DNA from: Caballeronia sordidicola
GTDB taxonomy: Bacteria > Pseudomonadota > Gammaproteobacteria > Burkholderiales > Burkholderiaceae
Assembly: GCF_001544455.2 (NCBI RefSeq)
Contig: NZ_FCOC02000022.1
Span: forward strand, 1-64,000
Reading direction: 5' to 3'
Length of the DNA: 64,000 bases
Position numbers and translations under genes: made by a program. The notes beneath the pieces were generated by a model that saw nothing but the letters and a program-made list of their open reading frames with translations, was not told where the DNA came from and did not search any database. Within the stretch, counting starts at the first letter, position 1; every line of letters begins with the position of its first letter. This document shows, one piece after another, positions 1 to 64,000 of the stretch.

Positions 1-34
1 TCAGGCTCCCCATTCGCTGAAATACACTCAGCAT

Positions 35-76
35 AAACGCAAAAACCCCACCCAACTCGGTGGGGTTTTTGCGTTT
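35..76. terminator. Bidirectional intrinsic terminator
   Basis: An 18-bp perfect stem (35-52 with 59-76) closes a 6-nt loop. The G/C core is flanked by an A-run on the left and a T-run on the right, so it can end transcripts from either side. It separates an unseen gene to the left from the tRNA cluster. Confidence 0.85.
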
Positions 77-128
77 ACGGTTCGCCTGTATAAGTGAGAG
101 AGGTCGAAATGCGGCATCTGTTGTAAGC

Positions 129-157
129 TTGACAAAGCACACGGCTTGCCTCACAAT
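129..157 (+). promoter_or_regulatory. Sigma-70 promoter of the tRNA-tuf cluster
   Basis: A consensus -35 box TTGACA (129-134) is followed after exactly 17 nt by CACAAT (152-157), four of six matches to the -10 consensus. The predicted start near 164 lies just ahead of tRNA-Tyr at 172. It probably drives tRNA-Tyr, tRNA-Gly, tRNA-Thr and tuf as one transcript, since no strong terminator lies between them. Confidence 0.7.
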
Positions 158-171
158 CGTCAGTTCTCTGC

Positions 172-257
172 GGAGGGGTGCCCGAGTGGCTAAAGGGGGC
201 AGACTGTAAATCTGTTGGCTTACGCCTACGTTGGTTCGAATCCAACCTCCTCCACCA
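172..257 (+). tRNA. tRNA-Tyr (GTA)
   Basis: An 86-nt class II tRNA with a long variable arm, anticodon GTA, a 7-bp acceptor stem (GGAGGGG with CUCCUCC, one G-U), the T-loop TTCGAAT and an encoded CCA end. First gene of the tRNA-Tyr/Gly/Thr/tuf cluster, an arrangement also found in other proteobacteria. Confidence 0.97.
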
Positions 258-293
258 GAACAAGTAGCAAGCGTCGGGAATCGTTAGACCCAA

Positions 294-367
294 GCGGGTG
301 TAGCTCAATGGTAGAGCAGAAGCCTTCCAAGCTTATGACGAGGGTTCGATTCCCTTCACCCGCTCCA
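294..367 (+). tRNA. tRNA-Gly (TCC)
   Basis: A 74-nt tRNA with anticodon TCC, acceptor GCGGGTG paired to CACCCGC, T-loop TTCGATT, discriminator T and an encoded CCA. It lies 36 nt after tRNA-Tyr in the same orientation, so co-transcription and processing from one precursor are likely. Confidence 0.97.
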
Positions 368-379
368 GCATCAAGGTCC

Positions 380-454
<75 letters not shown>

Positions 455-519
455 GTAACATCGTCCACACTGTTTGCGCGCGGCGCAAGGTACGGAAAAA
501 TTCCTGTTAGGAGTCGAAA

Positions 520-1710
520 ATGGCAAAAGGTAAATTCGAACGGACCAAGCCGCACGTCAATGTAGGCACGATTGGTCACGTCGACCACGGCAAGACCACG
601 CTGACGGCAGCGATCGCGACGGTGTTGTCGAAGAAGTTCGGCGGCGAAGCGAAGGCATATGACCAGATCGACGCGGCGCCGGAAGAAAAGGCACGTGGTA
701 TCACGATCAACACAGCGCACGTCGAGTACGAAACGCAGAACCGTCACTACGCGCACGTTGACTGCCCGGGTCACGCCGACTATGTGAAGAACATGATTAC
801 AGGTGCAGCGCAGATGGACGGCGCAATCCTGGTGTGTTCGGCCGCGGACGGCCCGATGCCGCAAACGCGTGAGCACATCCTGTTGGCCCGTCAGGTTGGC
901 GTGCCGTACATCATCGTGTTCCTGAACAAGTGCGACATGGTTGACGACGCCGAGTTGCTGGAACTGGTGGAAATGGAAGTGCGCGAGCTTCTGTCGAAGT
1001 ACGACTTCCCGGGCGACGACACGCCGATCATCAAGGGTTCGGCCAAGCTGGCGCTGGAAGGCGACACGGGCGAGCTGGGTGAAGTGGCGATTCTGAACCT
1101 GGCCAACGCGCTGGACACGTACATCCCGACGCCGGAGCGCGCAGTTGACGGTACGTTCCTGATGCCGGTGGAAGACGTGTTCTCGATCTCGGGTCGCGGC
1201 ACGGTGGTGACGGGCCGTATCGAGCGTGGCGTGGTGAAGGTGGGCGAGGAAATCGAAATCATCGGTATCAAGCCGACGGTGAAGACGACGTGCACGGGCG
1301 TGGAAATGTTCCGCAAGCTGCTGGACCAAGGTCAGGCGGGCGACAACGTGGGTATTCTGTTGCGCGGCACGAAGCGTGAAGACGTGGAGCGTGGTCAAGT
1401 GCTGGCCAAGCCGGGTTCGATCACGCCGCACACGCACTTCACGGCTGAAGTGTATGTGTTGAGCAAGGACGAAGGCGGCCGTCATACGCCGTTCTTCAAC
1501 AACTATCGCCCGCAGTTCTACTTCCGTACCACGGACGTGACGGGATCGATCGAGTTGCCGAAGGACAAGGAAATGGTGATGCCGGGCGACAACGTGTCGA
1601 TCACGGTGAAGCTGATTGCACCGATCGCCATGGAAGAAGGCCTGCGCTTCGCTATCCGTGAAGGCGGTCGTACCGTCGGCGCCGGTGTCGTGGCCAAGGT
1701 TCTCGAGTAA
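520..1710 (+). CDS. tuf: Elongation factor Tu, copy 1
   Basis: EF-Tu is the GTPase that delivers aminoacyl-tRNA to the ribosomal A site. The 396-residue product shows the P-loop GHVDHGKT (19-26), the switch I segment RGITI, DCPGH, and NKCD at about 136-139, followed by the two beta-barrel domains, so it is full length and intact. The ATG follows a TTAGGAG ribosome-binding site. It is co-oriented with the upstream tRNA cluster, and tRNA-Trp and secE follow. Its protein is identical to that of the second copy at 19695-20885; the two genes differ only at about sixteen synonymous positions, which implies ongoing gene conversion. Confidence 0.99.
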
Positions 1711-1784
1711 GTCGAGCAACGCCAGAAATTGCTCGATAGTCTGTAGTTTTCGGGGTTAGCGAAATTGCTGACCCCAACTGGTTT

Positions 1785-1860
1785 AGGGGTATAGCTCAAC
1801 TGGCAGAGCGTCGGTCTCCAAAACCGAAGGTTGGGGGTTCGATTCCCTCTGCCCCTGCCA
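1785..1860 (+). tRNA. tRNA-Trp (CCA)
   Basis: A 76-nt tRNA with anticodon CCA, acceptor AGGGGTA paired to TGCCCCT (one G-U/mismatch step), T-loop TTCGATT and an encoded CCA end. It sits between tuf and secE, the standard proteobacterial position. Confidence 0.97.
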
Positions 1861-1894
1861 CAATCTTGCGTCTCCGGGCGCTGTTTAAGGTGTT

Positions 1895-2275
1895 ATGGCG
1901 AATCCTTCCGTCGAAACTGTAAATACTTCCGGCGACAAGTTGATGTTGACCGCGGGCGTATTGTTGGTCTTGGCCGGGTTCGTAGGTTTCTTCTGGCTGA
2001 GTGGCCAGGAGTGGTACGTTCGCGGCGCCGCGCTTGCTGTCGGCTTGATCGCGGGTGTCGCGGTCGGTCTTCTCTCCGCACCGGGAAAAGGTTTTATCGC
2101 CTTTGCCAAAGATTCGTACAAAGAAGTCCGCAAGGTGGTGTGGCCGACGCGCAAGGAAGCCACGCAAACCACATTGGTGGTCTTTGCGTTTGTACTCGTC
2201 ATGGCAATCTTCTTGTGGCTTAGCGATAAGTCGATCGAGTGGGTGATATTCTCGGTAATTCTGGGTTGGAGATGA
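1895..2275 (+). CDS. secE: Preprotein translocase subunit SecE
   Basis: SecE clamps SecY in the SecYEG protein-conducting channel of the inner membrane. The 126-residue product has three predicted membrane helices (about 15-36, 42-60 and 92-120). Before the last one lies the conserved amphipathic segment with EVRKVVWPT at about 77-85, the SecE signature. Length matches the three-helix enterobacterial type. It starts 34 nt after tRNA-Trp and its stop is one base from the nusG ATG, so secE and nusG are translated from one message. Confidence 0.97.
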
Positions 2276-2276
2276 T

Positions 2277-2834
2277 ATGAGCGAAGCACCGGCATCACCT
2301 AGCGGAAAACGTTGGTACGTCGTGCACGCCTACTCCGGCATGGAGAAAAGCGTGCAACGCGCGCTTCAAGAGCGCATCGACCGCGCCGGCATGCAGGATC
2401 AATTTGGTCAAATTCTCGTTCCGACCGAAGAAGTTGTAGAAGTGAAAGGTGGTCATAAATCTGTGACTGAGCGTCGTTTTTTTCCGGGCTATGTGCTCGT
2501 GGAAATGGAAATGACGGACGAAACCTGGCACTTGGTAAAAAATACGGCTAAAGTGACGGGTTTTGTCGGCGGGGCGCGTAATCGTCCGAGCCCGATCTCT
2601 CCGCGTGAAGTGGAAAAGATCATGTCGCAGATGCAAGAAGGCGTGGAAAAGCCGCGCCCGAAGACCCTGTTCGAAGTAGGCGAGATGGTGCGGGTCAAGG
2701 AAGGCCCGTTCACGGACTTCAACGGCAACGTCGAAGAAGTGAACTACGAAAAATCGCGGGTTCGTGTATCCGTAACGATTTTCGGACGTTCAACCCCCGT
2801 AGAGCTTGAGTTCGGTCAGGTAGAAAAGGTTTAA
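2277..2834 (+). CDS. nusG: Transcription termination/antitermination protein NusG
   Basis: NusG binds RNA polymerase beta-prime, suppresses pausing, and links the polymerase to Rho or to ribosomal protein S10. The 185-residue product has the NGN domain at its N-terminus ([11 protein letters not shown] near residue 11) and a C-terminal KOW domain ([11 protein letters not shown] near residue 131). The start overlaps the secE end by spacing of one base. Full length for the family; no oddities. Confidence 0.98.
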
Positions 2835-2851
2835 CGAGTATTCGTAGTTCG

Positions 2852-2882
2852 CCGCGCTCGAAGTGTGAACTTCGTAGCGCGG
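2852..2882 (+). promoter_or_regulatory. GNRA-capped hairpin in the nusG-rplK spacer
   Basis: A 7-bp stem (2852-2858 with 2876-2882) and a 6-bp stem (2859-2864 with 2869-2874) are separated by one bulged T and closed by a GUGA tetraloop. No T-run follows, so it is not an intrinsic terminator. In E. coli the rplKA leader is where L1 represses its own message; this stem is a candidate part of an equivalent leader, but the L1 site itself is not proven. Confidence 0.5.
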
Positions 2883-2989
2883 TTCGCGCTTACAGTCCGC
2901 ATATGACTGTTGAGGAGCGTCAGTAGCCATTTTGGCGAGCGCGCGTTATCACTCACCGAACGCTAACGCGTTCTGCAGAGGTTTTCAAC

Positions 2990-3421
2990 ATGGCAAAGAA
3001 AATCATCGGCTTTATCAAACTGCAGATTCCTGCAGGTAAAGCCAATCCGTCACCGCCGGTTGGTCCGGCACTGGGCCAGCGCGGCCTGAACATCATGGAG
3101 TTCTGCAAGGCGTTTAACGCGCAGACTCAAGCGATGGAGCCGGGTCTGCCCGTGCCGGTGGTTATTACGGCATTCGCGGACAAGAGCTTCACGTTCATCA
3201 TGAAGACGCCGCCGGCTACCGTTCTGATCAAGAAGGCTGCGGCCATCCAGAAGGGTTCGCCGAAGCCGCACGTCGACAAGGTCGGCAATATCACGCGCGC
3301 GCAAGCTGAAGAAATCGCAAAGACCAAGATGCCTGACCTTACGGCAGCGGATCTGGATGCAGCGGTCCGTACGATCGCAGGCAGCGCCCGTTCAATGGGC
3401 ATCACCGTGGAGGGCGTGTAA
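2990..3421 (+). CDS. rplK: 50S ribosomal protein L11
   Basis: L11 forms the GTPase-associated centre with 23S rRNA and the L10-L12 stalk and is needed for stringent-response sensing on the ribosome. The 143-residue product carries the N-terminal proline-rich motif [11 protein letters not shown] (about 22-32) and the C-terminal rRNA-binding domain ending [11 protein letters not shown]. Its stop codon is followed immediately by the rplA ATG, so the two are translationally coupled. Confidence 0.98.
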
Positions 3422-4117
3422 ATGGCTAAGCTTTCTAAGCGCCTGCAAGCGCTCGCTACCAAGGTAGACCGGATGAAGCTGTACCCGATCGACGACGCTC
3501 TGTCGATCGTGAAGGAATGCGCAAGCGCCAAGTTCGATGAATCCATCGACGTGGCTGTGCAACTCGGCATCGACGCGAAAAAGTCGGATCAAGTGGTTCG
3601 CGGTTCGGTCGTGTTGCCTGCTGGTACCGGCAAGTCGGTTCGCGTTGCTGTGTTTGCGCAAGGCGAAAAGGCTGAGCAAGCTCGTGCAGCGGGTGCAGAA
3701 GTGGTGGGTATGGAAGACCTGGCTGAACAAGTCAAGGCTGGTAATCTGAATTTCGACGTTGTGATCGCTTCGCCGGACACGATGCGCGTTGTCGGTACGC
3801 TCGGCCAGATTCTCGGCCCACGCGGCCTGATGCCGAATCCGAAAGTCGGTACTGTGACCGCCGACGTTGCTCAAGCAGTGCGCAACGCAAAGGCTGGTCA
3901 AGTTCAGTTCCGCGTCGACAAAGGCGGGATCATCCACGCAACCATCGGCCGTGCATCGTTTGAGCCGGCGTCGTTGCGTCAGAATTTGTCGGCACTGGTG
4001 GAAGCCTTGCAAAAGGCCAAGCCGGCGACCAGCAAGGGCGTTTATCTGCGCAAGATCGCATTGTCGAGCACCATGGGTGTTGGTGTGCGTGTCGATCACG
4101 CAACGCTCTCGCAGTAA
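3422..4117 (+). CDS. rplA: 50S ribosomal protein L1
   Basis: L1 builds the mobile stalk at the ribosomal E site and, in E. coli, represses the rplKA message. The 231-residue product has the expected two-domain length and the conserved segment [17 protein letters not shown] near residue 125. The ATG directly abuts the rplK stop. A strong hairpin follows 10 nt after the stop. Confidence 0.98.
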
Positions 4118-4126
4118 AGAATCATG

Positions 4127-4158
4127 CATGGGTTCACGCATTAAAGTGTGAACCCATG
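4127..4158 (+). promoter_or_regulatory. Hairpin after rplA
   Basis: An 11-bp perfect stem (4127-4137 with 4148-4158) encloses a 10-nt loop immediately downstream of rplA. There is no proper T-run, so it may act as an RNA-processing site or mRNA 3'-end stabiliser between the rplKA and rplJL segments rather than as a terminator. Confidence 0.6.
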
Positions 4159-4416
4159 TTAAGGGCTTTGGGCGGTTGCAAGCTGCAGTTGAGCGCGCAA
4201 CCGGTTGTCAAAGACCGTTGGCGGAAGCGCAGCAGTTGGGCGTGACCTTAATGCAAGCCAACGCAGATGGCGAACCCGTAACAGTTTTGGTGTGGTTGAA
4301 ATCGGTTGTCGCGTGTTGTGAGATGCGCACTGGCTGATCGAAATACTCCTGACAGGTCGGACGCCGTTGTTGAACGCGATGCGCTAAGTTGGCGTGTCGA
4401 ATCTGGAGGTTTAACC
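4159..4416 (+). promoter_or_regulatory. rplJ leader region
   Basis: This 258-nt gap precedes the GTG start of rplJ. It holds a further stem (4173-4179 with 4197-4203) and a clear Shine-Dalgarno GGAGG at 4405-4409. In E. coli the corresponding leader binds L10-(L12)4 for autogenous control. I infer the same role from position and structure; I could not identify the L10 kink-turn motif or a convincing promoter here. Confidence 0.4.
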
Positions 4417-4947
4417 GTGCCACTGAACAAAGAAGACAAGCAGGCAGTTGTCGCTGAAGTCGCCGCGCAAGTCGCGAAGGCCCAGACGATGGTGCTCGCT
4501 GAGTATCGTGGAATTGCGGTTGGCGATCTGACCAAGCTGCGCGCAAAGGCTCGCGAGCAACAAGTGTATCTCCGCGTGTTGAAAAACACGTTGGCGCGCC
4601 GCGCCGTGGAAGGTACGCCGTTCGCTCCGCTGGCCGAGCAGATGACTGGTCCTCTGATCTACGGCATCTCTGAAGATGCAATTGCGGCTGCCAAGGTTGT
4701 AAACGACTTCGGCAAAACCAATGACAAGTTGATCATCAAGGCCGGTTCCTACGAAGGCAATGTGATGGACAAGGCGGCTGTGCAAGCACTCGCCAACATC
4801 CCGAGCCGCGAAGAACTGCTCTCCAAGTTGTTGTACGTCATGCAAGCTCCTGTTTCTGGCTTCGCGCGCGCCTTGGCCGCGCTTGCCGAGAAGAAGGGCG
4901 GCGGCGCAGAAGCTCCGGCTGAAGCGCAACCGGAAGTTGCTGCTTAA
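4417..4947 (+). CDS. rplJ: 50S ribosomal protein L10
   Basis: L10 anchors the L12 dimers of the ribosomal stalk that recruits translational GTPases. The 176-residue product begins [14 protein letters not shown] after a GTG start; GGAGG lies 7 nt upstream, and extending the frame further upstream adds sequence unlike L10. The C-terminus is alanine/glutamate-rich, typical of the L12-binding helix. rplL follows after 75 nt. Confidence 0.97.
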
Positions 4948-5022
4948 CGTATCGCGCTTGGTTGCCTGGTTAGGCTTACAAGATCGCTGGCTGTATCCGA
5001 ATTCAATTTAGGAGTATTTCAA

Positions 5023-5394
5023 ATGGCAATCGCAAAAGATGACATCCTCGAAGCAGTAAGCTCGATGTCGGTTCTGGAATTGAACGAGCTGGTCAAGGCG
5101 TTCGAAGAAAAGTTTGGCGTGTCGGCTGCTGCTGTCGCTGTTGCTGGCCCCGCTGGTGCTGGCGCCGCTGCTGCTGAAGAGCAAACCGAGTTCACCGTGA
5201 ACCTGGTTGAAGTGGGCGCGAACAAGGTATCGGTCATTAAGGCAGTTCGTGAACTGACGGGTCTCGGCCTGAAGGAAGCGAAGGACCTGGTTGACGGCGC
5301 ACCGAAGGCTGTTAAGGAATCGGTACCGAAAGCTGCTGCTGAAGAAGCGAAGAAGAAGCTGGAAGAAGCAGGCGCGAAGGCTGAAATCAAGTAA
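5023..5394 (+). CDS. rplL: 50S ribosomal protein L7/L12
   Basis: L7/L12 is the multi-copy stalk protein that contacts EF-G, EF-Tu, IF2 and RF3. The 123-residue acidic product has an N-terminal dimerisation domain, an Ala/Gly/Val-rich hinge (about 37-54), and the C-terminal factor-binding domain with [20 protein letters not shown] near residues 68-87. The ATG follows TAGGAG. The gene is preceded by rplJ and followed by an attenuator-like hairpin. Confidence 0.98.
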
Positions 5395-5412
5395 GTTCGG
5401 CTGCGCTTTGCT

Positions 5413-5444
5413 AAGGCTGGCGGTCTATGACCGCCGGCCTTTTT
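5413..5444 (+). terminator. Attenuator-like terminator between rplL and rpoB
   Basis: A 12-bp stem (5413-5424 with 5430-5441, one G-U) with a 5-nt loop runs directly into five T residues. It lies 18 nt after rplL and 320 nt before rpoB. In E. coli a leaky terminator at the same position lowers rpoBC transcription relative to rplJL; the same use is inferred here because no promoter is evident before rpoB. Confidence 0.8.
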
Positions 5445-5498
5445 CTGCTTTGTGGGGACTATGTTTTGAGTCGTTGGTTTCGGCAACAATGACCACAT

Positions 5499-5556
5499 AG
5501 AAGCCAAAGAAAAATATCGGCTGGAGTGATTTTGCCGATTCTTTTCTTTGTCTTCT
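5499..5556 (+). promoter_or_regulatory. Long AT-rich hairpin before rpoB, possible RNase III site
   Basis: The arms 5499-5513 and 5542-5556 pair with one mismatch, then after a 2x2 internal loop 5516-5521 pairs with 5534-5539 around a 12-nt loop. Length and position match the RNase III processing stem known in the E. coli rplL-rpoB spacer. The rest of the 368-nt spacer (to 5762) shows only minor stems and no clear promoter. Confidence 0.55.
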
Positions 5557-5762
5557 GAAGCGACTGCAGAAGGCAAGTTTGGTCGGGTAGCGGGAAACAT
5601 AGGCATCCGCTGCCGTCAGCCAGCGGTTGGTAGCGGCCAACCACCAAGCTTCTAGGCTCGTTCGTCCCTCCCCGGACGTATGACGAGTCTCAGTCGGTGA
5701 ACACCGGGTCGTGTCATCGAGGTATCCCGCCTCGGCAACGCCCGCCGTGATTCGGAGATCGT

Positions 5763-8700
5763 ATGCAATATTCCTTCACCGAGAAGAAGCGTATTCGCAA
5801 GAGTTTCGCGAAACGCCCCATCGTTCACCAGGTTCCCTTTCTGCTGGCCACCCAGCTTGAATCATTCAGCACCTTTCTGCAAGAGACCACCAGCGCAACA
5901 CAGCGTAAAGCGGAAGGGTTGCAAGCAGCGTTTTCGTCGGTGTTTCCGATCGTTTCGCACAACGGGTTCGCGCGTCTCGAGTTCGTAAGCTACATGCTCT
6001 CGCCGCCGGCATTCAACATCAAGGAATGTCAGCAGCGCGGTTTGACGTACTGCTCCGCCTTGCGCGCGAAGGTGCGCCTGGTGCTGCTCGACAAGGAATC
6101 GCCGAGCAAGCCGGTCGTCAAGGAAGTGAAGGAGCAGGAAGTCTACATGGGCGAAATGCCGCTCATGACGCCGACCGGTTCGTTCGTCATCAACGGCACG
6201 GAACGCGTGATCGTGTCCCAGTTGCATCGTTCGCCTGGCGTGTTTTTCGAGCACGACAAGGGCAAGACGCACAGCTCGGGCAAGCTGCTTTTCTCGGCTC
6301 GTATCATTCCTTACCGCGGTTCGTGGCTCGACTTCGAATTCGATCCGAAGGACGTGCTGTATTTCCGCGTCGACCGTCGCCGGAAAATGCCGGTGACAAT
6401 CCTGCTGAAGGCCATCGGCCTGACGCCGGAACAGATCCTCGCGAACTTCTTCGTATTCGATAACTTCGCGCTGATGGCCGAAGGCGCGCAAATGGAATTC
6501 GTGCCGGAGCGTCTGCGCGGTGAAGTTGCGCGCTTCGACATCCAGGATCGCGAAGGCAACGTCATCGTCCAGAAGGACAAGCGGATCAACGCAAAGCACA
6601 TTCGCGACCTCGAAGCCGCGAAGACGAAGTTCATCTCGGTTCCCGAAGACTATTTGCTTGGCCGCGTGCTGGCAAAGAACGTCGTGGACGGCGAGACGGG
6701 CGAAGTGATCGCGAACGCCAACGACGAAATCACCGAAACCGTGCTCGAAAAGCTGCGCGAGTCGAAGGTCAAGGACATACAGACGCTCTACACGAACGAT
6801 CTGGATCAAGGTCCGTACATCTCGTCGACGCTGCGTATCGACGAAACGGCTGACCGCATGGCCGCGCGTATCGCGATTTACCGCATGATGCGTCCGGGCG
6901 AACCGCCGACGGAAGAAGCCGTCGAGGCGCTCTTCAACCGCCTGTTCTATAGCGAAGACGCGTACGACCTGTCGAAGGTGGGTCGTATGAAGTTCAATCG
7001 CCGGGTGGGCCGTGACGAAATCGTCGGTCCGATGACGCTGCAGGACGAGGACATCCTCGCGACCATCAAGATTCTGGTCGAGCTGCGTAACGGCAAGGGC
7101 GAAGTCGATGACATCGATCACTTGGGCAATCGCCGTGTGCGTTGCGTCGGTGAATTGGCTGAGAACCAGTTCCGCGCCGGCCTAGTGCGCGTGGAACGGG
7201 CTGTGAAGGAACGTCTGGGTCAGGCTGAAAGCGAAAACCTGATGCCGCACGACCTGATCAATTCGAAGCCGATTTCGTCTGCCATCCGCGAGTTCTTTGG
7301 TTCGTCGCAGTTGTCGCAGTTTATGGACCAGACGAATCCGCTGTCGGAAATCACGCACAAGCGCCGTGTTTCGGCTCTTGGACCGGGCGGTTTGACGCGT
7401 GAACGCGCAGGCTTTGAAGTCCGCGACGTGCACCCGACTCACTACGGCCGCGTGTGCCCGATTGAAACGCCGGAAGGTCCGAACATCGGGCTGATCAACT
7501 CGCTCGCGCTGTACGCGCACTTGAACGAGTACGGTTTCCTCGAGACGCCGTATCGGAAAGTGGTGGACGGCAAGGTAACCGATCAGATCGATTACCTGTC
7601 GGCAATCGAAGAGGGTCGTTACGTGATCGCTCAGGCGAACGCGTCGCTGGGCGAAGGCGGCACGCTGACCGACGAACTGGTTTCGTCGCGTGAAGCGGGC
7701 GAAACGCTGATGGTGACGCCTGACCGCATCCAGTACATGGACGTGGCGCCGTCGCAGATCGTGTCGGTGGCGGCTTCGCTGATTCCGTTCCTTGAACACG
7801 ATGACGCGAACCGCGCATTGATGGGCTCGAACATGCAGCGTCAGGCAGTGCCTTGCCTGCGTCCGGAAAAGGCTGTGGTCGGTACGGGTATTGAACGTAC
7901 CGTGGCGGTCGACTCGGGTACGACGGTTCAGGCGTTCCGCGGCGGTATCGTGGATTACGTCGATGCCGGCCGTATCGTGATTCGGGTGAACGACGACGAA
8001 GCGGTCGCCGGCGAAGTCGGTGTGGACATCTACAACCTGATCAAGTACACGCGTTCGAACCAGAACACGAACATCAACCAGCGTCCGATCGTGAAGGTCG
8101 GCGACAAGGTTGGCCGTGGCGACGTGGTGGCTGACGGTGCATCGACCGATCTGGGCGAGCTCGCGCTTGGCCAGAACATGCTCGTCGCGTTCATGCCATG
8201 GAACGGCTACAACTTCGAGGATTCGATCCTGATCTCGGAGAAGGTCGTGGCGGAAGACCGCTACACGTCGATCCACATTGAAGAACTGAATGTGGTCGCG
8301 CGCGACACGAAGCTCGGACCGGAAGAAATCACGCGCGACATCTCGAACCTGGCTGAAGTGCAACTCGGCCGTCTCGATGAGTCGGGCATTGTGTACATCG
8401 GCGCTGAAGTCGAAGCGGGCGACGTGCTGGTCGGCAAGGTCACGCCGAAGGGCGAAACCCAGTTGACGCCGGAAGAAAAGCTGCTGCGCGCAATTTTCGG
8501 CGAGAAGGCGTCGGACGTGAAGGATACGTCGCTGCGCGTGCCCTCGGGCATGAGCGGAACGGTGATCGACGTGCAGGTGTTCACGCGCGAAGGTATTACG
8601 CGTGACAAGCGTGCACAGCAGATCATCGATGACGAACTGAAGCGTTATCGCCTGGACTTGAACGATCAGCTGCGCATTGTGGAAGGCGACGCGTTCTCGC

Positions 8701-9869
8701 GTCTCGCCCGCATGCTCAACGGCAAGATCGCGAACGGCGGACCGAAGAAGCTGGCGAAGGGCACGGCGATCGATCTGCCGTATCTGGAAGATCTGGATCA
8801 CTATCACTGGTTCGACATCCGTCTGGCCGACGAAGAAGCTGCTGCGCAACTGGAAGCCATCAAGGATTCCATCGAACAGAAGCGTCACCAGTTCGACCTG
8901 GCGTTCGAAGAAAAGCGCAAGAAGCTGACGCAAGGCGACGAACTGCCGCCGGGCGTGCTGAAGATGGTCAAGGTGTATCTGGCCGTCAAGCGTCGCCTGC
9001 AGCCGGGCGACAAGATGGCCGGCCGTCACGGCAACAAGGGTGTCGTGTCGAAGATCGTGCCGATCGAAGACATGCCGTACATGGCCGACGGCCGTCCGGC
9101 CGACGTCGTGCTGAATCCGCTGGGCGTGCCTTCACGGATGAACGTGGGTCAGATTCTCGAAGTGCATCTGGGCTGGGCCGCGAAGGGTCTGGGCTGGCGT
9201 ATTGGCGAGATGCTGCAGCATCAGGCGAAGGTTGAAGAGCTCCGTGCATTCCTGACGAAGATCTACAACGAGTCGGGCCGTGCCGAAGAGCTGGAAAGCT
9301 TCAGCGACGACGAAATCGTCGAACTGGCGAAGAACCTGCGCGAAGGCGTTCCTTTTGCAACGCCGGTGTTCGACGGCGCGACGGAAGGCGAAATGGAACG
9401 TGCGCTGGATCTGGCGTTCCCGGACGACATCGCGAAACAGCTTGGCATGACGAAGTCGAAGAATCAGGTGCAGTTGAGCGACGGCCGCACGGGTGAACCG
9501 TTCGAACGGACGGTCACGGTGGGCTACATGCACTACCTGAAACTGCATCACCTGGTCGACGACAAGATGCACGCCCGTTCGACCGGACCGTACTCGCTCG
9601 TCACACAGCAGCCGCTGGGTGGTAAGGCGCAGTTCGGTGGCCAGCGTTTCGGTGAGATGGAAGTGTGGGCGCTCGAGGCATATGGCGCTTCGTACGTGCT
9701 GCAGGAAATGCTGACTGTCAAGTCGGATGACGTGGCCGGTCGTACCAAGGTGTATGAAAACCTGGTCAAGGGTGACCACGTGATCGACGCCGGCATGCCT
9801 GAGTCGTTCAATGTGTTGGTGAAGGAAATCCGGTCGCTCGGTATCGACATCGACCTGGACCGGAACTAA
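5763..9869 (+). CDS. rpoB: DNA-directed RNA polymerase subunit beta
   Basis: The beta subunit forms one pincer and much of the active centre of RNA polymerase. The 1368-residue product is full length for proteobacteria. The rifampicin pocket [19 protein letters not shown] begins at residue 514, six residues later than in E. coli; the positions equivalent to E. coli D516, H526 and S531 are D, H and S, the usual sensitive-type residues. The C-terminus contains [10 protein letters not shown] and the [10 protein letters not shown] region that contacts beta-prime. rpoC starts 21 nt after the stop with GGAGAG ahead of it. Confidence 0.99.
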
Positions 9870-9890
9870 TCGGACTACTGGAGAGACGCA

Positions 9891-12800
9891 ATGAAAGCTC
9901 TGCTCGATCTATTCAAGCAAGTCCAACAACCTGAAGTTTTTGACGCGATCAAGATCGGTCTGGCCTCGCCGGACAAGATCCGTTCGTGGTCCTTCGGCGA
10001 AGTGAAGAAGCCTGAAACCATCAACTACCGGACATTCAAGCCGGAACGCGATGGCCTGTTCTGCGCCAAGATTTTTGGCCCGATCAAGGACTACGAGTGC
10101 CTGTGCGGCAAGTACAAGCGCCTGAAGCATCGCGGCGTGATCTGCGAGAAGTGCGGCGTTGAAGTCACGCTCGCCAAGGTGCGCCGCGAACGGATGGGCC
10201 ACATTGAACTGGCCTCGCCGGTTGCGCACATCTGGTTTTTGAAGTCGTTGCCGTCGCGTCTGGGCATGGTGCTCGACATGACGCTGCGCGACATCGAACG
10301 CGTGCTGTATTTCGAAGCGTACGTGGTGATCGAACCGGGCATGACGCCGCTGAAAGCGCGGCAGATCATGACGGAAGAGGATTACTACAACAAGGTCGAG
10401 GAATACGGCGACGAATTCCGTGCCGAAATGGGCGCGGAAGGCGTGCGGGAATTGCTGCGCGCGATCAACATCGACGAACAGGTCGAGTTGTTGCGCACCG
10501 AACTCAAGAACACGGGTTCGGAAGCGAAGATCAAGAAGTACGCGAAGCGCCTGAAAGTGCTCGAGGCATTCCAGCGTTCGGGCATCAAGCCGGACTGGAT
10601 GGTGCTGGAGGTGCTGCCGGTGCTGCCGCCGGAACTGCGTCCGCTCGTGCCGCTCGACGGCGGCCGTTTCGCGACGTCGGACCTGAACGACCTGTATCGC
10701 CGCGTGATCAACCGTAACAACCGGTTGAAGCGTCTGCTCGAACTGAAGGCGCCTGAAATCATCGTCCGCAACGAAAAGCGGATGCTGCAGGAAGCCGTCG
10801 ATTCGCTGCTCGACAACGGTCGCCGCGGTAAAGCAATGACCGGCGCGAACAAGCGTCCGCTGAAGTCGCTCGCCGACATGATCAAGGGTAAGGGCGGTCG
10901 TTTCCGTCAGAACTTGCTCGGTAAGCGCGTTGACTATTCCGGCCGTTCGGTGATCGTGGTTGGCCCGACGCTCAAGCTGCATCAGTGCGGCCTGCCGAAG
11001 CTGATGGCGCTCGAACTGTTCAAGCCTTTCATCTTCAACAAGCTGGAAGTGATGGGCGTGGCGACGACCATCAAGGCCGCGAAGAAGGAAGTCGAGAATC
11101 AGACCGCCGTGGTGTGGGACATTCTGGAAGAAGTGATCCGCGAACATCCGGTCATGCTGAACCGCGCGCCTACGCTTCACCGTCTTGGCATTCAGGCGTT
11201 CGAGCCGGTGCTGATCGAAGGCAAGGCGATTCAACTGCATCCGCTCGTTTGCGCGGCGTTCAACGCCGACTTCGACGGTGACCAGATGGCCGTTCACGTG
11301 CCGCTGTCGCTCGAAGCGCAGATGGAAGCGCGCACGCTGATGCTGGCGTCGAACAACGTCCTGTTCCCGGCCAACGGCGATCCGTCGATCGTGCCGTCGC
11401 AGGATATTGTGCTGGGTCTTTACTACGCATCGCGTGAAGCGGTGAATGGCAAGGGCGAAGGCATGACGTTCACGGGCGTGTCGGAAGCGATTCGCGCGTA
11501 CGAAAACAAGGAAGTCGAGCTTGCGTCGCGCGTGAATGTCCGGATCACGGAAATGATCCACAACCCGGATCAGAGCGAAGGCGCACCGAAGTTCGTGCCG
11601 AAGGTCACGCTGTACGCAACGACCATTGGCCGTTCGATTCTTTCGGAAATTCTGCCGCCGGGACTGCCGTTCTCGGTGCTGAACCGGCCGTTGAAGAAGA
11701 AGGAAATTTCGCGCCTGATCAACACGGCATTCCGCAAGTGCGGTCTGCGCGAAACGGTGATCTTTGCTGACCAATTGATGCAGATGGGTTTCCGTCTGGC
11801 AACGCGCGCCGGTATTTCGATTTGCGTCGACGACATGCTCGTGCCGCCGCAAAAGGAACAGATCGTCGGCGACGCAGCCAAGAAGGTGAAGGAATACGAC
11901 CGTCAGTACATGTCGGGTCTCGTCACCTCGCAAGAGCGCTACAACAACGTGGTCGACATCTGGTCGGCAACGTCGGAATCGGTCGGCAAGGCGATGATGG
12001 AGCAGTTGGCTACGGAACCCGTGGTCGACCGCGACGGTAATCAGACGAAGCAGGAATCGTTCAACTCGATCTACATGATGGCCGACTCGGGCGCACGTGG
12101 ATCGGCGGTTCAGATTCGTCAGTTGGCCGGTATGCGTGGCCTGATGGCGAAGCCGGACGGCTCGATTATCGAGACGCCTATCACGGCGAACTTCCGTGAA
12201 GGCCTGAACGTGTTGCAGTACTTCATCTCGACGCACGGTGCACGTAAAGGCCTGGCGGATACGGCGTTGAAGACGGCGAACTCGGGTTACCTGACGCGTC
12301 GTCTCGTTGACGTGACGCAGGATCTGGTCGTGGTCGAAGACGATTGCGGCACGACCAACGGCGTTGCCATGAAGGCGCTGGTTGAAGGCGGTGAAGTTGT
12401 CGAAGCTCTGCGTGACCGGATTCTGGGTCGCGTGGCGGTGGCTGACGTCGTCAACCCGGAAACGCAGGAAACGCTGTTTGAATCGGGTTCGCTGCTTGAC
12501 GAAGATGCGGTCGATGAAATCGAACGCCTGGGTATCGACGAAGTGCGCGTGCGCACGCCGTTGACCTGCGAAACGCGTTACGGCCTGTGCGCTTCGTGCT
12601 ATGGCCGCGACCTGGGCCGTGGTTCGCGCGTGAACGTCGGCGAAGCGGTTGGCGTGATCGCTGCGCAGTCGATCGGCGAGCCGGGCACGCAGTTGACCAT
12701 GCGTACGTTCCACATCGGTGGTGCGGCGTCGCGTGCGGCGATTGCTTCGTCGGTGGAAGCCAAGTCGAACGGCACGGTGCGTTTCACGGCAACCATGCGT

Positions 12801-14138
12801 TACGTCACGAATGCGAAGGGCGAGCAGATCGTCATCTCGCGTTCGGGCGAGGCGATCATTGCCGACGACCTCGGTCGTGAGCGTGAACGTCACAAAATCC
12901 CGTACGGCGCAACGTTGCTGCAACTCGACGGTGTGCAGATCAAGGCTGGTGCACAACTGGCTCAATGGGATCCGCTGACGCGTCCGATCATCACCGAGTG
13001 GGGCGGTACGGTGAAGTTCGAAAACGTCGAGGAAGGCGTGACGGTCGCGAAGCAGATCGACGATGTGACGGGGCTTTCCACGCTCGTCGTGATCGACGTG
13101 AAGCGTCGTGGTTCGCAAGCGTCGAAGAGCGTTCGTCCGCAAGTGAAGCTGCTCGATGCGCAAGGCGAAGAAGTCAAGATCCCGAACACCGAGCATTCGG
13201 TGCAGATCGGCTTCCAGGTTGGCGCACTGATCACCGTGAAGGACGGTCAGCAAGTGCAGGTTGGTGAAGTGCTTGCACGTATCCCGGTTGAAGCGCAGAA
13301 GACGCGTGACATTACCGGCGGTCTGCCGCGCGTGGCCGAACTGTTCGAAGCGCGCTCGCCGAAGGACGCCGGCATTCTGGCGGAAGTCACGGGTACGACG
13401 TCGTTCGGTAAGGACACGAAGGGCAAGCAGCGTCTCGTCATTACCGACGTGGAAGGGGAACAGCATGAGTTCCTGATCACTAAGGAAAAGCAGGTGCTGG
13501 TGCACGATGGTCAGGTCGTCAACAAGGGCGAAATGATCGTTGACGGTCCGGCCGATCCGCACGACATCCTGCGTTTGCAGGGTATCGAGGCGCTGGCGCG
13601 TTACATCGTGGACGAAGTGCAGGACGTGTACCGTCTGCAAGGCGTGAAGATCAACGACAAGCACATTGAAGTAATCGTGCGTCAGATGTTGCGTCGTGTG
13701 CAGATCGTCGACAACGGCGATACGCGTTTCATCATGGGCGAACAGGTCGAGCGTTCGGACATGCTGGACGAGAACGACCGGATGGCTGCGGAAGGCAAGA
13801 TCCCCGCGACCTATGAGAACGTGCTGCTGGGTATCACGAAGGCATCGCTCTCGACCGATTCGTTCATCTCGGCGGCTTCGTTCCAGGAAACGACGCGCGT
13901 GTTGACCGAAGCGGCAATCATGGGCAAGCGCGACGATTTGCGCGGTCTGAAGGAAAACGTGATCGTGGGCCGTCTGATTCCGGCCGGCACGGGTCTCGCG
14001 TTCCACAAGGCACGCAAGAGCCGCGAGTTGTCCGATCGTCAACGTTTCGACCAGATTGCAGCGGAAGAATCGTTCGATTTCGGCACGCCCGAAGCTGCGC
14101 CTGTCGCACCTGCAGAACAGCAACATCCGGCGGAATAA
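9891..14138 (+). CDS. rpoC: DNA-directed RNA polymerase subunit beta-prime
   Basis: The beta-prime subunit supplies the catalytic magnesium site. The 1415-residue product has the N-terminal zinc ribbon cysteines at C70, C72, C85 and C88, the catalytic motif NADFDGD at 458-464, and the second zinc site with [15 protein letters not shown] near residue 896. The trigger-loop and jaw regions are present and there is no truncation. It is co-transcribed with rpoB and ends 52 nt before an intrinsic terminator. Confidence 0.99.
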
Positions 14139-14190
14139 GTTTGGGGTCGGGCCTTTATGGCTCGGTCTTAAGCGACCTTCTGCTGTTACC

Positions 14191-14224
14191 AAAACCGCCC
14201 GGTTCATACCGGGCGGTTTTTTTT
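14191..14224 (+). terminator. Intrinsic terminator after rpoC
   Basis: A perfect 13-bp stem (14191-14203 with 14208-14220), loop TCAT, is followed by a run of T residues to 14224. It ends the rplKAJL-rpoBC transcription unit and isolates recQ. Confidence 0.92.
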
Positions 14225-14323
14225 GCTCTGCCGATTGGCTAACGTCAGGCCGATGCCCGTTTAAGCACGCTCTACGTTGGTAAAATCAGAGCACTCACGC
14301 TTCCGACGCATTCCGTCTCCCCA

Positions 14324-16171
14324 ATGTCCCGTTCGCTCGAAATTCTCAAGGAAGTATTTGGCTATCCGGCTTTTCGCGGGCAGCAGGGCGATATTGTCGA
14401 ACATGTGGCGGCCGGCGGAGACTCGCTCGTGCTCATGCCAACCGGCGGAGGGAAGTCGTTGTGTTACCAGATTCCCGCCTTATTAAGACGTGAAGCGGGA
14501 TTCGGTGCGGGGATTGTCGTTTCGCCACTGATTGCGTTGATGCAGGATCAGGTTGCGGCTCTTAGCGAAGTTGGCGTGCGCGCCGCTTGCCTGAATTCCA
14601 CGCTGACTGGCGCCGAAGCCGCAGCCACTGAGCGTGCGCTTCGCAACGGCGAGATCGACTTGTTGTATGTCGCGCCCGAACGCTTGATGACGCCGCGCTT
14701 TCTCGACCTGATCGAAAACGTGCGCATTGGCCTGTTTGCTATCGACGAAGCGCATTGCGTGTCGCAGTGGGGTCACGATTTCCGGCCCGAATATATTCAG
14801 TTGTCGGTGCTGCATGAGCGGTTTCCGTCGGTGCCGCGAATTGCCCTGACAGCCACGGCAGACGCCATTACGCGCGATGAAATCGTTCACCGACTCGCTC
14901 TGGACGACGCCCGAATTTTCGTCTCGAGCTTCGACCGGCCGAACATCCGGTATCGGATCGTGGAGAAAGACAACGCGCGTGCGCAGTTGCTCGACTTCAT
15001 CCGCGCCGAGCATACGAACCCTGACAAGACTACCGACGCCGGGGTGATCTATTGCCTGTCGCGGCGCAAGGTGGAAGAAACCGCGGACTGGCTGAAGAGC
15101 CAGGGTGTGCGCGCGTTGCCTTACCACGCGGGCATGGAGTACGAAACGCGCCAGCGGCATCAGGAAATGTTCAAGCGCGAAGAGGGCATCGTCATGTGCG
15201 CGACGATTGCTTTCGGCATGGGTATCGACAAGCCGGATGTGCGTTTTGTCGCGCATCTCGATCTGCCCAAGAGCGTGGAAGGCTATTACCAGGAAACGGG
15301 CCGTGCGGGCCGCGACGGCATGCCGGCGAACGCCTGGATGGCTTACGGCCTGGGCGACGTTGTCCAGCAGCGCAAGATGATCGACGAATCGGATGCGGAC
15401 GACACCCATAAGCGTGTGCAGGGCGGCAAGCTCGACGCGCTGCTCGGGCTGTGCGAAGCGGCGTCCTGCCGGCGCGTGCGCCTGCTTGGCTACTTCGGCG
15501 AGGCCAGCCAGCCATGCGGTAATTGCGACACGTGCCTTGATCCGCCCGAATCGTGGGATGCAACGCGCGAGGCGCAGATGGCGCTGTCTTGTGTGTATCG
15601 CGCGTATAAGGCAAGCGGCTTTCATTTCGGTGCGGGACATTTGATCGATATCCTGCGCGGCAGCCGCTCCGAGAAACTGCTTCAGCGTGGTCACGAGAAG
15701 CTTTCTACTTTCGGTCTCGGCGCCGCGTTGTCGGAGCAGGAGTGGCGCGCGGTGTTTCGTCAACTGGTCGCGTTTGGCTACCTCGCGGTCGACCACGACG
15801 GCTTTGGTGCACTGATCCTCACCGAGGCGAGCAAGGCCGTGCTCAAGGGCGAGCAGAACGTGACGCTGCGCAAGTACGTCAAGCCGACCCGCACGCGTCA
15901 GTCGTCCAGCCGGACGGGCGAACGCGCCGATCCGACCACGGGCATGTCGCCGCGCGTCAAAGCCCGCTGGGAAAGGCTGCGGGCGTGGCGAGCGAGCATG
16001 GCGAAAAGCGACGGCGTGCCGGCTTATGTCATTTTCCACGATGCAACGCTGGCCGAAATCGCCCGCAACGAGCCGGATTCCATCGATGACCTGCGGCAGA
16101 TTCCTGGAATTGGCGCGCGCAAGCTGGACCGTTTCGGCGACGAATTGCTGGAAGTAGTCGGCGCAGACTAG
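14324..16171 (+). CDS. recQ: ATP-dependent DNA helicase RecQ
   Basis: RecQ is a 3'-5' DNA helicase that starts RecF-pathway recombination and disrupts illegitimate joints. The 615-residue product shows Walker A TGGGKS (40-45), the DEAH box (141-144), a helicase C domain with [10 protein letters not shown], the zinc-binding cysteines of the RecQ-Ct region (CEAASC, CGNCDTC), a winged helix and a C-terminal HRDC domain with the [13 protein letters not shown] motif. It lies alone between the rpoC terminator and the rpsL promoter. A weak -10-like TAAAAT at 14281-14286 could drive it. The gene interrupts the rpoC-rpsL adjacency seen in many bacteria. Confidence 0.97.
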
Positions 16172-16210
16172 CTTTTTACGCGCCGAAGGCACGGTCGGGC
16201 ATCCAAGATA

Positions 16211-16240
16211 TTGACTGCATTGGGAATTTCAGATTATGAT
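16211..16240 (+). promoter_or_regulatory. Sigma-70 promoter of the str operon
   Basis: TTGACT (16211-16216) and TATGAT (16235-16240) are spaced by 18 nt, giving a start near 16247 and a leader of about 125 nt before rpsL. A 7-bp inverted repeat (16202-16208 with 16254-16260) brackets the whole promoter. This is the best promoter candidate between recQ and rpsL. Confidence 0.7.
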
Positions 16241-16374
16241 GCTAGGTTCTCGTTCTTGGATCTGCTAACAAGGTTTTCCTTGCAAGCACGAACATGAAGG
16301 GAAAGTTCGATGCGCAGGCCGTTTTGCTTTGCCCGAAACGGCGGCGTCGATTTTGATCAATTTAGGAATAGACA

Positions 16375-16755
16375 ATGCCAACCATCAATCAATTGGTTCG
16401 CAAAGGCCGCGCTTCAGAAACAGTGAAGAGCAAGTCGCCGGCTTTGCAGGACTGCCCGCAGCGTCGCGGCGTGTGCACTCGCGTGTACACGACGACGCCG
16501 AAGAAGCCGAACTCGGCACTTCGTAAAGTTGCCAAGGTTCGTTTGACGAACGGCTTCGAAGTCATTTCGTACATCGGTGGTGAAGGCCACAACCTGCAGG
16601 AACACTCGGTCGTGCTAATTCGCGGCGGCCGTGTGAAAGACTTGCCGGGTGTACGCTATCACATGGTTCGCGGCTCGCTGGATACCCAGGGCGTCAAGGA
16701 TCGCAAGCAAGCTCGCTCGAAGTACGGTGCGAAGCGCGCCAAGGCTGGCAAGTAA
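16375..16755 (+). CDS. rpsL: 30S ribosomal protein S12
   Basis: S12 sits at the decoding centre and controls translational accuracy. The 126-residue product has the [11 protein letters not shown] loop (lysines at 43 and 44 counting Met) and [11 protein letters not shown] further on, both carrying the streptomycin-sensitive lysines. First gene of the str operon; a 180-nt spacer with possible regulatory structure separates it from rpsG. Confidence 0.99.
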
Positions 16756-16839
16756 GTTTTTGCCGGTTGAGCTGTACAGGTTGCCCGTAAAAGGGCGTTC
16801 AAGCGGTGGTGCCGGAAGTGCCGGTGCTGTCGAGTAAGT

Positions 16840-16892
16840 GGTCACCCGGCCAAGCTGGTTAGTCAATAGATGGATCGGGTTAGTTGGTGACC
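16840..16892 (+). promoter_or_regulatory. Candidate S7-type regulatory spacer between rpsL and rpsG
   Basis: A 7-bp inverted repeat (16840-16846 with 16886-16892) closes a 39-nt loop 43 nt ahead of rpsG. In E. coli the rpsL-rpsG spacer holds the S7 repressor site. The spacer here is 180 nt, so the role is inferred from position, not from a recognised S7 motif. Confidence 0.35.
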
Positions 16893-16935
16893 GCGGGGCC
16901 AATATGGCTCCAACTGAAAAATCAAAGGAAGAAAC

Positions 16936-17406
16936 ATGCCGCGTCGTCGCGAAGTCCCCAAGCGGGACATTTTGCCGGATCCGAAATTCGGCAACGTAGA
17001 TGTAGCCAAGTTCATGAACGTGATCATGCTGTCGGGCAAGAAGTCGGTTGCCGAGCGTATTGTTTATGGTGCTTTTGAACAGATCCAGACCAAGGGTGGC
17101 AAGGACCCGCTGGAAGTGTTCACGGGTGCGCTCAACAACGTGAAGCCGGTGGTGGAAGTGAAGAGCCGCCGCGTTGGTGGTGCGAACTATCAAGTTCCAG
17201 TGGAAGTGCGTCCGTCGCGTCGTATGGCATTGGCGATGCGTTGGTTGCGCGAAGCTGCGAAAAAGCGCAGCGAGAAGTCGATGGCCCTGCGTCTCGCAGG
17301 TGAGCTTTCGGAAGCCGCGGAAGGCCGCGGCGGCGCGATGAAGAAGCGCGACGAGGTTCACCGGATGGCAGAAGCCAACAAGGCGTTCTCGCACTTCCGC
17401 TTCTAA
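16936..17406 (+). CDS. rpsG: 30S ribosomal protein S7
   Basis: S7 nucleates assembly of the 30S head and lines the E-site exit. The 156-residue product opens [18 protein letters not shown] and contains the beta-hairpin and [13 protein letters not shown] segment near residue 78. The length matches the short S7 form (no C-terminal extension). The ATG follows AAGGAAG. fusA begins 133 nt later. Confidence 0.98.
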
Positions 17407-17449
17407 GGCTGCTTTTAGGCCTCCCGACCTGGGACGAACGGAAAACCTC

Positions 17450-17481
17450 CGGGCGGGTGCGCTTACCAAGCGCCTCGCCCG
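17450..17481 (+). promoter_or_regulatory. Hairpin in the rpsG-fusA spacer
   Basis: An 8-bp G/C-rich stem (17450-17457 with 17474-17481, one G-U) is joined through a one-base bulge to a 6-bp stem (17459-17464 with 17468-17473) and a 3-nt loop. The sequence after it is T-rich (GTTTGTGTT) but interrupted, so it could be a leaky terminator or a processing site in the str message. Confidence 0.5.
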
Positions 17482-17539
17482 TTTGTGTTAGGGCGTGACT
17501 GGCATGGGCTGGTCGCGTCGACCCAATTAAGGATTCAAA

Positions 17540-19642
<2,103 letters not shown>

Positions 19643-19694
19643 TTCGGCAAGCTACAAGTCTTTAACCGATCAACATTTTTGAAAGAAGGCAATC

Positions 19695-20885
19695 ATGGCA
19701 AAAGGTAAATTCGAACGGACCAAGCCGCACGTCAACGTAGGCACGATTGGTCACGTCGACCACGGCAAGACCACGCTGACGGCAGCGATCGCGACGGTGT
19801 TGTCGAAGAAGTTCGGCGGCGAAGCGAAGGCATATGACCAGATCGACGCGGCGCCGGAAGAAAAGGCACGTGGTATCACGATCAACACGGCGCACGTCGA
19901 GTACGAAACACAGAACCGCCACTACGCGCACGTTGACTGCCCGGGTCACGCCGACTATGTGAAGAACATGATTACGGGTGCAGCGCAGATGGACGGCGCA
20001 ATCCTGGTGTGTTCGGCTGCGGACGGCCCGATGCCGCAAACGCGTGAGCACATCCTGTTGGCCCGTCAGGTTGGCGTGCCGTACATTATCGTGTTCCTGA
20101 ACAAGTGCGACATGGTTGACGACGCCGAGTTGCTGGAACTGGTGGAAATGGAAGTGCGCGAGCTTCTGTCGAAGTACGACTTCCCGGGCGACGACACGCC
20201 GATCATCAAGGGTTCGGCCAAGCTGGCGCTGGAAGGCGACACGGGCGAGCTGGGTGAAGTGGCAATTCTGAACCTGGCCAACGCGCTGGACACGTACATC
20301 CCGACGCCGGAGCGTGCAGTTGACGGTACGTTCCTGATGCCGGTGGAAGACGTGTTCTCGATCTCGGGTCGCGGCACGGTGGTGACGGGCCGTATCGAGC
20401 GTGGCGTGGTGAAGGTGGGCGAAGAAATCGAAATCATCGGTATCAAGCCGACGGTGAAGACGACGTGCACGGGCGTGGAAATGTTCCGCAAGCTGCTGGA
20501 TCAAGGTCAGGCGGGCGACAACGTGGGTATTCTGTTGCGCGGCACGAAGCGTGAAGACGTGGAGCGTGGTCAAGTGCTGGCCAAGCCGGGTTCGATCACG
20601 CCGCACACGCACTTCACGGCTGAAGTGTATGTGTTGAGCAAGGACGAAGGCGGCCGTCATACGCCGTTCTTCAACAACTATCGCCCGCAGTTCTACTTCC
20701 GTACCACGGACGTGACGGGTTCGATCGAGTTGCCGAAGGACAAGGAAATGGTGATGCCGGGCGACAACGTGTCGATTACGGTGAAGCTGATTGCACCGAT
20801 CGCCATGGAAGAGGGCTTGCGCTTCGCCATCCGTGAAGGCGGTCGTACCGTCGGCGCCGGTGTCGTGGCCAAGGTTCTCGAGTAA
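19695..20885 (+). CDS. tuf: Elongation factor Tu, copy 2
   Basis: Second EF-Tu gene, the last of the str operon, with the same 396-residue product as the copy at 520-1710, including [13 protein letters not shown] and NKCD. Upstream is GAAAGAAGGC as ribosome-binding site. Sequence identity with copy 1 starts exactly at the ATG and ends at the stop; flanks are unrelated, as expected of gene conversion restricted to the coding region. rpsJ follows 137 nt on. Confidence 0.99.
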
Positions 20886-20929
20886 AATCCTGAGCTTGTT
20901 TTAAAAGCTTGTAGTTTGTAGTCGTGCCC

Positions 20930-20966
20930 GGAGCCGGGCGCACGTGCCCAACGCGTACCCGGCTCC
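20930..20966 (+). promoter_or_regulatory. Hairpin between tuf copy 2 and rpsJ
   Basis: A perfect 9-bp stem (20930-20938 with 20958-20966) encloses a 19-nt loop and is followed by a T-rich stretch (TTGCTCTTTTA). It could be a partial terminator at the str/S10 boundary or part of an S10 leader. No clear promoter lies between tuf and rpsJ, so some read-through is needed. Confidence 0.5.
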
Positions 20967-21022
20967 TTGCTCTTTTACCAAATCGACGGTGCAACACCGT
21001 CTCGCTCTTTCAAGGAATTGTC

Positions 21023-21334
21023 ATGGCAAACCAGAAAATCCGCATTCGCCTGAAGGCTTTCGACTATCGTCTGATCGATCAATCGGCTGCCGAAATCGTC
21101 GATACCGCGAAGCGGACTGGCGCAATCGTACGTGGCCCGGTGCCGCTGCCGACCCGTATCCAACGTTTTGACATTTTGCGTTCGCCGCACGTCAACAAGG
21201 CGTCGCGCGATCAGCTTGAAATCCGTACCCACCAGCGCCTGATGGACATCGTCGACCCGACGGACAAGACCGTTGACGCGTTGATGAAGCTCGACTTGCC
21301 GGCTGGCGTCGACGTCGAAATCAAGTTGCAGTAA
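21023..21334 (+). CDS. rpsJ: 30S ribosomal protein S10
   Basis: S10 is a 30S head protein and, as NusE, a partner of NusB/NusG in antitermination. The 103-residue product starts [27 protein letters not shown] precedes the ATG at 21023, and longer in-frame extensions add sequence not found in S10. A spacer of 196 nt with its own promoter follows before rplC. Confidence 0.98.
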
Positions 21335-21383
21335 GTTTCACCCGTGCGGCTCTCACGAGGAGCCGCGCTAAGTCTTTGATTGC

Positions 21384-21425
21384 TTGCGGAAAACGAAAAG
21401 CCTTGTTATACTCCAAGGCTTTTCG
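21384..21425 (+). promoter_or_regulatory. Internal promoter before rplC with palindromic -10 region
   Basis: TTGCGG (21384-21389), a 17-nt spacer and TATACT (21407-21412) with a TG at 21404-21405 form a good extended -10 promoter. The -10 box lies in the 10-nt loop of a perfect 11-bp inverted repeat (21394-21404 with 21415-21425). Predicted transcription would start within the right arm, so only read-through RNA from rpsJ could fold the hairpin. Confidence 0.7.
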
Positions 21426-21530
21426 CGCATTTGCGCAAAAAAGTCGGCTTTTCTCGAGATGAGTTCTCAGGAATTGGCCGGCATTTTGTAAATCAGCCCC
21501 GACCAATCGCAGTTGGGAATGGAGAAAACG

Positions 21531-22190
21531 ATGAGCCTTGGACTCGTAGGTCGCAAGGTTGGCATGACCCGTATCTTTACGCCTGAAGGGGATTCGATTC
21601 CCGTCACCGTACTGGACGTGTCGGACAACCGAGTGACGCAGATCAAGTCTGTAGAAACGGATGGTTACATCGCCGTTCAAGTTGCATTCGGCACTCGCCG
21701 CGCATCGCGCGTGACGAAGCCGCTGGCAGGTCACCTTGCCAAAGCCGGCGTTCAAGCTGGTGAAGTTCTCAAAGAATTCCAGATCGATTCCACGAAGGCT
21801 GCCGAGTTGTCGAACGGTACCGTGATCGGTACGGACATCTTCGAAGTGGGCCAGAAAGTCGACGTGCAAGGCGTGTCGATCGGTAAGGGCTACGCCGGTA
21901 CCATCAAACGTCACAACTTTGCTTCGGGTCGCGCATCGCACGGTAACTCGCGTTCGCACAACGTTCCTGGTTCGATCGGTATGGCGCAGGATCCGGGTCG
22001 TGTTTTCCCGGGTAAGCGCATGACGGGTCACATGGGCGACGAAACGGTTACGGTGCAGAATCTCGTGATCGCTCGCATTGACGCTGACCGCAATCTGTTG
22101 CTGGTTCGCGGCGCTGTTCCTGGCGCCAAGGGCGGTAAGGTCTTCGTGACGCCGGCAGTCAAGGCGCGCGCTGTGAAAGGAGCGAAATAA
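21531..22190 (+). CDS. rplC: 50S ribosomal protein L3
   Basis: L3 organises the peptidyl-transferase region and is one of the first 50S assembly proteins. The 219-residue product starts [15 protein letters not shown]; the ATG at 21531 has GGAG 7 nt upstream and is preferred over an in-frame upstream codon that overlaps the Shine-Dalgarno. The [17 protein letters not shown] loop and GKRMTGHMG are conserved. Its TAA overlaps the rplD ATG (TAATG). Confidence 0.98.
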
Positions 22191-22810
22191 TGGAACTTAA
22201 GCTCCTGAACGCCAATGGTCAGGAAGGCACGGGTGTGAACGCATCGGACGTCGTGTTCGGTCGCGATTACAACGAAGCGCTGATCCATCAGGTCGTCACG
22301 GCCTATCAAGCCAACGCACGTAGCGGTAACCGCGCGCAGAAGGATCGTGAGCAAGTCAAGCACACGACCAAGAAGCCGTGGCGCCAAAAGGGTACGGGCC
22401 GCGCTCGTGCCGGTATGTCGTCGAGCCCGTTGTGGCGCGGCGGTGGCCGTATCTTCCCGAATTCGCCGGAAGAAAACTTTTCGCACAAGGTCAACAAGAA
22501 GATGCATCGCGCAGGTCTCTGCTCGATCTTCTCGCAGCTCGCCCGCGAAGGCCGTATTTCGGTAGTTGACGAGCTCACGCTCGAAGCGCCGAAGACGAAG
22601 CTGCTGGCCGAAAAATTCAAGGCAATGGGTCTGGAATCGGTCCTGGTCATTACTGACACGGTCGACGAAAACCTGTACCTCGCGTCGCGCAATCTGGCCC
22701 ACGTGGCCGTTGTCGAGCCGCGTTACGCCGACCCGCTCTCGTTGATCTACTTCAAGAAGATCCTGATTACGAAGGCTGCGGTCGCCCAGATCGAGGAGTT
22801 GCTGTCATGA
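22190..22810 (+). CDS. rplD: 50S ribosomal protein L4
   Basis: L4 lines the nascent-chain tunnel; in E. coli it also represses the S10 operon. The 206-residue product has the tunnel-loop segment [15 protein letters not shown] near residues 62-76, followed by WRGGGRIFP. It overlaps both neighbours (TAATG with rplC and ATGA with rplW), so translation is coupled. Confidence 0.98.
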
Positions 22811-23121
22811 GCGAGATTCGCAAGAACGATCATCGTTTGATGCAGGTCCTGCTCGCGCCGGTAGTCTCCGAAAAGGCGACGCTGGTGGCCGACAAGAACG
22901 AGCAAGTCGTGTTCGAAGTCGCGCCCGATGCCACGAAGCAGGAAGTGAAGGCCGCTGTCGAGCTGCTGTTCAAGGTGGAAGTCAATTCCGTCAACGTGCT
23001 GGTCACGAAGGGTAAAGCCAAGCGCTTTGGCCGCTTCATGGGCAAGCGCAAAGACGTGAAGAAGGCGTATGTCTGCCTGAAGCCCGGCCAGGAAATCAAC
23101 TTTGAAGCGGAGGCCAAGTAA
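22807..23121 (+). CDS. rplW: 50S ribosomal protein L23
   Basis: L23 sits at the tunnel exit and docks SRP and trigger factor. The 104-residue product contains [12 protein letters not shown] near its N-terminus and [22 protein letters not shown] further on. The ATG overlaps the rplD stop by 4 nt. Confidence 0.98.
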
Positions 23122-23123
23122 TC

Positions 23124-23951
23124 ATGGCAATCGTAAAAGTTAAGCCGACTTCGCCGGGTCGCCGCGCGATGGTCAAGGTGGTCAACAAGGATCTGTACAA
23201 GGGCAAGCCGCACGCAGCGCTGCTCGACTCGCAGTCCGTGACCGCCGGCCGGAACAACTCCGGTCGCATCACGACGCGTCACAAGGGTGGCGGTCATAAG
23301 CAGCACTACCGTATGGTCGATTTCCGTCGCAACAAGGACGGCATTCCGGCAAAGATCGAACGTCTTGAATACGATCCGAACCGTAGCGCGAACATTGCGC
23401 TGGTTCTGTACGCAGACGGCGAGCGCAAGTACATCATCGCTCCGAAGGGCGCGACGGTGGGTCAGTCGTTGATGTCGGGTTCGGAAGCGCCGATCCGCTC
23501 GGGTAATACCCTGCCGATCCGCAACATTCCGGTCGGTACGACGATTCACTGCATCGAAATGCTGCCGGGCAAGGGCGCGCAAATGGCGCGTTCGGCTGGC
23601 ACGTCCGCAATGCTGCTGGCTCGCGAAGGCACGTACGCTCAGGTTCGCCTGCGTTCGGGTGAAATTCGCCGTGTGCACGTTGAGTGCCGCGCGACGATTG
23701 GTGAAGTTGGCAACGAAGAGCACAGCCTCCGTCAAATCGGTAAGGCCGGTGCTAACCGCTGGCGCGGTATCCGCCCGACGGTGCGTGGCGTTGCAATGAA
23801 CCCGGTCGATCACCCGCACGGTGGTGGTGAAGGTAAGACGGCAGCAGGTCGCGATCCGGTCAGCCCGTGGGGAACCCCGGCCAAGGGTTATCGCACCCGC
23901 AGCAACAAGCGCACGACGACGATGATCGTTCAGCGCCGTCACAAGCGCTAA
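23124..23951 (+). CDS. rplB: 50S ribosomal protein L2
   Basis: L2 is needed for subunit association and peptidyl-transferase assembly. The 275-residue product shows [16 protein letters not shown] near residue 52 and the C-terminal [13 protein letters not shown] motif containing the conserved histidine near residue 231. It begins 2 nt after rplW in the same operon. Confidence 0.99.
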
Positions 23952-23961
23952 GGAGTAAGCA

Positions 23962-24237
23962 ATGGCACGTTCTGTTAAAAAAGGTCCGTTCTGCGACGCT
24001 CATTTGCTGAAGAAGGTTGAGGCTGCCGCAGCTGCGCGTGACAAGAAACCGATCAAGACCTGGTCGCGTCGTTCGACGATCCTGCCGGACTTTATCGGTC
24101 TGACGATCGCCGTGCATAACGGCCGTCAACACGTCCCGGTTTATGTTTCGGAAAACATGGTCGGCCACAAACTTGGCGAGTTCGCATTGACCCGTACGTT
24201 CAAGGGTCATGCAGCCGACAAGAAGGCCAAGAAATAA
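23962..24237 (+). CDS. rpsS: 30S ribosomal protein S19
   Basis: S19 binds 16S rRNA in the 30S head near the A and P sites. The 91-residue product starts [18 protein letters not shown] and holds [17 protein letters not shown] and the [15 protein letters not shown] signature. AAGGAG lies 10 nt ahead of the ATG. Confidence 0.98.
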
Positions 24238-24249
24238 GGGGCTATCAAG

Positions 24250-24579
24250 ATGGAAGTAAAAGCTATTCATCGCGGTGCCCGCATCTCGGCGCAGAAAACG
24301 CGTCTTGTGGCTGACCAGATCCGTGGTTTGCCGGTCGACAAGGCGCTGAACGTTCTGACGTTCTCGCCGAAGAAGGCGGCGGGTATTGTCAAGAAGGTCG
24401 TGTTGTCTGCGATCGCGAATGCGGAACACAACGAAGGCGCCGACATCGACGAGCTCAAGGTAACGAGCATCATGGTCGACAAGGCCGCTTCCCTGAAGCG
24501 TTTTACCGCGCGTGCAAAAGGCCGCGGTAACCGCATCGAGAAGCAATCCTGTCACATCACTGTGACGGTCGGGAATTAA
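24250..24579 (+). CDS. rplV: 50S ribosomal protein L22
   Basis: L22 spans the 50S and its hairpin lines the peptide tunnel near the macrolide site. The 109-residue product begins [22 protein letters not shown] and ends in the hairpin [19 protein letters not shown]. It lies 12 nt after rpsS. Confidence 0.98.
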
Positions 24580-24590
24580 GGAGCCATACG

Positions 24591-25403
24591 ATGGGACAAA
24601 AAATTCATCCGACAGGCTTCCGTCTGGCTGTCAGCCGAAATTGGGCGTCGCGTTGGTACGCGAACAACACCAATTTCGCGTCGATGCTGCAGGAAGACAT
24701 CGGTGTTCGTGAGTACCTGAAGAAGAAGCTGAAAAACGCTTCGGTTGGTCGGGTGGTCATCGAGCGTCCGGCAAAGAACGCACGTATCACGATTTACAGC
24801 TCGCGTCCGGGCGTTGTGATCGGCAAGAAGGGCGAGGATATCGAACTGTTGAAGTCGGAGCTGCAACGCCGCATGGGCGTTCCGGTCCACGTCAACATCG
24901 AAGAAATCCGCAAGCCGGAAACCGATGCACAGTTGATCGCTGATTCGATCACGCAGCAACTCGAGCGCCGGATCATGTTCCGCCGCGCGATGAAGCGTGC
25001 GATGCAAAACGCCATGCGTCTGGGTGCCCAGGGCATCAAGATCATGAGCGCGGGCCGTCTCAACGGTATCGAAATCGCTCGTACGGAGTGGTATCGCGAA
25101 GGTCGCGTTCCGCTTCACACGCTGCGTGCCGATATTGACTACGCAACCTCGGAAGCGAAGACGACCTACGGCATCATCGGCGTGAAAGTGTGGGTCTACA
25201 AGGGCGACACGCTGGGCCGCAATGATGCTCCGGTGGTCGAAGAAGTAGCCGAAGACAAGCGTCCGCGCCGCAACGCACGTCCGGGTGGCGATCGCCGTCC
25301 GCGTCGTGACGGTGAAGGTGGTGGCCCGGCAAACGCAGGTGCGCGCCGTGGCGCTCCCCGTCGTGCTGGCGGTGCCGGCGGCGACGGGAAGACTGGAGAA
25401 TAA
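24591..25403 (+). CDS. rpsC: 30S ribosomal protein S3
   Basis: S3 lies at the mRNA entry channel and contributes to helicase activity of the ribosome. The 270-residue product starts [11 protein letters not shown], has a KH domain with [12 protein letters not shown] near residue 74, and the S3 C-terminal domain. After about residue 222 it carries a 45-50 residue tail rich in Arg, Gly, Pro and Ala that E. coli S3 lacks. Such basic tails are common in beta-proteobacteria. rplP starts 2 nt after the stop. Confidence 0.98.
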
Positions 25404-25405
25404 CG

Positions 25406-25822
25406 ATGCTGCAACCGAAACGCAGAAAGTATCGCAAAGAGCAAAAGGGTCGTAACACCGGCAAGGCGACGCGCGGCAACGCAGTGTCGTTCGGTGAATA
25501 TGGCCTGAAGGCTATCGGTCGCGGCCGTTTGACCGCGCGCCAAATCGAAGCGGCGCGTCGTGCAATGACGCGTCACATTAAACGTGGCGGCCGTATCTGG
25601 ATCCGCATTTTCCCGGACAAGCCGATCTCGCAAAAGCCGGCTGAAGTACGGATGGGTAACGGTAAAGGTAACCCTGAGTACTACGTCGCAGAGATTCAAC
25701 CGGGCAAGATGTTGTATGAAATGGACGGTGTTACTGAAGAGTTGGCACGTGAAGCGTTCCGTCTGGCTGCAGCGAAGCTGCCGCTGAAGACGTACTTCGT
25801 TTCGCGCCAGCTCGGCGCCTAA
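25406..25822 (+). CDS. rplP: 50S ribosomal protein L16
   Basis: L16 contacts A-site tRNA and helps shape the peptidyl-transferase centre. The 138-residue product starts [17 protein letters not shown] and contains the conserved [15 protein letters not shown] segment with the arginine-bearing [14 protein letters not shown] just before. Tight packing with rpsC and rpmC. Confidence 0.98.
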
Positions 25823-25831
25823 GGAGCAATG

Positions 25832-26026
25832 ATGAAGGCTTCCGAACTTCACCAGAAAGACCAGGCCGCTCTCAATCAAGAGCTGACGGACCTGCTGAAG
25901 GCGCAATTCGGCCTGCGCATGCAACTCGCGACCCAGCAATTGACGAATAACAGTCAATTGAAGAAGGTTCGTCGCGACATCGCTCGTGTGCGGACCGTCC
26001 TGACTGAGAAGGCGAACCAGAAATGA
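25832..26026 (+). CDS. rpmC: 50S ribosomal protein L29
   Basis: L29 sits beside L23 at the tunnel exit. The 64-residue product starts [18 protein letters not shown] and has the [12 protein letters not shown] helix. Two ATG codons occur in tandem; the second (25832) leaves 5 nt from AAGGAG and is the better start, as the first leaves only 2 nt. Its stop overlaps rpsQ. Confidence 0.96.
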
Positions 26027-26295
26027 ACGATAGCGTAAAAACCTCGCTCAAGCGGACGCTGGTCGGCAAGGTCGTCAGCAACAAGATGGAAAAGACGGTC
26101 ACCGTGCTGGTCGAGCATCGCGTAAAGCACCCGATCTACGGCAAGTACGTCGTACGGTCGAAGAAGTACCACGCTCACGACGACGCGAACACGTATAACG
26201 AAGGCGATCTCGTCGAGATCCAGGAAACCCGTCCTATTTCCAAGACGAAAGCCTGGGTTGTGTCGAAATTGCTGGAAGCTGCACGCGTTATTTAA
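26023..26295 (+). CDS. rpsQ: 30S ribosomal protein S17
   Basis: S17 is a primary 16S rRNA-binding protein with an OB fold. The 90-residue product has [19 protein letters not shown] near residue 12 and the [13 protein letters not shown] signature near its end. The ATG overlaps the rpmC stop (ATGA). It is the last gene of the S10 operon; a 287-nt spacer follows. Confidence 0.98.
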
Positions 26296-26335
26296 GCGGT
26301 AAATTGCTACAAAGAAGTGTCGCAGTAACTTTCGC

Positions 26336-26371
26336 TTGCAAGACCGAAATTATGCGTTATAATCTCGGTCT
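26336..26371 (+). promoter_or_regulatory. spc-operon promoter inside a palindrome
   Basis: TTGCAA (26336-26341), a 16-nt spacer and a perfect TATAAT (26358-26363) form a strong promoter. The interval 26341-26371 is a near-perfect palindrome: 12 base pairs with one A-C mismatch and a 5-nt centre, the -10 box forming part of the right arm. The arrangement matches the promoter before rplC. Confidence 0.75.
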
Positions 26372-26389
26372 TCCCTCTTTGTGGGAGCC

Positions 26390-26582
26390 CCATCGCGGGC
26401 GAAGTAGGTGGGGGAAGCCGGTGCGAACGCCAGTTCGTGCTGACAGATTCACCGGATTGCGATGGCGGGTTTCGTCTGCCCTCGCTGCCTGTTCTAACCC
26501 AAGCAGCCACCAGGCTGACGGGACCAAGACTGACCGGGTGCGCCATGGTGGCGTAGCTGGATTAAGTTGGGAAAGATAAACC
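26390..26582 (+). promoter_or_regulatory. Structured leader upstream of rplN
   Basis: About 200 nt of non-coding RNA precede rplN. A 7-bp long-range stem (26390-26396 with 26459-26465) encloses a stem (26418-26423 with 26450-26455) stacked on a hairpin (26424-26428 with 26433-26437). A further hairpin lies at 26504-26517. All other gaps inside the S10 and spc operons are short except before rplC, so this folded leader is probably a regulatory element. The ligand is unknown. Confidence 0.5.
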
Positions 26583-26951
26583 ATGATTCAGACCGAAACT
26601 CGGCTTGAAGTTGCCGACAACACGGGTGCACGTGAAGTGATGTGCATCAAGGTGCTCGGCGGCTCGAAGCGTCGTTACGCTAGCATTGGCGACATCATCA
26701 AGGTGACCGTCAAGGAAGCAACGCCGCGCGGACGCGTGAAGAAGGGCGAAATCTACAACGCCGTGGTCGTTCGTACGGCCAAGGGCGTGCGCCGCCAGGA
26801 CGGCTCGCTGATCAAGTTCGACGGCAATGCCGCCGTACTTTTGAATGCCAAGCTCGAGCCTATCGGTACGCGTATTTTCGGACCGGTTACGCGTGAATTG
26901 CGTAGTGAACGATTTATGAAGATCGTTTCGCTCGCGCCGGAAGTGCTGTAA
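26583..26951 (+). CDS. rplN: 50S ribosomal protein L14
   Basis: L14 sits at the subunit interface and is the target of the silencing factor RsfS. The 122-residue product starts [27 protein letters not shown], the L14 signature, and ends [12 protein letters not shown]. First gene of the spc operon, behind its own promoter and a long leader. Confidence 0.98.
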
Positions 26952-26960
26952 GGAGTCGCG

Positions 26961-27269
26961 ATGAATAAGATTCGCAAAGGTGACGAAGTTATCGTTACCG
27001 CTGGCAAAGATAAAGGCAAGCGCGGCGTCGTGCTGTCCGTTGGTGAAGAGCGTGTGACGGTCGAGGGTATCAATCTCGTCAAGAAGCATGTCAAGCCGAA
27101 CCCGATGAAGGGTACGACGGGCGGCGTGGAAGCCAAGACGATGCCGCTGCATATTTCGAACGTCGCATTGGTCGACGCGAATGGCAAGGCGTCACGTGTG
27201 GGCATCAAGGTCGAAGGCGACAAGAAGGTTCGCTTCTTGAAGTCGACCGGTGCCACGCTTAGCGTCTGA
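26961..27269 (+). CDS. rplX: 50S ribosomal protein L24
   Basis: L24 starts 50S assembly and lies at the tunnel exit. The 102-residue product begins [22 protein letters not shown], a KOW motif, and continues with [20 protein letters not shown] is 6 nt ahead of the ATG. Confidence 0.98.
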
Positions 27270-27282
27270 CGCGGAGTAAAAA

Positions 27283-27822
27283 ATGGCACGTCTGCAAGAA
27301 TTTTATAAAGAGAAGGTTGTACCCGGCCTCGTTGAGAAGTTCGGCTACAAGTCCATCATGGAAGTGCCGCGCATCACCAAGATCACCCTGAACATGGGTC
27401 TTGGCGAAGCCGTCGCCGACAAGAAGATCATCGAAAACGCCGTTGGCGACCTGACGAAGATTGCTGGCCAGAAGCCGGTTATCACGAAGGCACGCAAGGC
27501 TATCGCTGGCTTCAAGATTCGTCAGGGCTACCCGATCGGCGCGATGGTTACGCTGCGCGGCCAGGCCATGTACGAATTTCTCGATCGTTTCGTGACGGTT
27601 GCGCTCCCCCGGGTTCGCGACTTCCGCGGTGTATCGGGTCGTGCGTTCGACGGTCGCGGCAACTACAACATCGGTGTGAAAGAGCAGATCATTTTCCCCG
27701 AGATCGACTACGACAAGATCGACGCGCTTCGTGGGCTGAACATCAGCATCACGACGACCGCGAAGACTGACGATGAAGCGAAGGCACTGCTCGCCAGCTT
27801 CAAGTTCCCGTTCAGAAACTGA
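27283..27822 (+). CDS. rplE: 50S ribosomal protein L5
   Basis: L5 binds 5S rRNA and touches the 30S head and P-site tRNA. The 179-residue product has [11 protein letters not shown] near residue 30, [18 protein letters not shown] near residue 63, and the C-terminal [11 protein letters not shown] segment. In E. coli the start of the rplE message is the S8 repressor site; I could not confirm one here. Confidence 0.98.
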
Positions 27823-27829
27823 GGTTACC

Positions 27830-28135
27830 GTGGCTAAACTGGCACTGATCGAACGTGAAAAGAAGCGTGCTCGCCTCGCTGCAAAGTACGCTCCCAAGCG
27901 TACGGCGCTCAAGGCAGTCATCGATGACGCGAGCAAGTCGGACGAAGAGCGTTACGCCGCTCGTCTCGAACTGCAACAACTGCCCCGCAACTCGAACCCC
28001 ACTCGCAAGCGTAACCGCTGCGCGATCACGGGTCGTCCGCGTGGCACGTTCCGCAAATTCGGATTGGCACGCAGCAAGATTCGCGAAATCGCTTTCCGCG
28101 GCGAAATCCCTGGCCTGACCAAGGCGAGCTGGTAA
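27830..28135 (+). CDS. rpsN: 30S ribosomal protein S14
   Basis: S14 is a 30S head protein near the A site. The 101-residue product starts [13 protein letters not shown] after a GTG at 27830, 7 nt beyond the rplE stop, with GAGG overlapping that stop. It is the long, zinc-independent form: the C-terminal [11 protein letters not shown] has only one cysteine instead of the CxxC pairs of the short form. Confidence 0.97.
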
Positions 28136-28149
28136 TAGGAGATACGTAA

Positions 28150-28545
28150 ATGAGCATGAGTGATCCTATCGCCGATATGCTGACTCGCATCCGCAATGCG
28201 CAGATGGTTGAGAAAGTGTCGGTGACAATGCCCTCGTCGAAAGTCAAGGTTGCGATTGCGCAGGTTTTGAAGGACGAAGGTTATATCGACGATTTCGCAG
28301 TGAAGTCTGAAGGTGCGAAGTCGGAATTGAATATCGCGTTGAAGTACTACGCTGGCCGTCCGGTTATCGAGCGCATTGAACGCGTCTCGAAGCCTGGTCT
28401 GCGTGTGTATCGCGGTCGTAACGACATTCCGGTTGTGATGAACGGTCTTGGCGTTGCAATCGTGTCGACGCCCCAGGGTGTGATGACCGACCGCAAGGCG
28501 CGCCAGACCGGCGTCGGCGGCGAAGTCCTCTGCTACGTCGCTTAA
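28150..28545 (+). CDS. rpsH: 30S ribosomal protein S8
   Basis: S8 is a primary 16S-binding protein that represses the spc operon in E. coli. The 131-residue product opens [19 protein letters not shown] and ends with the [22 protein letters not shown] signature. TAGGAG lies ahead of the ATG. Confidence 0.98.
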
Positions 28546-28564
28546 GCCGAAAAGGAGAAGAAAC

Positions 28565-29098
28565 ATGTCTCGAGTAGGTAAAAGCCCGATTACGCTGCCG
28601 CAAGGCGCGGAAGTGGCCTTTAGCGGCGAAGTGATCACCGTCAAGGGCCCGCTGGGTACGATTACGCAAGCGGCCAACCCGCTTGTTACGGTAGCAAACG
28701 ACAACGGCACGCTCAACTTCGCCCCGGCTGATGAAAGCCGTGAAGCGAATGCGATGTCGGGCACGATGCGCGCTCTTGTGGCGAACATGGTGAATGGCGT
28801 TACGAAGGGTTTCGAGCGCAAGCTGACGCTGGTTGGCGTTGGTTATCGCGCGCAGGCGCAGGGCGACAAGCTGAATCTGTCGCTGGGTTTCTCGCACCCC
28901 GTGGTGCACGCGATGCCGGAAGGCGTCAAAGTTGAAACCCCGACGCAAACCGAAATCGTGATCAAGGGGATCGACAAGCAGAAAGTTGGCCAGGTCGCTG
29001 CGGAAGTTCGTGGCTACCGTCCGCCGGAGCCTTATAAGGGCAAGGGCGTGCGCTACTTCGGCGAAGTCGTCATCCTCAAAGAAACGAAGAAGAAGTAA
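28565..29098 (+). CDS. rplF: 50S ribosomal protein L6
   Basis: L6 lies at the base of the L7/L12 stalk near the sarcin-ricin loop. The 177-residue product begins [17 protein letters not shown] and carries the C-terminal signature [23 protein letters not shown] lies 7 nt before the ATG. Confidence 0.98.
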
Positions 29099-29110
29099 GG
29101 GTGCGCAATC

Positions 29111-29476
29111 ATGGATAAGACTCAATCTCGCCTGCGCCGCGCTAAACAGACGCGCGTCAAGATCGCTGAGCTGCAGGTCGCACGTCTGGCTGTGCATCGC
29201 ACGAACACGCATATCTATGCGCAAGTGTTCTCGCCGTGCGGCACCAAGGTGCTGGCAAGCGCGTCGACGCTCGAAGCTGAAGTGCGTGCCGAACTGGCCG
29301 ACAAGACCGGTAAGGGCGGCAACGTCAACGCTGCGATCGCTGTCGGTAAGCGTATTGCTGAAAAAGCCAAGGCAGCCGGCGTCGAATCCGTCGCCTTCGA
29401 CCGTTCAGGTTTCCGTTACCACGGCCGCGTGAAAGCGCTGGCTGATGCGGCACGCGAAGCCGGACTCAAGTTCTAA
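29111..29476 (+). CDS. rplR: 50S ribosomal protein L18
   Basis: L18 binds 5S rRNA in the central protuberance. The 121-residue product starts [18 protein letters not shown] and contains [15 protein letters not shown] and the terminal [20 protein letters not shown] segment. Confidence 0.98.
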
Positions 29477-29490
29477 GGGAAGAATTCGTC

Positions 29491-30009
29491 ATGGCAAAGA
29501 TGCAAGCGAATGTGAAGGCTGAAGAACGCGACGACGGCCTCCGTGAAAAGATGATCGCGGTCAATCGCGTGACCAAGGTTGTGAAGGGCGGCCGGATTCT
29601 CGGTTTTGCCGCACTGACCGTGGTTGGCGATGGCGACGGCCGCATCGGCATGGGCAAGGGCAAAGCGAAAGAAGTTCCGGTTGCTGTTCAAAAGGCAATG
29701 GAACAAGCACGCCGCAACATGTTCAAGGTGCCGTTGAAGAACGGTACGCTGCAACACGAAGTGCACGGTAAGCATGGCGCATCCGCTGTTCTTTTGGCTC
29801 CGGCCAAGGACGGTACGGGTGTTATCGCCGGCGGCCCGATGCGCGCAGTGTTCGACGTGATGGGCGTTCAAAACGTTGTGGCGAAGAGCCACGGTTCGAC
29901 GAATCCGTACAACCTCGTTCGTGCAACGCTCGACGGTCTGCGCAAGCAGTCCACGCCGGGCGACATCGCGGCGAAGCGCGGCAAGTCCGTCGAAGATATT
30001 TTGGGCTAA
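29491..30009 (+). CDS. rpsE: 30S ribosomal protein S5
   Basis: S5 affects decoding fidelity and mRNA entry. The 172-residue product has the N-terminal double-stranded RNA-binding fold ([21 protein letters not shown] near residue 20, then [18 protein letters not shown]) and the C-terminal domain with [18 protein letters not shown]. Confidence 0.98.
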
Positions 30010-30023
30010 GCCAGGTGGTCACC

Positions 30024-30206
30024 ATGTCTGAAAAAACTGTCAAGGTTCAGCTCGTGAAGAGCCTGATTGGGACCCGTGAAACGCATCGTGCAACGGTGCG
30101 TGGTCTGGGCCTGCGCCGACTCAACTCGGTCAGCGAACTGCAGGACACGCCGGCAGTGCGCGGGATGATCAACAAGGTTTCGTACCTTGTCAAAGTCCTC
30201 AGCTAA
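30024..30206 (+). CDS. rpmD: 50S ribosomal protein L30
   Basis: L30 is a small 50S protein. The 60-residue product [21 protein letters not shown] contains GLGLRRLNS and ends VSYLVKVLS. The ATG at 30024 lies 5 nt after AGGTGG; an in-frame upstream ATG at 30015 would overlap that site and is rejected. Confidence 0.96.
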
Positions 30207-30235
30207 GCGGCTGACCAGGGATCAAGGAGTTGAAT

Positions 30236-30670
30236 ATGGATTTGAATAACCTCAAGCCGGCAGAAGGCGCGAAGCACGCAAAGCGTCGCGTTGGCCGCGG
30301 TATCGGTTCCGGCCTCGGCAAGACCGCGGGTCGCGGTCACAAGGGTCAGAAATCGCGTTCGGGCGGCTTTCATAAAGTCGGCTTCGAAGGCGGTCAGATG
30401 CCTTTGCAACGTCGTCTGCCGAAGCGCGGCTTTAGCTCGCTGACGCGTGAGTTCGTTGGTGAAGTGCGTCTGTCGGATCTCGAAAAGCTGCCGGTCGACG
30501 AAGTTGATTTGTTGGCGTTGAAGCAAGCTGGTCTGGTCGGCGTGCTCATTACGAGCGCAAAGATCATCAAGACGGGCGAACTGACGCGCAAGATCACGGT
30601 TAAGGGCCTCAGCGCTACAAAGGGTGCCCGTGCTGCGATCGAAGCCGCCGGCGGCTCGTTCGCCGAGTAA
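30236..30670 (+). CDS. rplO: 50S ribosomal protein L15
   Basis: L15 is a late 50S assembly protein. The 144-residue product starts [26 protein letters not shown], with the Gly/Arg-rich stretch [18 protein letters not shown] typical of the family. ATG 30236 is 6 nt after AAGGAG; a TTG two codons earlier is a poorer start. Confidence 0.97.
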
Positions 30671-30714
30671 CGTGCGCGTGTTGTCGTTGTTAGCGAAAGC
30701 ATCGGAGAAGGTTC

Positions 30715-32061
30715 TTGGCTAATAGCCCGAGTCTCGCAAAATCCGGTCGAAGCGCTGCGAAGTTCGGCGATCTGCGTCGGCGTGCAATGTTCTTGCTGCT
30801 GGCGCTGATCGTCTACCGTATCGGTGCGCATATTCCGGTGCCGGGTATCGACCCGGATCAACTGGCGAAGCTTTTCCAGAGCCAGTCAGGCGGCATCCTG
30901 GGCATGTTCAACATGTTCTCGGGTGGTGCGCTGTCCAGGTTCACGATCTTCGCGCTTGGGATCATGCCGTACATCTCGGCGTCGATCATCATGCAGTTGC
31001 TGTCGATCGTTTCGCCGCAAATGGAAGCGCTGAAGAAAGAAGGGCAGGCAGGGCAACGGAAGATCACGCAGTACACGCGTTACTTCACGGTTGTTCTGGC
31101 AACGTTCCAGGCCTTCGGCATTGCGGTGGCGCTTGAAAATCAAGCCGGGCTCGTTATTGATCCTGGCATGGTGTTCCGGCTGACGACGGTAGTGACGTTG
31201 GTGACCGGCACGATGTTCCTGATGTGGCTGGGCGAGCAGATCACGGAACGCGGATTGGGCAACGGCATCTCGATCATCATTTTCGGTGGTATTGCGGCGG
31301 GTTTCCCGAACGCAATCGGTGGTCTCTTTGAACTGGTTCGTACCGGTTCCATGAGCATCATTTCGGCGATCATCATTGTCGTGCTGATTGCGGCGGTAAC
31401 GTTTCTGGTGGTTTTCATCGAACGCGGCCAGCGCAAGATCCTGGTGAACTATGCCAAGCGTCAGGTCGGAAACAAGATTTACGGCGGTCAGTCTTCGCAT
31501 TTGCCGCTGAAGTTGAACATGTCGGGTGTGATTCCGCCGATCTTCGCGTCGTCGATCATCCTCTTCCCGGCAACTATCCTGAACTGGTTCAGTTCGGGTA
31601 CGCGGACCGGCTGGTTTGCGAACACGCTGCACAACGTTGCCGAGGCGCTCAAACCCGGTCAACCGGTGTACGTGTTGCTGTACGCGATGGCGATCGTTTT
31701 CTTCTGTTTCTTCTACACCGCACTGGTGTTCAACAGCAGAGAGACGGCCGACAACCTGAAGAAGAGTGGTGCCTTCGTACCGGGGATTCGTCCGGGTGAC
31801 CAGACGGCACGGTATATCGACCGGATTCTCACGCGTTTGACGCTGGCCGGTGCGATCTACATCGTGTTTGTTTGCTTGCTGCCAGAGTTTCTGGTGTTGC
31901 GTTGGAACGTGCCGTTTTACTTCGGTGGAACGTCGCTGCTGATCATTGTCGTGGTCACGATGGATTTCATGGCGCAGGTTCAGTCCTACGTTATGTCGCA
32001 GCAGTATGAATCGCTGCTCAAGAAGGCGAACTTCAAGGGTAGCAACGTCCCGATGCGCTAG
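30715..32061 (+). CDS. secY: Preprotein translocase subunit SecY
   Basis: SecY is the channel of the Sec translocon. The 448-residue product has ten predicted membrane helices, the plug-adjacent segment [11 protein letters not shown] near residue 45, [17 protein letters not shown] near residue 80, and the cytosolic loop with [17 protein letters not shown]. The start is TTG at 30715 behind CGGAGAAGG, giving [17 protein letters not shown]. The next gene position is the infA remnant. Confidence 0.98.
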
Positions 32062-32069
32062 GCAGGACG

Positions 32070-32188
32070 GTGGCCAAAGGCGGCGGAAGGTGACTCTCCC
32101 GCTTGCTGGCCACCCTGGCGACAAGGTAACGGTTGAGTTGACCCCTTACGATCTGTCTCGTACACGGATCGTGTTACGGGCGAAGTGA
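32070..32188 (+). pseudogene. infA: infA remnant (translation initiation factor IF-1), internally deleted
   Basis: Between secY and rpmJ, where Burkholderiaceae normally carry the 72-codon infA, only pieces remain. A GTG GCC AAA (the usual M-A-K start) at 32070-32078 follows AGGAC, then runs into a stop at 32091-32093. In another frame, 32114-32188 encodes PGDKVTVELTPYDLSRTRIV followed by LRAK and a stop, an almost unchanged IF-1 C-terminus. Start to stop is 119 nt instead of the expected 219, so about 100 nt are missing and the frame is broken. Loss of the OB-fold core makes it non-functional; IF-1 must come from another copy, which lies outside this window. Confidence 0.85.
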
Positions 32189-32208
32189 TTTGAAAAAAGG
32201 GTAATATC

Positions 32209-32325
32209 ATGAAAGTGATGGCATCGGTTAAGCGCATTTGCCGCAATTGCAAGATCATCAAGCGCAAGGGCGTTGTGCGCGTGATTTGCAGCTCTGATCC
32301 GCGCCACAAACAGCGTCAAGGCTGA
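32209..32325 (+). CDS. rpmJ: 50S ribosomal protein L36
   Basis: L36 is the smallest 50S protein. The 38-residue product [26 protein letters not shown] has the complete zinc ribbon C11, C14, C27, H33, so it is the zinc-binding form. AAAGGG precedes the ATG by 8 nt. It lies between the infA remnant and rpsM. Confidence 0.97.
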
Positions 32326-32366
32326 ACGCCGCGCTTTTGCTTGCGCTTTTTGTTTGAGGAAAAACA

Positions 32367-32732
32367 ATGGCTCGTATCGCAGGGGTTAACATCCCGAATC
32401 ACCAGCATACTGAAATCGGCCTCACGGCAATTTTCGGTGTAGGCCGCACGCGCGCTCGCAACATTTGCGTGGCGTCTGGTGTGGAGTTTTCGAAGAAGGT
32501 CAAAGACCTCACTGACGCAGACCTCGAAAAGCTGCGAGAAGAAGTGGGTAAGTTCATCGTAGAAGGCGACCTGCGTCGCGAAGTGACGATGAATATCAAG
32601 CGCCTGATGGACTTGGGCTGCTACCGTGGCGTTCGCCATCGCAAGGGCTTGCCCATGCGTGGACAGCGCACGCGTACGAATGCCCGTACCCGCAAGGGTC
32701 CGCGTCGTGCAGCGCAATCGCTGAAGAAGTAA
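32367..32732 (+). CDS. rpsM: 30S ribosomal protein S13
   Basis: S13 forms head-to-50S bridges and contacts P-site tRNA. The 121-residue product starts [23 protein letters not shown] and ends in the basic [16 protein letters not shown] tail. It is preceded by GAGGAAAA and begins the alpha-operon group rpsM-rpsK-rpsD-rpoA-rplQ. Confidence 0.98.
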
Positions 32733-32758
32733 GCGGAATATAGTTACAGGAAAACGTA

Positions 32759-33163
32759 ATGGCTAAGGCTTCGAACAACTCCGCGGCGCAACGCGTTCGC
32801 AAGAAGGTCAAGAAGAACGTCGCCGAGGGCGTGGTTCACGTTCACGCGTCGTTCAACAACACCATCATCACGATCACCGATCGCCAGGGCAATGCACTCG
32901 CCTGGGCAACGTCGGGTGGCCAGGGCTTCAAGGGTTCGCGTAAATCGACCCCGTTTGCAGCTCAGGTCGCAGCCGAGTCGGCTGGCCGCGTGGCAATGGA
33001 ATACGGCGTGAAGAACCTCGAAGTGCGGATCAAGGGCCCTGGTCCTGGCCGTGAATCGGCGGTGCGTGCGCTGCATGGTCTTGGTATCAAGATCACCGCA
33101 ATCTCCGACGTAACACCGGTCCCGCACAACGGTTGCCGTCCGCCGAAGCGTCGTCGTATCTAA
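32759..33163 (+). CDS. rpsK: 30S ribosomal protein S11
   Basis: S11 lines the 30S platform near the mRNA exit. The 134-residue product contains [19 protein letters not shown] near residue 29, RKSTPFAAQ, and the C-terminal signature [18 protein letters not shown] 158-nt gap with a strong hairpin follows. Confidence 0.98.
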
Positions 33164-33182
33164 GGCGTCGCGTAGCGCTTTG

Positions 33183-33240
33183 ACCTGTTGACGCTCGCGC
33201 GTCGACAGGTTGCTTGCGTTATGAAATCAGCGTTAAGAAT
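33183..33240 (+). promoter_or_regulatory. Hairpin and candidate promoter between rpsK and rpsD
   Basis: A 12-bp stem (33183-33194 with 33199-33210, one G-U) with loop TCGC is followed by TTGCTT (33210-33215) and, after 17-18 nt, TTAAGAAT. The -35 box overlaps the stem end. No T-run follows, so it is not a standard terminator. It may split the alpha operon into rpsMK and rpsD-rpoA-rplQ units. Confidence 0.45.
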
Positions 33241-33321
33241 ACTGACTAAGCCCACCGTTCGATCCACCGAGTTCGAACTAGCGCGAACGTACTTCGCGTG
33301 ATCAATTATTAAGGATGCAAA

Positions 33322-33945
33322 GTGGCACGTTATACCGGTCCTAAAGCCAAGCTGTCCCGCCGTGAAGGTACTGATCTTTTCCTGAAGAGCGCACGCCGTT
33401 CGCTCGCCGACAAGTGCAAGCTCGACAGCAAGCCGGGTCAGCACGGTCGTACGTCGGGCGCTCGTACGTCCGACTACGGCACGCAATTGCGTGAAAAGCA
33501 AAAAGTGAAGCGTATTTATGGCGTGCTCGAACGCCAGTTCCGCCGTTACTTCGCTGAAGCTGATCGCCGCAAAGGTCCGACGGGCGAAAACCTGCTGCAA
33601 TTGCTTGAGTCGCGTCTCGACAACGTGGTGTATCGCATGGGCTTCGGCTCCACGCGCGCTGAAGCGCGTCAGTTGGTCGGCCACAAGTCGATCACGGTGA
33701 ACGGCGTAGTGAACAACATCCCGTCGATGCAAGTTAAGGCAGGCGACGTGGTTGCGGTTCGCGAACAGTCGCGCAAGCAAGTGCGGATTCTGGAAGCATT
33801 GAACCTGGCTGAGCAAGGCGGAATGCCGAGCTGGGTCACGGTCGATGCCAAGAAGTTCGAAGGCACGTTCAAGGGCATGCCGGATCGCGCTGATATTGCT
33901 GGCGATATCAACGAAAGCCTGATCGTCGAATTGTATTCGCGTTAA
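33322..33945 (+). CDS. rpsD: 30S ribosomal protein S4
   Basis: S4 nucleates 30S body assembly and, in E. coli, represses the alpha operon. The 207-residue product starts [20 protein letters not shown] after a GTG with AAGGATG upstream, and contains the S4 RNA-binding domain ([22 protein letters not shown] near residue 96, then [11 protein letters not shown]). It lacks the zinc cysteines of some S4 forms. Confidence 0.98.
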
Positions 33946-33956
33946 TCGGATTAGCG

Positions 33957-33998
33957 GCCGGGGCACCCTGATTGCGGAAGGCAAGGGGTTGCCTCGGC
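33957..33998 (+). promoter_or_regulatory. Stem before rpoA, possible attenuator
   Basis: A 9-bp stem (33957-33965 with 33990-33998, one G-U) is followed by TGTTTATTTT. It lies 11 nt after the rpsD stop in a 124-nt spacer. The interrupted T-run suggests at most a partial terminator. Confidence 0.35.
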
Positions 33999-34069
33999 TG
34001 TTTATTTTCGGGTTGTCACCGGTCAGCCTTATCGGCGTAACGAGCCGAGGGTATTGAAAAGGAAAACCT

Positions 34070-35047
34070 ATGCAAACCAGTTTGTTGAAGCCCAAGATTA
34101 TTGCAGTCGAATCGCTTGGCGACAGCCACGCGAAAGTGGTCATGGAGCCGTTCGAACGGGGCTATGGTCACACCTTGGGCAACGCGCTTCGGCGCGTGCT
34201 GCTGTCGTCGATGATTGGTTATGCGCCGACCGAAGTGACGATTGCAGGCGTCGTGCACGAATATTCTACGCTCGACGGCGTGCAAGAAGATGTGGTCAAC
34301 CTGCTGCTGAATTTGAAGGGCGTCGTTTTCAAGCTGCATAACCGCGACGAAGTCACGGTTACGCTGCGCAAGGAAGGCGAAGGCGTTGTTACGGCTGGGG
34401 ATATCGAACTCGCGCACGATTGCGAAGTCATCAATCCCGGTCACGTGATCGCGCATCTTTCGAAGGGCGGCAAGCTCGACGTTCAGATCAAGATTGAAAA
34501 GGGCCGCGGCTATGTGCCGGGCAACGTGCGTCGCTATGGTGAAGATTCGGCGAAGATCATTGGCCGTATCGTGCTGGACGCGTCGTTTTCGCCGGTTTTG
34601 CGCGTGAGTTATGCTGTTGAAAGCGCTCGCGTTGAACAGCGTACTGACCTCGACAAGCTCGTGATGAACATCGAAACCAACGGCGTGATTTCGCCTGAGG
34701 AGGCGATTCGTCAGTCAGCCCGTATCCTGGTCGATCAGCTGTCGGTATTCGCGGCACTGGAAGGCACGGAAGCAGCGGCGGAAGCACCGTCGCGCGCACC
34801 GCAGATCGATCCGATCCTGCTGCGTCCGGTCGATGATCTCGAACTTACGGTTCGTTCCGCGAACTGCCTGAAGGCCGAGAACATCTATTACATCGGCGAT
34901 TTGATCCAGCGCACGGAAAACGAATTGCTGAAGACGCCTAATCTCGGCCGGAAGTCGCTGAACGAGATCAAGGAAGTCTTGGCGTCGCGTGGCCTGACGC
35001 TCGGTATGAAGCTCGAAAACTGGCCGCCGGCCGGTCTCGACAAGTAA
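34070..35047 (+). CDS. rpoA: DNA-directed RNA polymerase subunit alpha
   Basis: Alpha dimerises to nucleate RNA polymerase and its C-terminal domain binds UP elements and activators. The 325-residue product has the N-terminal assembly domain ([19 protein letters not shown] near residue 27) and the C-terminal domain with [20 protein letters not shown], which holds the arginine equivalent to E. coli R265, and [20 protein letters not shown] precedes the ATG. Confidence 0.99.
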
Positions 35048-35067
35048 GGATCAAGCTGCACGCTTGA

Positions 35068-35113
35068 CTGGCAAAGATGCGGATTTTCCTTTAGAATCCG
35101 CATCTCGCTTTTT
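35068..35113 (+). promoter_or_regulatory. Palindromic promoter/terminator element before rplQ
   Basis: A perfect 11-bp inverted repeat (35075-35085 with 35095-35105), 9-nt loop, is followed by CGC and five T residues, so it can act as a weak terminator for rpoA read-through. A promoter CTGGCA (35068-35073), 18 nt, TAGAAT (35092-35097) overlaps it, the -10 box spanning loop and right arm. The layout resembles the elements before rplC and rplN. Confidence 0.5.
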
Positions 35114-35199
35114 CTACGACCGGCCCGTGCGCTCAAGAGTTTTCTCAAGAGACGTAATAGAAGAGCTGGATCTAAACTCGATTAATCTGGAAATTCAAA

Positions 35200-35595
35200 A
35201 TGCGCCATAAACATGGTTTGCGGAAACTGAACCGCACGAGCAGCCACCGTCTGGCTATGCTCCGTAATATGTCGAACTCGCTGATCGCGCACGAAGTCAT
35301 CAAGACAACGCTGCCGAAAGCCAAAGAACTCCGTAAAGTTGTTGAGCCGCTGATCACGCTCGGCAAGAAGCCGTCGCTGGCAAATCGTCGTCTGGCCTTC
35401 AACCGCCTGCGCGATCGTGATTCCGTTGCGAAGCTGTTCGACGTGCTTGGCCCGCGTTACGAAACGCGTCCGGGCGGCTACCTCAGCATTCTGAAGTTCG
35501 GCTTCCGTCAAGGCGACAACGCGCCAATGGCGCTGGTCATGTTGATGGACCGTCCGGAACTCGCTGAAGCTGACGACGTGCAAGAAGCTGAATAA
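35200..35595 (+). CDS. rplQ: 50S ribosomal protein L17
   Basis: L17 lies near the tunnel exit on the 50S back. The 131-residue product starts [21 protein letters not shown], the family signature, and continues with [20 protein letters not shown]. It closes the alpha operon and is followed 22 nt on by a strong terminator. Confidence 0.98.
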
Positions 35596-35617
35596 GCCTT
35601 GGAGCATGTGTCGGACT

Positions 35618-35647
35618 AAAAAGGCCAAGCTTTGCTTGGCCTTTTTT
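35618..35647. terminator. Intrinsic terminator after rplQ
   Basis: A perfect 13-bp stem (35618-35630 with 35634-35646) with a 3-nt loop ends in a T-run and starts with an A-run, so it works in both directions. It ends the ribosomal protein supercluster. Confidence 0.92.
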
Positions 35648-35697
35648 ACGTCCAGCGACGGACCAAGCCACGCGACACTGATAGGCCGATTGGCCTA

Positions 35698-35727
35698 ATG
35701 TCAGGCGTCGGCTCCGAATGCTACGAT
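35698..35727 (+). promoter_or_regulatory. Candidate extended -10 promoter for cutA-dsbD
   Basis: TGC-TACGAT (35719-35727) is an extended -10 element; ATGTCA (35698-35703) lies 18 nt before it as a partial -35 box. Just upstream is a 6-bp inverted repeat (35682-35687 with 35692-35697). The predicted start near 35734 gives a 25-nt leader before cutA. Confidence 0.45.
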
Positions 35728-35758
35728 TGCGTCCATATCGATTGATTTGGAGTTTTTC

Positions 35759-36091
35759 GTGAATACGCCCGTCGTCCTTGTTCTCACGACGCTACCCGAC
35801 AGTGACACCGCATCGGCGCTGGCGCAGCAGGTGATCGACGCACGGCTTGCAGCCTGCGTGACCGAGCTGGGCTTGGTCAAGTCGCGGTATTGGTGGAAGG
35901 GAAAAGTCGAGGCGGCTGACGAGCTTCAACTTCTGTTCAAGACGAGTCTTGGGCGAGGCGATGAACTAGCCCGCTTCATCGAGTCGAATCATCCTTACGA
36001 AACACCTGAAATTGTCTCGTGGCAGGCCGATGCGTCAGCGGCTTACGGACAGTGGATCATCGCGGAAACTCAACGTCCTCTTAATGTTTAA
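35759..36091 (+). CDS. cutA: Divalent-cation tolerance protein CutA
   Basis: CutA is a small trimeric protein linked to copper and other divalent-cation tolerance; its exact function is unsettled. The 110-residue product contains LTTLPDSDTASALAQQVI, RLAACV and the conserved HPYETPEIV near residue 80. The GTG at 35759 has GGAG 6 nt upstream; a TTG at 35747 would overlap that site. The 3' end overlaps dsbD by 8 nt, and pairing with dsbD suggests a shared metal/thiol-stress context. Confidence 0.93.
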   Translation: MNTPVVLVLTTLPDSDTASALAQQVIDARLAACVTELGLVKSRYWWKGKVEAADELQLLFKTSLGRGDELARFIESNHPYETPEIVSWQADASAAYGQWIIAETQRPLNV

Positions 36092-37943
36092 GTCCTTCGC
36101 TTTCTGGTCGCGCCGGCCGCTCGATGCAGTACTCATGTTGCTGTCGTGCTTCGTCCTGATGTTCGGTTCGATTTCGGTCACGCGCGCCGCCGACGATTTC
36201 CTCGATCCGGCCGTGGCGTTCAAATTCAGCGCGAGCGAGAAGCCCGGCGAAATTGATGTGCGGTATAAGGTCGCAGAAGGCTACTACATGTACCGGGAGC
36301 GTTTTGCGTTTGCTGTCAAAAGCGGTAGCGCGACGCTCGGCGAAGCCAAGTTGCCGGCTGGCAAGGTGCACTTCGATCAAACCTTCAACAAGGACGTGGA
36401 AACGTATCGCGGAGAACTGCTGATCCGGATTCCGGTGAAGCAGGCTTCGGGTCCGTTCGATCTTGCGGTGACGTCGCAAGGATGTGCCGATCAGGGCATC
36501 TGCTATCCGCCGGCGGAGCACGTTTATCACGTGACGGGCGCCGCATTGCAAGCGGCAAGTGCGACCGGCGCTACAGGCACGCAGGCCGCTGAGAATGCCG
36601 GCGATATCCCCTGGTACGACCGCGCGACCAACGCCGACTACGCACAATCGCTGCTGGAAAGCGGAGGTTTCTTCCCGATCGTCGGGTTGTACTTCGTTGC
36701 GGGCATCGTATTGAGTTTGCTGCCGTGCTCCTATCCGATGATTCCGATTCTCTCGGCCATCATCATTGGCGAAGGCGCGCGGGTTACACGGTCGCGCGGG
36801 TTCGGATTGTCGGCCGCGTACGTGTTCGGCATGGCCCTTGTGTATACGGCGCTCGGCGTGCTCGCCGCAATGATCGGGCAAAGCCTGGGCGCGTGGCTGC
36901 AAAACCCGTGGGTGCTCGGCGCCTTCGGCGTATTGCTCGCAGTCTTCGCGCTTACGCTGATCGCGGGTGTGGATATCGCATTGCCGGCGCGGTGGCAAAA
37001 CAGCGTCAACAATGCGTCGCAGAAGCGCTCGGGCGGGAAGGTCGCTGCAGTGATCGTCATGGGCGCGCTGTCGGCGCTCGTGGTCGGTGCGTGCATGACC
37101 GCGCCACTGTTCGCCGTGCTGGCGTTCATTGCGCATACGGGCAACGCGCTGCTCGGCGGCGCTGCGCTCTTTTCGATGGGAGTCGGACTCGGCGTTCCGC
37201 TTCTGATCATCGGGCTCGGTGCCGGGACATTGCTGCCACGCGCGGGCAACTGGATGGACGGCGTCAAGGTTTCCTTCGGCGTAATCTTGCTCGCGGCAGC
37301 GTTGTGGATCGTCTGGCCGGTGCTGGGCGCGGTGGTGCAGATGGCGCTGGCTGCATTGTGGTTGCTTATGGCGGCAGCGGCGCTTGGGTTGTTTTCATCG
37401 GGCGCATTGAGTGGGTCAATCTGGCGCCGGCTCGGCCGGGGAATCGGCGCGCTGCTTGCGATCTGGGGCGCGGCGCTGCTCGTGGGCCTTGCCGCGGGGT
37501 CAACCGATCCGCTCCGGCCGCTTGCCGTTTTCACCGCACGTGCCGGCAGCGCGACGCCAGCCGCAACTCAGGCTTCAGCCCCCGGCGAGACCTTCGCGCC
37601 GGTCAGGTCATCGGCGCAACTGGATCTTGCACTCAAGGCTGCAGGCCGTCCGGCTATGCTCGATTTCTACGCCGACTGGTGCGTGTCGTGCAAGGAAATG
37701 GAGCACCTGACGTTCACCGATCCTCAAGTGCGTGCGCGTTTGGCGCAACTCAACCTGCTGCGCGCCGACGTAACTGCGAACAACGCCGACGATCAAGCTT
37801 TGCTGAAGCGTTTCAAGCTCTTCGGACCGCCGGGCATCATCTTCTTCGATGCCCAAGGTAACGAGGTCGCACGCGTCGTAGGCTATGAGTCGGCGGACAA
37901 GTTCTTGCGAAGCCTCGACAAGCTCGCTTCACCGACCACCTAG
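36084..37943 (+). CDS. dsbD: Thiol:disulfide interchange protein DsbD
   Basis: DsbD carries electrons from cytosolic thioredoxin across the inner membrane to periplasmic DsbC and to cytochrome c maturation thiols. From the ATG at 36084 the 619-residue product has a signal peptide (to about residue 36, cleavage near TRA-A). Next come the DsbD-alpha domain with GCADQGICYPP, an eight-helix membrane domain with LSLLPCSYPM and VVGACMTAP bearing its two redox cysteines, and a C-terminal thioredoxin domain with WCVSCK (532-537). All three redox pairs are present. It overlaps cutA, and a strong terminator follows. Confidence 0.97.
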   Translation: MFKSFAFWSRRPLDAVLMLLSCFVLMFGSISVTRAADDFLDPAVAFKFSASEKPGEIDVRYKVAEGYYMYRERFAFAVKSGSATLGEAKLPAGKVHFDQTFNKDVETYRGELLIRIPVKQASGPFDLAVTSQGCADQGICYPPAEHVYHVTGAALQAASATGATGTQAAENAGDIPWYDRATNADYAQSLLESGGFFPIVGLYFVAGIVLSLLPCSYPMIPILSAIIIGEGARVTRSRGFGLSAAYVFGMALVYTALGVLAAMIGQSLGAWLQNPWVLGAFGVLLAVFALTLIAGVDIALPARWQNSVNNASQKRSGGKVAAVIVMGALSALVVGACMTAPLFAVLAFIAHTGNALLGGAALFSMGVGLGVPLLIIGLGAGTLLPRAGNWMDGVKVSFGVILLAAALWIVWPVLGAVVQMALAALWLLMAAAALGLFSSGALSGSIWRRLGRGIGALLAIWGAALLVGLAAGSTDPLRPLAVFTARAGSATPAATQASAPGETFAPVRSSAQLDLALKAAGRPAMLDFYADWCVSCKEMEHLTFTDPQVRARLAQLNLLRADVTANNADDQALLKRFKLFGPPGIIFFDAQGNEVARVVGYESADKFLRSLDKLASPTT

Positions 37944-37959
37944 ACTCTTCCGCTCGCTG

Positions 37960-37999
37960 AACGCAAAAAGGCGACGCATTTGCGTCGCCTTTTTGCGTT
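37960..37999. terminator. Convergent terminator between dsbD and hemB
   Basis: An 18-bp stem (37960-37977 with 37982-37999) with loop ATTT has A-run and T-run flanks in its arms, so it serves dsbD on the plus strand and hemB on the minus strand. Confidence 0.92.
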
Positions 38000-38023
38000 C
38001 AAACGTTCAAACCAAAATAGCCG

Positions 38024-39076
<1,053 letters not shown>

Positions 39077-39155
39077 TCATACGGCGCATAGGCTCGAAGC
39101 GCCTGACCCCAAGCCAGGCGGCTTCAGAACCATTTCGAGACAATGGTATATCATA

Positions 39156-39276
39156 CCGGTCGAGCAAGGCGCCTGGCGCCGAACTCCCCGCTTCTCCTCC
39201 CTGAGCGGGCGCCTGTGGCGATTCGTAAAGGATTCGATCAGGCTGTTTGGCCCGCCGTCACGCGGCGGGCTTTTTT
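39156..39276 (+). ncRNA. Possible small RNA ending in an orphan terminator
   Basis: A perfect 8-bp G/C stem (39250-39257 with 39263-39270) followed by six T residues (39271-39276) is an intrinsic terminator on the plus strand, yet both flanking genes (hemB, engB) are on the minus strand. Upstream, AGGCG/CGCCT and CCCGC/GCGGG can pair to form a larger stem between about 39167 and 39215, and weak promoter-like boxes (TTCAGA, then TATATC at 39147-39152) precede it. This suggests a plus-strand RNA of about 110-125 nt. The start is a guess. Confidence 0.35.
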
Positions 39277-39318
39277 ATGCCGGGAACATGTGCACCCGTT
39301 CCAGGCTCACTGTGAGGC

Positions 39319-39984
39319 TCACTGCGCCTCGTCTGCCGGATCGCTTTCTTCAATCGCCTTGGGAATCAGCCAGCTTTCGATCTTCTCGTGTGCTTCATCG
39401 AGGCCAACGCGCTTCAAGGCTGAAAAAAGCTGGACTGTCAGTTCTCCGCGATACCCCGCGGCCGTGTATTCATCGAAAGCTTTCTTGGTCGCGCGCAGCG
39501 TGTTGATGCTCTCCTGGCGCGTCAATTTGTCGCATTTCGTCAGCAATGCATGAATAGGCTTGCCGGTAGGCGCAAACCACTCGAGCATGATCTTGTCGAG
39601 CTCGGTGAGCGGCCGGCGCGAATCCATCATCAGGATCATGCCGACCAGTTGGGCCCGGCTCTGCAAATAGGTGGACAACAATGCCTGCCAATGGAGCTTG
39701 GCGTTGCCCGACACTTCGGCGTACCCATAGCCCGGCAAGTCCACCACGTGGGCCTTCGGCTGGTCTGCCGGGCCAATGGCGAAGTAATTGATATGCTGGG
39801 TGCGCCCCGGCGTCTTGCTCGCGAACGCGAGCCGTTTCTGGTTGCACAGCAGGTTGATGGCGGTCGACTTGCCGGCATTCGAGCGCCCCGCGAACGCAAT
39901 CTCCGGCTGCGGCGTGGGAGGCAGATCGCGTAAGTGATTGACCGTCGTAAAGAAACGGGCCTGATGAAGCAGGAATGACGACAT
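39319..39984 (-). CDS. engB: Ribosome biogenesis GTP-binding protein EngB (YsxC/YihA)
   Basis: EngB is an essential GTPase in late 50S assembly. The 221-residue product starts [21 protein letters not shown] and has G1 GRSNAGKST, the switch region [13 protein letters not shown]3 DLPGYGYA and G4 TKCDK. The ATG at 39984 matches the family N-terminus; longer in-frame extensions reach back across the intergenic region and do not look coding. It is divergent from the cytochrome c4 gene. Confidence 0.96.
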
Positions 39985-40080
39985 GGGAAGACCGAAAGTG
40001 AAATTCTGTAGAAACTCGAGCTGTAAGGAGCCACTGAATACTGGGCTTGCCCCGACTGGCGTCTTTGCGTTTAGGGAGTT

Positions 40081-40102
40081 ATTGTACAATACGACGGTCG
40101 TA
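40081..40102. promoter_or_regulatory. Adjacent palindromes in the engB/cytochrome c4 divergent region
   Basis: A perfect 10-bp palindrome ATTGTACAAT (40081-40090) offers a TACAAT -10 box on each strand. It is joined to a second inverted repeat (40090-40095 with 40097-40102). The -35 boxes on both sides are poor, which would suit an activator- or repressor-controlled site. Function inferred only from symmetry and position. Confidence 0.35.
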
Positions 40103-40305
40103 TGAAGACCAGCCAGGGCACGCAAGACCCAAGCGGCATAAGGAGTGAGACAGGTTTGAAGGCAGATTTCGGGGCGCGCGGCGGGTGAATTTTTAGCCCA
40201 TGCCGAACTCGTATCGCGTCCTCTGTCGGGTGTCTTGCAGTGCATCGGTAACCGTCGTTTTGCAGAACCTCACAATTCTCACAAGACGAATAACAGGGTA
40301 CGCGA

Positions 40306-40992
40306 ATGAACCGACTGTACAAGACTCTGATGGCCTTGGAATTAGCAGCAGCATTCGGAGCGGGGTTGGTAGGCTGGACACTCACGGCGCAGGCGGCAAA
40401 CGCAGCGGAACCCGCAGCCGCCGCGGCGCCGGCCAAACCTGATGTCGCGCGGGGCCAGGCGATTGCCACCCAGGTCTGCGCGGCGTGTCACGGAGCAGAT
40501 GGCAACAGCGCCGGTGGCGCATTTCCAAAGCTCGCTGGCCAGCACGCCGAGTACATCGTCAAGCAGTTGAAGGATTACAAGACGCAGCCGGGCGCGAAAG
40601 AGCCGGCGCGCAAGAATGCGATCATGGCCGGAATTGCAAGCGCATTGAACGATGAGGACGTGGTCAACGTGGCTGCGTATTTTGAGACACAGAAGGCGAA
40701 GCCCGGTTACGCGCGGGACAAGAACACGGTCCCGCTTGGAATGAAGATTTATCGTGGCGGTGTGACGGATCGAGGCGTTCCCGCTTGCGCCGCGTGTCAT
40801 GGTGCGACGGGTATGGGCGTACCCGTGCAGTATCCGCGGTTGTCGGGACAGTGGGCCGATTACACGGCGGCGCAGCTTACCGCGTTCGCGCAAGGCACGC
40901 GCAACAATAGCGAGCCCATGCACACCATCGCGCTGCGCCTGAATGAAGCGGAAGTGAAGGCGGTCGCGGATTACATCGCAGGTTTGCATTGA
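40306..40992 (+). CDS. Dihaem cytochrome c4-type protein
   Basis: Cytochrome c4 proteins shuttle electrons in the periplasm toward terminal oxidases. The 228-residue product has a signal peptide (hydrophobic to about residue 23, Ala-rich cleavage region near 30-34) and two c-type haem sites, CAACH at 58-62 and CAACH at 161-165. Methionines that could be axial ligands lie in KNAIMAGI and SEPMHTIAL. The two halves are homologous monohaem domains. It sits upstream of the resB-ccsA haem-attachment genes, of which it is a plausible client. Confidence 0.93.
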   Translation: MNRLYKTLMALELAAAFGAGLVGWTLTAQAANAAEPAAAAAPAKPDVARGQAIATQVCAACHGADGNSAGGAFPKLAGQHAEYIVKQLKDYKTQPGAKEPARKNAIMAGIASALNDEDVVNVAAYFETQKAKPGYARDKNTVPLGMKIYRGGVTDRGVPACAACHGATGMGVPVQYPRLSGQWADYTAAQLTAFAQGTRNNSEPMHTIALRLNEAEVKAVADYIAGLH

Positions 40993-41073
40993 AGCAGCAG
41001 TCTGCAGCGGGCACGAGTCTGCATTAAGATGCGCGCAGCGTCGTACGCGCGTCACCGCCAATCGGCGAGCCGT

Positions 41074-41192
41074 TTGGCATAGTGCGAACCCAGCATTAAC
41101 ATGCAACACGATGCCGGTCCGACGAGACCGGCGTGCAAATAAGAAAAAGGGTGGGACGCCGGTCGTGCGCCGGTGCGTCTCCACCCTTTTTT
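41074..41192 (+). ncRNA. Candidate small RNA or attenuated leader before resB
   Basis: TTGGCA (41074-41079), exactly 17 nt, and TAACAT (41097-41102) form a promoter. From a start near 41109 the RNA would fold one 7-bp hairpin (41113-41119 with 41126-41132) and a long terminator stem (about 41144-41160 with 41170-41191) ending in TTTTTT. This gives a free RNA of about 85 nt, or a terminator-controlled leader 20 nt before resB. The terminator alone could simply serve the upstream cytochrome gene. Confidence 0.45.
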
Positions 41193-41212
41193 GCTGTTCA
41201 GCCGGAGTTTGA

Positions 41213-43438
41213 ATGAGCGTCACCACGTCGGGATTGCAGTCGAAGTCGAGCCGTAGCAGCGTACGTCATGCCATCGAAACGATCAGTTCGATGCGCTTTG
41301 CCATCGCGTTGCTCGTGATTCTTGCGATAGCGAGCATTATCGGGACCGTGCTTACGCAAGAAGATCCCTACCCGAATTACGTCAATCAGTTCGGTCCGTT
41401 CTGGGCCGATATTTTCCGCGGCCTGAGCCTCTACAACGTGTACAGCGCGTGGTGGTTCATGCTGATCCTGATCTTCCTGGTGATATCGGTGTCGCTGTGC
41501 GTGATCCGCAACGGCCCGAAGATGATCGCGGACATGAAAAGCTGGAAGGATCGGGTGCGCGAAGGAAGCCTGCGCGCGTTCCATCACAAGGGCGAGTATC
41601 CGCCGGTGCCGGATTCGCGCGCCGAGACCGCCGCAAAGCTGCAACGGCTTTCCGGCAAGATGGGCTACAAGTTCAGGACGCTGGAGACGGAAAGCGGCGC
41701 CACGCTGATCGCGGCGAAGCGCGGCGCGTTGACCAAGCTCGGTTATATCTCGGCGCATCTGGCGATCGTGGTGATCTGTATTGGTGGTCTGCTCGACAGC
41801 AACCTGCCCATCAAGCTGCAGATGTGGCTCTTCAACAAGACGCCGATTGCGTCGAACGAAGTGATCAATGACATTCCGGTGTCTCATCGGTTGTCGGCGT
41901 CCAATCCTACGTTTCGTGGTTACGCCTGGGTGCCCGAAGGGCAGCACGTTGCGACCGCGATCCTGAATCAGCAGGACGGCTCGCTCATCCAAGACCTGCC
42001 GTTTTCGATCCAACTCGATAAATTCATCGTCGACTACTACTCGACGGGCATGCCGAAGCTGTTCGCGAGCGATATCGTGGTGATCGATCATGCGACCGGC
42101 AAGCGCATTCCGGCGCGCGTCGAAGTGAACAAGCCGTTCACCTACGACAACATTTCCATCTATCAATCGAGCTTTCAGGATGGCGGCTCGAAACTCTCCA
42201 TGACCGCCTGGCCCATGTCCGGCGCCAGCACGAAAACGGTGCCGTTCGAAGGCGCGATTGGCGGCACGGCGCCAATGAGCCCGCAGATCATTGGCGGGAA
42301 TGGCGAAAGCGTCGAGTTCACCGACTTTCGCGCGATCAACGTCGAAAACATTACTGATGGCAACGGCACCATCGACGCACGCGGCGTAGGCAAGACGCAA
42401 ACGCTGCGCGATGCATTCGACGAACGGCTCGGCTCCGGCGCGAAGACCTCGCGGCCAACGGATTTGCGCAACGTGGGACCATCGGTGCAATACAAGGTGC
42501 GCGGCACGGACGGCCAGGCGCGCGAGTTCAACAACTACATGCTGCCCGTCGACGTTCAAGGCCAGCCGATGTTCCTCGCCGGCATGCGCCTGAGCCCGAA
42601 CGATCCGTTCCGCTACCTGCGCATTCCCGCCGACGAACAAAGCTCGATCAAACAATGGATGAACCTGCGCGCCGCGCTGGAAACGCCGGCCATGCGGGCG
42701 GAAGCCGCGCGTCGTTTCGCGCAGCGCTCCGTGCCCGAAGCCAACGCGGATTTGCAGAAGCATCTGGAAGAAAGCGCGTTGCGCGTGCTGAATCTGTTCG
42801 CGGGCTCCGATGAAAGCGGCGCGGCGGCGCAGCCCGGCGCGACGGTCGGCGGATTCCAGGCGATCGCGGGTTTCATCGATAAATCGGTGCCCAAAGGCGA
42901 GCAGGAAAAGGCGGCGGGCTTATTGTTGCGCATGCTGGAAGGCGCGACATGGGACTTGTGGCAAATTTCGCGCGCGCAAAATGGCATGCCCGAAGCGCAC
43001 GCGGATGCGAAAAACACGCAGTTCGTGCAGTCATCGATCAATGCGCTTTCCGACAGCTTTCTGTATGGCGCGCCTGTTTTCCTGCAACTGGATTCCTTCA
43101 AGCAGATCCAGGCGTCCGTGTTCCAGTTGACGCGCGCACCGGGTAAAAAAGTGGTGTATCTTGGCAGCCTCCTGCTCGTACTCGGCATTTTCTCGATGTT
43201 TTACGTACGGGAACGCCGTCTCTGGTTCTGGCTCAAAGACTCGACAACGGGCGGCACCAGCGTATTGATGGCAATGTCCACCGCGCGGCGGACACTCGAT
43301 TTCGAGAAGGAATTCGCGCAAACGCGTGACGCAATAGGCGCGGCGCTTGGCGTCAAATCGCAGCCGGCGGCGGTATTGTCATCGCCGGAAACGCCTACGG
43401 ACGTCAAGTCCAGCGGCCCGCACGATTCAACCCGGTAA
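41213..43438 (+). CDS. resB: Cytochrome c biogenesis protein ResB (Ccs1)
   Basis: ResB and CcsA form the System II synthase that exports haem and ligates it to apocytochromes c at the outer face of the inner membrane. The 741-residue product has three N-terminal membrane segments (near residues 27-47, 80-100 and about 178-198), a large periplasmic domain, and a last membrane helix near residue 650. The ATG is preceded by GGAG. It is followed 4 nt later by ccsA. Confidence 0.95.
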   Translation: MSVTTSGLQSKSSRSSVRHAIETISSMRFAIALLVILAIASIIGTVLTQEDPYPNYVNQFGPFWADIFRGLSLYNVYSAWWFMLILIFLVISVSLCVIRNGPKMIADMKSWKDRVREGSLRAFHHKGEYPPVPDSRAETAAKLQRLSGKMGYKFRTLETESGATLIAAKRGALTKLGYISAHLAIVVICIGGLLDSNLPIKLQMWLFNKTPIASNEVINDIPVSHRLSASNPTFRGYAWVPEGQHVATAILNQQDGSLIQDLPFSIQLDKFIVDYYSTGMPKLFASDIVVIDHATGKRIPARVEVNKPFTYDNISIYQSSFQDGGSKLSMTAWPMSGASTKTVPFEGAIGGTAPMSPQIIGGNGESVEFTDFRAINVENITDGNGTIDARGVGKTQTLRDAFDERLGSGAKTSRPTDLRNVGPSVQYKVRGTDGQAREFNNYMLPVDVQGQPMFLAGMRLSPNDPFRYLRIPADEQSSIKQWMNLRAALETPAMRAEAARRFAQRSVPEANADLQKHLEESALRVLNLFAGSDESGAAAQPGATVGGFQAIAGFIDKSVPKGEQEKAAGLLLRMLEGATWDLWQISRAQNGMPEAHADAKNTQFVQSSINALSDSFLYGAPVFLQLDSFKQIQASVFQLTRAPGKKVVYLGSLLLVLGIFSMFYVRERRLWFWLKDSTTGGTSVLMAMSTARRTLDFEKEFAQTRDAIGAALGVKSQPAAVLSSPETPTDVKSSGPHDSTR

Positions 43439-43442
43439 GAAC

Positions 43443-44645
43443 ATGGACCTCACACAAGCCTCTTCGCAGTCAAAACAGGCGCAACAGCGCGCGGGCAAGG
43501 TGCCTGTCGATTCCGACCTGTTCGACGAACGGCCGTTTCTCAAGCGTCTCGGTCTGACCGATTGGCTATTCGCGCTCGCGATGGTCGCCGGCGCGGGTTT
43601 CGCGCTGTATCGGTACTACCCGTACATGAATTACTACGACAAGCTGGTGCTCTGCGCCGCCGTGCCCACGTTCGTGGTGCTCGGATGGCGCTGGAAACCG
43701 GTGCGGCTGCTGATTGCGTGCATTGCGTTGCTGTCGTTGTCGTCGTTGCAGCTTTATCACTCAGATCTCGCTCGCGCCGATACCAATTTCTTCCTCAAGT
43801 ATTTCCTGTCCAGCCAGTCGGCCATCTTGTGGATGAGTGCGCTGCTCGTCATTGCCACCGTGTTCTACTGGATCGGACTGGTCACGCGCTCGGCGACCGG
43901 CGGCGCGATCGGCTCGAAGATGACCTGGGTCGCGATGCTGATGGGCTTTACCGGCCTGATGGTGCGCTGGTACGAGTCGTATCTGATCGGCTCGGACGTG
44001 GGCCATATTCCCATTTCGAACCTGTACGAAGTGTTCGTGCTGTTCTGTCTGATTACGTCGCTGTTCTATTTGTATTACGAAGAGCACTACAGCACGCGCG
44101 CCATGGGCGCGTTCGTGCTGCTCGTAATCAGCGCGGCCGTTGGTTTCCTGATGTGGTATTCGATTGCCCGCGACGCGCAGCAAATCCAGCCGCTCGTGCC
44201 CGCGCTGCAAAGCTGGTGGATGAAGATCCACGTGCCGGCCAATTTCATCGGATATGGCAGTTTTGCGCTCGCGGCAATGGTTGGCGTGGCGTATCTGGTC
44301 AAGGAACGTGGCATTCTGGCTGATCGCCTGCCGTCGCTGGAAGTGCTCGACGACGTCATGTACAAGTCGATTGCCGTCGGTTTCGCGTTTTTTACGATCG
44401 CGACCATCCTGGGCGCATTGTGGGCCGCTGAAGCCTGGGGCGGCTACTGGAGCTGGGATCCGAAGGAAACGTGGGCGCTGATCGTCTGGCTGAATTACGC
44501 CGCGTGGCTGCATATGCGGCTGATGAAGGGCTTGCGCGGCTCGGTTGCCGCCTGGTGGGCGCTCACGGGTCTGCTGGTCACCACTTTCGCTTTTCTCGGC
44601 GTGAATATGTTCCTTTCAGGGCTTCATAGCTACGGCAAGCTGTAA
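43443..44645 (+). CDS. ccsA: Cytochrome c biogenesis protein CcsA (ResC)
   Basis: CcsA is the haem-handling partner of ResB. The 400-residue product is highly hydrophobic with about eight membrane helices and carries the WWD-type signature WGGYWSWDPKETW, the haem-presenting loop, plus flanking histidines (KIHVPANF, WLHMRL). The start at 43443 lies 4 nt after resB. An intrinsic terminator follows. Confidence 0.96.
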   Translation: MDLTQASSQSKQAQQRAGKVPVDSDLFDERPFLKRLGLTDWLFALAMVAGAGFALYRYYPYMNYYDKLVLCAAVPTFVVLGWRWKPVRLLIACIALLSLSSLQLYHSDLARADTNFFLKYFLSSQSAILWMSALLVIATVFYWIGLVTRSATGGAIGSKMTWVAMLMGFTGLMVRWYESYLIGSDVGHIPISNLYEVFVLFCLITSLFYLYYEEHYSTRAMGAFVLLVISAAVGFLMWYSIARDAQQIQPLVPALQSWWMKIHVPANFIGYGSFALAAMVGVAYLVKERGILADRLPSLEVLDDVMYKSIAVGFAFFTIATILGALWAAEAWGGYWSWDPKETWALIVWLNYAAWLHMRLMKGLRGSVAAWWALTGLLVTTFAFLGVNMFLSGLHSYGKL

Positions 44646-44677
44646 CATTTGCCTTTAATTGCGCTTAAGCACCGTTT

Positions 44678-44716
44678 AAAAACCGCCATGCATACTTTGC
44701 TGGCGGTTTTTTTTTT
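44678..44716 (+). terminator. Intrinsic terminator after ccsA
   Basis: An 11-bp stem (44678-44688 with 44701-44711), continued by a short inner GCA/TGC pairing, is followed by a run of T residues. It ends the resB-ccsA unit. No convincing promoter was found in the remaining space before msrP. Confidence 0.88.
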
Positions 44717-44816
44717 GATCGAGCGGAATAGGTGAAACCGTTTTGGTGTTTGTCACGAATATAGCTAGTACGGCGGCCGCGCTCATGCTGGGCGTCATGC
44801 GTTTAGGAGCATCGAG

Positions 44817-45806
44817 ATGTTGATCAAACACAAAGGCCGGCTTTTCGGCGACGAAATTCCCCGAAGCGAAATTACGCCGCGTGCGTTTTTCGAGAATCGT
44901 CGCCGCGTGCTGAAAGCTGCAGGTGCGCTCGCGGCCACTGGATTAGCCGGTCTCAGCGGCGAAGCGTTCGCGACAATGACATCGCCCGATGCAAAGGGCC
45001 AGAAGCTCACGGCAGCCACGAACACGAAGTTCGTCCCCATGGACAAGGTCACGCCGCTGAAGGACATCACAAGCTACAACAATTTCTACGAATTCGGCAC
45101 GGACAAGGGCGATCCAGCGCAGAACGCGCATTCGCTGCGGCCGCGGCCGTGGAAGATTTCGGTGGAAGGCGAAGTCAAGAACGCGAAGGTGTATGACATC
45201 GATGAAATCCTGAAGCTCGCGCCGCTCGAAGAGCGTATCTACAGGCTGCGCTGCGTGGAAGGCTGGTCAATGGTGATCCCGTGGATCGGCATTCCGCTTG
45301 CCGAGATCGTCAGGCGCGCGCAGCCCACGGGCAACGCCAAGTACGTGCAATTCATCTCGCTCGCCGATCCGTCGCAAATGCCGGGCTTGTCCACGCCGAT
45401 TCTCGACTGGCCGTACTCGGAAGGGTTGCGCATGGACGAAGCCATGAATCCGCTGACGTTGTTGACGGTCGGTTTATATGGCGAAGTCCTGCCAAATCAG
45501 AATGGCGCGCCGGTGCGGGTTGTCGTGCCATGGAAGTACGGTTTCAAGAGCGCAAAGTCGCTGGTGAAAATCCGCTTTGTCGAAAAGGAACCGAAGACGA
45601 GCTGGAACGAATACGCTCCTGCCGAGTACGGCTTTTACTCGAACGTGAATCCGAACGTAGATCACCCGCGATGGAGCCAGGCAACCGAGCGGCGCATTGG
45701 CGAAGACGGATTTTTCACGCCGAAGCGCAAGACGTTGATGTTCAACGGTTACGGCGACCAGGTTGCATCGCTTTATCAGGGCATGAATCTGAAGGCGAAC
45801 TTTTAA
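44817..45806 (+). CDS. msrP: Periplasmic methionine sulfoxide reductase MsrP, molybdopterin subunit
   Basis: MsrP (YedY) repairs oxidised methionine in periplasmic proteins using a molybdopterin cofactor and electrons from MsrQ. The 329-residue product has a twin-arginine signal ([19 protein letters not shown], residues about 27-45), as needed for export of a folded cofactor enzyme. The motif [14 protein letters not shown] near residue 143 includes the cysteine ligand of molybdenum. AGGAG lies 7 nt before the ATG. msrQ follows 10 nt later. Confidence 0.96.
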
Positions 45807-45816
45807 GGAGCAACGG

Positions 45817-46488
45817 ATGGCTTCGGCTTCCGATGTAAAGCGCCGGCCGGCCGCACGCGTGGCCGCGCCGGCCGCAAAAACGAACTGGATCGGGCCGGTG
45901 AAGATAGCCGTGTTCCTGGGCGGTTTATATCCGCTTGCGCGCATTGTCCTGCTTGGATTCACAGGCGGCCTGGGCGCGAATCCAATCGAGTTCATCACGC
46001 GCTCGACAGGTCTCTGGACGCTCGTTTTCCTGTGTATCACGCTCGCCGTGACGCCGGTTCGCCGGTTGACCGGACTCAACGCGCTGCTGCGCTTTCGGCG
46101 CATGCTCGGGTTGTTCGCGTTCTTCTACGTCGTGCTGCATTTCACGACCTACATCTGGTTCGACAAATGGTTCGATGTCTTCGCAATCCTGAAGGACATC
46201 GCCAAGCGGCCGTTCATCATGGTCGGCTTCGCGGCGTTCGTGCTGCTGATTCCGCTCGCGATCACGTCGCCGAAAGCCATGGTCAGGAAACTTGGCCGGC
46301 GCTGGCAGACGCTGCATAAGCTGATTTATCCGATCGCCGCGCTCGCCATCCTGCATTTCTGGTGGATGAAAGCGGGCAAGCACGACCTGATCTTGCCAAA
46401 GATCTACGGCGCTATTGTGGTGGTGTTGCTGGCGTGGCGCGTGGTTGTCTGGCTGCGGTCGATGATGGCGAAAGGCCGCGCTGCCTGA
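45817..46488 (+). CDS. msrQ: MsrPQ haem-binding membrane subunit MsrQ
   Basis: MsrQ (YedZ) is the inner-membrane haem b subunit that passes electrons from the quinone pool or flavin reductase to MsrP. The 223-residue product has about six membrane helices with conserved histidines in YVVLHFTTY, LHKLIYP and ILHFWWMK. The N-terminus carries a cytosolic Ala/Lys/Arg-rich extension. It is coupled to msrP by a 10-nt gap with AAGGAG. Confidence 0.95.
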   Translation: MASASDVKRRPAARVAAPAAKTNWIGPVKIAVFLGGLYPLARIVLLGFTGGLGANPIEFITRSTGLWTLVFLCITLAVTPVRRLTGLNALLRFRRMLGLFAFFYVVLHFTTYIWFDKWFDVFAILKDIAKRPFIMVGFAAFVLLIPLAITSPKAMVRKLGRRWQTLHKLIYPIAALAILHFWWMKAGKHDLILPKIYGAIVVVLLAWRVVVWLRSMMAKGRAA

Positions 46489-46523
46489 CATGGCAGATGC
46501 ACTGCCGATGCTTTGAGAAGCAA

Positions 46524-46562
46524 AAAGGGCGGCGCTTTGAATGGCACCGCCCTTTGTTTTTT
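46524..46562. terminator. Convergent terminator between msrQ and lysA
   Basis: Arms 46524-46532 and 46547-46555 form a 9-bp stem with a further inner G-C pair step, and a T-run follows to 46562. The A-rich left flank lets it act for lysA on the minus strand as well. Confidence 0.8.
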
Positions 46563-46583
46563 GACTGGTTGGACCCCGGCGAT

Positions 46584-47846
46584 TCAATCCGGAAAGATCG
46601 ACTCGCCAGCAAACAAGTTCTTCACTTCTTCCCGTTCGCGCACGAGTCGCGCACGCTCGTGATCGACCATGACTTCGGCGGCTCGCGGGCGCGTGTTGTA
46701 GTTCGAACTCATCGTGAAACCATACGCGCCGGCCGAGAAAATCGCGAGCAGATCGCCTTGCTCGATTGCAAGCGAGCGATCTTTCCCTAACCAGTCGCCG
46801 CTTTCGCAAACGGGACCGACCACGTCGTAGACTGCCGCTTTCGCCCCGCTTTTTGCCACCGCTTCAATGCGATGAAAAGCCTGATACATCGCGGGACGGG
46901 CGAGGTCGTTCATGGCGGCATCGACGATTGCGAAGTTCTTCTCCGCGCCCGGCTTCAGATACTCCACGCGGGTGAGCAACAATCCCGCATTCCCGACCAG
47001 CGAGCGGCCCGGCTCGAAATACACTTCGCGATGACCATGTCCGCGCTGCTCGATGTGCCCGAGCACCGCGCGCACGAATTCGCCGATAGGCGGCGGCGTT
47101 TCGTCGTCGTACGTGATGCCGAGACCACCGCCGACATCGACATGATGAATCGTGGCGCCATCGGCTTCGATTTGCTCGACAAGCTCAAGCAACTTGTCTA
47201 CGGCATCGAGATACGGGCTCACTTCCGTGATCTGCGAACCGATATGGCAGTCGATGCCGATCACATGCAGATTCGACATGGCGGCGGCCTGCGCGTAGGT
47301 CGCGCGGGCGTCGCTGAATGCGACACCGAACTTGTTCGACTTCAGGCCCGTGGAAATGTACGGATGCGTCTTGGCGTCGACGTCGGGATTCACTCGCAGC
47401 GAAACCGGCGCTTTTTTGCCGGCTGCCTTCGCGACTTCGTTGAGCGCGTGCAATTCGGGGATCGATTCGACGTTGAAGCACTTCACGCCGGCGTCGAGCG
47501 CCTCGCGCATCTCCGTCACCGACTTTCCTACACCTGAAAACACGGTGTTTTCCGCCTTGCCGCCTGCAGCCAGCACGCGCGCCAGTTCCCCCGACGATAC
47601 GATGTCGAAGCCCGCGCCCAATCGAGCAAACACGTTCAACACGGCGAGATTGCTGTTCGCTTTCACCGCGACGTGAATGGTCGCGCGCCGGCCTTTGCAG
47701 GCATTGGCGTAAGCTTGATACGCGTCTGTCAACGCACTGCGCGAATAAACATACAGGGGTGTGCCGAACTGCTCGGCCAGCGATGCCGCCGAAACGCCTT
47801 CGACTTGGAGCACGCCGTCGGCGCGCGAGAACACGGATTGAGTCAT
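46584..47846 (-). CDS. lysA: Diaminopimelate decarboxylase
   Basis: LysA decarboxylates meso-diaminopimelate to L-lysine, the final step of lysine synthesis. The 420-residue product is a PLP enzyme of alanine-racemase fold type III. K62 in VAVKANSN is the Schiff-base lysine, HVDVGGGLGI binds the phosphate, and VCESGDWL carries the catalytic cysteine. It lies downstream of lptM on the minus strand with a 63-nt gap, probably in one operon. Confidence 0.97.
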   Translation of the reverse strand: MTQSVFSRADGVLQVEGVSAASLAEQFGTPLYVYSRSALTDAYQAYANACKGRRATIHVAVKANSNLAVLNVFARLGAGFDIVSSGELARVLAAGGKAENTVFSGVGKSVTEMREALDAGVKCFNVESIPELHALNEVAKAAGKKAPVSLRVNPDVDAKTHPYISTGLKSNKFGVAFSDARATYAQAAAMSNLHVIGIDCHIGSQITEVSPYLDAVDKLLELVEQIEADGATIHHVDVGGGLGITYDDETPPPIGEFVRAVLGHIEQRGHGHREVYFEPGRSLVGNAGLLLTRVEYLKPGAEKNFAIVDAAMNDLARPAMYQAFHRIEAVAKSGAKAAVYDVVGPVCESGDWLGKDRSLAIEQGDLLAIFSAGAYGFTMSSNYNTRPRAAEVMVDHERARLVREREEVKNLFAGESIFPD

Positions 47847-47909
47847 GAGTTTTCTGGTCCGGCTGGCGTGCTTGACTGGTATATGCCGCCCAACGCGGCG
47901 AGGCGAGAT

Positions 47910-48224
47910 TCAGTAGCCGGATGACGCGGCCTTGGGCGCGGCGGCTGACGCCGGTACTGGCGCGGACGGTTTCAGGTTCTCGTCAGGCGAAAGCGAAAGC
48001 GCCTGGCCGGAAGTGTCCGGGACGTCGCCGGTGTCGACAGACGACGCAGCAGCCGGTGCAACGGCACTGCTTGCGGGCAACGGTTGCATGCTGGCGGGAC
48101 GTGGCGGAATGGGCGGAGTGGCGGGCAAATAAAGCGGTCCGCGCTGACCGCACGCGGCGAGCAGCGTTCCGGCTGAAATGGCCAAAGCCGCTACAATCGC
48201 GCTCATCCTGAAGACGACTTGCAT
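47910..48224 (-). CDS. lptM: LPS translocon maturation lipoprotein LptM (YifL-like)
   Basis: LptM is a small lipoprotein that assists oxidative maturation of LptD. The 104-residue product has a short signal peptide and the lipobox LLAAC directly followed by GQRGPLYLP, the family signature. The rest is a low-complexity Pro/Ala/Ser tail. The ATG at 48224 is preferred over a GTG one codon earlier because AGGGA leaves 5 nt to it. It is the first gene before lysA, as in enterobacteria (yifL near lysine/dapF genes), and divergent from cyaY. Confidence 0.85.
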   Translation of the reverse strand: MQVVFRMSAIVAALAISAGTLLAACGQRGPLYLPATPPIPPRPASMQPLPASSAVAPAAASSVDTGDVPDTSGQALSLSPDENLKPSAPVPASAAAPKAASSGY

Positions 48225-48259
48225 CACTGTCCCTGAATAATTAATCGACGGAGTTTAGC

Positions 48260-48577
48260 ATGACCGACAACGAATACCTGACGCTCGCCGAGGCTGCGCT
48301 GGCGGCCATCGAGCGGGATGTGGACGGCCTCGACGCCGACGTGGAATTCGAGCGCAGCGGCAATGTTTTGACACTGGAATTCGAAAATCGCACGAAGCTG
48401 ATCGTCAATTTGCAGCCGCCGATGCAAGAGTTGTGGCTCGCGGCGAAATCAGGTGGTTTTCACTACAAATATGTGGATGGCGCGTGGCGCAACACGCGTG
48501 ATGGCAGCGAGTTCTTCGAGGCGCTCAGCCAGTACGCAAGCGAACAGGCCGGTGAGCCGATCCGCTTTTCAGCCTGA
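48260..48577 (+). CDS. cyaY: Iron-sulfur cluster assembly protein CyaY (frataxin)
   Basis: CyaY is the bacterial frataxin that binds iron and IscS and tunes Fe-S cluster assembly. The 105-residue product has an acidic first helix ([15 protein letters not shown]), the beta-sheet with VLTLEFEN and [19 protein letters not shown], the frataxin signature. GACGGAG precedes the ATG. Only 35 nt separate its start from the divergent lptM. Confidence 0.95.
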
Positions 48578-48648
48578 CGCTTTTCAGTCCGATTTTGAGC
48601 CTGAGCCAGGTCGCGACCGGAAGCTCAGGCCGGCGCATCTTCGCGCTT

Positions 48649-51066
48649 TCAATTACCGCCCTTGAACAGATTCATGATGTCCTGCTTTTCCTGCTCGCCG
48701 ACCTGAGGCGCGGGCGCGGCAGCCACGCCGGGTGAAGTGCCGCTGGCGCTTTCCGGCGCAGCCTGGCTCACGCCGATAGTTGCGACAAACCCGTGTCCCG
48801 GCGTGAGATCATCGAAGTACAGTTCGCCGCCAAGCGACACCACATCGGGCGGCATGCTCGACTTGTATTCCGGCACGTCGCGCAATGCCCGGCTCATGTA
48901 GTCCATCCACACGGGCAGCGCGAGACCACCGCCTGTTTCCTTGTCGCCGAGACTGCGCGGCGAGTCGTAGCCAATCCACGCAATCGCCACCAGCGAATGC
49001 TGATACCCGGCGAACCATGCGTCGTGCGAGTCGTTGGTCGTCCCTGTCTTTCCGGCCAGATCCGTGCGCTTCAACTGGTTCGTGCGCGCGCCCGTGCCGC
49101 GTTGCGCCACACTTTGCAGAAGGCTGTTCATCACGTACGCGTTGCGCGGCGTAATGGCGAGCGGTGCGCTTTCGCCAGCGACCAGCGGTTGCGGGTGCGA
49201 GACGACCGCGCCGCGCGGGTCGGTGATATCGGCGATCAAATACGGATTCACGCGATACCCGCCATTCGCAAACACGGAATAACCCGTCGCCATTTGCAGC
49301 GGCGTGACCTGGCCGGCGCCGAGGGCCATCGGCAGATAGGCGGGCTGGCGCGCGGCGTCGAATCCGAACTTCGTCACATAGCCTTGCGCGTACTTTGTGC
49401 CGATGTTGTTCAGGATGCGGATGGACACCAGGTTTTTCGACTTCATCAGCGCGGTACGCATGGGCATTGGGCCGTCGAAACCGCCGCCGTAGTTCTTCGG
49501 TTCCCACGCCTGGCCGCCGGTTTCGCCGGCGCTGAAGTAAAGCGGCGCGTCGTTGATGATGGTCGCCGGCGACAAACCTTTTTCCAGCGACGCCGAATAA
49601 ATGAACGGCTTGAAGCTCGAACCCGGCTGGCGCCACGCCTGCGTGACATGGTTGAACTTGTTCTTGTTGAAATCGAAGCCGCCGACCAGCGCGCGGATCG
49701 CACCGTCCTGCGGCACGATGGAAACAAACGCGCCTTCGACCTGCGGCAACTGCGTGATGACCCAATTGTCTTCGTCGTTTTTCATCAGGCGCACAATGGC
49801 GCCCGAGCGCAGGCGCTGGCTGGGTTGCGCCCGCGTGCTCAGTGCGCTCGCGACAAACCGAAGGTCATTGCCTTGAATCGTCGCCACATTGCCATCGATA
49901 AAACTTGCCTTTACCTGCTTCACATTTGCCGACGTGACGACAGCAGCAACAATCTCGCCGTTGTCCGGATGGTCGACAAGGGCGTCGTCAATGGCCTGTT
50001 CGCGATCGTCGGGATCGCTTGGCAAGTCGATATACCCTTCCGGCCCGCGATATCCATGCCGATGTTCATAATCCATCAGGCCTTTTCGCACGGCGCGATA
50101 GGCGGCGTCCTGATCGGCTGAGTCGATGGTTGTCACCACGTTGAGGCCAAGCGTATAAGCCTCTTCCCGATACTGCGCGTACATCATCTGGCGAACCATT
50201 TCAGCCACGTATTCGGCGTGCACGCTGAACTCGCGTCCCGCGCCCTTCACGACCAACGGTTGCCGTGCTGCGTCGTCGTACTGCTCGCGCGTGATGTAGT
50301 GCAACTCGTACATGCGCTCGAGAATGTATTGCTGGCGAACCTTCGCGCGCTTGGGATTGACGACCGGGTTGTACGCCGACGGCGCTTTAGGCAGGCCGGC
50401 GAGCATGGCGGCTTCGGCCAGCGTGATGTCCTTGATGTCCTTGCCGAAATAAACCCGGGCGGCGCTTGCGAAACCGTACGCGCGTTGTCCCAGGTAAATC
50501 TGGTTCATATAGACCTCGAGAATCTGGTCCTTGGTCAGCGCGCGCTCGATCTTGTATGCGAGCAGCATTTCATAAATCTTGCGGGTGTAGGTCTTTTCGC
50601 TAGACAGAAAGAAGTTGCGCGCCACTTGCATGGTGATCGTGCTGGCGCCCTGGGATGCGTGGCCGTTTGTCAACGCAACCGTGCCCGCGCGAAGGATGCC
50701 CGTCAGGTCGACGCCGCCATGGTCGTAGAACCGGGCGTCCTCGATGGCGAGCACCGCTTTTTTAAGATAGTCCGGTACGTCCTGGATGCGCACGACACTG
50801 CGCCGTTCTTCGCCAAATTCGCCGATCAGCACGTGATCTGCGGTGTACACCCGCAGCGGCACTTTCGGGCGGTAGTCGGTGAGCGCGTCGAGCGACGGCA
50901 GGTTCGGCTGCGCGACGACCAGCGCATAGCCCAGCACGAGTATGGCGCTGGCGATCAATCCGACAATGCAGATGACCAGCCCGAGCAGGAACCTGATCCA
51001 GAGCGGACGGCGCTTGGCGGGTTCGGACTGACGGGACGGCGGGGACGACGGAGACTGAGATTGCAT
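48649..51066 (-). CDS. mrcA: Penicillin-binding protein 1A (bifunctional transglycosylase/transpeptidase)
   Basis: PBP1A polymerises and cross-links peptidoglycan. From the ATG at 51066 the 805-residue product has a cytosolic tail, one membrane anchor (about 23-50), and a family 51 transglycosylase domain with E109-D110 in IEDARFYDH and QGASTITMQVARN. An OB-like insertion region precedes the transpeptidase domain with SxxK at S483-K486, SKN at 543-545 and KTGT at 673-676. All catalytic motifs are intact. It is divergent from the pilM operon, the classic mrcA/pil arrangement of gamma- and beta-proteobacteria. Confidence 0.97.
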   Translation of the reverse strand: MQSQSPSSPPSRQSEPAKRRPLWIRFLLGLVICIVGLIASAILVLGYALVVAQPNLPSLDALTDYRPKVPLRVYTADHVLIGEFGEERRSVVRIQDVPDYLKKAVLAIEDARFYDHGGVDLTGILRAGTVALTNGHASQGASTITMQVARNFFLSSEKTYTRKIYEMLLAYKIERALTKDQILEVYMNQIYLGQRAYGFASAARVYFGKDIKDITLAEAAMLAGLPKAPSAYNPVVNPKRAKVRQQYILERMYELHYITREQYDDAARQPLVVKGAGREFSVHAEYVAEMVRQMMYAQYREEAYTLGLNVVTTIDSADQDAAYRAVRKGLMDYEHRHGYRGPEGYIDLPSDPDDREQAIDDALVDHPDNGEIVAAVVTSANVKQVKASFIDGNVATIQGNDLRFVASALSTRAQPSQRLRSGAIVRLMKNDEDNWVITQLPQVEGAFVSIVPQDGAIRALVGGFDFNKNKFNHVTQAWRQPGSSFKPFIYSASLEKGLSPATIINDAPLYFSAGETGGQAWEPKNYGGGFDGPMPMRTALMKSKNLVSIRILNNIGTKYAQGYVTKFGFDAARQPAYLPMALGAGQVTPLQMATGYSVFANGGYRVNPYLIADITDPRGAVVSHPQPLVAGESAPLAITPRNAYVMNSLLQSVAQRGTGARTNQLKRTDLAGKTGTTNDSHDAWFAGYQHSLVAIAWIGYDSPRSLGDKETGGGLALPVWMDYMSRALRDVPEYKSSMPPDVVSLGGELYFDDLTPGHGFVATIGVSQAAPESASGTSPGVAAAPAPQVGEQEKQDIMNLFKGGN

Positions 51067-51368
51067 GGCACCACCAAAAAACGGTCCCGCGATTATAGCC
51101 GCCCGACTTTGCGGCTTTCGCACGGCTTACTCGGGTGTTGCGCGGAGGTCTCGTAAGCGGTCATTTTTGTTGGAATAAGCGTTGACTGAATGACCCAGTC
51201 TAACGTTTGCGGCAGGTGTGTTGAGCTGGATTGATGCCGTTTTCGAACCCGCCGATACCTTTACGTTAGCCACTTGGCTGAGTGGTGACAACCCGTGCCG
51301 CTGCTCACAATTCTTCCATTGCCAGCGCCCGAACGGTTCGGCGCGCGGTCAGGAAAGAGAGGTAGAGC
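51067..51368. other. mrcA-pilM divergent intergenic region
   Basis: This 302-nt gap separates the divergent mrcA and pilM starts and should hold promoters for both. TTGACT at 51182-51187 is a plausible plus-strand -35 box but no good -10 box stands at the right distance. GAAAGAGAGG just before 51369 is the pilM ribosome-binding site. I see no gene or other structure. Confidence 0.5.
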
Positions 51369-52337
51369 ATGGGTACGGTTTTGACAGTAAACCGGCGGTT
51401 CGCGGCCGGAATCGATGTAAGCGAGCGGGCGGTGCGATTAGCCGTGGTCAGCAAGCGAATGCACGCGCATCGCCCGGTTTGTGTCGAACGGCTGGAAGAG
51501 GTCCTGTTGCCGAAGGGCGCGGTTGTCTGCGGTGATTTCATCGATCGCGCGGCGATTTCTGCAGCCTTGCGCGAAGCGTTTTCGCGGCTGCCGGCGCGTG
51601 GCGCGCTGCGCTCGCTGCGTTGTGCCATGGCCGTGCCGGCATCGGCCACGCTCACCACGCGCGTGCCACTGGAAAAGCTGTCGAGCGAGAGGCAGAAGCC
51701 TGGCCGCGATCCGCGAGGTTTGCTCGAACCGGCGGTGCTGGCCGAGGCTGAGCGCATTGCGGGTATCGAGCGCGGGGCGCTGTCTGTTGACTGGTCGATC
51801 CATGAGCGCAATGACGGGACCACCGAAGTGTCCATAGCGGCCACAGGCCGGCAATATGTGGAATCGCGCGTGGAGGCTGCCGCTGGCGCTGACATTGTGC
51901 TGAGCGCTATTGACGGCGAGCCGGTCGCCGCGTTGCGCGCGTTGTGTTATTCGGCCGCTATCGAGATCAATCGGGATGAGCGGTTCGTCGCATGCTGGAT
52001 CGAGAGTTCGGGATTGCATGCGTGGATTGTCGGCGAGGACGGCGTGGAGAACGAGTTGCGTTATCCGTCGCCGGAATATTCGAGTGCAATCGAGGCGTTG
52101 ACGGATCTCATTGGCAAAGGGCCGTGCGTGCACTGGATTTATATAGCTGGAGATATCGAGCTGCTGCATCGGGCGGGTGTGTCGGCACAAATGCTCACGA
52201 TTGCCTTCGGTTGCCCGGTCATGCCGTTCGAATGCGCGCCGTTTTGCAACGGCGCGCAACGCGTGGATGAACGCCTCGCGCACTCGCCCTTGTTCGCCGT
52301 TGCGCTGGGACTTGCGCTGCGTGAGGTGACGTCATGA
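51369..52337 (+). CDS. pilM: Type IV pilus assembly protein PilM
   Basis: PilM is an actin-like cytosolic protein that binds the PilN tail and links the pilus motor to the envelope complex. The 322-residue product opens with RRFAAGIDVSERAVRLAVV, an ATPase-fold phosphate-1-like strand. It is otherwise divergent from Pseudomonas PilM and slightly shorter than the usual 350 residues. Identity rests mainly on gene order: pilM-pilN-pilO/P-pilQ, overlapping starts, and divergent mrcA. Confidence 0.8.
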   Translation: MGTVLTVNRRFAAGIDVSERAVRLAVVSKRMHAHRPVCVERLEEVLLPKGAVVCGDFIDRAAISAALREAFSRLPARGALRSLRCAMAVPASATLTTRVPLEKLSSERQKPGRDPRGLLEPAVLAEAERIAGIERGALSVDWSIHERNDGTTEVSIAATGRQYVESRVEAAAGADIVLSAIDGEPVAALRALCYSAAIEINRDERFVACWIESSGLHAWIVGEDGVENELRYPSPEYSSAIEALTDLIGKGPCVHWIYIAGDIELLHRAGVSAQMLTIAFGCPVMPFECAPFCNGAQRVDERLAHSPLFAVALGLALREVTS

Positions 52338-53023
52338 GCGCGGTCGGATTGCATGCTTTTAACCTGCTGCCGTATCGGCCAGGTGCGCGGCGTCGTGCGC
52401 GTAATCGCGCGTTGGCGCTGCTCGCCGGCGCGAGCGTTGCAGGATGTGCTGCGGCCGGTGCGCTGGCCGGGTGGGATGCGCTGGCGCGCGTTCGTATCGA
52501 CGAACAGCGTGGCGCGCTCGACCGTGCTCTCGCCGGGTTGAACTCGTCCGTCGCCGAGCACGCCAGGCTTGTCGAGCAGCAGGCGTTGCGGCGGCGCGAG
52601 CAAAGCGCGGCGGCGCCGATTGCCGAGCCGCGCGCGCGATTCCTTGGTTTGCTGGATGCGCTGGCGCACGGGGCATCAGAGGGGAATATCGGTTTGCAGC
52701 GCGTATCACAACGCGCGAGTGAGGTGGAGCTTGCCGCAAGCGCACCGGATTCCCACGCGGCCGCGACATGGCTCAAGGCGCTTGAAAACGTTCCGGGCGT
52801 GCGGGCCGTCGAGATTGTTGAAATGCATCGGCGGGTATCTTTGCTGCGGCCTATGTCAGCAAAAAGCGTACGGGCGGTTTCGGTCGCGGCTCAAGATAAA
52901 TCTGGTGGTTATGACTTTGTCGCTGTCGTTCGATGGGCTGAGGGGGCTGGCAATGCAAAAAGTGCGAAGCAGCTAAAAGTGGGCAAGCCCTCGGCCACTC
53001 CCGCCTGGAGCGCCACGCGATGA
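52334..53023 (+). CDS. pilN: Type IV pilus assembly protein PilN
   Basis: PilN is a bitopic inner-membrane protein of the pilus alignment complex. The 229-residue product has the short cytosolic motif HAFNLLPYRPGARRR (residues 7-21), which is the PilM-binding INLLPYR-type signature. One membrane helix (about 26-45), a coiled-coil region and a small periplasmic ferredoxin-like domain follow. The ATG overlaps the pilM stop (ATGA), and its own stop overlaps pilO the same way. Confidence 0.88.
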   Translation: MSAVGLHAFNLLPYRPGARRRARNRALALLAGASVAGCAAAGALAGWDALARVRIDEQRGALDRALAGLNSSVAEHARLVEQQALRRREQSAAAPIAEPRARFLGLLDALAHGASEGNIGLQRVSQRASEVELAASAPDSHAAATWLKALENVPGVRAVEIVEMHRRVSLLRPMSAKSVRAVSVAAQDKSGGYDFVAVVRWAEGAGNAKSAKQLKVGKPSATPAWSATR

Positions 53024-53892
53024 ACCCTTCACACGCACTTAAACCCGCGAACCTTTTCGGGCTGCTAGCCGAGCCTCTCGATGTCTGGAGCAGTTATCGG
53101 ATTGCAGTTACGGGCGTTGTTGTTGCCGCTCTCGCATTTGCTTCGGGTGCATGGCTATGGCGTTCGTCCGATTTGAGCGGCGTGCAAGCCAGCCGTTCGG
53201 CGCTCGACGACGCACGGCGGCGGCTGGAGCACGCACGCGCAGTGGCCGCGCAGTTGCCCGCAATGCGTGCACGGTTGGGCCATGAGGCGCCGCCGTCGCG
53301 CTGGACCGTTGCCGACGCGCTTCATGAGATCACCGCGCTCGCCGCTCAAAGCGGATTGCGTATCGGGACAATAGAACCATCGTTGCAAAAGGGCGAGGGA
53401 ATCGAGACCGAGCGGCCGCTGCGGTTTCGCGCGGAAGGATCGTTCGGCGAGATCCGGCGCTTCATGGACGCACTCGAGGGATTGCCGCGCCTGGTCGCTC
53501 CTGCCGATGTGCAGATCAAGCGGGGAGCGGAGGCGGGCGTGAGCACGCTCGGCGTGAATACGCTCGGCATGGACGCAACGCTTCACGTCTTCGAGCGATT
53601 GCCGCCTGTCGCACGGCCGGAACCGTCGGGACGGGACGCATTCGCTATCGATCCGTTCGGCGTGAAAAACGGCGCGTCAACCGGCGATGCAAGCGCAATG
53701 CTTCTTGTCGGCACGTTGCTGAGTCAACGCCGTTCAATGGCGATGGTTGAAACCGCTACAGGAGTCGACGGATTTTCACCAGGTCAGATGGTAGGCAACG
53801 AGCGGCTTCGCGGCGTGCGCGCGCGTTCCATTGAGTTGCGTCGCGATGATGGCGTTGTGCGGACAGTTGGTTTTGTCGAGGATCGGCCATGA
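53020..53892 (+). CDS. PilO-PilP fusion, type IV pilus alignment complex
   Basis: PilO and PilP normally are separate: PilO pairs with PilN, and PilP is a lipoprotein that connects to the PilQ secretin. This single 290-residue protein has an N-terminal cytosolic segment, one membrane helix (about 28-48), a coiled coil and a PilO-like domain to about residue 200. A tail from about 210 reads DPFG, then LLVGTLLSQRRSMAMVE and the G-x-x-x-x-x-G-x-x-V-type beta pattern of the PilP core. No separate pilP lies before pilQ and there is no lipobox. The C-terminal PilP assignment is by pattern, not by search. Confidence 0.75.
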   Translation: MNPSHALKPANLFGLLAEPLDVWSSYRIAVTGVVVAALAFASGAWLWRSSDLSGVQASRSALDDARRRLEHARAVAAQLPAMRARLGHEAPPSRWTVADALHEITALAAQSGLRIGTIEPSLQKGEGIETERPLRFRAEGSFGEIRRFMDALEGLPRLVAPADVQIKRGAEAGVSTLGVNTLGMDATLHVFERLPPVARPEPSGRDAFAIDPFGVKNGASTGDASAMLLVGTLLSQRRSMAMVETATGVDGFSPGQMVGNERLRGVRARSIELRRDDGVVRTVGFVEDRP

Positions 53893-55493
53893 GTTCCCCT
53901 CGCTTACTGACGCGACCTGGTCCAGCGATACGCAGCCGGACCGCGGCGTGGAGCATCGCATCGTTCCTGTTGCTGCATGCCGTGGGCGCGGGCGCCGCCA
54001 TTGCGCCCCTTCCGCCTTTGCCAGCGAACTTTCCGCCCTTGCCGGCAAACCTTCCGCTGACACTTCCTACCGATCAATTCGCGGAAGATACCTCAGAGGA
54101 GGCTTTGCCTCAGGCGACGGCCGAATCATCCGAAGACGATAACGCGTGGCTTGCACCGGCCAAAACGCCCCAGCCCGCCGCAACCACGGATGCGCTCCCG
54201 CCGCTCGAAGGGCCGCCCACGCCGTTGCCGCCTGTCGAGCGCATGAGCCGCAGTGAGCCGGGCCGTCCGGGCGTGGCCGGCGACGACGGCAAGCCAATCT
54301 CGCTAAACCTGAAAAACGCGGACCTCGGCGCGGTGCTTCAGACGTTCGCGAAGTTCTCAGGCGTGAACATCGTGGCGAGCGACAAGATTCGCGGACAGGT
54401 GTCTATCAACCTTGTCGATGTGCCGTGGCGGCGCGCGTTCGATACGCTTCTCGACGTCCACGGCCTTGCCATGGAGCGCCACGGAGACGTGATCTGGGTC
54501 GCCCCGCTGGCAGAACTGGCGGCGCGCGAACGCCTGCGCTACGAAGCACATGCGCGCGCCGCCGATCTCGAGCCGCTCGGCAGCCGCACGTTCGTCCTGC
54601 GCTACCCGCGCGCCGACGACGTCAGGAAGCTTCTCACCGGCTCGGGCAGCCAGCGGGTGTTATCGAAGCGGGGTTCCGTCATGGCCGACGCCCGCACGAA
54701 CCTGTTGTTCGTCACCGACCTGGAAGCGCGGGTGGCGCAGATTGCCGAGCTGATCGCGCGGATCGACCAGCCGACGCCGCAAGTGATGATCGAGGCGCGG
54801 ATCGTGGAAGGCGACACCGGTTTTTCGCGCAATCTCGGCGTAAAACTTTCGATGACACCCACGGGCGACGGCACCGCGCGCGGCCTGGTCGCGGGGACGG
54901 ACGGCGCGGTGTTCGATTTGTCCGCCCGGCCTGTCGGCGGTTTCGATGCAGCCACAGCCGGCCTTACGCTGTTCGCCGCTCAGGCCACGCGGCTGCTGAA
55001 CGTCGAACTGAGCGCGCTCGAAACGGAGGGCCGCGGCCAGATTATCTCCAGCCCGCGGGTAGTCACGGCGGATCGCGTGAAGGCAATTGTCGAGCAAGGC
55101 ACGGAATTGCCGTACCAGGCGAAGGTCGGCAACGGCGTTTCGGGCGTCCAGTTCCGCCGCGCGGCGCTGAAACTGGAGGTCGAGCCTCAGATCACGCCGC
55201 ATGGACACGTGATCCTGGACCTGGATGTATCGAAGGATAGCGTTGGCGAGCAGACCGCCGCCGGCCCCGCGATCAACACGAAACATGTGCAGACCCGCGT
55301 GGAGGTGGAGGACGGCGGCACGGTGGCAATTGGCGGAATATATTCCAGCGACGAGCGCGACGATGTCACCCGCGTGCCGCTGCTCGGTAAAATCCCTGTA
55401 TTGGGCTGGCTTTTTCGTCATACGGCGCGCCGTAATTCGCGCAGCGAACTGGTCATTTTCATCACTCCGCATATTGTCCCGGCGCGCTTGTGA
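53889..55493 (+). CDS. pilQ: Type IV pilus secretin PilQ
   Basis: PilQ forms the outer-membrane pore for the pilus. The 534-residue product has a signal peptide (about 1-37), a Pro/Ala-rich linker with two PPLPAN repeats, and an STN/N0-type domain near residues 134-205 (NLKNADLGAVLQTFAKFSG). A NolW/N1 domain (RTFVLRYPRADDVRKLL) follows, then the secretin domain ending VPLLGKIPVLGWLFRHTA and LVIFITPHIV. It lacks the N-terminal AMIN domains and is much shorter than Pseudomonas PilQ (about 700 residues). The start overlaps pilO/P (ATGA). Confidence 0.93.
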   Translation: MSSPRLLTRPGPAIRSRTAAWSIASFLLLHAVGAGAAIAPLPPLPANFPPLPANLPLTLPTDQFAEDTSEEALPQATAESSEDDNAWLAPAKTPQPAATTDALPPLEGPPTPLPPVERMSRSEPGRPGVAGDDGKPISLNLKNADLGAVLQTFAKFSGVNIVASDKIRGQVSINLVDVPWRRAFDTLLDVHGLAMERHGDVIWVAPLAELAARERLRYEAHARAADLEPLGSRTFVLRYPRADDVRKLLTGSGSQRVLSKRGSVMADARTNLLFVTDLEARVAQIAELIARIDQPTPQVMIEARIVEGDTGFSRNLGVKLSMTPTGDGTARGLVAGTDGAVFDLSARPVGGFDAATAGLTLFAAQATRLLNVELSALETEGRGQIISSPRVVTADRVKAIVEQGTELPYQAKVGNGVSGVQFRRAALKLEVEPQITPHGHVILDLDVSKDSVGEQTAAGPAINTKHVQTRVEVEDGGTVAIGGIYSSDERDDVTRVPLLGKIPVLGWLFRHTARRNSRSELVIFITPHIVPARL

Positions 55494-55622
55494 AGGCTGC
55501 TGGCAAGCCACTGGCAGCGCTTGGGCAAGGCTCCCCGACTCGACAAAGCGGGCCTTTTGCCCTTAAGCTCCCGCACGAACGGGACCAGGATCGGGACCGG
55601 AATCAATGCAAAGGTAAGCGAG

Positions 55623-56174
55623 TTGGAAGCCGGGCAAGCGAACGCGAACGTATTTTTCGTCGGACTCATGGGAGCAGGCAAAACCACCGTGGGGCGGGCG
55701 GTCGCGCGCCGTTTGCAGCGTTCTTTCATCGATTCCGATCACGAAATCGAGGCGCGCACGGGCGCCCGCATTCCCGTGATCTGGGAAGTCGAGGGCGAGG
55801 AAGGGTTCCGGCAGCGGGAAGCGGATGTGATCGACGAGTTATCGCGGCGCGAGAATATCGTGCTCGCGACGGGCGGCGGCGCGATTCTCCGGCCAGAAAA
55901 TCGAAATCATCTGAAGACTCGCGGACTGGTGATCTACTTGCGCGCGACGCCGCACGAGCTCTGGCAGCGCACGCGCCGCGACAAGAACCGGCCCCTGCTG
56001 CAGACGGACGACCCGCGCAGCAAGCTGGAAGCGCTCTACAAGGCGCGCGATCCGCTGTATCAGGAATGCGCGCATTTCATCGTGGAAACGGGGCGGCCGA
56101 CGGTGAATAACCTCGTCAACATGGTGTTGATGCAACTGGAGATGGCCGGCATCGCCAAGCCGGCTACGTCATAA
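55623..56174 (+). CDS. aroK: Shikimate kinase
   Basis: AroK phosphorylates shikimate at C3 in aromatic amino acid synthesis. The product has the P-loop GLMGAGKTT, the shikimate-binding [11 protein letters not shown], and [14 protein letters not shown] with the conserved GGG. I chose the TTG at 55623 ([19 protein letters not shown]), giving 183 residues, the usual family length. It lies 9 nt after AAAGG. A TTG at 55521 would add 34 residues unlike AroK. It follows pilQ and overlaps aroB, a pilQ-aroK-aroB order shared with many proteobacteria. Confidence 0.93.
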
Positions 56175-57259
56175 TGTCGGCCATGATTACCGTCAACGTT
56201 GAACTGGGCGATCGCGCCTATCCCATCCATATCGGCGCAGGACTGATTGGCCGTACGGAACTCTATGCACCGCATATTGCGGGGTCATCGGTTGCCATCG
56301 TCACCAATACGACCGTCGATCCGCTTTATGGCGACGCGCTGCGCGCCGCGCTCGCGCCACTTGGCAAGAAAGTCACGACAGTTGTTTTGCCCGACGGCGA
56401 AGCGCACAAGAATCTCGATACGCTCAACCAGATCTTCACCGCGCTGCTGACCGAGCGCGCCGACCGCAAGACCACGCTGATTGCGCTGGGCGGCGGGGTG
56501 ATAGGCGACATGACCGGGTTTGCCGCCGCCAGCTATATGCGCGGCGTGCCGTTTATCCAGGTGCCGACCACCTTGCTTTCGCAGGTTGATTCTTCGGTGG
56601 GCGGCAAGACCGGCATCAACCATCCGCTTGGCAAGAACATGATCGGCGCGTTTTATCAGCCGCAAGCGGTGATTGCGGATATCGGCGTGTTGCGGACGTT
56701 GCCGCTGCGTGAGCTGGCGGCGGGCATCGCGGAAGTGATCAAGACGGGCGCGATTGCCGACAGCGAGTTCTTCGACTGGATCGAGGCGAACACGCCCGCG
56801 CTGAACGACTGCGATGCAACCGCGCTGGCCCACGCGGTCAAGCGCTCGTGTGAGGTGAAGGCGTCGGTGGTTGCCGCCGACGAACGCGAAGGCGGCCTGC
56901 GCGCCATTCTCAACTTCGGACACACGTTCGGCCACGCCATTGAAGCGGGGCTTGGATATGGCGAATGGCTGCATGGCGAGGCTGTTGGTACGGGCATGGT
57001 GATGGCCGCGGACCTCTCTGTGAGGCTCGGCAGGCTGGACGAGAAATCGCGAGCGCGCCTGACTCGCGTGATTGCGGACGCCAGACTGCCGGTCAAAGCG
57101 CCCGCGCTGGGCGAGGATCGCTATATCGACTTGATGAAGGTCGACAAAAAGGCCGAAGCGGGCGAGATCAAGTTCATCCTGCTCAAGCGCTTCGGCGAAA
57201 CCGAGATCACCGGCGCTCCGGACGAGGCCGTGCGCGCGACGCTCGCGGCCAGCATCTGA
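56174..57259 (+). CDS. aroB: 3-dehydroquinate synthase
   Basis: AroB converts DAHP to 3-dehydroquinate using NAD and a divalent metal. The 361-residue product has the NAD-binding [13 protein letters not shown], the substrate lysine segment [13 protein letters not shown], and the metal-binding glutamate and histidines in [22 protein letters not shown] and HGEAV. The ATG at 56174 shares TAATG with the aroK stop; an ATG three codons on (56183, [10 protein letters not shown]) is the commoner family start and may be the real one. Confidence 0.96.
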
Positions 57260-57411
57260 ACGGCTACGCCGAACAAGTCTCACAAAGAAACCAAAGCATA
57301 AAAAGAGAGCAAAGCGAACGACAGGGCAAGAGGCCGGGCCGGTCAATGGCTGCCGCTACGTGAAAGCGCAGCCATTGCCGCGCATTACATGAAGATGATT
57401 CGGAGCAGCCG

Positions 57412-58638
57412 GTGAGCGACAAGACATTTCAGGTTTCCAGCATCACGCCGACGTCATTCGCACTCGAGGCGCATCTCGCGCCATATGCCGCGCATTCCGC
57501 TGAGTCTCGCGGCCGGCGGTTCGAAGAAAAAGCGCCCGTTGCACGCACCGAATTCCAGCGTGACCGCGATCGCATCGTTCACTCGACGGCATTTCGCCGG
57601 CTCGAATACAAGACGCAGGTTTTCGTGAACCACGAAGGCGACCTGTTCCGCACGCGGCTGACGCACAGCCTGGAGGTCGCGCAGATCGCGCGTTCCGTCG
57701 CTCGCAATCTGCGCGTGAACGAGGATCTGGTGGAAGCGATTTCGCTCGCGCACGATCTCGGCCATACGCCGTTCGGCCATGCCGGACAGGACGCGTTGAA
57801 CGAATGCATGAGCGAGCATGGCGGCTTTGAGCACAATCTGCAAAGCCTCGTGGTCGTGGACGAACTCGAAGAACACTATGGCGCATTCGATGGCCTGAAT
57901 CTCTGCTTCGAAACACGCGAAGGCATTCTCAAGCATTGTTCGCGTGAAAACGCGCTGAAACTCGGCGATCTGGGCGAACGCTTTCTGAACCGCAAACAGC
58001 CGTCGATAGAAGCGCAGATTGCGAACGTCGCCGACGAAATTGCCTACAACAATCACGATGTCGACGACGGCCTGCGTTCGGGCCTGATCACGCTCGACCA
58101 GCTTTCCGACGTCGCCCTCTGGCAAACGCATTACGAAGCCGCGCGCGGGGAATATCCCGAGATTGAAGGTCGCAGGCTGATTCACGAGACTATTCGCCGG
58201 ATCATCAACGCGCTGATCGTGGATCTGATCGAGTCGACAAGCGCGAACCTGGCGCGGGTCAATCCCCAGTCTATCGACGATGTCCGCAACGCCTCCGCGC
58301 TGGTCGCGCACGGCCCGGCTGTCGCGGCGCAGGCCACTGAACTCAAGCGTTTCCTCTACAAGAACCTGTACCGCCATTACCGCGTGATGCGCATGGCCAA
58401 CAAGGCGCGGCGCGTGGTGAGCGGCCTGTTCAAGGCGTTCATTGACGACCCGCGTCTGCTGCCGCCGGACTATCAGGCGCGCGCTCCGGTTGCGGAAGAG
58501 TCGGCGAACGATACCGACAGCGCCGCCGCAGCCGGGAACACCACGCAGGCGCGGCTGATCGCGCATTACATTGCTGGCATGACGGATCGTTACGCGTTGA
58601 AGGAATACGGACGTCTATTCGTCATCGACGACAACTAA
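57412..58638 (+). CDS. dgt: dGTP triphosphohydrolase-like protein (HD domain)
   Basis: Dgt-type enzymes remove triphosphate from dNTPs and so adjust precursor pools. The 408-residue product has the HD-domain metal ligands in [21 protein letters not shown] and [12 protein letters not shown], with the [10 protein letters not shown] segment between. GTG at 57412 follows GGAG by 6 nt. The type-2 subfamily (deoxyguanosinetriphosphate triphosphohydrolase-like) fits its length. It lies 152 nt after aroB, an arrangement common in beta-proteobacteria. Confidence 0.93.
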
Positions 58639-58715
58639 AATCGCGCGTTCCGGGGTTTTCGCCCCGCTTGCACGCAACCACGCACACTTCACCCGGGTTC
58701 AAGGAGACGTTACTC

Positions 58716-60038
58716 ATGAGTAGTCGCAAGCTGCTGGTCAGCTCCATTTCCCTCGCCGCCGCGCTTGCATTTGGCGCAAGCCACGCGCAGGCCGCAACCG
58801 AAATCCAGTTCTGGCACGCAATGGAATCGGCGCTAGGCGAGCGCGTGAACGACATCGCGAACGACTTCAACGCATCGCAAAGCGACTACAAGATCGTGCC
58901 GGTCTTCAAGGGCAGCTACGACCAGACGCTGGCGGCCGGGATTGCGGCGTATCGCAGCGGCAACGCGCCGGCCATCCTGCAAGTCTATGAAGTCGGCACT
59001 GCCACGATGATCCAGGCCAAGAAGGCCGTGATTCCCGTCTCGGACGTCTTCAAGCAAGCCGGTGTTCCGCTCGACGAAAAGGCTTTCGTGCCGACCATTT
59101 CGAGCTATTACAGCGACGCCAAGACGGGCCATCTGATTTCGATGCCGTTCAACAGCTCCACGCCCGTGCTGTACTACAACAAGGACGCGTTCAAGAAGGC
59201 CGGTATTGATCCGACGCATCCGCCGAAGACCTGGGGCGAACTCGAAGCCGATTCGAAGAAACTGAAAGCGGCCGGCCTCTGCGGCTACTCGTCGGGCTGG
59301 CAAAGCTGGATTCAGCTCGAGAACTACAGCGCCTGGCATGGCGCGCCGTTTGCATCGAAGAACAATGGTTTCGATGGCACCGACGCCGTGCTCGAATTCA
59401 ACAAGCCCCTGCAAGTCGCGCACATCCAGTTCCTGCAGAACATGGCGAAGGACGGCACGTTCACTTACGTGGGCCGCAAGGACGAAGCGGTATCGAAGTT
59501 CTATAGCGGCGATTGCGGCATTGTGACCAACTCGTCGGGGTCGCTTGCCAACATCAAGAAGTACGCGAAGTTCAGTTTCGGCACGGGCATGATGCCGTAC
59601 GACGAAAGCGTGAAGGGCGCACCGCAGAACGCGATCATCGGCGGCGCGAGCCTGTGGGTCTTGTCGGGCAAGGACGCCGCAACGTACAAGGGCGTCGCCA
59701 AGTTCCTCGCCTATCTGACTTCGCCGGCGGTCGCGGCGAAATGGCATCAGGACACGGGTTATCTGCCGGTCACCACCGCTGCATACGAACTCACGCAAAA
59801 GCAGGGCTTCTATGAAAAGAATCCCGGCGCCGATACCGCCATCAAGCAGATGCTGAACAAGCCGCCGTTACCGTTCACGAAGGGCTTGCGTCTTGGCAAC
59901 ATGCCGCAAATCCGTACGATCGTCGACGAAGAGCTCGAACAGGTCTGGGCGCAAAAGAAGACGCCGAAGGACGCGCTGGATTCGTCCGTGTCGCGTGGCA
60001 ATGATCTGCTGCGCCGATTCGAAAAGGCGGGAAGCTAA
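58716..60038 (+). CDS. ugpB: sn-Glycerol-3-phosphate ABC transporter, substrate-binding protein
   Basis: UgpB is the periplasmic receptor for glycerol-3-phosphate and its diesters. The 440-residue product starts at the ATG 9 nt after AAGGAG and has a signal peptide (about 1-27, cleavage after AQA). The mature part begins [12 protein letters not shown], the family N-terminus, and contains [15 protein letters not shown] and [15 protein letters not shown]. The operon order B-A-E-C-Q supports the assignment over other family 1 binding proteins. No clear PhoB box was seen upstream. Confidence 0.95.
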
Positions 60039-60045
60039 GAGCGCC

Positions 60046-60930
60046 ATGGAAAAACGATCGCGGTTCAATACGAGCCTGCTGCCGTACCTGCTGGTCGCGC
60101 CGCAACTCGCGATCACCGCGCTCTTTTTCCTGTGGCCGGCCGGTGAAGCGCTGTGGCAGGCCACGCAGACGCAGGACGCGTTCGGGACATCGAGCGAGTT
60201 TGTGGGGTTGGCGAATTTCAAGCAGATCTTCACTGATCCGCTGTATCTCTCTTCGTTCAACACAACACTCATCTTTTGCACGCTCGTCACCGTGTCCGGG
60301 CTGGTGATTTCGCTGCTGCTTGCCGCATGCGCCGACCGCGTGACGCGCGGCGCGAGGACGTATCAGACGCTGTTGATCTGGCCGTACGCCGTCGCGCCCG
60401 CGATTGCCGCCGTGCTGTGGTCGTTCTTGTTCAATCCGAGTATCGGTCTGGTGACTTACGCGCTCGCGAAGTACGGCATTTTCTGGAACCACGCGCTGAA
60501 CGGTTCCCAGGCCATGTTCCTTGTCGTGCTGGCGTCCGTGTGGAAACAGGTGAGCTACAACTTCCTGTTTTTCTACGCCGGGCTGCAGGCCATTCCGCGC
60601 TCGCTGATCGAAGCGGCGGCCATCGACGGCGCCGGTCCCGTGCGGCGTTTTTTCGGGATCGCATTGCCTTTGCTGTCGCCGACCAGCTTCTTCCTGCTGA
60701 CCGTGAACGTGGTCTACGCCTTCTTCGATACCTTCCCGGTCATCGACGCCGCAACCGGCGGCGGCCCCGCGCAATCCACGAAGACGCTGATCTACAAGAT
60801 TTTCGCCGAAGGTTTCCAGGGGCTCGACATTGGCAGTTCCGGCGCGCAGTCGGTCGTGCTGATGGTGATCGTGGTGGCGCTGACCATCGTGCAATTCCGC
60901 TTTATTGAACGCCGGGTGCAGTACTCATGA
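60046..60930 (+). CDS. ugpA: sn-Glycerol-3-phosphate ABC transporter permease UgpA
   Basis: UgpA is one of two channel subunits of the UgpBAEC importer. The 294-residue product starts [20 protein letters not shown] and has six membrane helices and the EAA loop [22 protein letters not shown] near residue 195, which contacts the ATPase. The ATG at 60046 lies 8 nt after the ugpB stop; it ends with an ATGA overlap with ugpE. Confidence 0.94.
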
Positions 60931-61772
60931 TCGAGAACCGTCGCGGTTTCGACCTCTTTTGCCACGCGGTGCTGATCGTGGGCGTGGTGCTGGTCGTGTT
61001 TCCGGTGTATATCGCGTTCTGCGCCGCAACCATGAGCGAAGCGGAAGTCTTCAACGTGCCGCTCTCGCTCGTGCCGAGCACGCATCTGTTCGAGAACGTC
61101 GCGCACATCTGGACGCACGGGAGCGGCAGTGCGGCCAGCCCGTTCGGCCGCATGCTGATGAATAGCCTGATCATGGCGCTCGTGATTTCCTTCGGAAAAA
61201 TCGCCATCTCCATGCTGTCCGCGTATGCCATCGTGTTCTTCCGCTTTCCGTTCCGGAACCTCGCGTTCTGGCTCATCTTCATCACGCTGATGCTGCCCGT
61301 GGAAGTGCGGATTTTTCCGACGGTGCAAGTCGTTTCATCGATGCACATGAGCAATACCTACGCGGGTTTGACGCTGCCGCTGATTGCTTCAGCGACGGCG
61401 ACGTTCCTTTTCCGCCAGTTTTTCATGACGCTGCCCGACGAACTCATGGAGGCGGCGCGTATCGACGGCGCCGGCGCGTTGCGTTTTCTTTGGGACGTGG
61501 TGCTGCCGCTCTCCAAGACGAACATTGCCGCGTTGTTCGTGATCACGTTCATCTACGGCTGGAACCAGTATTTGTGGCCCATCCTGATCAGCAGCGACCA
61601 GTCGATGCAAACAGCGGTCGTCGGCATCAAGAGCATGATTGCGTCGGGCGACACGGCCACCGAGTGGCATCTTGTGATGACCGCAACCTTGCTCGCCATG
61701 TTGCCGCCGCTCGCCGTCGTGCTGACCATGCAGCGCTGGTTCGTGCGTGGTCTTGTCGATTCAGAAAAATGA
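60927..61772 (+). CDS. ugpE: sn-Glycerol-3-phosphate ABC transporter permease UgpE
   Basis: UgpE is the second channel subunit. The 281-residue product has six membrane helices and the EAA loop [21 protein letters not shown] near residue 175. The start overlaps ugpA by 4 nt. ugpC follows after a 55-nt gap that holds a short ORF. Confidence 0.94.
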
Positions 61773-61786
61773 GGGGGACTCAATCC

Positions 61787-61840
61787 ATGAATTCCGAAGT
61801 CGGGCGCACTGAAACGAAGGCGGGCCGATGGCCGCACTAA
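61787..61840 (+). CDS. 17-codon ORF overlapping the ugpC start
   Basis: An ATG 9 nt after a strong GAGGGGG opens the peptide [17 protein letters not shown], whose stop (61838-61840) lies 13 nt inside ugpC in another frame. Translation of it would place terminating ribosomes next to the ugpC ATG at 61828, which suggests coupling. There is no similarity I recognise; it may be a control peptide or only a reading-frame accident. Confidence 0.4.
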
Positions 61841-62910
61841 GCCTTCAAGGCGTCAGGAAAACCTACGACGGCAAGCAGTTCGTTCTGCATGGCATTGACG
61901 TGGAAGTTGCAGACGGCGAATTCGTCGTGATGGTCGGTCCGTCGGGCTGTGGGAAGTCCACGTTGCTGAGGATGGTTGCGGGACTCGAAAGCGTGTCCGA
62001 AGGGACGATTTCCATCGGCGAGAAAGTGGTGAACAAGCTCGAGCCGAAGGATCGCGACATTGCGATGGTGTTCCAGAACTACGCGCTGTATCCGCATATG
62101 AGCGTCGCGCAGAACATGGCGTACGCGTTGAAGATCGGCGGCGTGAGCCGGGCGGATATCGACCGGCGCGTGCAGAACGCGGCGAAGATCCTGGAACTCG
62201 AGCCGCTGCTGCAAAGAAAACCGCGCGAATTGTCGGGCGGTCAACGCCAGCGGGTCGCAATGGGCCGCGCGATTGTGCGTGAGCCGGCTGTGTTTCTCTT
62301 CGACGAACCGCTCTCCAATCTCGACGCCAAACTGCGCGTGCAAATGCGGCTGGAAATCCAGCGGTTGCACGCGCGGCTCGCAACCACGAGCCTGTATGTC
62401 ACGCACGATCAGATCGAAGCCATGACGCTGGCGCAGCGCGTGATAGTGATGAATCGTGGCTATGCCGAGCAGATCGGGCCGCCAACAGAAGTCTACGAGC
62501 GTCCGGCGACGGTTTTCGTGGCGAGCTTTATAGGTTCGCCGGCCATGAATCTGATCGACGGACGCGTGTCGGATGACGGTTCCACCTTCGATGTCGCCGG
62601 TAACGGTCCGCGTTTGCCGATCGCGGGCATGCGCACGTTGACGCAGGATCTGAAGGGCCGCGAGTGGACACTGGGCATTCGACCGGAACATATGCTGCCG
62701 GACCAGACGGGCGCGCACGCGACGCTGACTGTGGATTCCTGCGAACTCCTCGGCGCGGACAATCTCGCGCACGGACGCTGGGGCGCGTACGACGTCGCGG
62801 TGCGTCTGCCGCATGAGCATCGACCGGCGCGCGGCGAAGCGCTGGAAGTGGCGCTGCCCGCGCAGCGTCTCCATATCTTCGATCCGCAGACCGGCCGGCG
62901 CGTTAATTAG
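61828..62910 (+). CDS. ugpC: sn-Glycerol-3-phosphate ABC transporter ATP-binding protein UgpC
   Basis: UgpC powers the importer. The 360-residue product has Walker [10 protein letters not shown] (37-45), the Q-loop [12 protein letters not shown], the signature LSGGQRQRV, Walker [13 protein letters not shown], and a C-terminal regulatory OB-fold region with GIRPEHM, typical of MalK-type subunits. AAGG at 61817-61820 is its own ribosome-binding site. ugpQ follows 15 nt after the stop. Confidence 0.96.
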
Positions 62911-62925
62911 AAAGGGACGTGAACC

Positions 62926-63669
62926 ATGAAAACCTGGCCTTATCCGCGTATCGTCGCGCATCGCGGCGGCGGCAAGATCGCGCCGGAAAACACGCTGGAT
63001 GCAATCGATACCGGCGCACGGCTCGGCCTGAAAATGATCGAATTCGATGCGAAATTATCGGCTGATGACGTCGTATTTTTGCTACACGACGATCTGGTCG
63101 ACCGGACATCGGATGGTCGGGGACCAGCGAAAGCCATGCGTTACGACGAAATCGAGAAGCTCGACGCCGGTACGTGGTTTGATCCGCGTTTCAAGGGCGC
63201 CCGCATGCCGACGCTCGTGCAGGTCGCCGAGCGGTGTTTTTCGCATGGCCTTGCCGCGAATATCGAGATCAAACCGTGTGAAGGGCGCGACGTGGAGACC
63301 GGCGTGCTGGTCGCGCGGGAGGCGGCGCGATTATGGGCCGATGCCGGGCCCGCGCCGTTGCTGTCGTCGTTCTCTTACGCGGCGCTCGAGGCCGCGGCCC
63401 AGACCGCGCCTGATTTGCCACGCGGCATGCTCTACGAGGTCATTCCGTCCGACTGGCGGGCGCAGACGGCTGCGTTGTCTTGCGTATCGCTGCATGCGGA
63501 TCACACGACGCTCAGCGAAGATCTGGTTCGCGAGATCAAGGACTCGGGCTTGCGAATTCTCGCGTACACGGTGAACGATCCGGCCCGCGCCCGCGAACTC
63601 GCCCAGTGGGGCGTGGATGCGATCTGCACAGATCGTATCGATGTAATCGGTGCTGGATTTCTCGACTGA
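62926..63669 (+). CDS. ugpQ: Glycerophosphodiester phosphodiesterase UgpQ
   Basis: UgpQ hydrolyses imported glycerophosphodiesters to glycerol-3-phosphate and alcohol. The 247-residue product has the catalytic segment VAHRGGGKIAPENT with the first histidine and glutamate, EFDAKLSADD, and the second histidine in LLHDD. No signal peptide is visible, so it acts in the cytosol, as in E. coli. AAAGGGACG precedes the ATG. Last gene of the ugp operon. Confidence 0.95.
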   Translation: MKTWPYPRIVAHRGGGKIAPENTLDAIDTGARLGLKMIEFDAKLSADDVVFLLHDDLVDRTSDGRGPAKAMRYDEIEKLDAGTWFDPRFKGARMPTLVQVAERCFSHGLAANIEIKPCEGRDVETGVLVAREAARLWADAGPAPLLSSFSYAALEAAAQTAPDLPRGMLYEVIPSDWRAQTAALSCVSLHADHTTLSEDLVREIKDSGLRILAYTVNDPARARELAQWGVDAICTDRIDVIGAGFLD

Positions 63670-63693
63670 CTCCGTACGCGGCTCTGCCCATAA

Positions 63694-63728
63694 AAAAAGC
63701 GCGCCGGAATAACTCCGGTGCGCTTTTT
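63694..63728. terminator. Convergent terminator after ugpQ
   Basis: A 15-bp stem (63694-63708 with 63714-63728, one G-U) with loop ATAAC has A- and T-rich outer pairs and ends both ugpQ and the opposing DUF883-type gene. Confidence 0.85.
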
Positions 63729-63752
63729 CGCGATACACGCAAGCAGACGGTC

Positions 63753-64000
63753 TTAACGTGCGCGAGCCAGCAACACGCCTGCTACCAGCGCCAGGCCGCC
63801 AACCAGGGCAATGGTCTGCCACGGCTTTTCATGAATGTAGGTGTCGGCATCGGCCAGCGCGGCATTGGCGCGGGCGCGTACTGCATCTTGCGTGTCGTTC
63901 AGCCGGGCACGCGCCGAGTCCACGGTTTTGCCCAACTGGGCGCGCAACGCGGCGACATCCGCCGACGTGCCTTCTGACAATGTTTCTTCGATTTCTGAAA
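63753..64000 (-). CDS. DUF883-family (ElaB/YqjD-like) membrane protein, partial
   Basis: The C-terminal 82 or so residues of a small protein read off the right edge. Visible are an Ala/Arg-rich helix with ALRAQLGKTVDSARARLND, the conserved DADTYIHEKPWQTIALVGG segment and a C-terminal membrane helix ending LLARAR. These match ElaB/YqjD proteins, inner-membrane anchors some of which bind ribosomes in stationary phase. The frame is open to the window edge with no convincing start, so the N-terminus lies outside. Confidence 0.85.
   Translation of the reverse strand, partial: SEIEETLSEGTSADVAALRAQLGKTVDSARARLNDTQDAVRARANAALADADTYIHEKPWQTIALVGGLALVAGVLLARAR

Follow-up and report, generated by a model that had tools for sequence, protein, structure and literature searches.

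Background

IF-1 belongs to the universal translation initiation factors, and its gene in the spc operon (infA) is usually regarded as part of a fixed ribosomal gene cluster. Related descriptions in the literature are four: i) the passages available from PMC8046335 describe how rpmJ in the Gammaproteobacteria and rpsN in the Bacilli were lost from their operon cluster, with an older copy present elsewhere in the genome; ii) plastid infA is described as repeatedly pseudogenised, e.g. in Allium and its relatives (the part of PMC8296844 concerned); iii) Cupriavidus metallidurans CH34 is listed with a second IF-1 gene, infA2 (Rmet_5176) (a passage in PMC2864759); and iv) in Bordetella pertussis the IF-1 gene located between secY and rpmJ carries the name infA2 (a passage in PMC7742992).

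The locus described here was found in a window of 64,000 nucleotides (the whole stretch that was analysed) from Caballeronia sordidicola. As in the rpmJ and rpsN cases, as far as the passages of PMC8046335 go, a core gene of the spc operon was deleted in several lineages that possess a pre-existing homologue outside the operon; unlike in those cases, the gene is infA, encoding an initiation factor, the genomes are of the Burkholderiaceae type and part of the 3' end of the gene, beside rpmJ, was kept. The comparison with plastid infA, within the part of PMC8296844 concerned, gives the same gene and several independent losses of function, whereas the substitute here is a paralogue within the same genome. 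The second IF-1 gene has its like in infA2 of the related strain CH34, but the passage on infA2 in PMC2864759 mentions no loss of an spc copy, and here that copy is lost. Among the matches listed by our search of the open-licence literature we found none that deals with a lost spc infA in these bacteria, with a kept 3' end or with an element within the end of infA. The replacement by a paralogue is of a known kind; what is new is that the gene was lost repeatedly while a stretch close to rpmJ tended to be kept.

Results and discussion

An infA remnant between secY and rpmJ

The features of the junction are collected in Table 1. After the secY stop codon (TAG, 32059-32061) and an AGGAC motif (32064-32068) no frame of about 72 codons that scores above the IF-1 family cut-off is present at the spc locus; 24 codons are left, corresponding to IF-1 codons 49-72 (PGDKVTVELTPYDLSRTRIVLRAK, 32114-32185), which are followed by TGA (32186-32188), a leader of 20 nt and the rpmJ ATG at 32209. 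The remnant differs from the intact congeners by two residues in this tail (A65T and F69L), and it gives no match in a PF01176 profile search (E up to 0.001). A reading made from the sequence alone had recognised both this remnant and a frame-incompatible GTG-GCC-AAA start behind AGGAC, and both are indeed there: the start opens GTG GCC AAA GGC GGC GGA AGG TGA (32070-32093), i.e. seven codons and a stop in a frame other than that of the tail. The longer frame that runs from a GTG to the infA stop is probably not a gene, considering that the genome G031 has ATA at its start and G028 a break in the frame of the tail.

Table 1. Features of the secY-rpmJ junction in the analysed window
Feature	Position	Strand	Basis
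secY, upstream neighbour, intact	30715..32061	+	ORF list, 448 aa
fast-evolving stretch, from secY to the infA tail	32062..32113	+	sequence and junction comparison
mini-ORF where infA used to start, 7 codons and stop	32070..32093	+	read from the sequence
32-codon reading frame with stop, from GTG to the infA TGA, spanning the tail	32090..32188	+	sequence
infA tail, codons 49-72 and stop	32114..32188	+	sequence, comparison with congeners
stretch next to rpmJ for which constraint is proposed (infA codons 65-72 with stop, 20-nt leader; -47 to -1)	32162..32208	+	
rpmJ (ribosomal protein L36)	32209..32325	+	ORF list, 38 aa

The sequence-only reading had further proposed that about 100 nt were deleted from the middle of the gene and that the junction should be aligned with those of close relatives. 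The comparison bears out the size: measured from the final base of the secY stop codon, the secY-rpmJ distance is 148 nt in the window and 241-250 nt in 49 intact congeners, so that a net ~100 nt is missing, and six other genomes of the genus carry a remnant. The description is accurate with one limit: the 52 nt before the tail cannot be recognised as infA codons 1-48 (the alignment is no better than chance; 60 of 300 shuffles reach its score) and are tied to infA by their position and, by eye, the start-like AGGAC/GTGGCC. Including its counterparts in other genomes, this stretch of 52-62 nt is either infA decayed beyond recognition or foreign.

That an intact infA was wrongly sequenced or assembled here is as good as discounted: a remnant lies at the same place in six other assemblies of the genus, with species-specific differences and with four of these being named public records, and such an error is therefore very unlikely. 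By its place between secY and rpmJ, its inactivation and the disappearance of protein constraint (seen from amino-acid changes and a frame break among the remnants), the locus is an infA pseudogene.

A second IF-1 gene

It had been reasoned from the sequence that a second IF-1 copy must exist elsewhere and have taken over, and that the genome should be searched for it. That search recovered a single PF01176 match in the genome of the window (G000), a stop-free gene on a separate contig (C3:550042-550230; 73.8 bits, cut-off 30.2) that encodes a protein of 89 aa with ~50% identity to the spc form. The copy thus exists, but it did not arise for the takeover, being found in 56 of 58 congeners (absent: G027, which is 60% complete, and G009). 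A full spc copy (94-96 bits) is present in 50 of the 58 genomes of the genus, absent in seven and broken in one (G009), and 49 of the 58 have both the second gene and a full spc copy. Because of this distribution the second IF-1 must be older than the loss, and the loss is backed by a pre-existing paralogue: relatives that keep spc infA also have the second copy. This paralogue most likely supplies the IF-1 of the organism.

The second IF-1 of the seven loss genomes is 99-100% identical to that of the window's genome and that of the intact genomes 91-100%; identical proteins also occur in the intact G050 and G055. In the 14 of 29 loci that were aligned (the other 15 lacked the start pattern) no change in the surviving protein was seen that is linked to the loss. 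In two sister genomes of another genus that also lost the spc copy (G187 and G131, both consisting of two contigs), the second IF-1 gene lies on the other contig, which is probably a second replicon.

A separate observation concerns G009 (2.8 Mb, same genus; locus L044, G009:C312), in which spc infA is broken, as read by eye, by the deletion of 12 nt and the insertion of 1 nt. A second IF-1 was not found in this assembly; as it consists of 640 contigs, this may reflect an error or a contig that is missing.

Losses of spc infA within Caballeronia

The spc copy is lost in seven of the 58 genomes of the genus (G000, i.e. the genome of the window, G028-G032 and G036), all of which have a remnant at the same place. 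The named genomes with a short secY-rpmJ distance, Caballeronia sordidicola S170 and PAMC 26633, Burkholderia sp. Leaf177 and sp. S171, are the same assemblies as G028, G029, G030 and G032, with which their junctions agree. In what follows, 49 of the 50 intact genomes were examined, as G042, in which the gene and junction are split across contigs, was left out of the junction and intact-gene comparisons; the frameshifted G009 was kept out of the intact sets.

The well-kept tail had been taken as a sign of recent loss, and the divergence of the remnants contradicts this. Among the seven loss genomes the mean difference in the stretch before the tail is 0.25 (272 of 1089 sites in 21 pairs, 222 gap columns aside), compared to 0.048 and 0.042 for the two parts of the tail, 0/420 for the rpmJ leader, 0.028 for the end of secY and 0 for rpmJ; since rpmJ itself shows no differences, the low divergence may partly reflect local conservation or recombination. 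The stretch is alike in six of the seven (G000, G036, G030, G031, G029 and G032), yet between the groups {G000, G036, G031, G030} and {G029, G032} it differs by 0.19-0.33, which is at or above the divergence at fourfold sites of the neighbouring genes (0.15-0.20). The pair G036/G030 forms an exception, with 1/62 in the stretch versus 0.09 at fourfold sites. A loss so recent that the tail had simply not yet decayed would account for the 24 readable codons, and as the 52 nt before them cannot be recognised as infA and could be foreign, their divergence need not be infA decay; however, whatever its origin, the stretch is common to both groups and has diverged at least as far as the fourfold sites, so that the event must be old, and the same contrast is seen within recognisable infA in G187 and G131 (see below). 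We consider a recent loss highly improbable; the loss is about as old as the two Caballeronia species groups.

A tree of the flanking sequences, which comprised 57 congeners plus two outgroups, has loss genomes in three places: {G000, G031, G036, G030}; {G029, G032}, beside the intact G033 and G035; and G028, beside the intact G055. The remnant of G028 aligns with infA codons 37-48 (none of 300 shuffles reach the score) and the other six show nothing there. G028 therefore represents a separate deletion, which brings the number of events in the genus to at least two. The three places in the flank tree and the distinct deletion of G028 rule out a single ancestral loss in a clean clade.

As an observation in its own right, the presence or absence of infA disagrees with the flank tree, as seen when the junctions of G029, G032 and G028 (L179, L180 and L181) are set against those of G021, G046, G055, G033 and G035. 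At the 164 sites that separate the group {G000, G031, G036, G030} from five intact genomes, G029 and G032 are mostly intact-like, except from roughly -160 to -70 of rpmJ. This short tract of differing affinity points to short-tract recombination, possibly with restoration of the gene. Either the deletion would have moved between lineages early on, or intact relatives would have regained infA via short recombination; the intact infA alleles of the mixed clade, with 13 of 15 pair distances inside the 5-95% range of other pairs, are compatible with either history.

Losses in the wider family

The survey of the family covered 299 genomes, followed by 144 genomes of genus g19 and 60 of genus g3 (presumably Paraburkholderia and Cupriavidus, respectively). 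For each genome the row with the lowest E-value was used to choose candidates, and genomes with a weak best IF-1 match were opened. Three genomes were not counted among the losses (G393, 86% complete; G432, 54% complete; G435, no junction match) and three small ones with weaker IF-1 matches (G060, G065 and G082; 0.2-1.2 Mb) were left out of the junction inspection.

Inactivated spc infA genes were recovered in several forms: decayed in place in the g19 genomes G187 and G131, which are sisters (support 1.0); deleted except for the last eight codons in G090 (g14); deleted except for about the last nine codons in G305 and G426 (g3); reduced to six initial and four final codons, joined in frame, in G433 (g3); and partly deleted or decayed in G134, G224, G209 and G313 (all g3). 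Based on the form of the remnants and on flank trees, we estimate at least seven independent inactivations in the family, two of which in Caballeronia (G009 not counted).

Three further observations were made in passing. Between -72 and +116 of rpmJ in G134 (L101) there is a start within the infA remnant that is in frame with rpmJ and could give L36 an N-terminal extension of 24 residues. The spc infA of G405 (C44:6082-6273; L125) is full-length, scores 91.5 bits versus 95.9 in most genomes and groups weakly (0.375) with G187 and G131. In G435 (g3; 91% complete, 90 contigs) neither an IF-1 family match nor a junction match was found, probably due to incompleteness.

Nucleotide conservation next to rpmJ

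The genes that decayed in place allow the clearest comparison, within recognisable infA, for which G187 and G131 were each set against a relative with the same type of leader. Between G187 and G262, 55 of 186 aligned sites changed in infA codons 1-64, and the 47 sites made up of codons 65-72, the stop and the leader are all unchanged; between G131 and G296 these numbers are 66 of 187 and again 0 of 47 (Fisher p for the decayed part versus the rpmJ-proximal 47 nt: 1e-6 for G187 and 3e-8 for G131). When the references are swapped, the last eight codons and stop still show 0/27 and the leader 2/20 differences. As the two genomes are sisters, they count as one strong case.

In Caballeronia the tails of the remnants have accumulated the changes D51A, R64C, A65T and F69L and a 1-nt deletion that breaks the frame, whereas codons 49-72 show no amino-acid change in the 49 intact congeners examined. 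These four changes and the frame break rule out protein constraint on the tail, and selection on the protein is therefore no explanation for its being kept. The end of infA stands out even where the gene is intact: at 12 of its last 15 positions a single codon is used across the 49 intact congeners, other parts of the gene being quite uniform too.

Deletions in other genera end before they reach the rpmJ-proximal 47 nt, at about -47 (G090), -52 (G433), -62 (G426) and -63 (G305) relative to rpmJ; taken by themselves, these endpoints would also be expected if it was simply the ribosome-binding site that had to be spared. Changes within 45 nt of rpmJ were counted against the intact genome that gave the fewest, a choice that favours conservation. 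There are none in G029, G032, G028, G187, G131, G426, G433 and G209, one in G000, G036, G031 and G030 (at -33) and in G313 (at -35), and three in G224 (-31, -36 and -43). G090 has a 1-nt insertion at -13 and differs at -35, where its reference, G103, is the unusual one; an insertion at -7 occurs in G305, together with a change at -19, and in G134, together with changes at -25 and -45. The conservation of nucleotides next to rpmJ is thus observed in one lineage that decayed in place and in Caballeronia; the pattern is strong in G187/G131 and moderate in Caballeronia, with several changes inside the 45 nt in g3 and g14 genomes. Taken together, the tail appears to be conserved for a reason other than recency, and this would be repeated in other genera, with exceptions.

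A proposed extended start region of rpmJ

The locus is an old remnant of spc infA in a genome whose IF-1 most likely comes from the paralogue. We consider it probable that the end of infA was kept because rpmJ has an extended 5' start region: the ~45-50 nt ahead of rpmJ, including the 3' end of infA, would belong to it and would also serve the alpha operon behind rpmJ. The end of infA would have been kept neither through recency nor for a peptide. This is the simplest reading, because in the better cases the constraint adjoins rpmJ, does not act on the amino acids and reaches ~45-50 nt upstream. The changes inside the last 45 nt in several lineages count against it. That the job of the kept stretch is the expression of rpmJ is what we infer from these patterns.

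A different explanation for the kept tail is that it is translated, either for its peptide or as a relay that leads ribosomes to the infA stop and so opens the rpmJ start (translational coupling). A frame beginning with ATG, GTG or TTG and ending at the infA stop is present in all seven Caballeronia loss genomes (a raw count), beginning only at about codon 57 in G031 and G028, and the fusion in G433 preserves the frame. Moreover, in a 102-nt window the native Caballeronia tail folds such that it closes the rpmJ start, with an opening cost of 6.8-7.1 kcal/mol versus means of 3.0-3.4 kcal/mol for shuffled sequences. Yet the amino acids of the tail are not conserved, G031 has ATA where G029 has ATG, and in G028 the tail frame is broken. 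The fold is likewise sensitive to its context: the opening cost is 3.0-6.4 kcal/mol in longer contexts (native sequence only, without shuffles), and the start-closing effect is absent in G187, G131, G090 and the g3 genomes tried. Three substitutions in the remnants leave the fold unchanged, which is not significant (~0.13), as 49% of 126 single changes weaken it by more than 0.5 kcal/mol. We therefore regard a translated tail as unlikely.

A clearly shared RNA fold was not found, the single folds of 33 sequences differing between genera; a consensus fold of 28 distinct sequences has -28.7 kcal/mol, computed without a control. The Rfam search gave no family match at 32062-32208 and none at gathering score within 31900-32900, where at E up to 5 it returned only Alpha_RBS and a chance-level snoR14. 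The Alpha_RBS match (RF00140; 32304-32399, + strand) has 33.9 bits, below the cut-off of 38, with an E-value of 7e-6, and reaches the start of rpsM. Elsewhere in the window, an anti-hemB small RNA (RF02837) was found at 39185-39278 (+ strand, 74.6 bits).

The position directly upstream of rpmJ and the sequence conservation would also suit a promoter inside infA that drives rpmJ and the alpha operon. A scan of 31900-32800 with the sigma-70 consensus only found no sigma-70-like site on the + strand, the one hit being on the - strand (32765-32737), and such a promoter seems to us fairly unlikely.

A wider version of the extended start region, which we put forward as doubtful though conceivable, holds that the end of infA is a dual-use nucleic-acid element that would control rpmJ and the alpha operon (including rpoA) and that was exposed by the at least seven losses; infA of Caballeronia would in addition have been switched by short-tract recombination and possibly restored at its native place.

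Conclusions

For annotation, the absence of infA from its usual place in C. sordidicola-type genomes looks real. Natural lineages for which the divergent paralogue is the only IF-1 recovered show what features of the protein may be dispensable. The repeated losses act as natural deletion experiments, and the parts that survived them point to sequence on which rpmJ and the alpha operon may depend.
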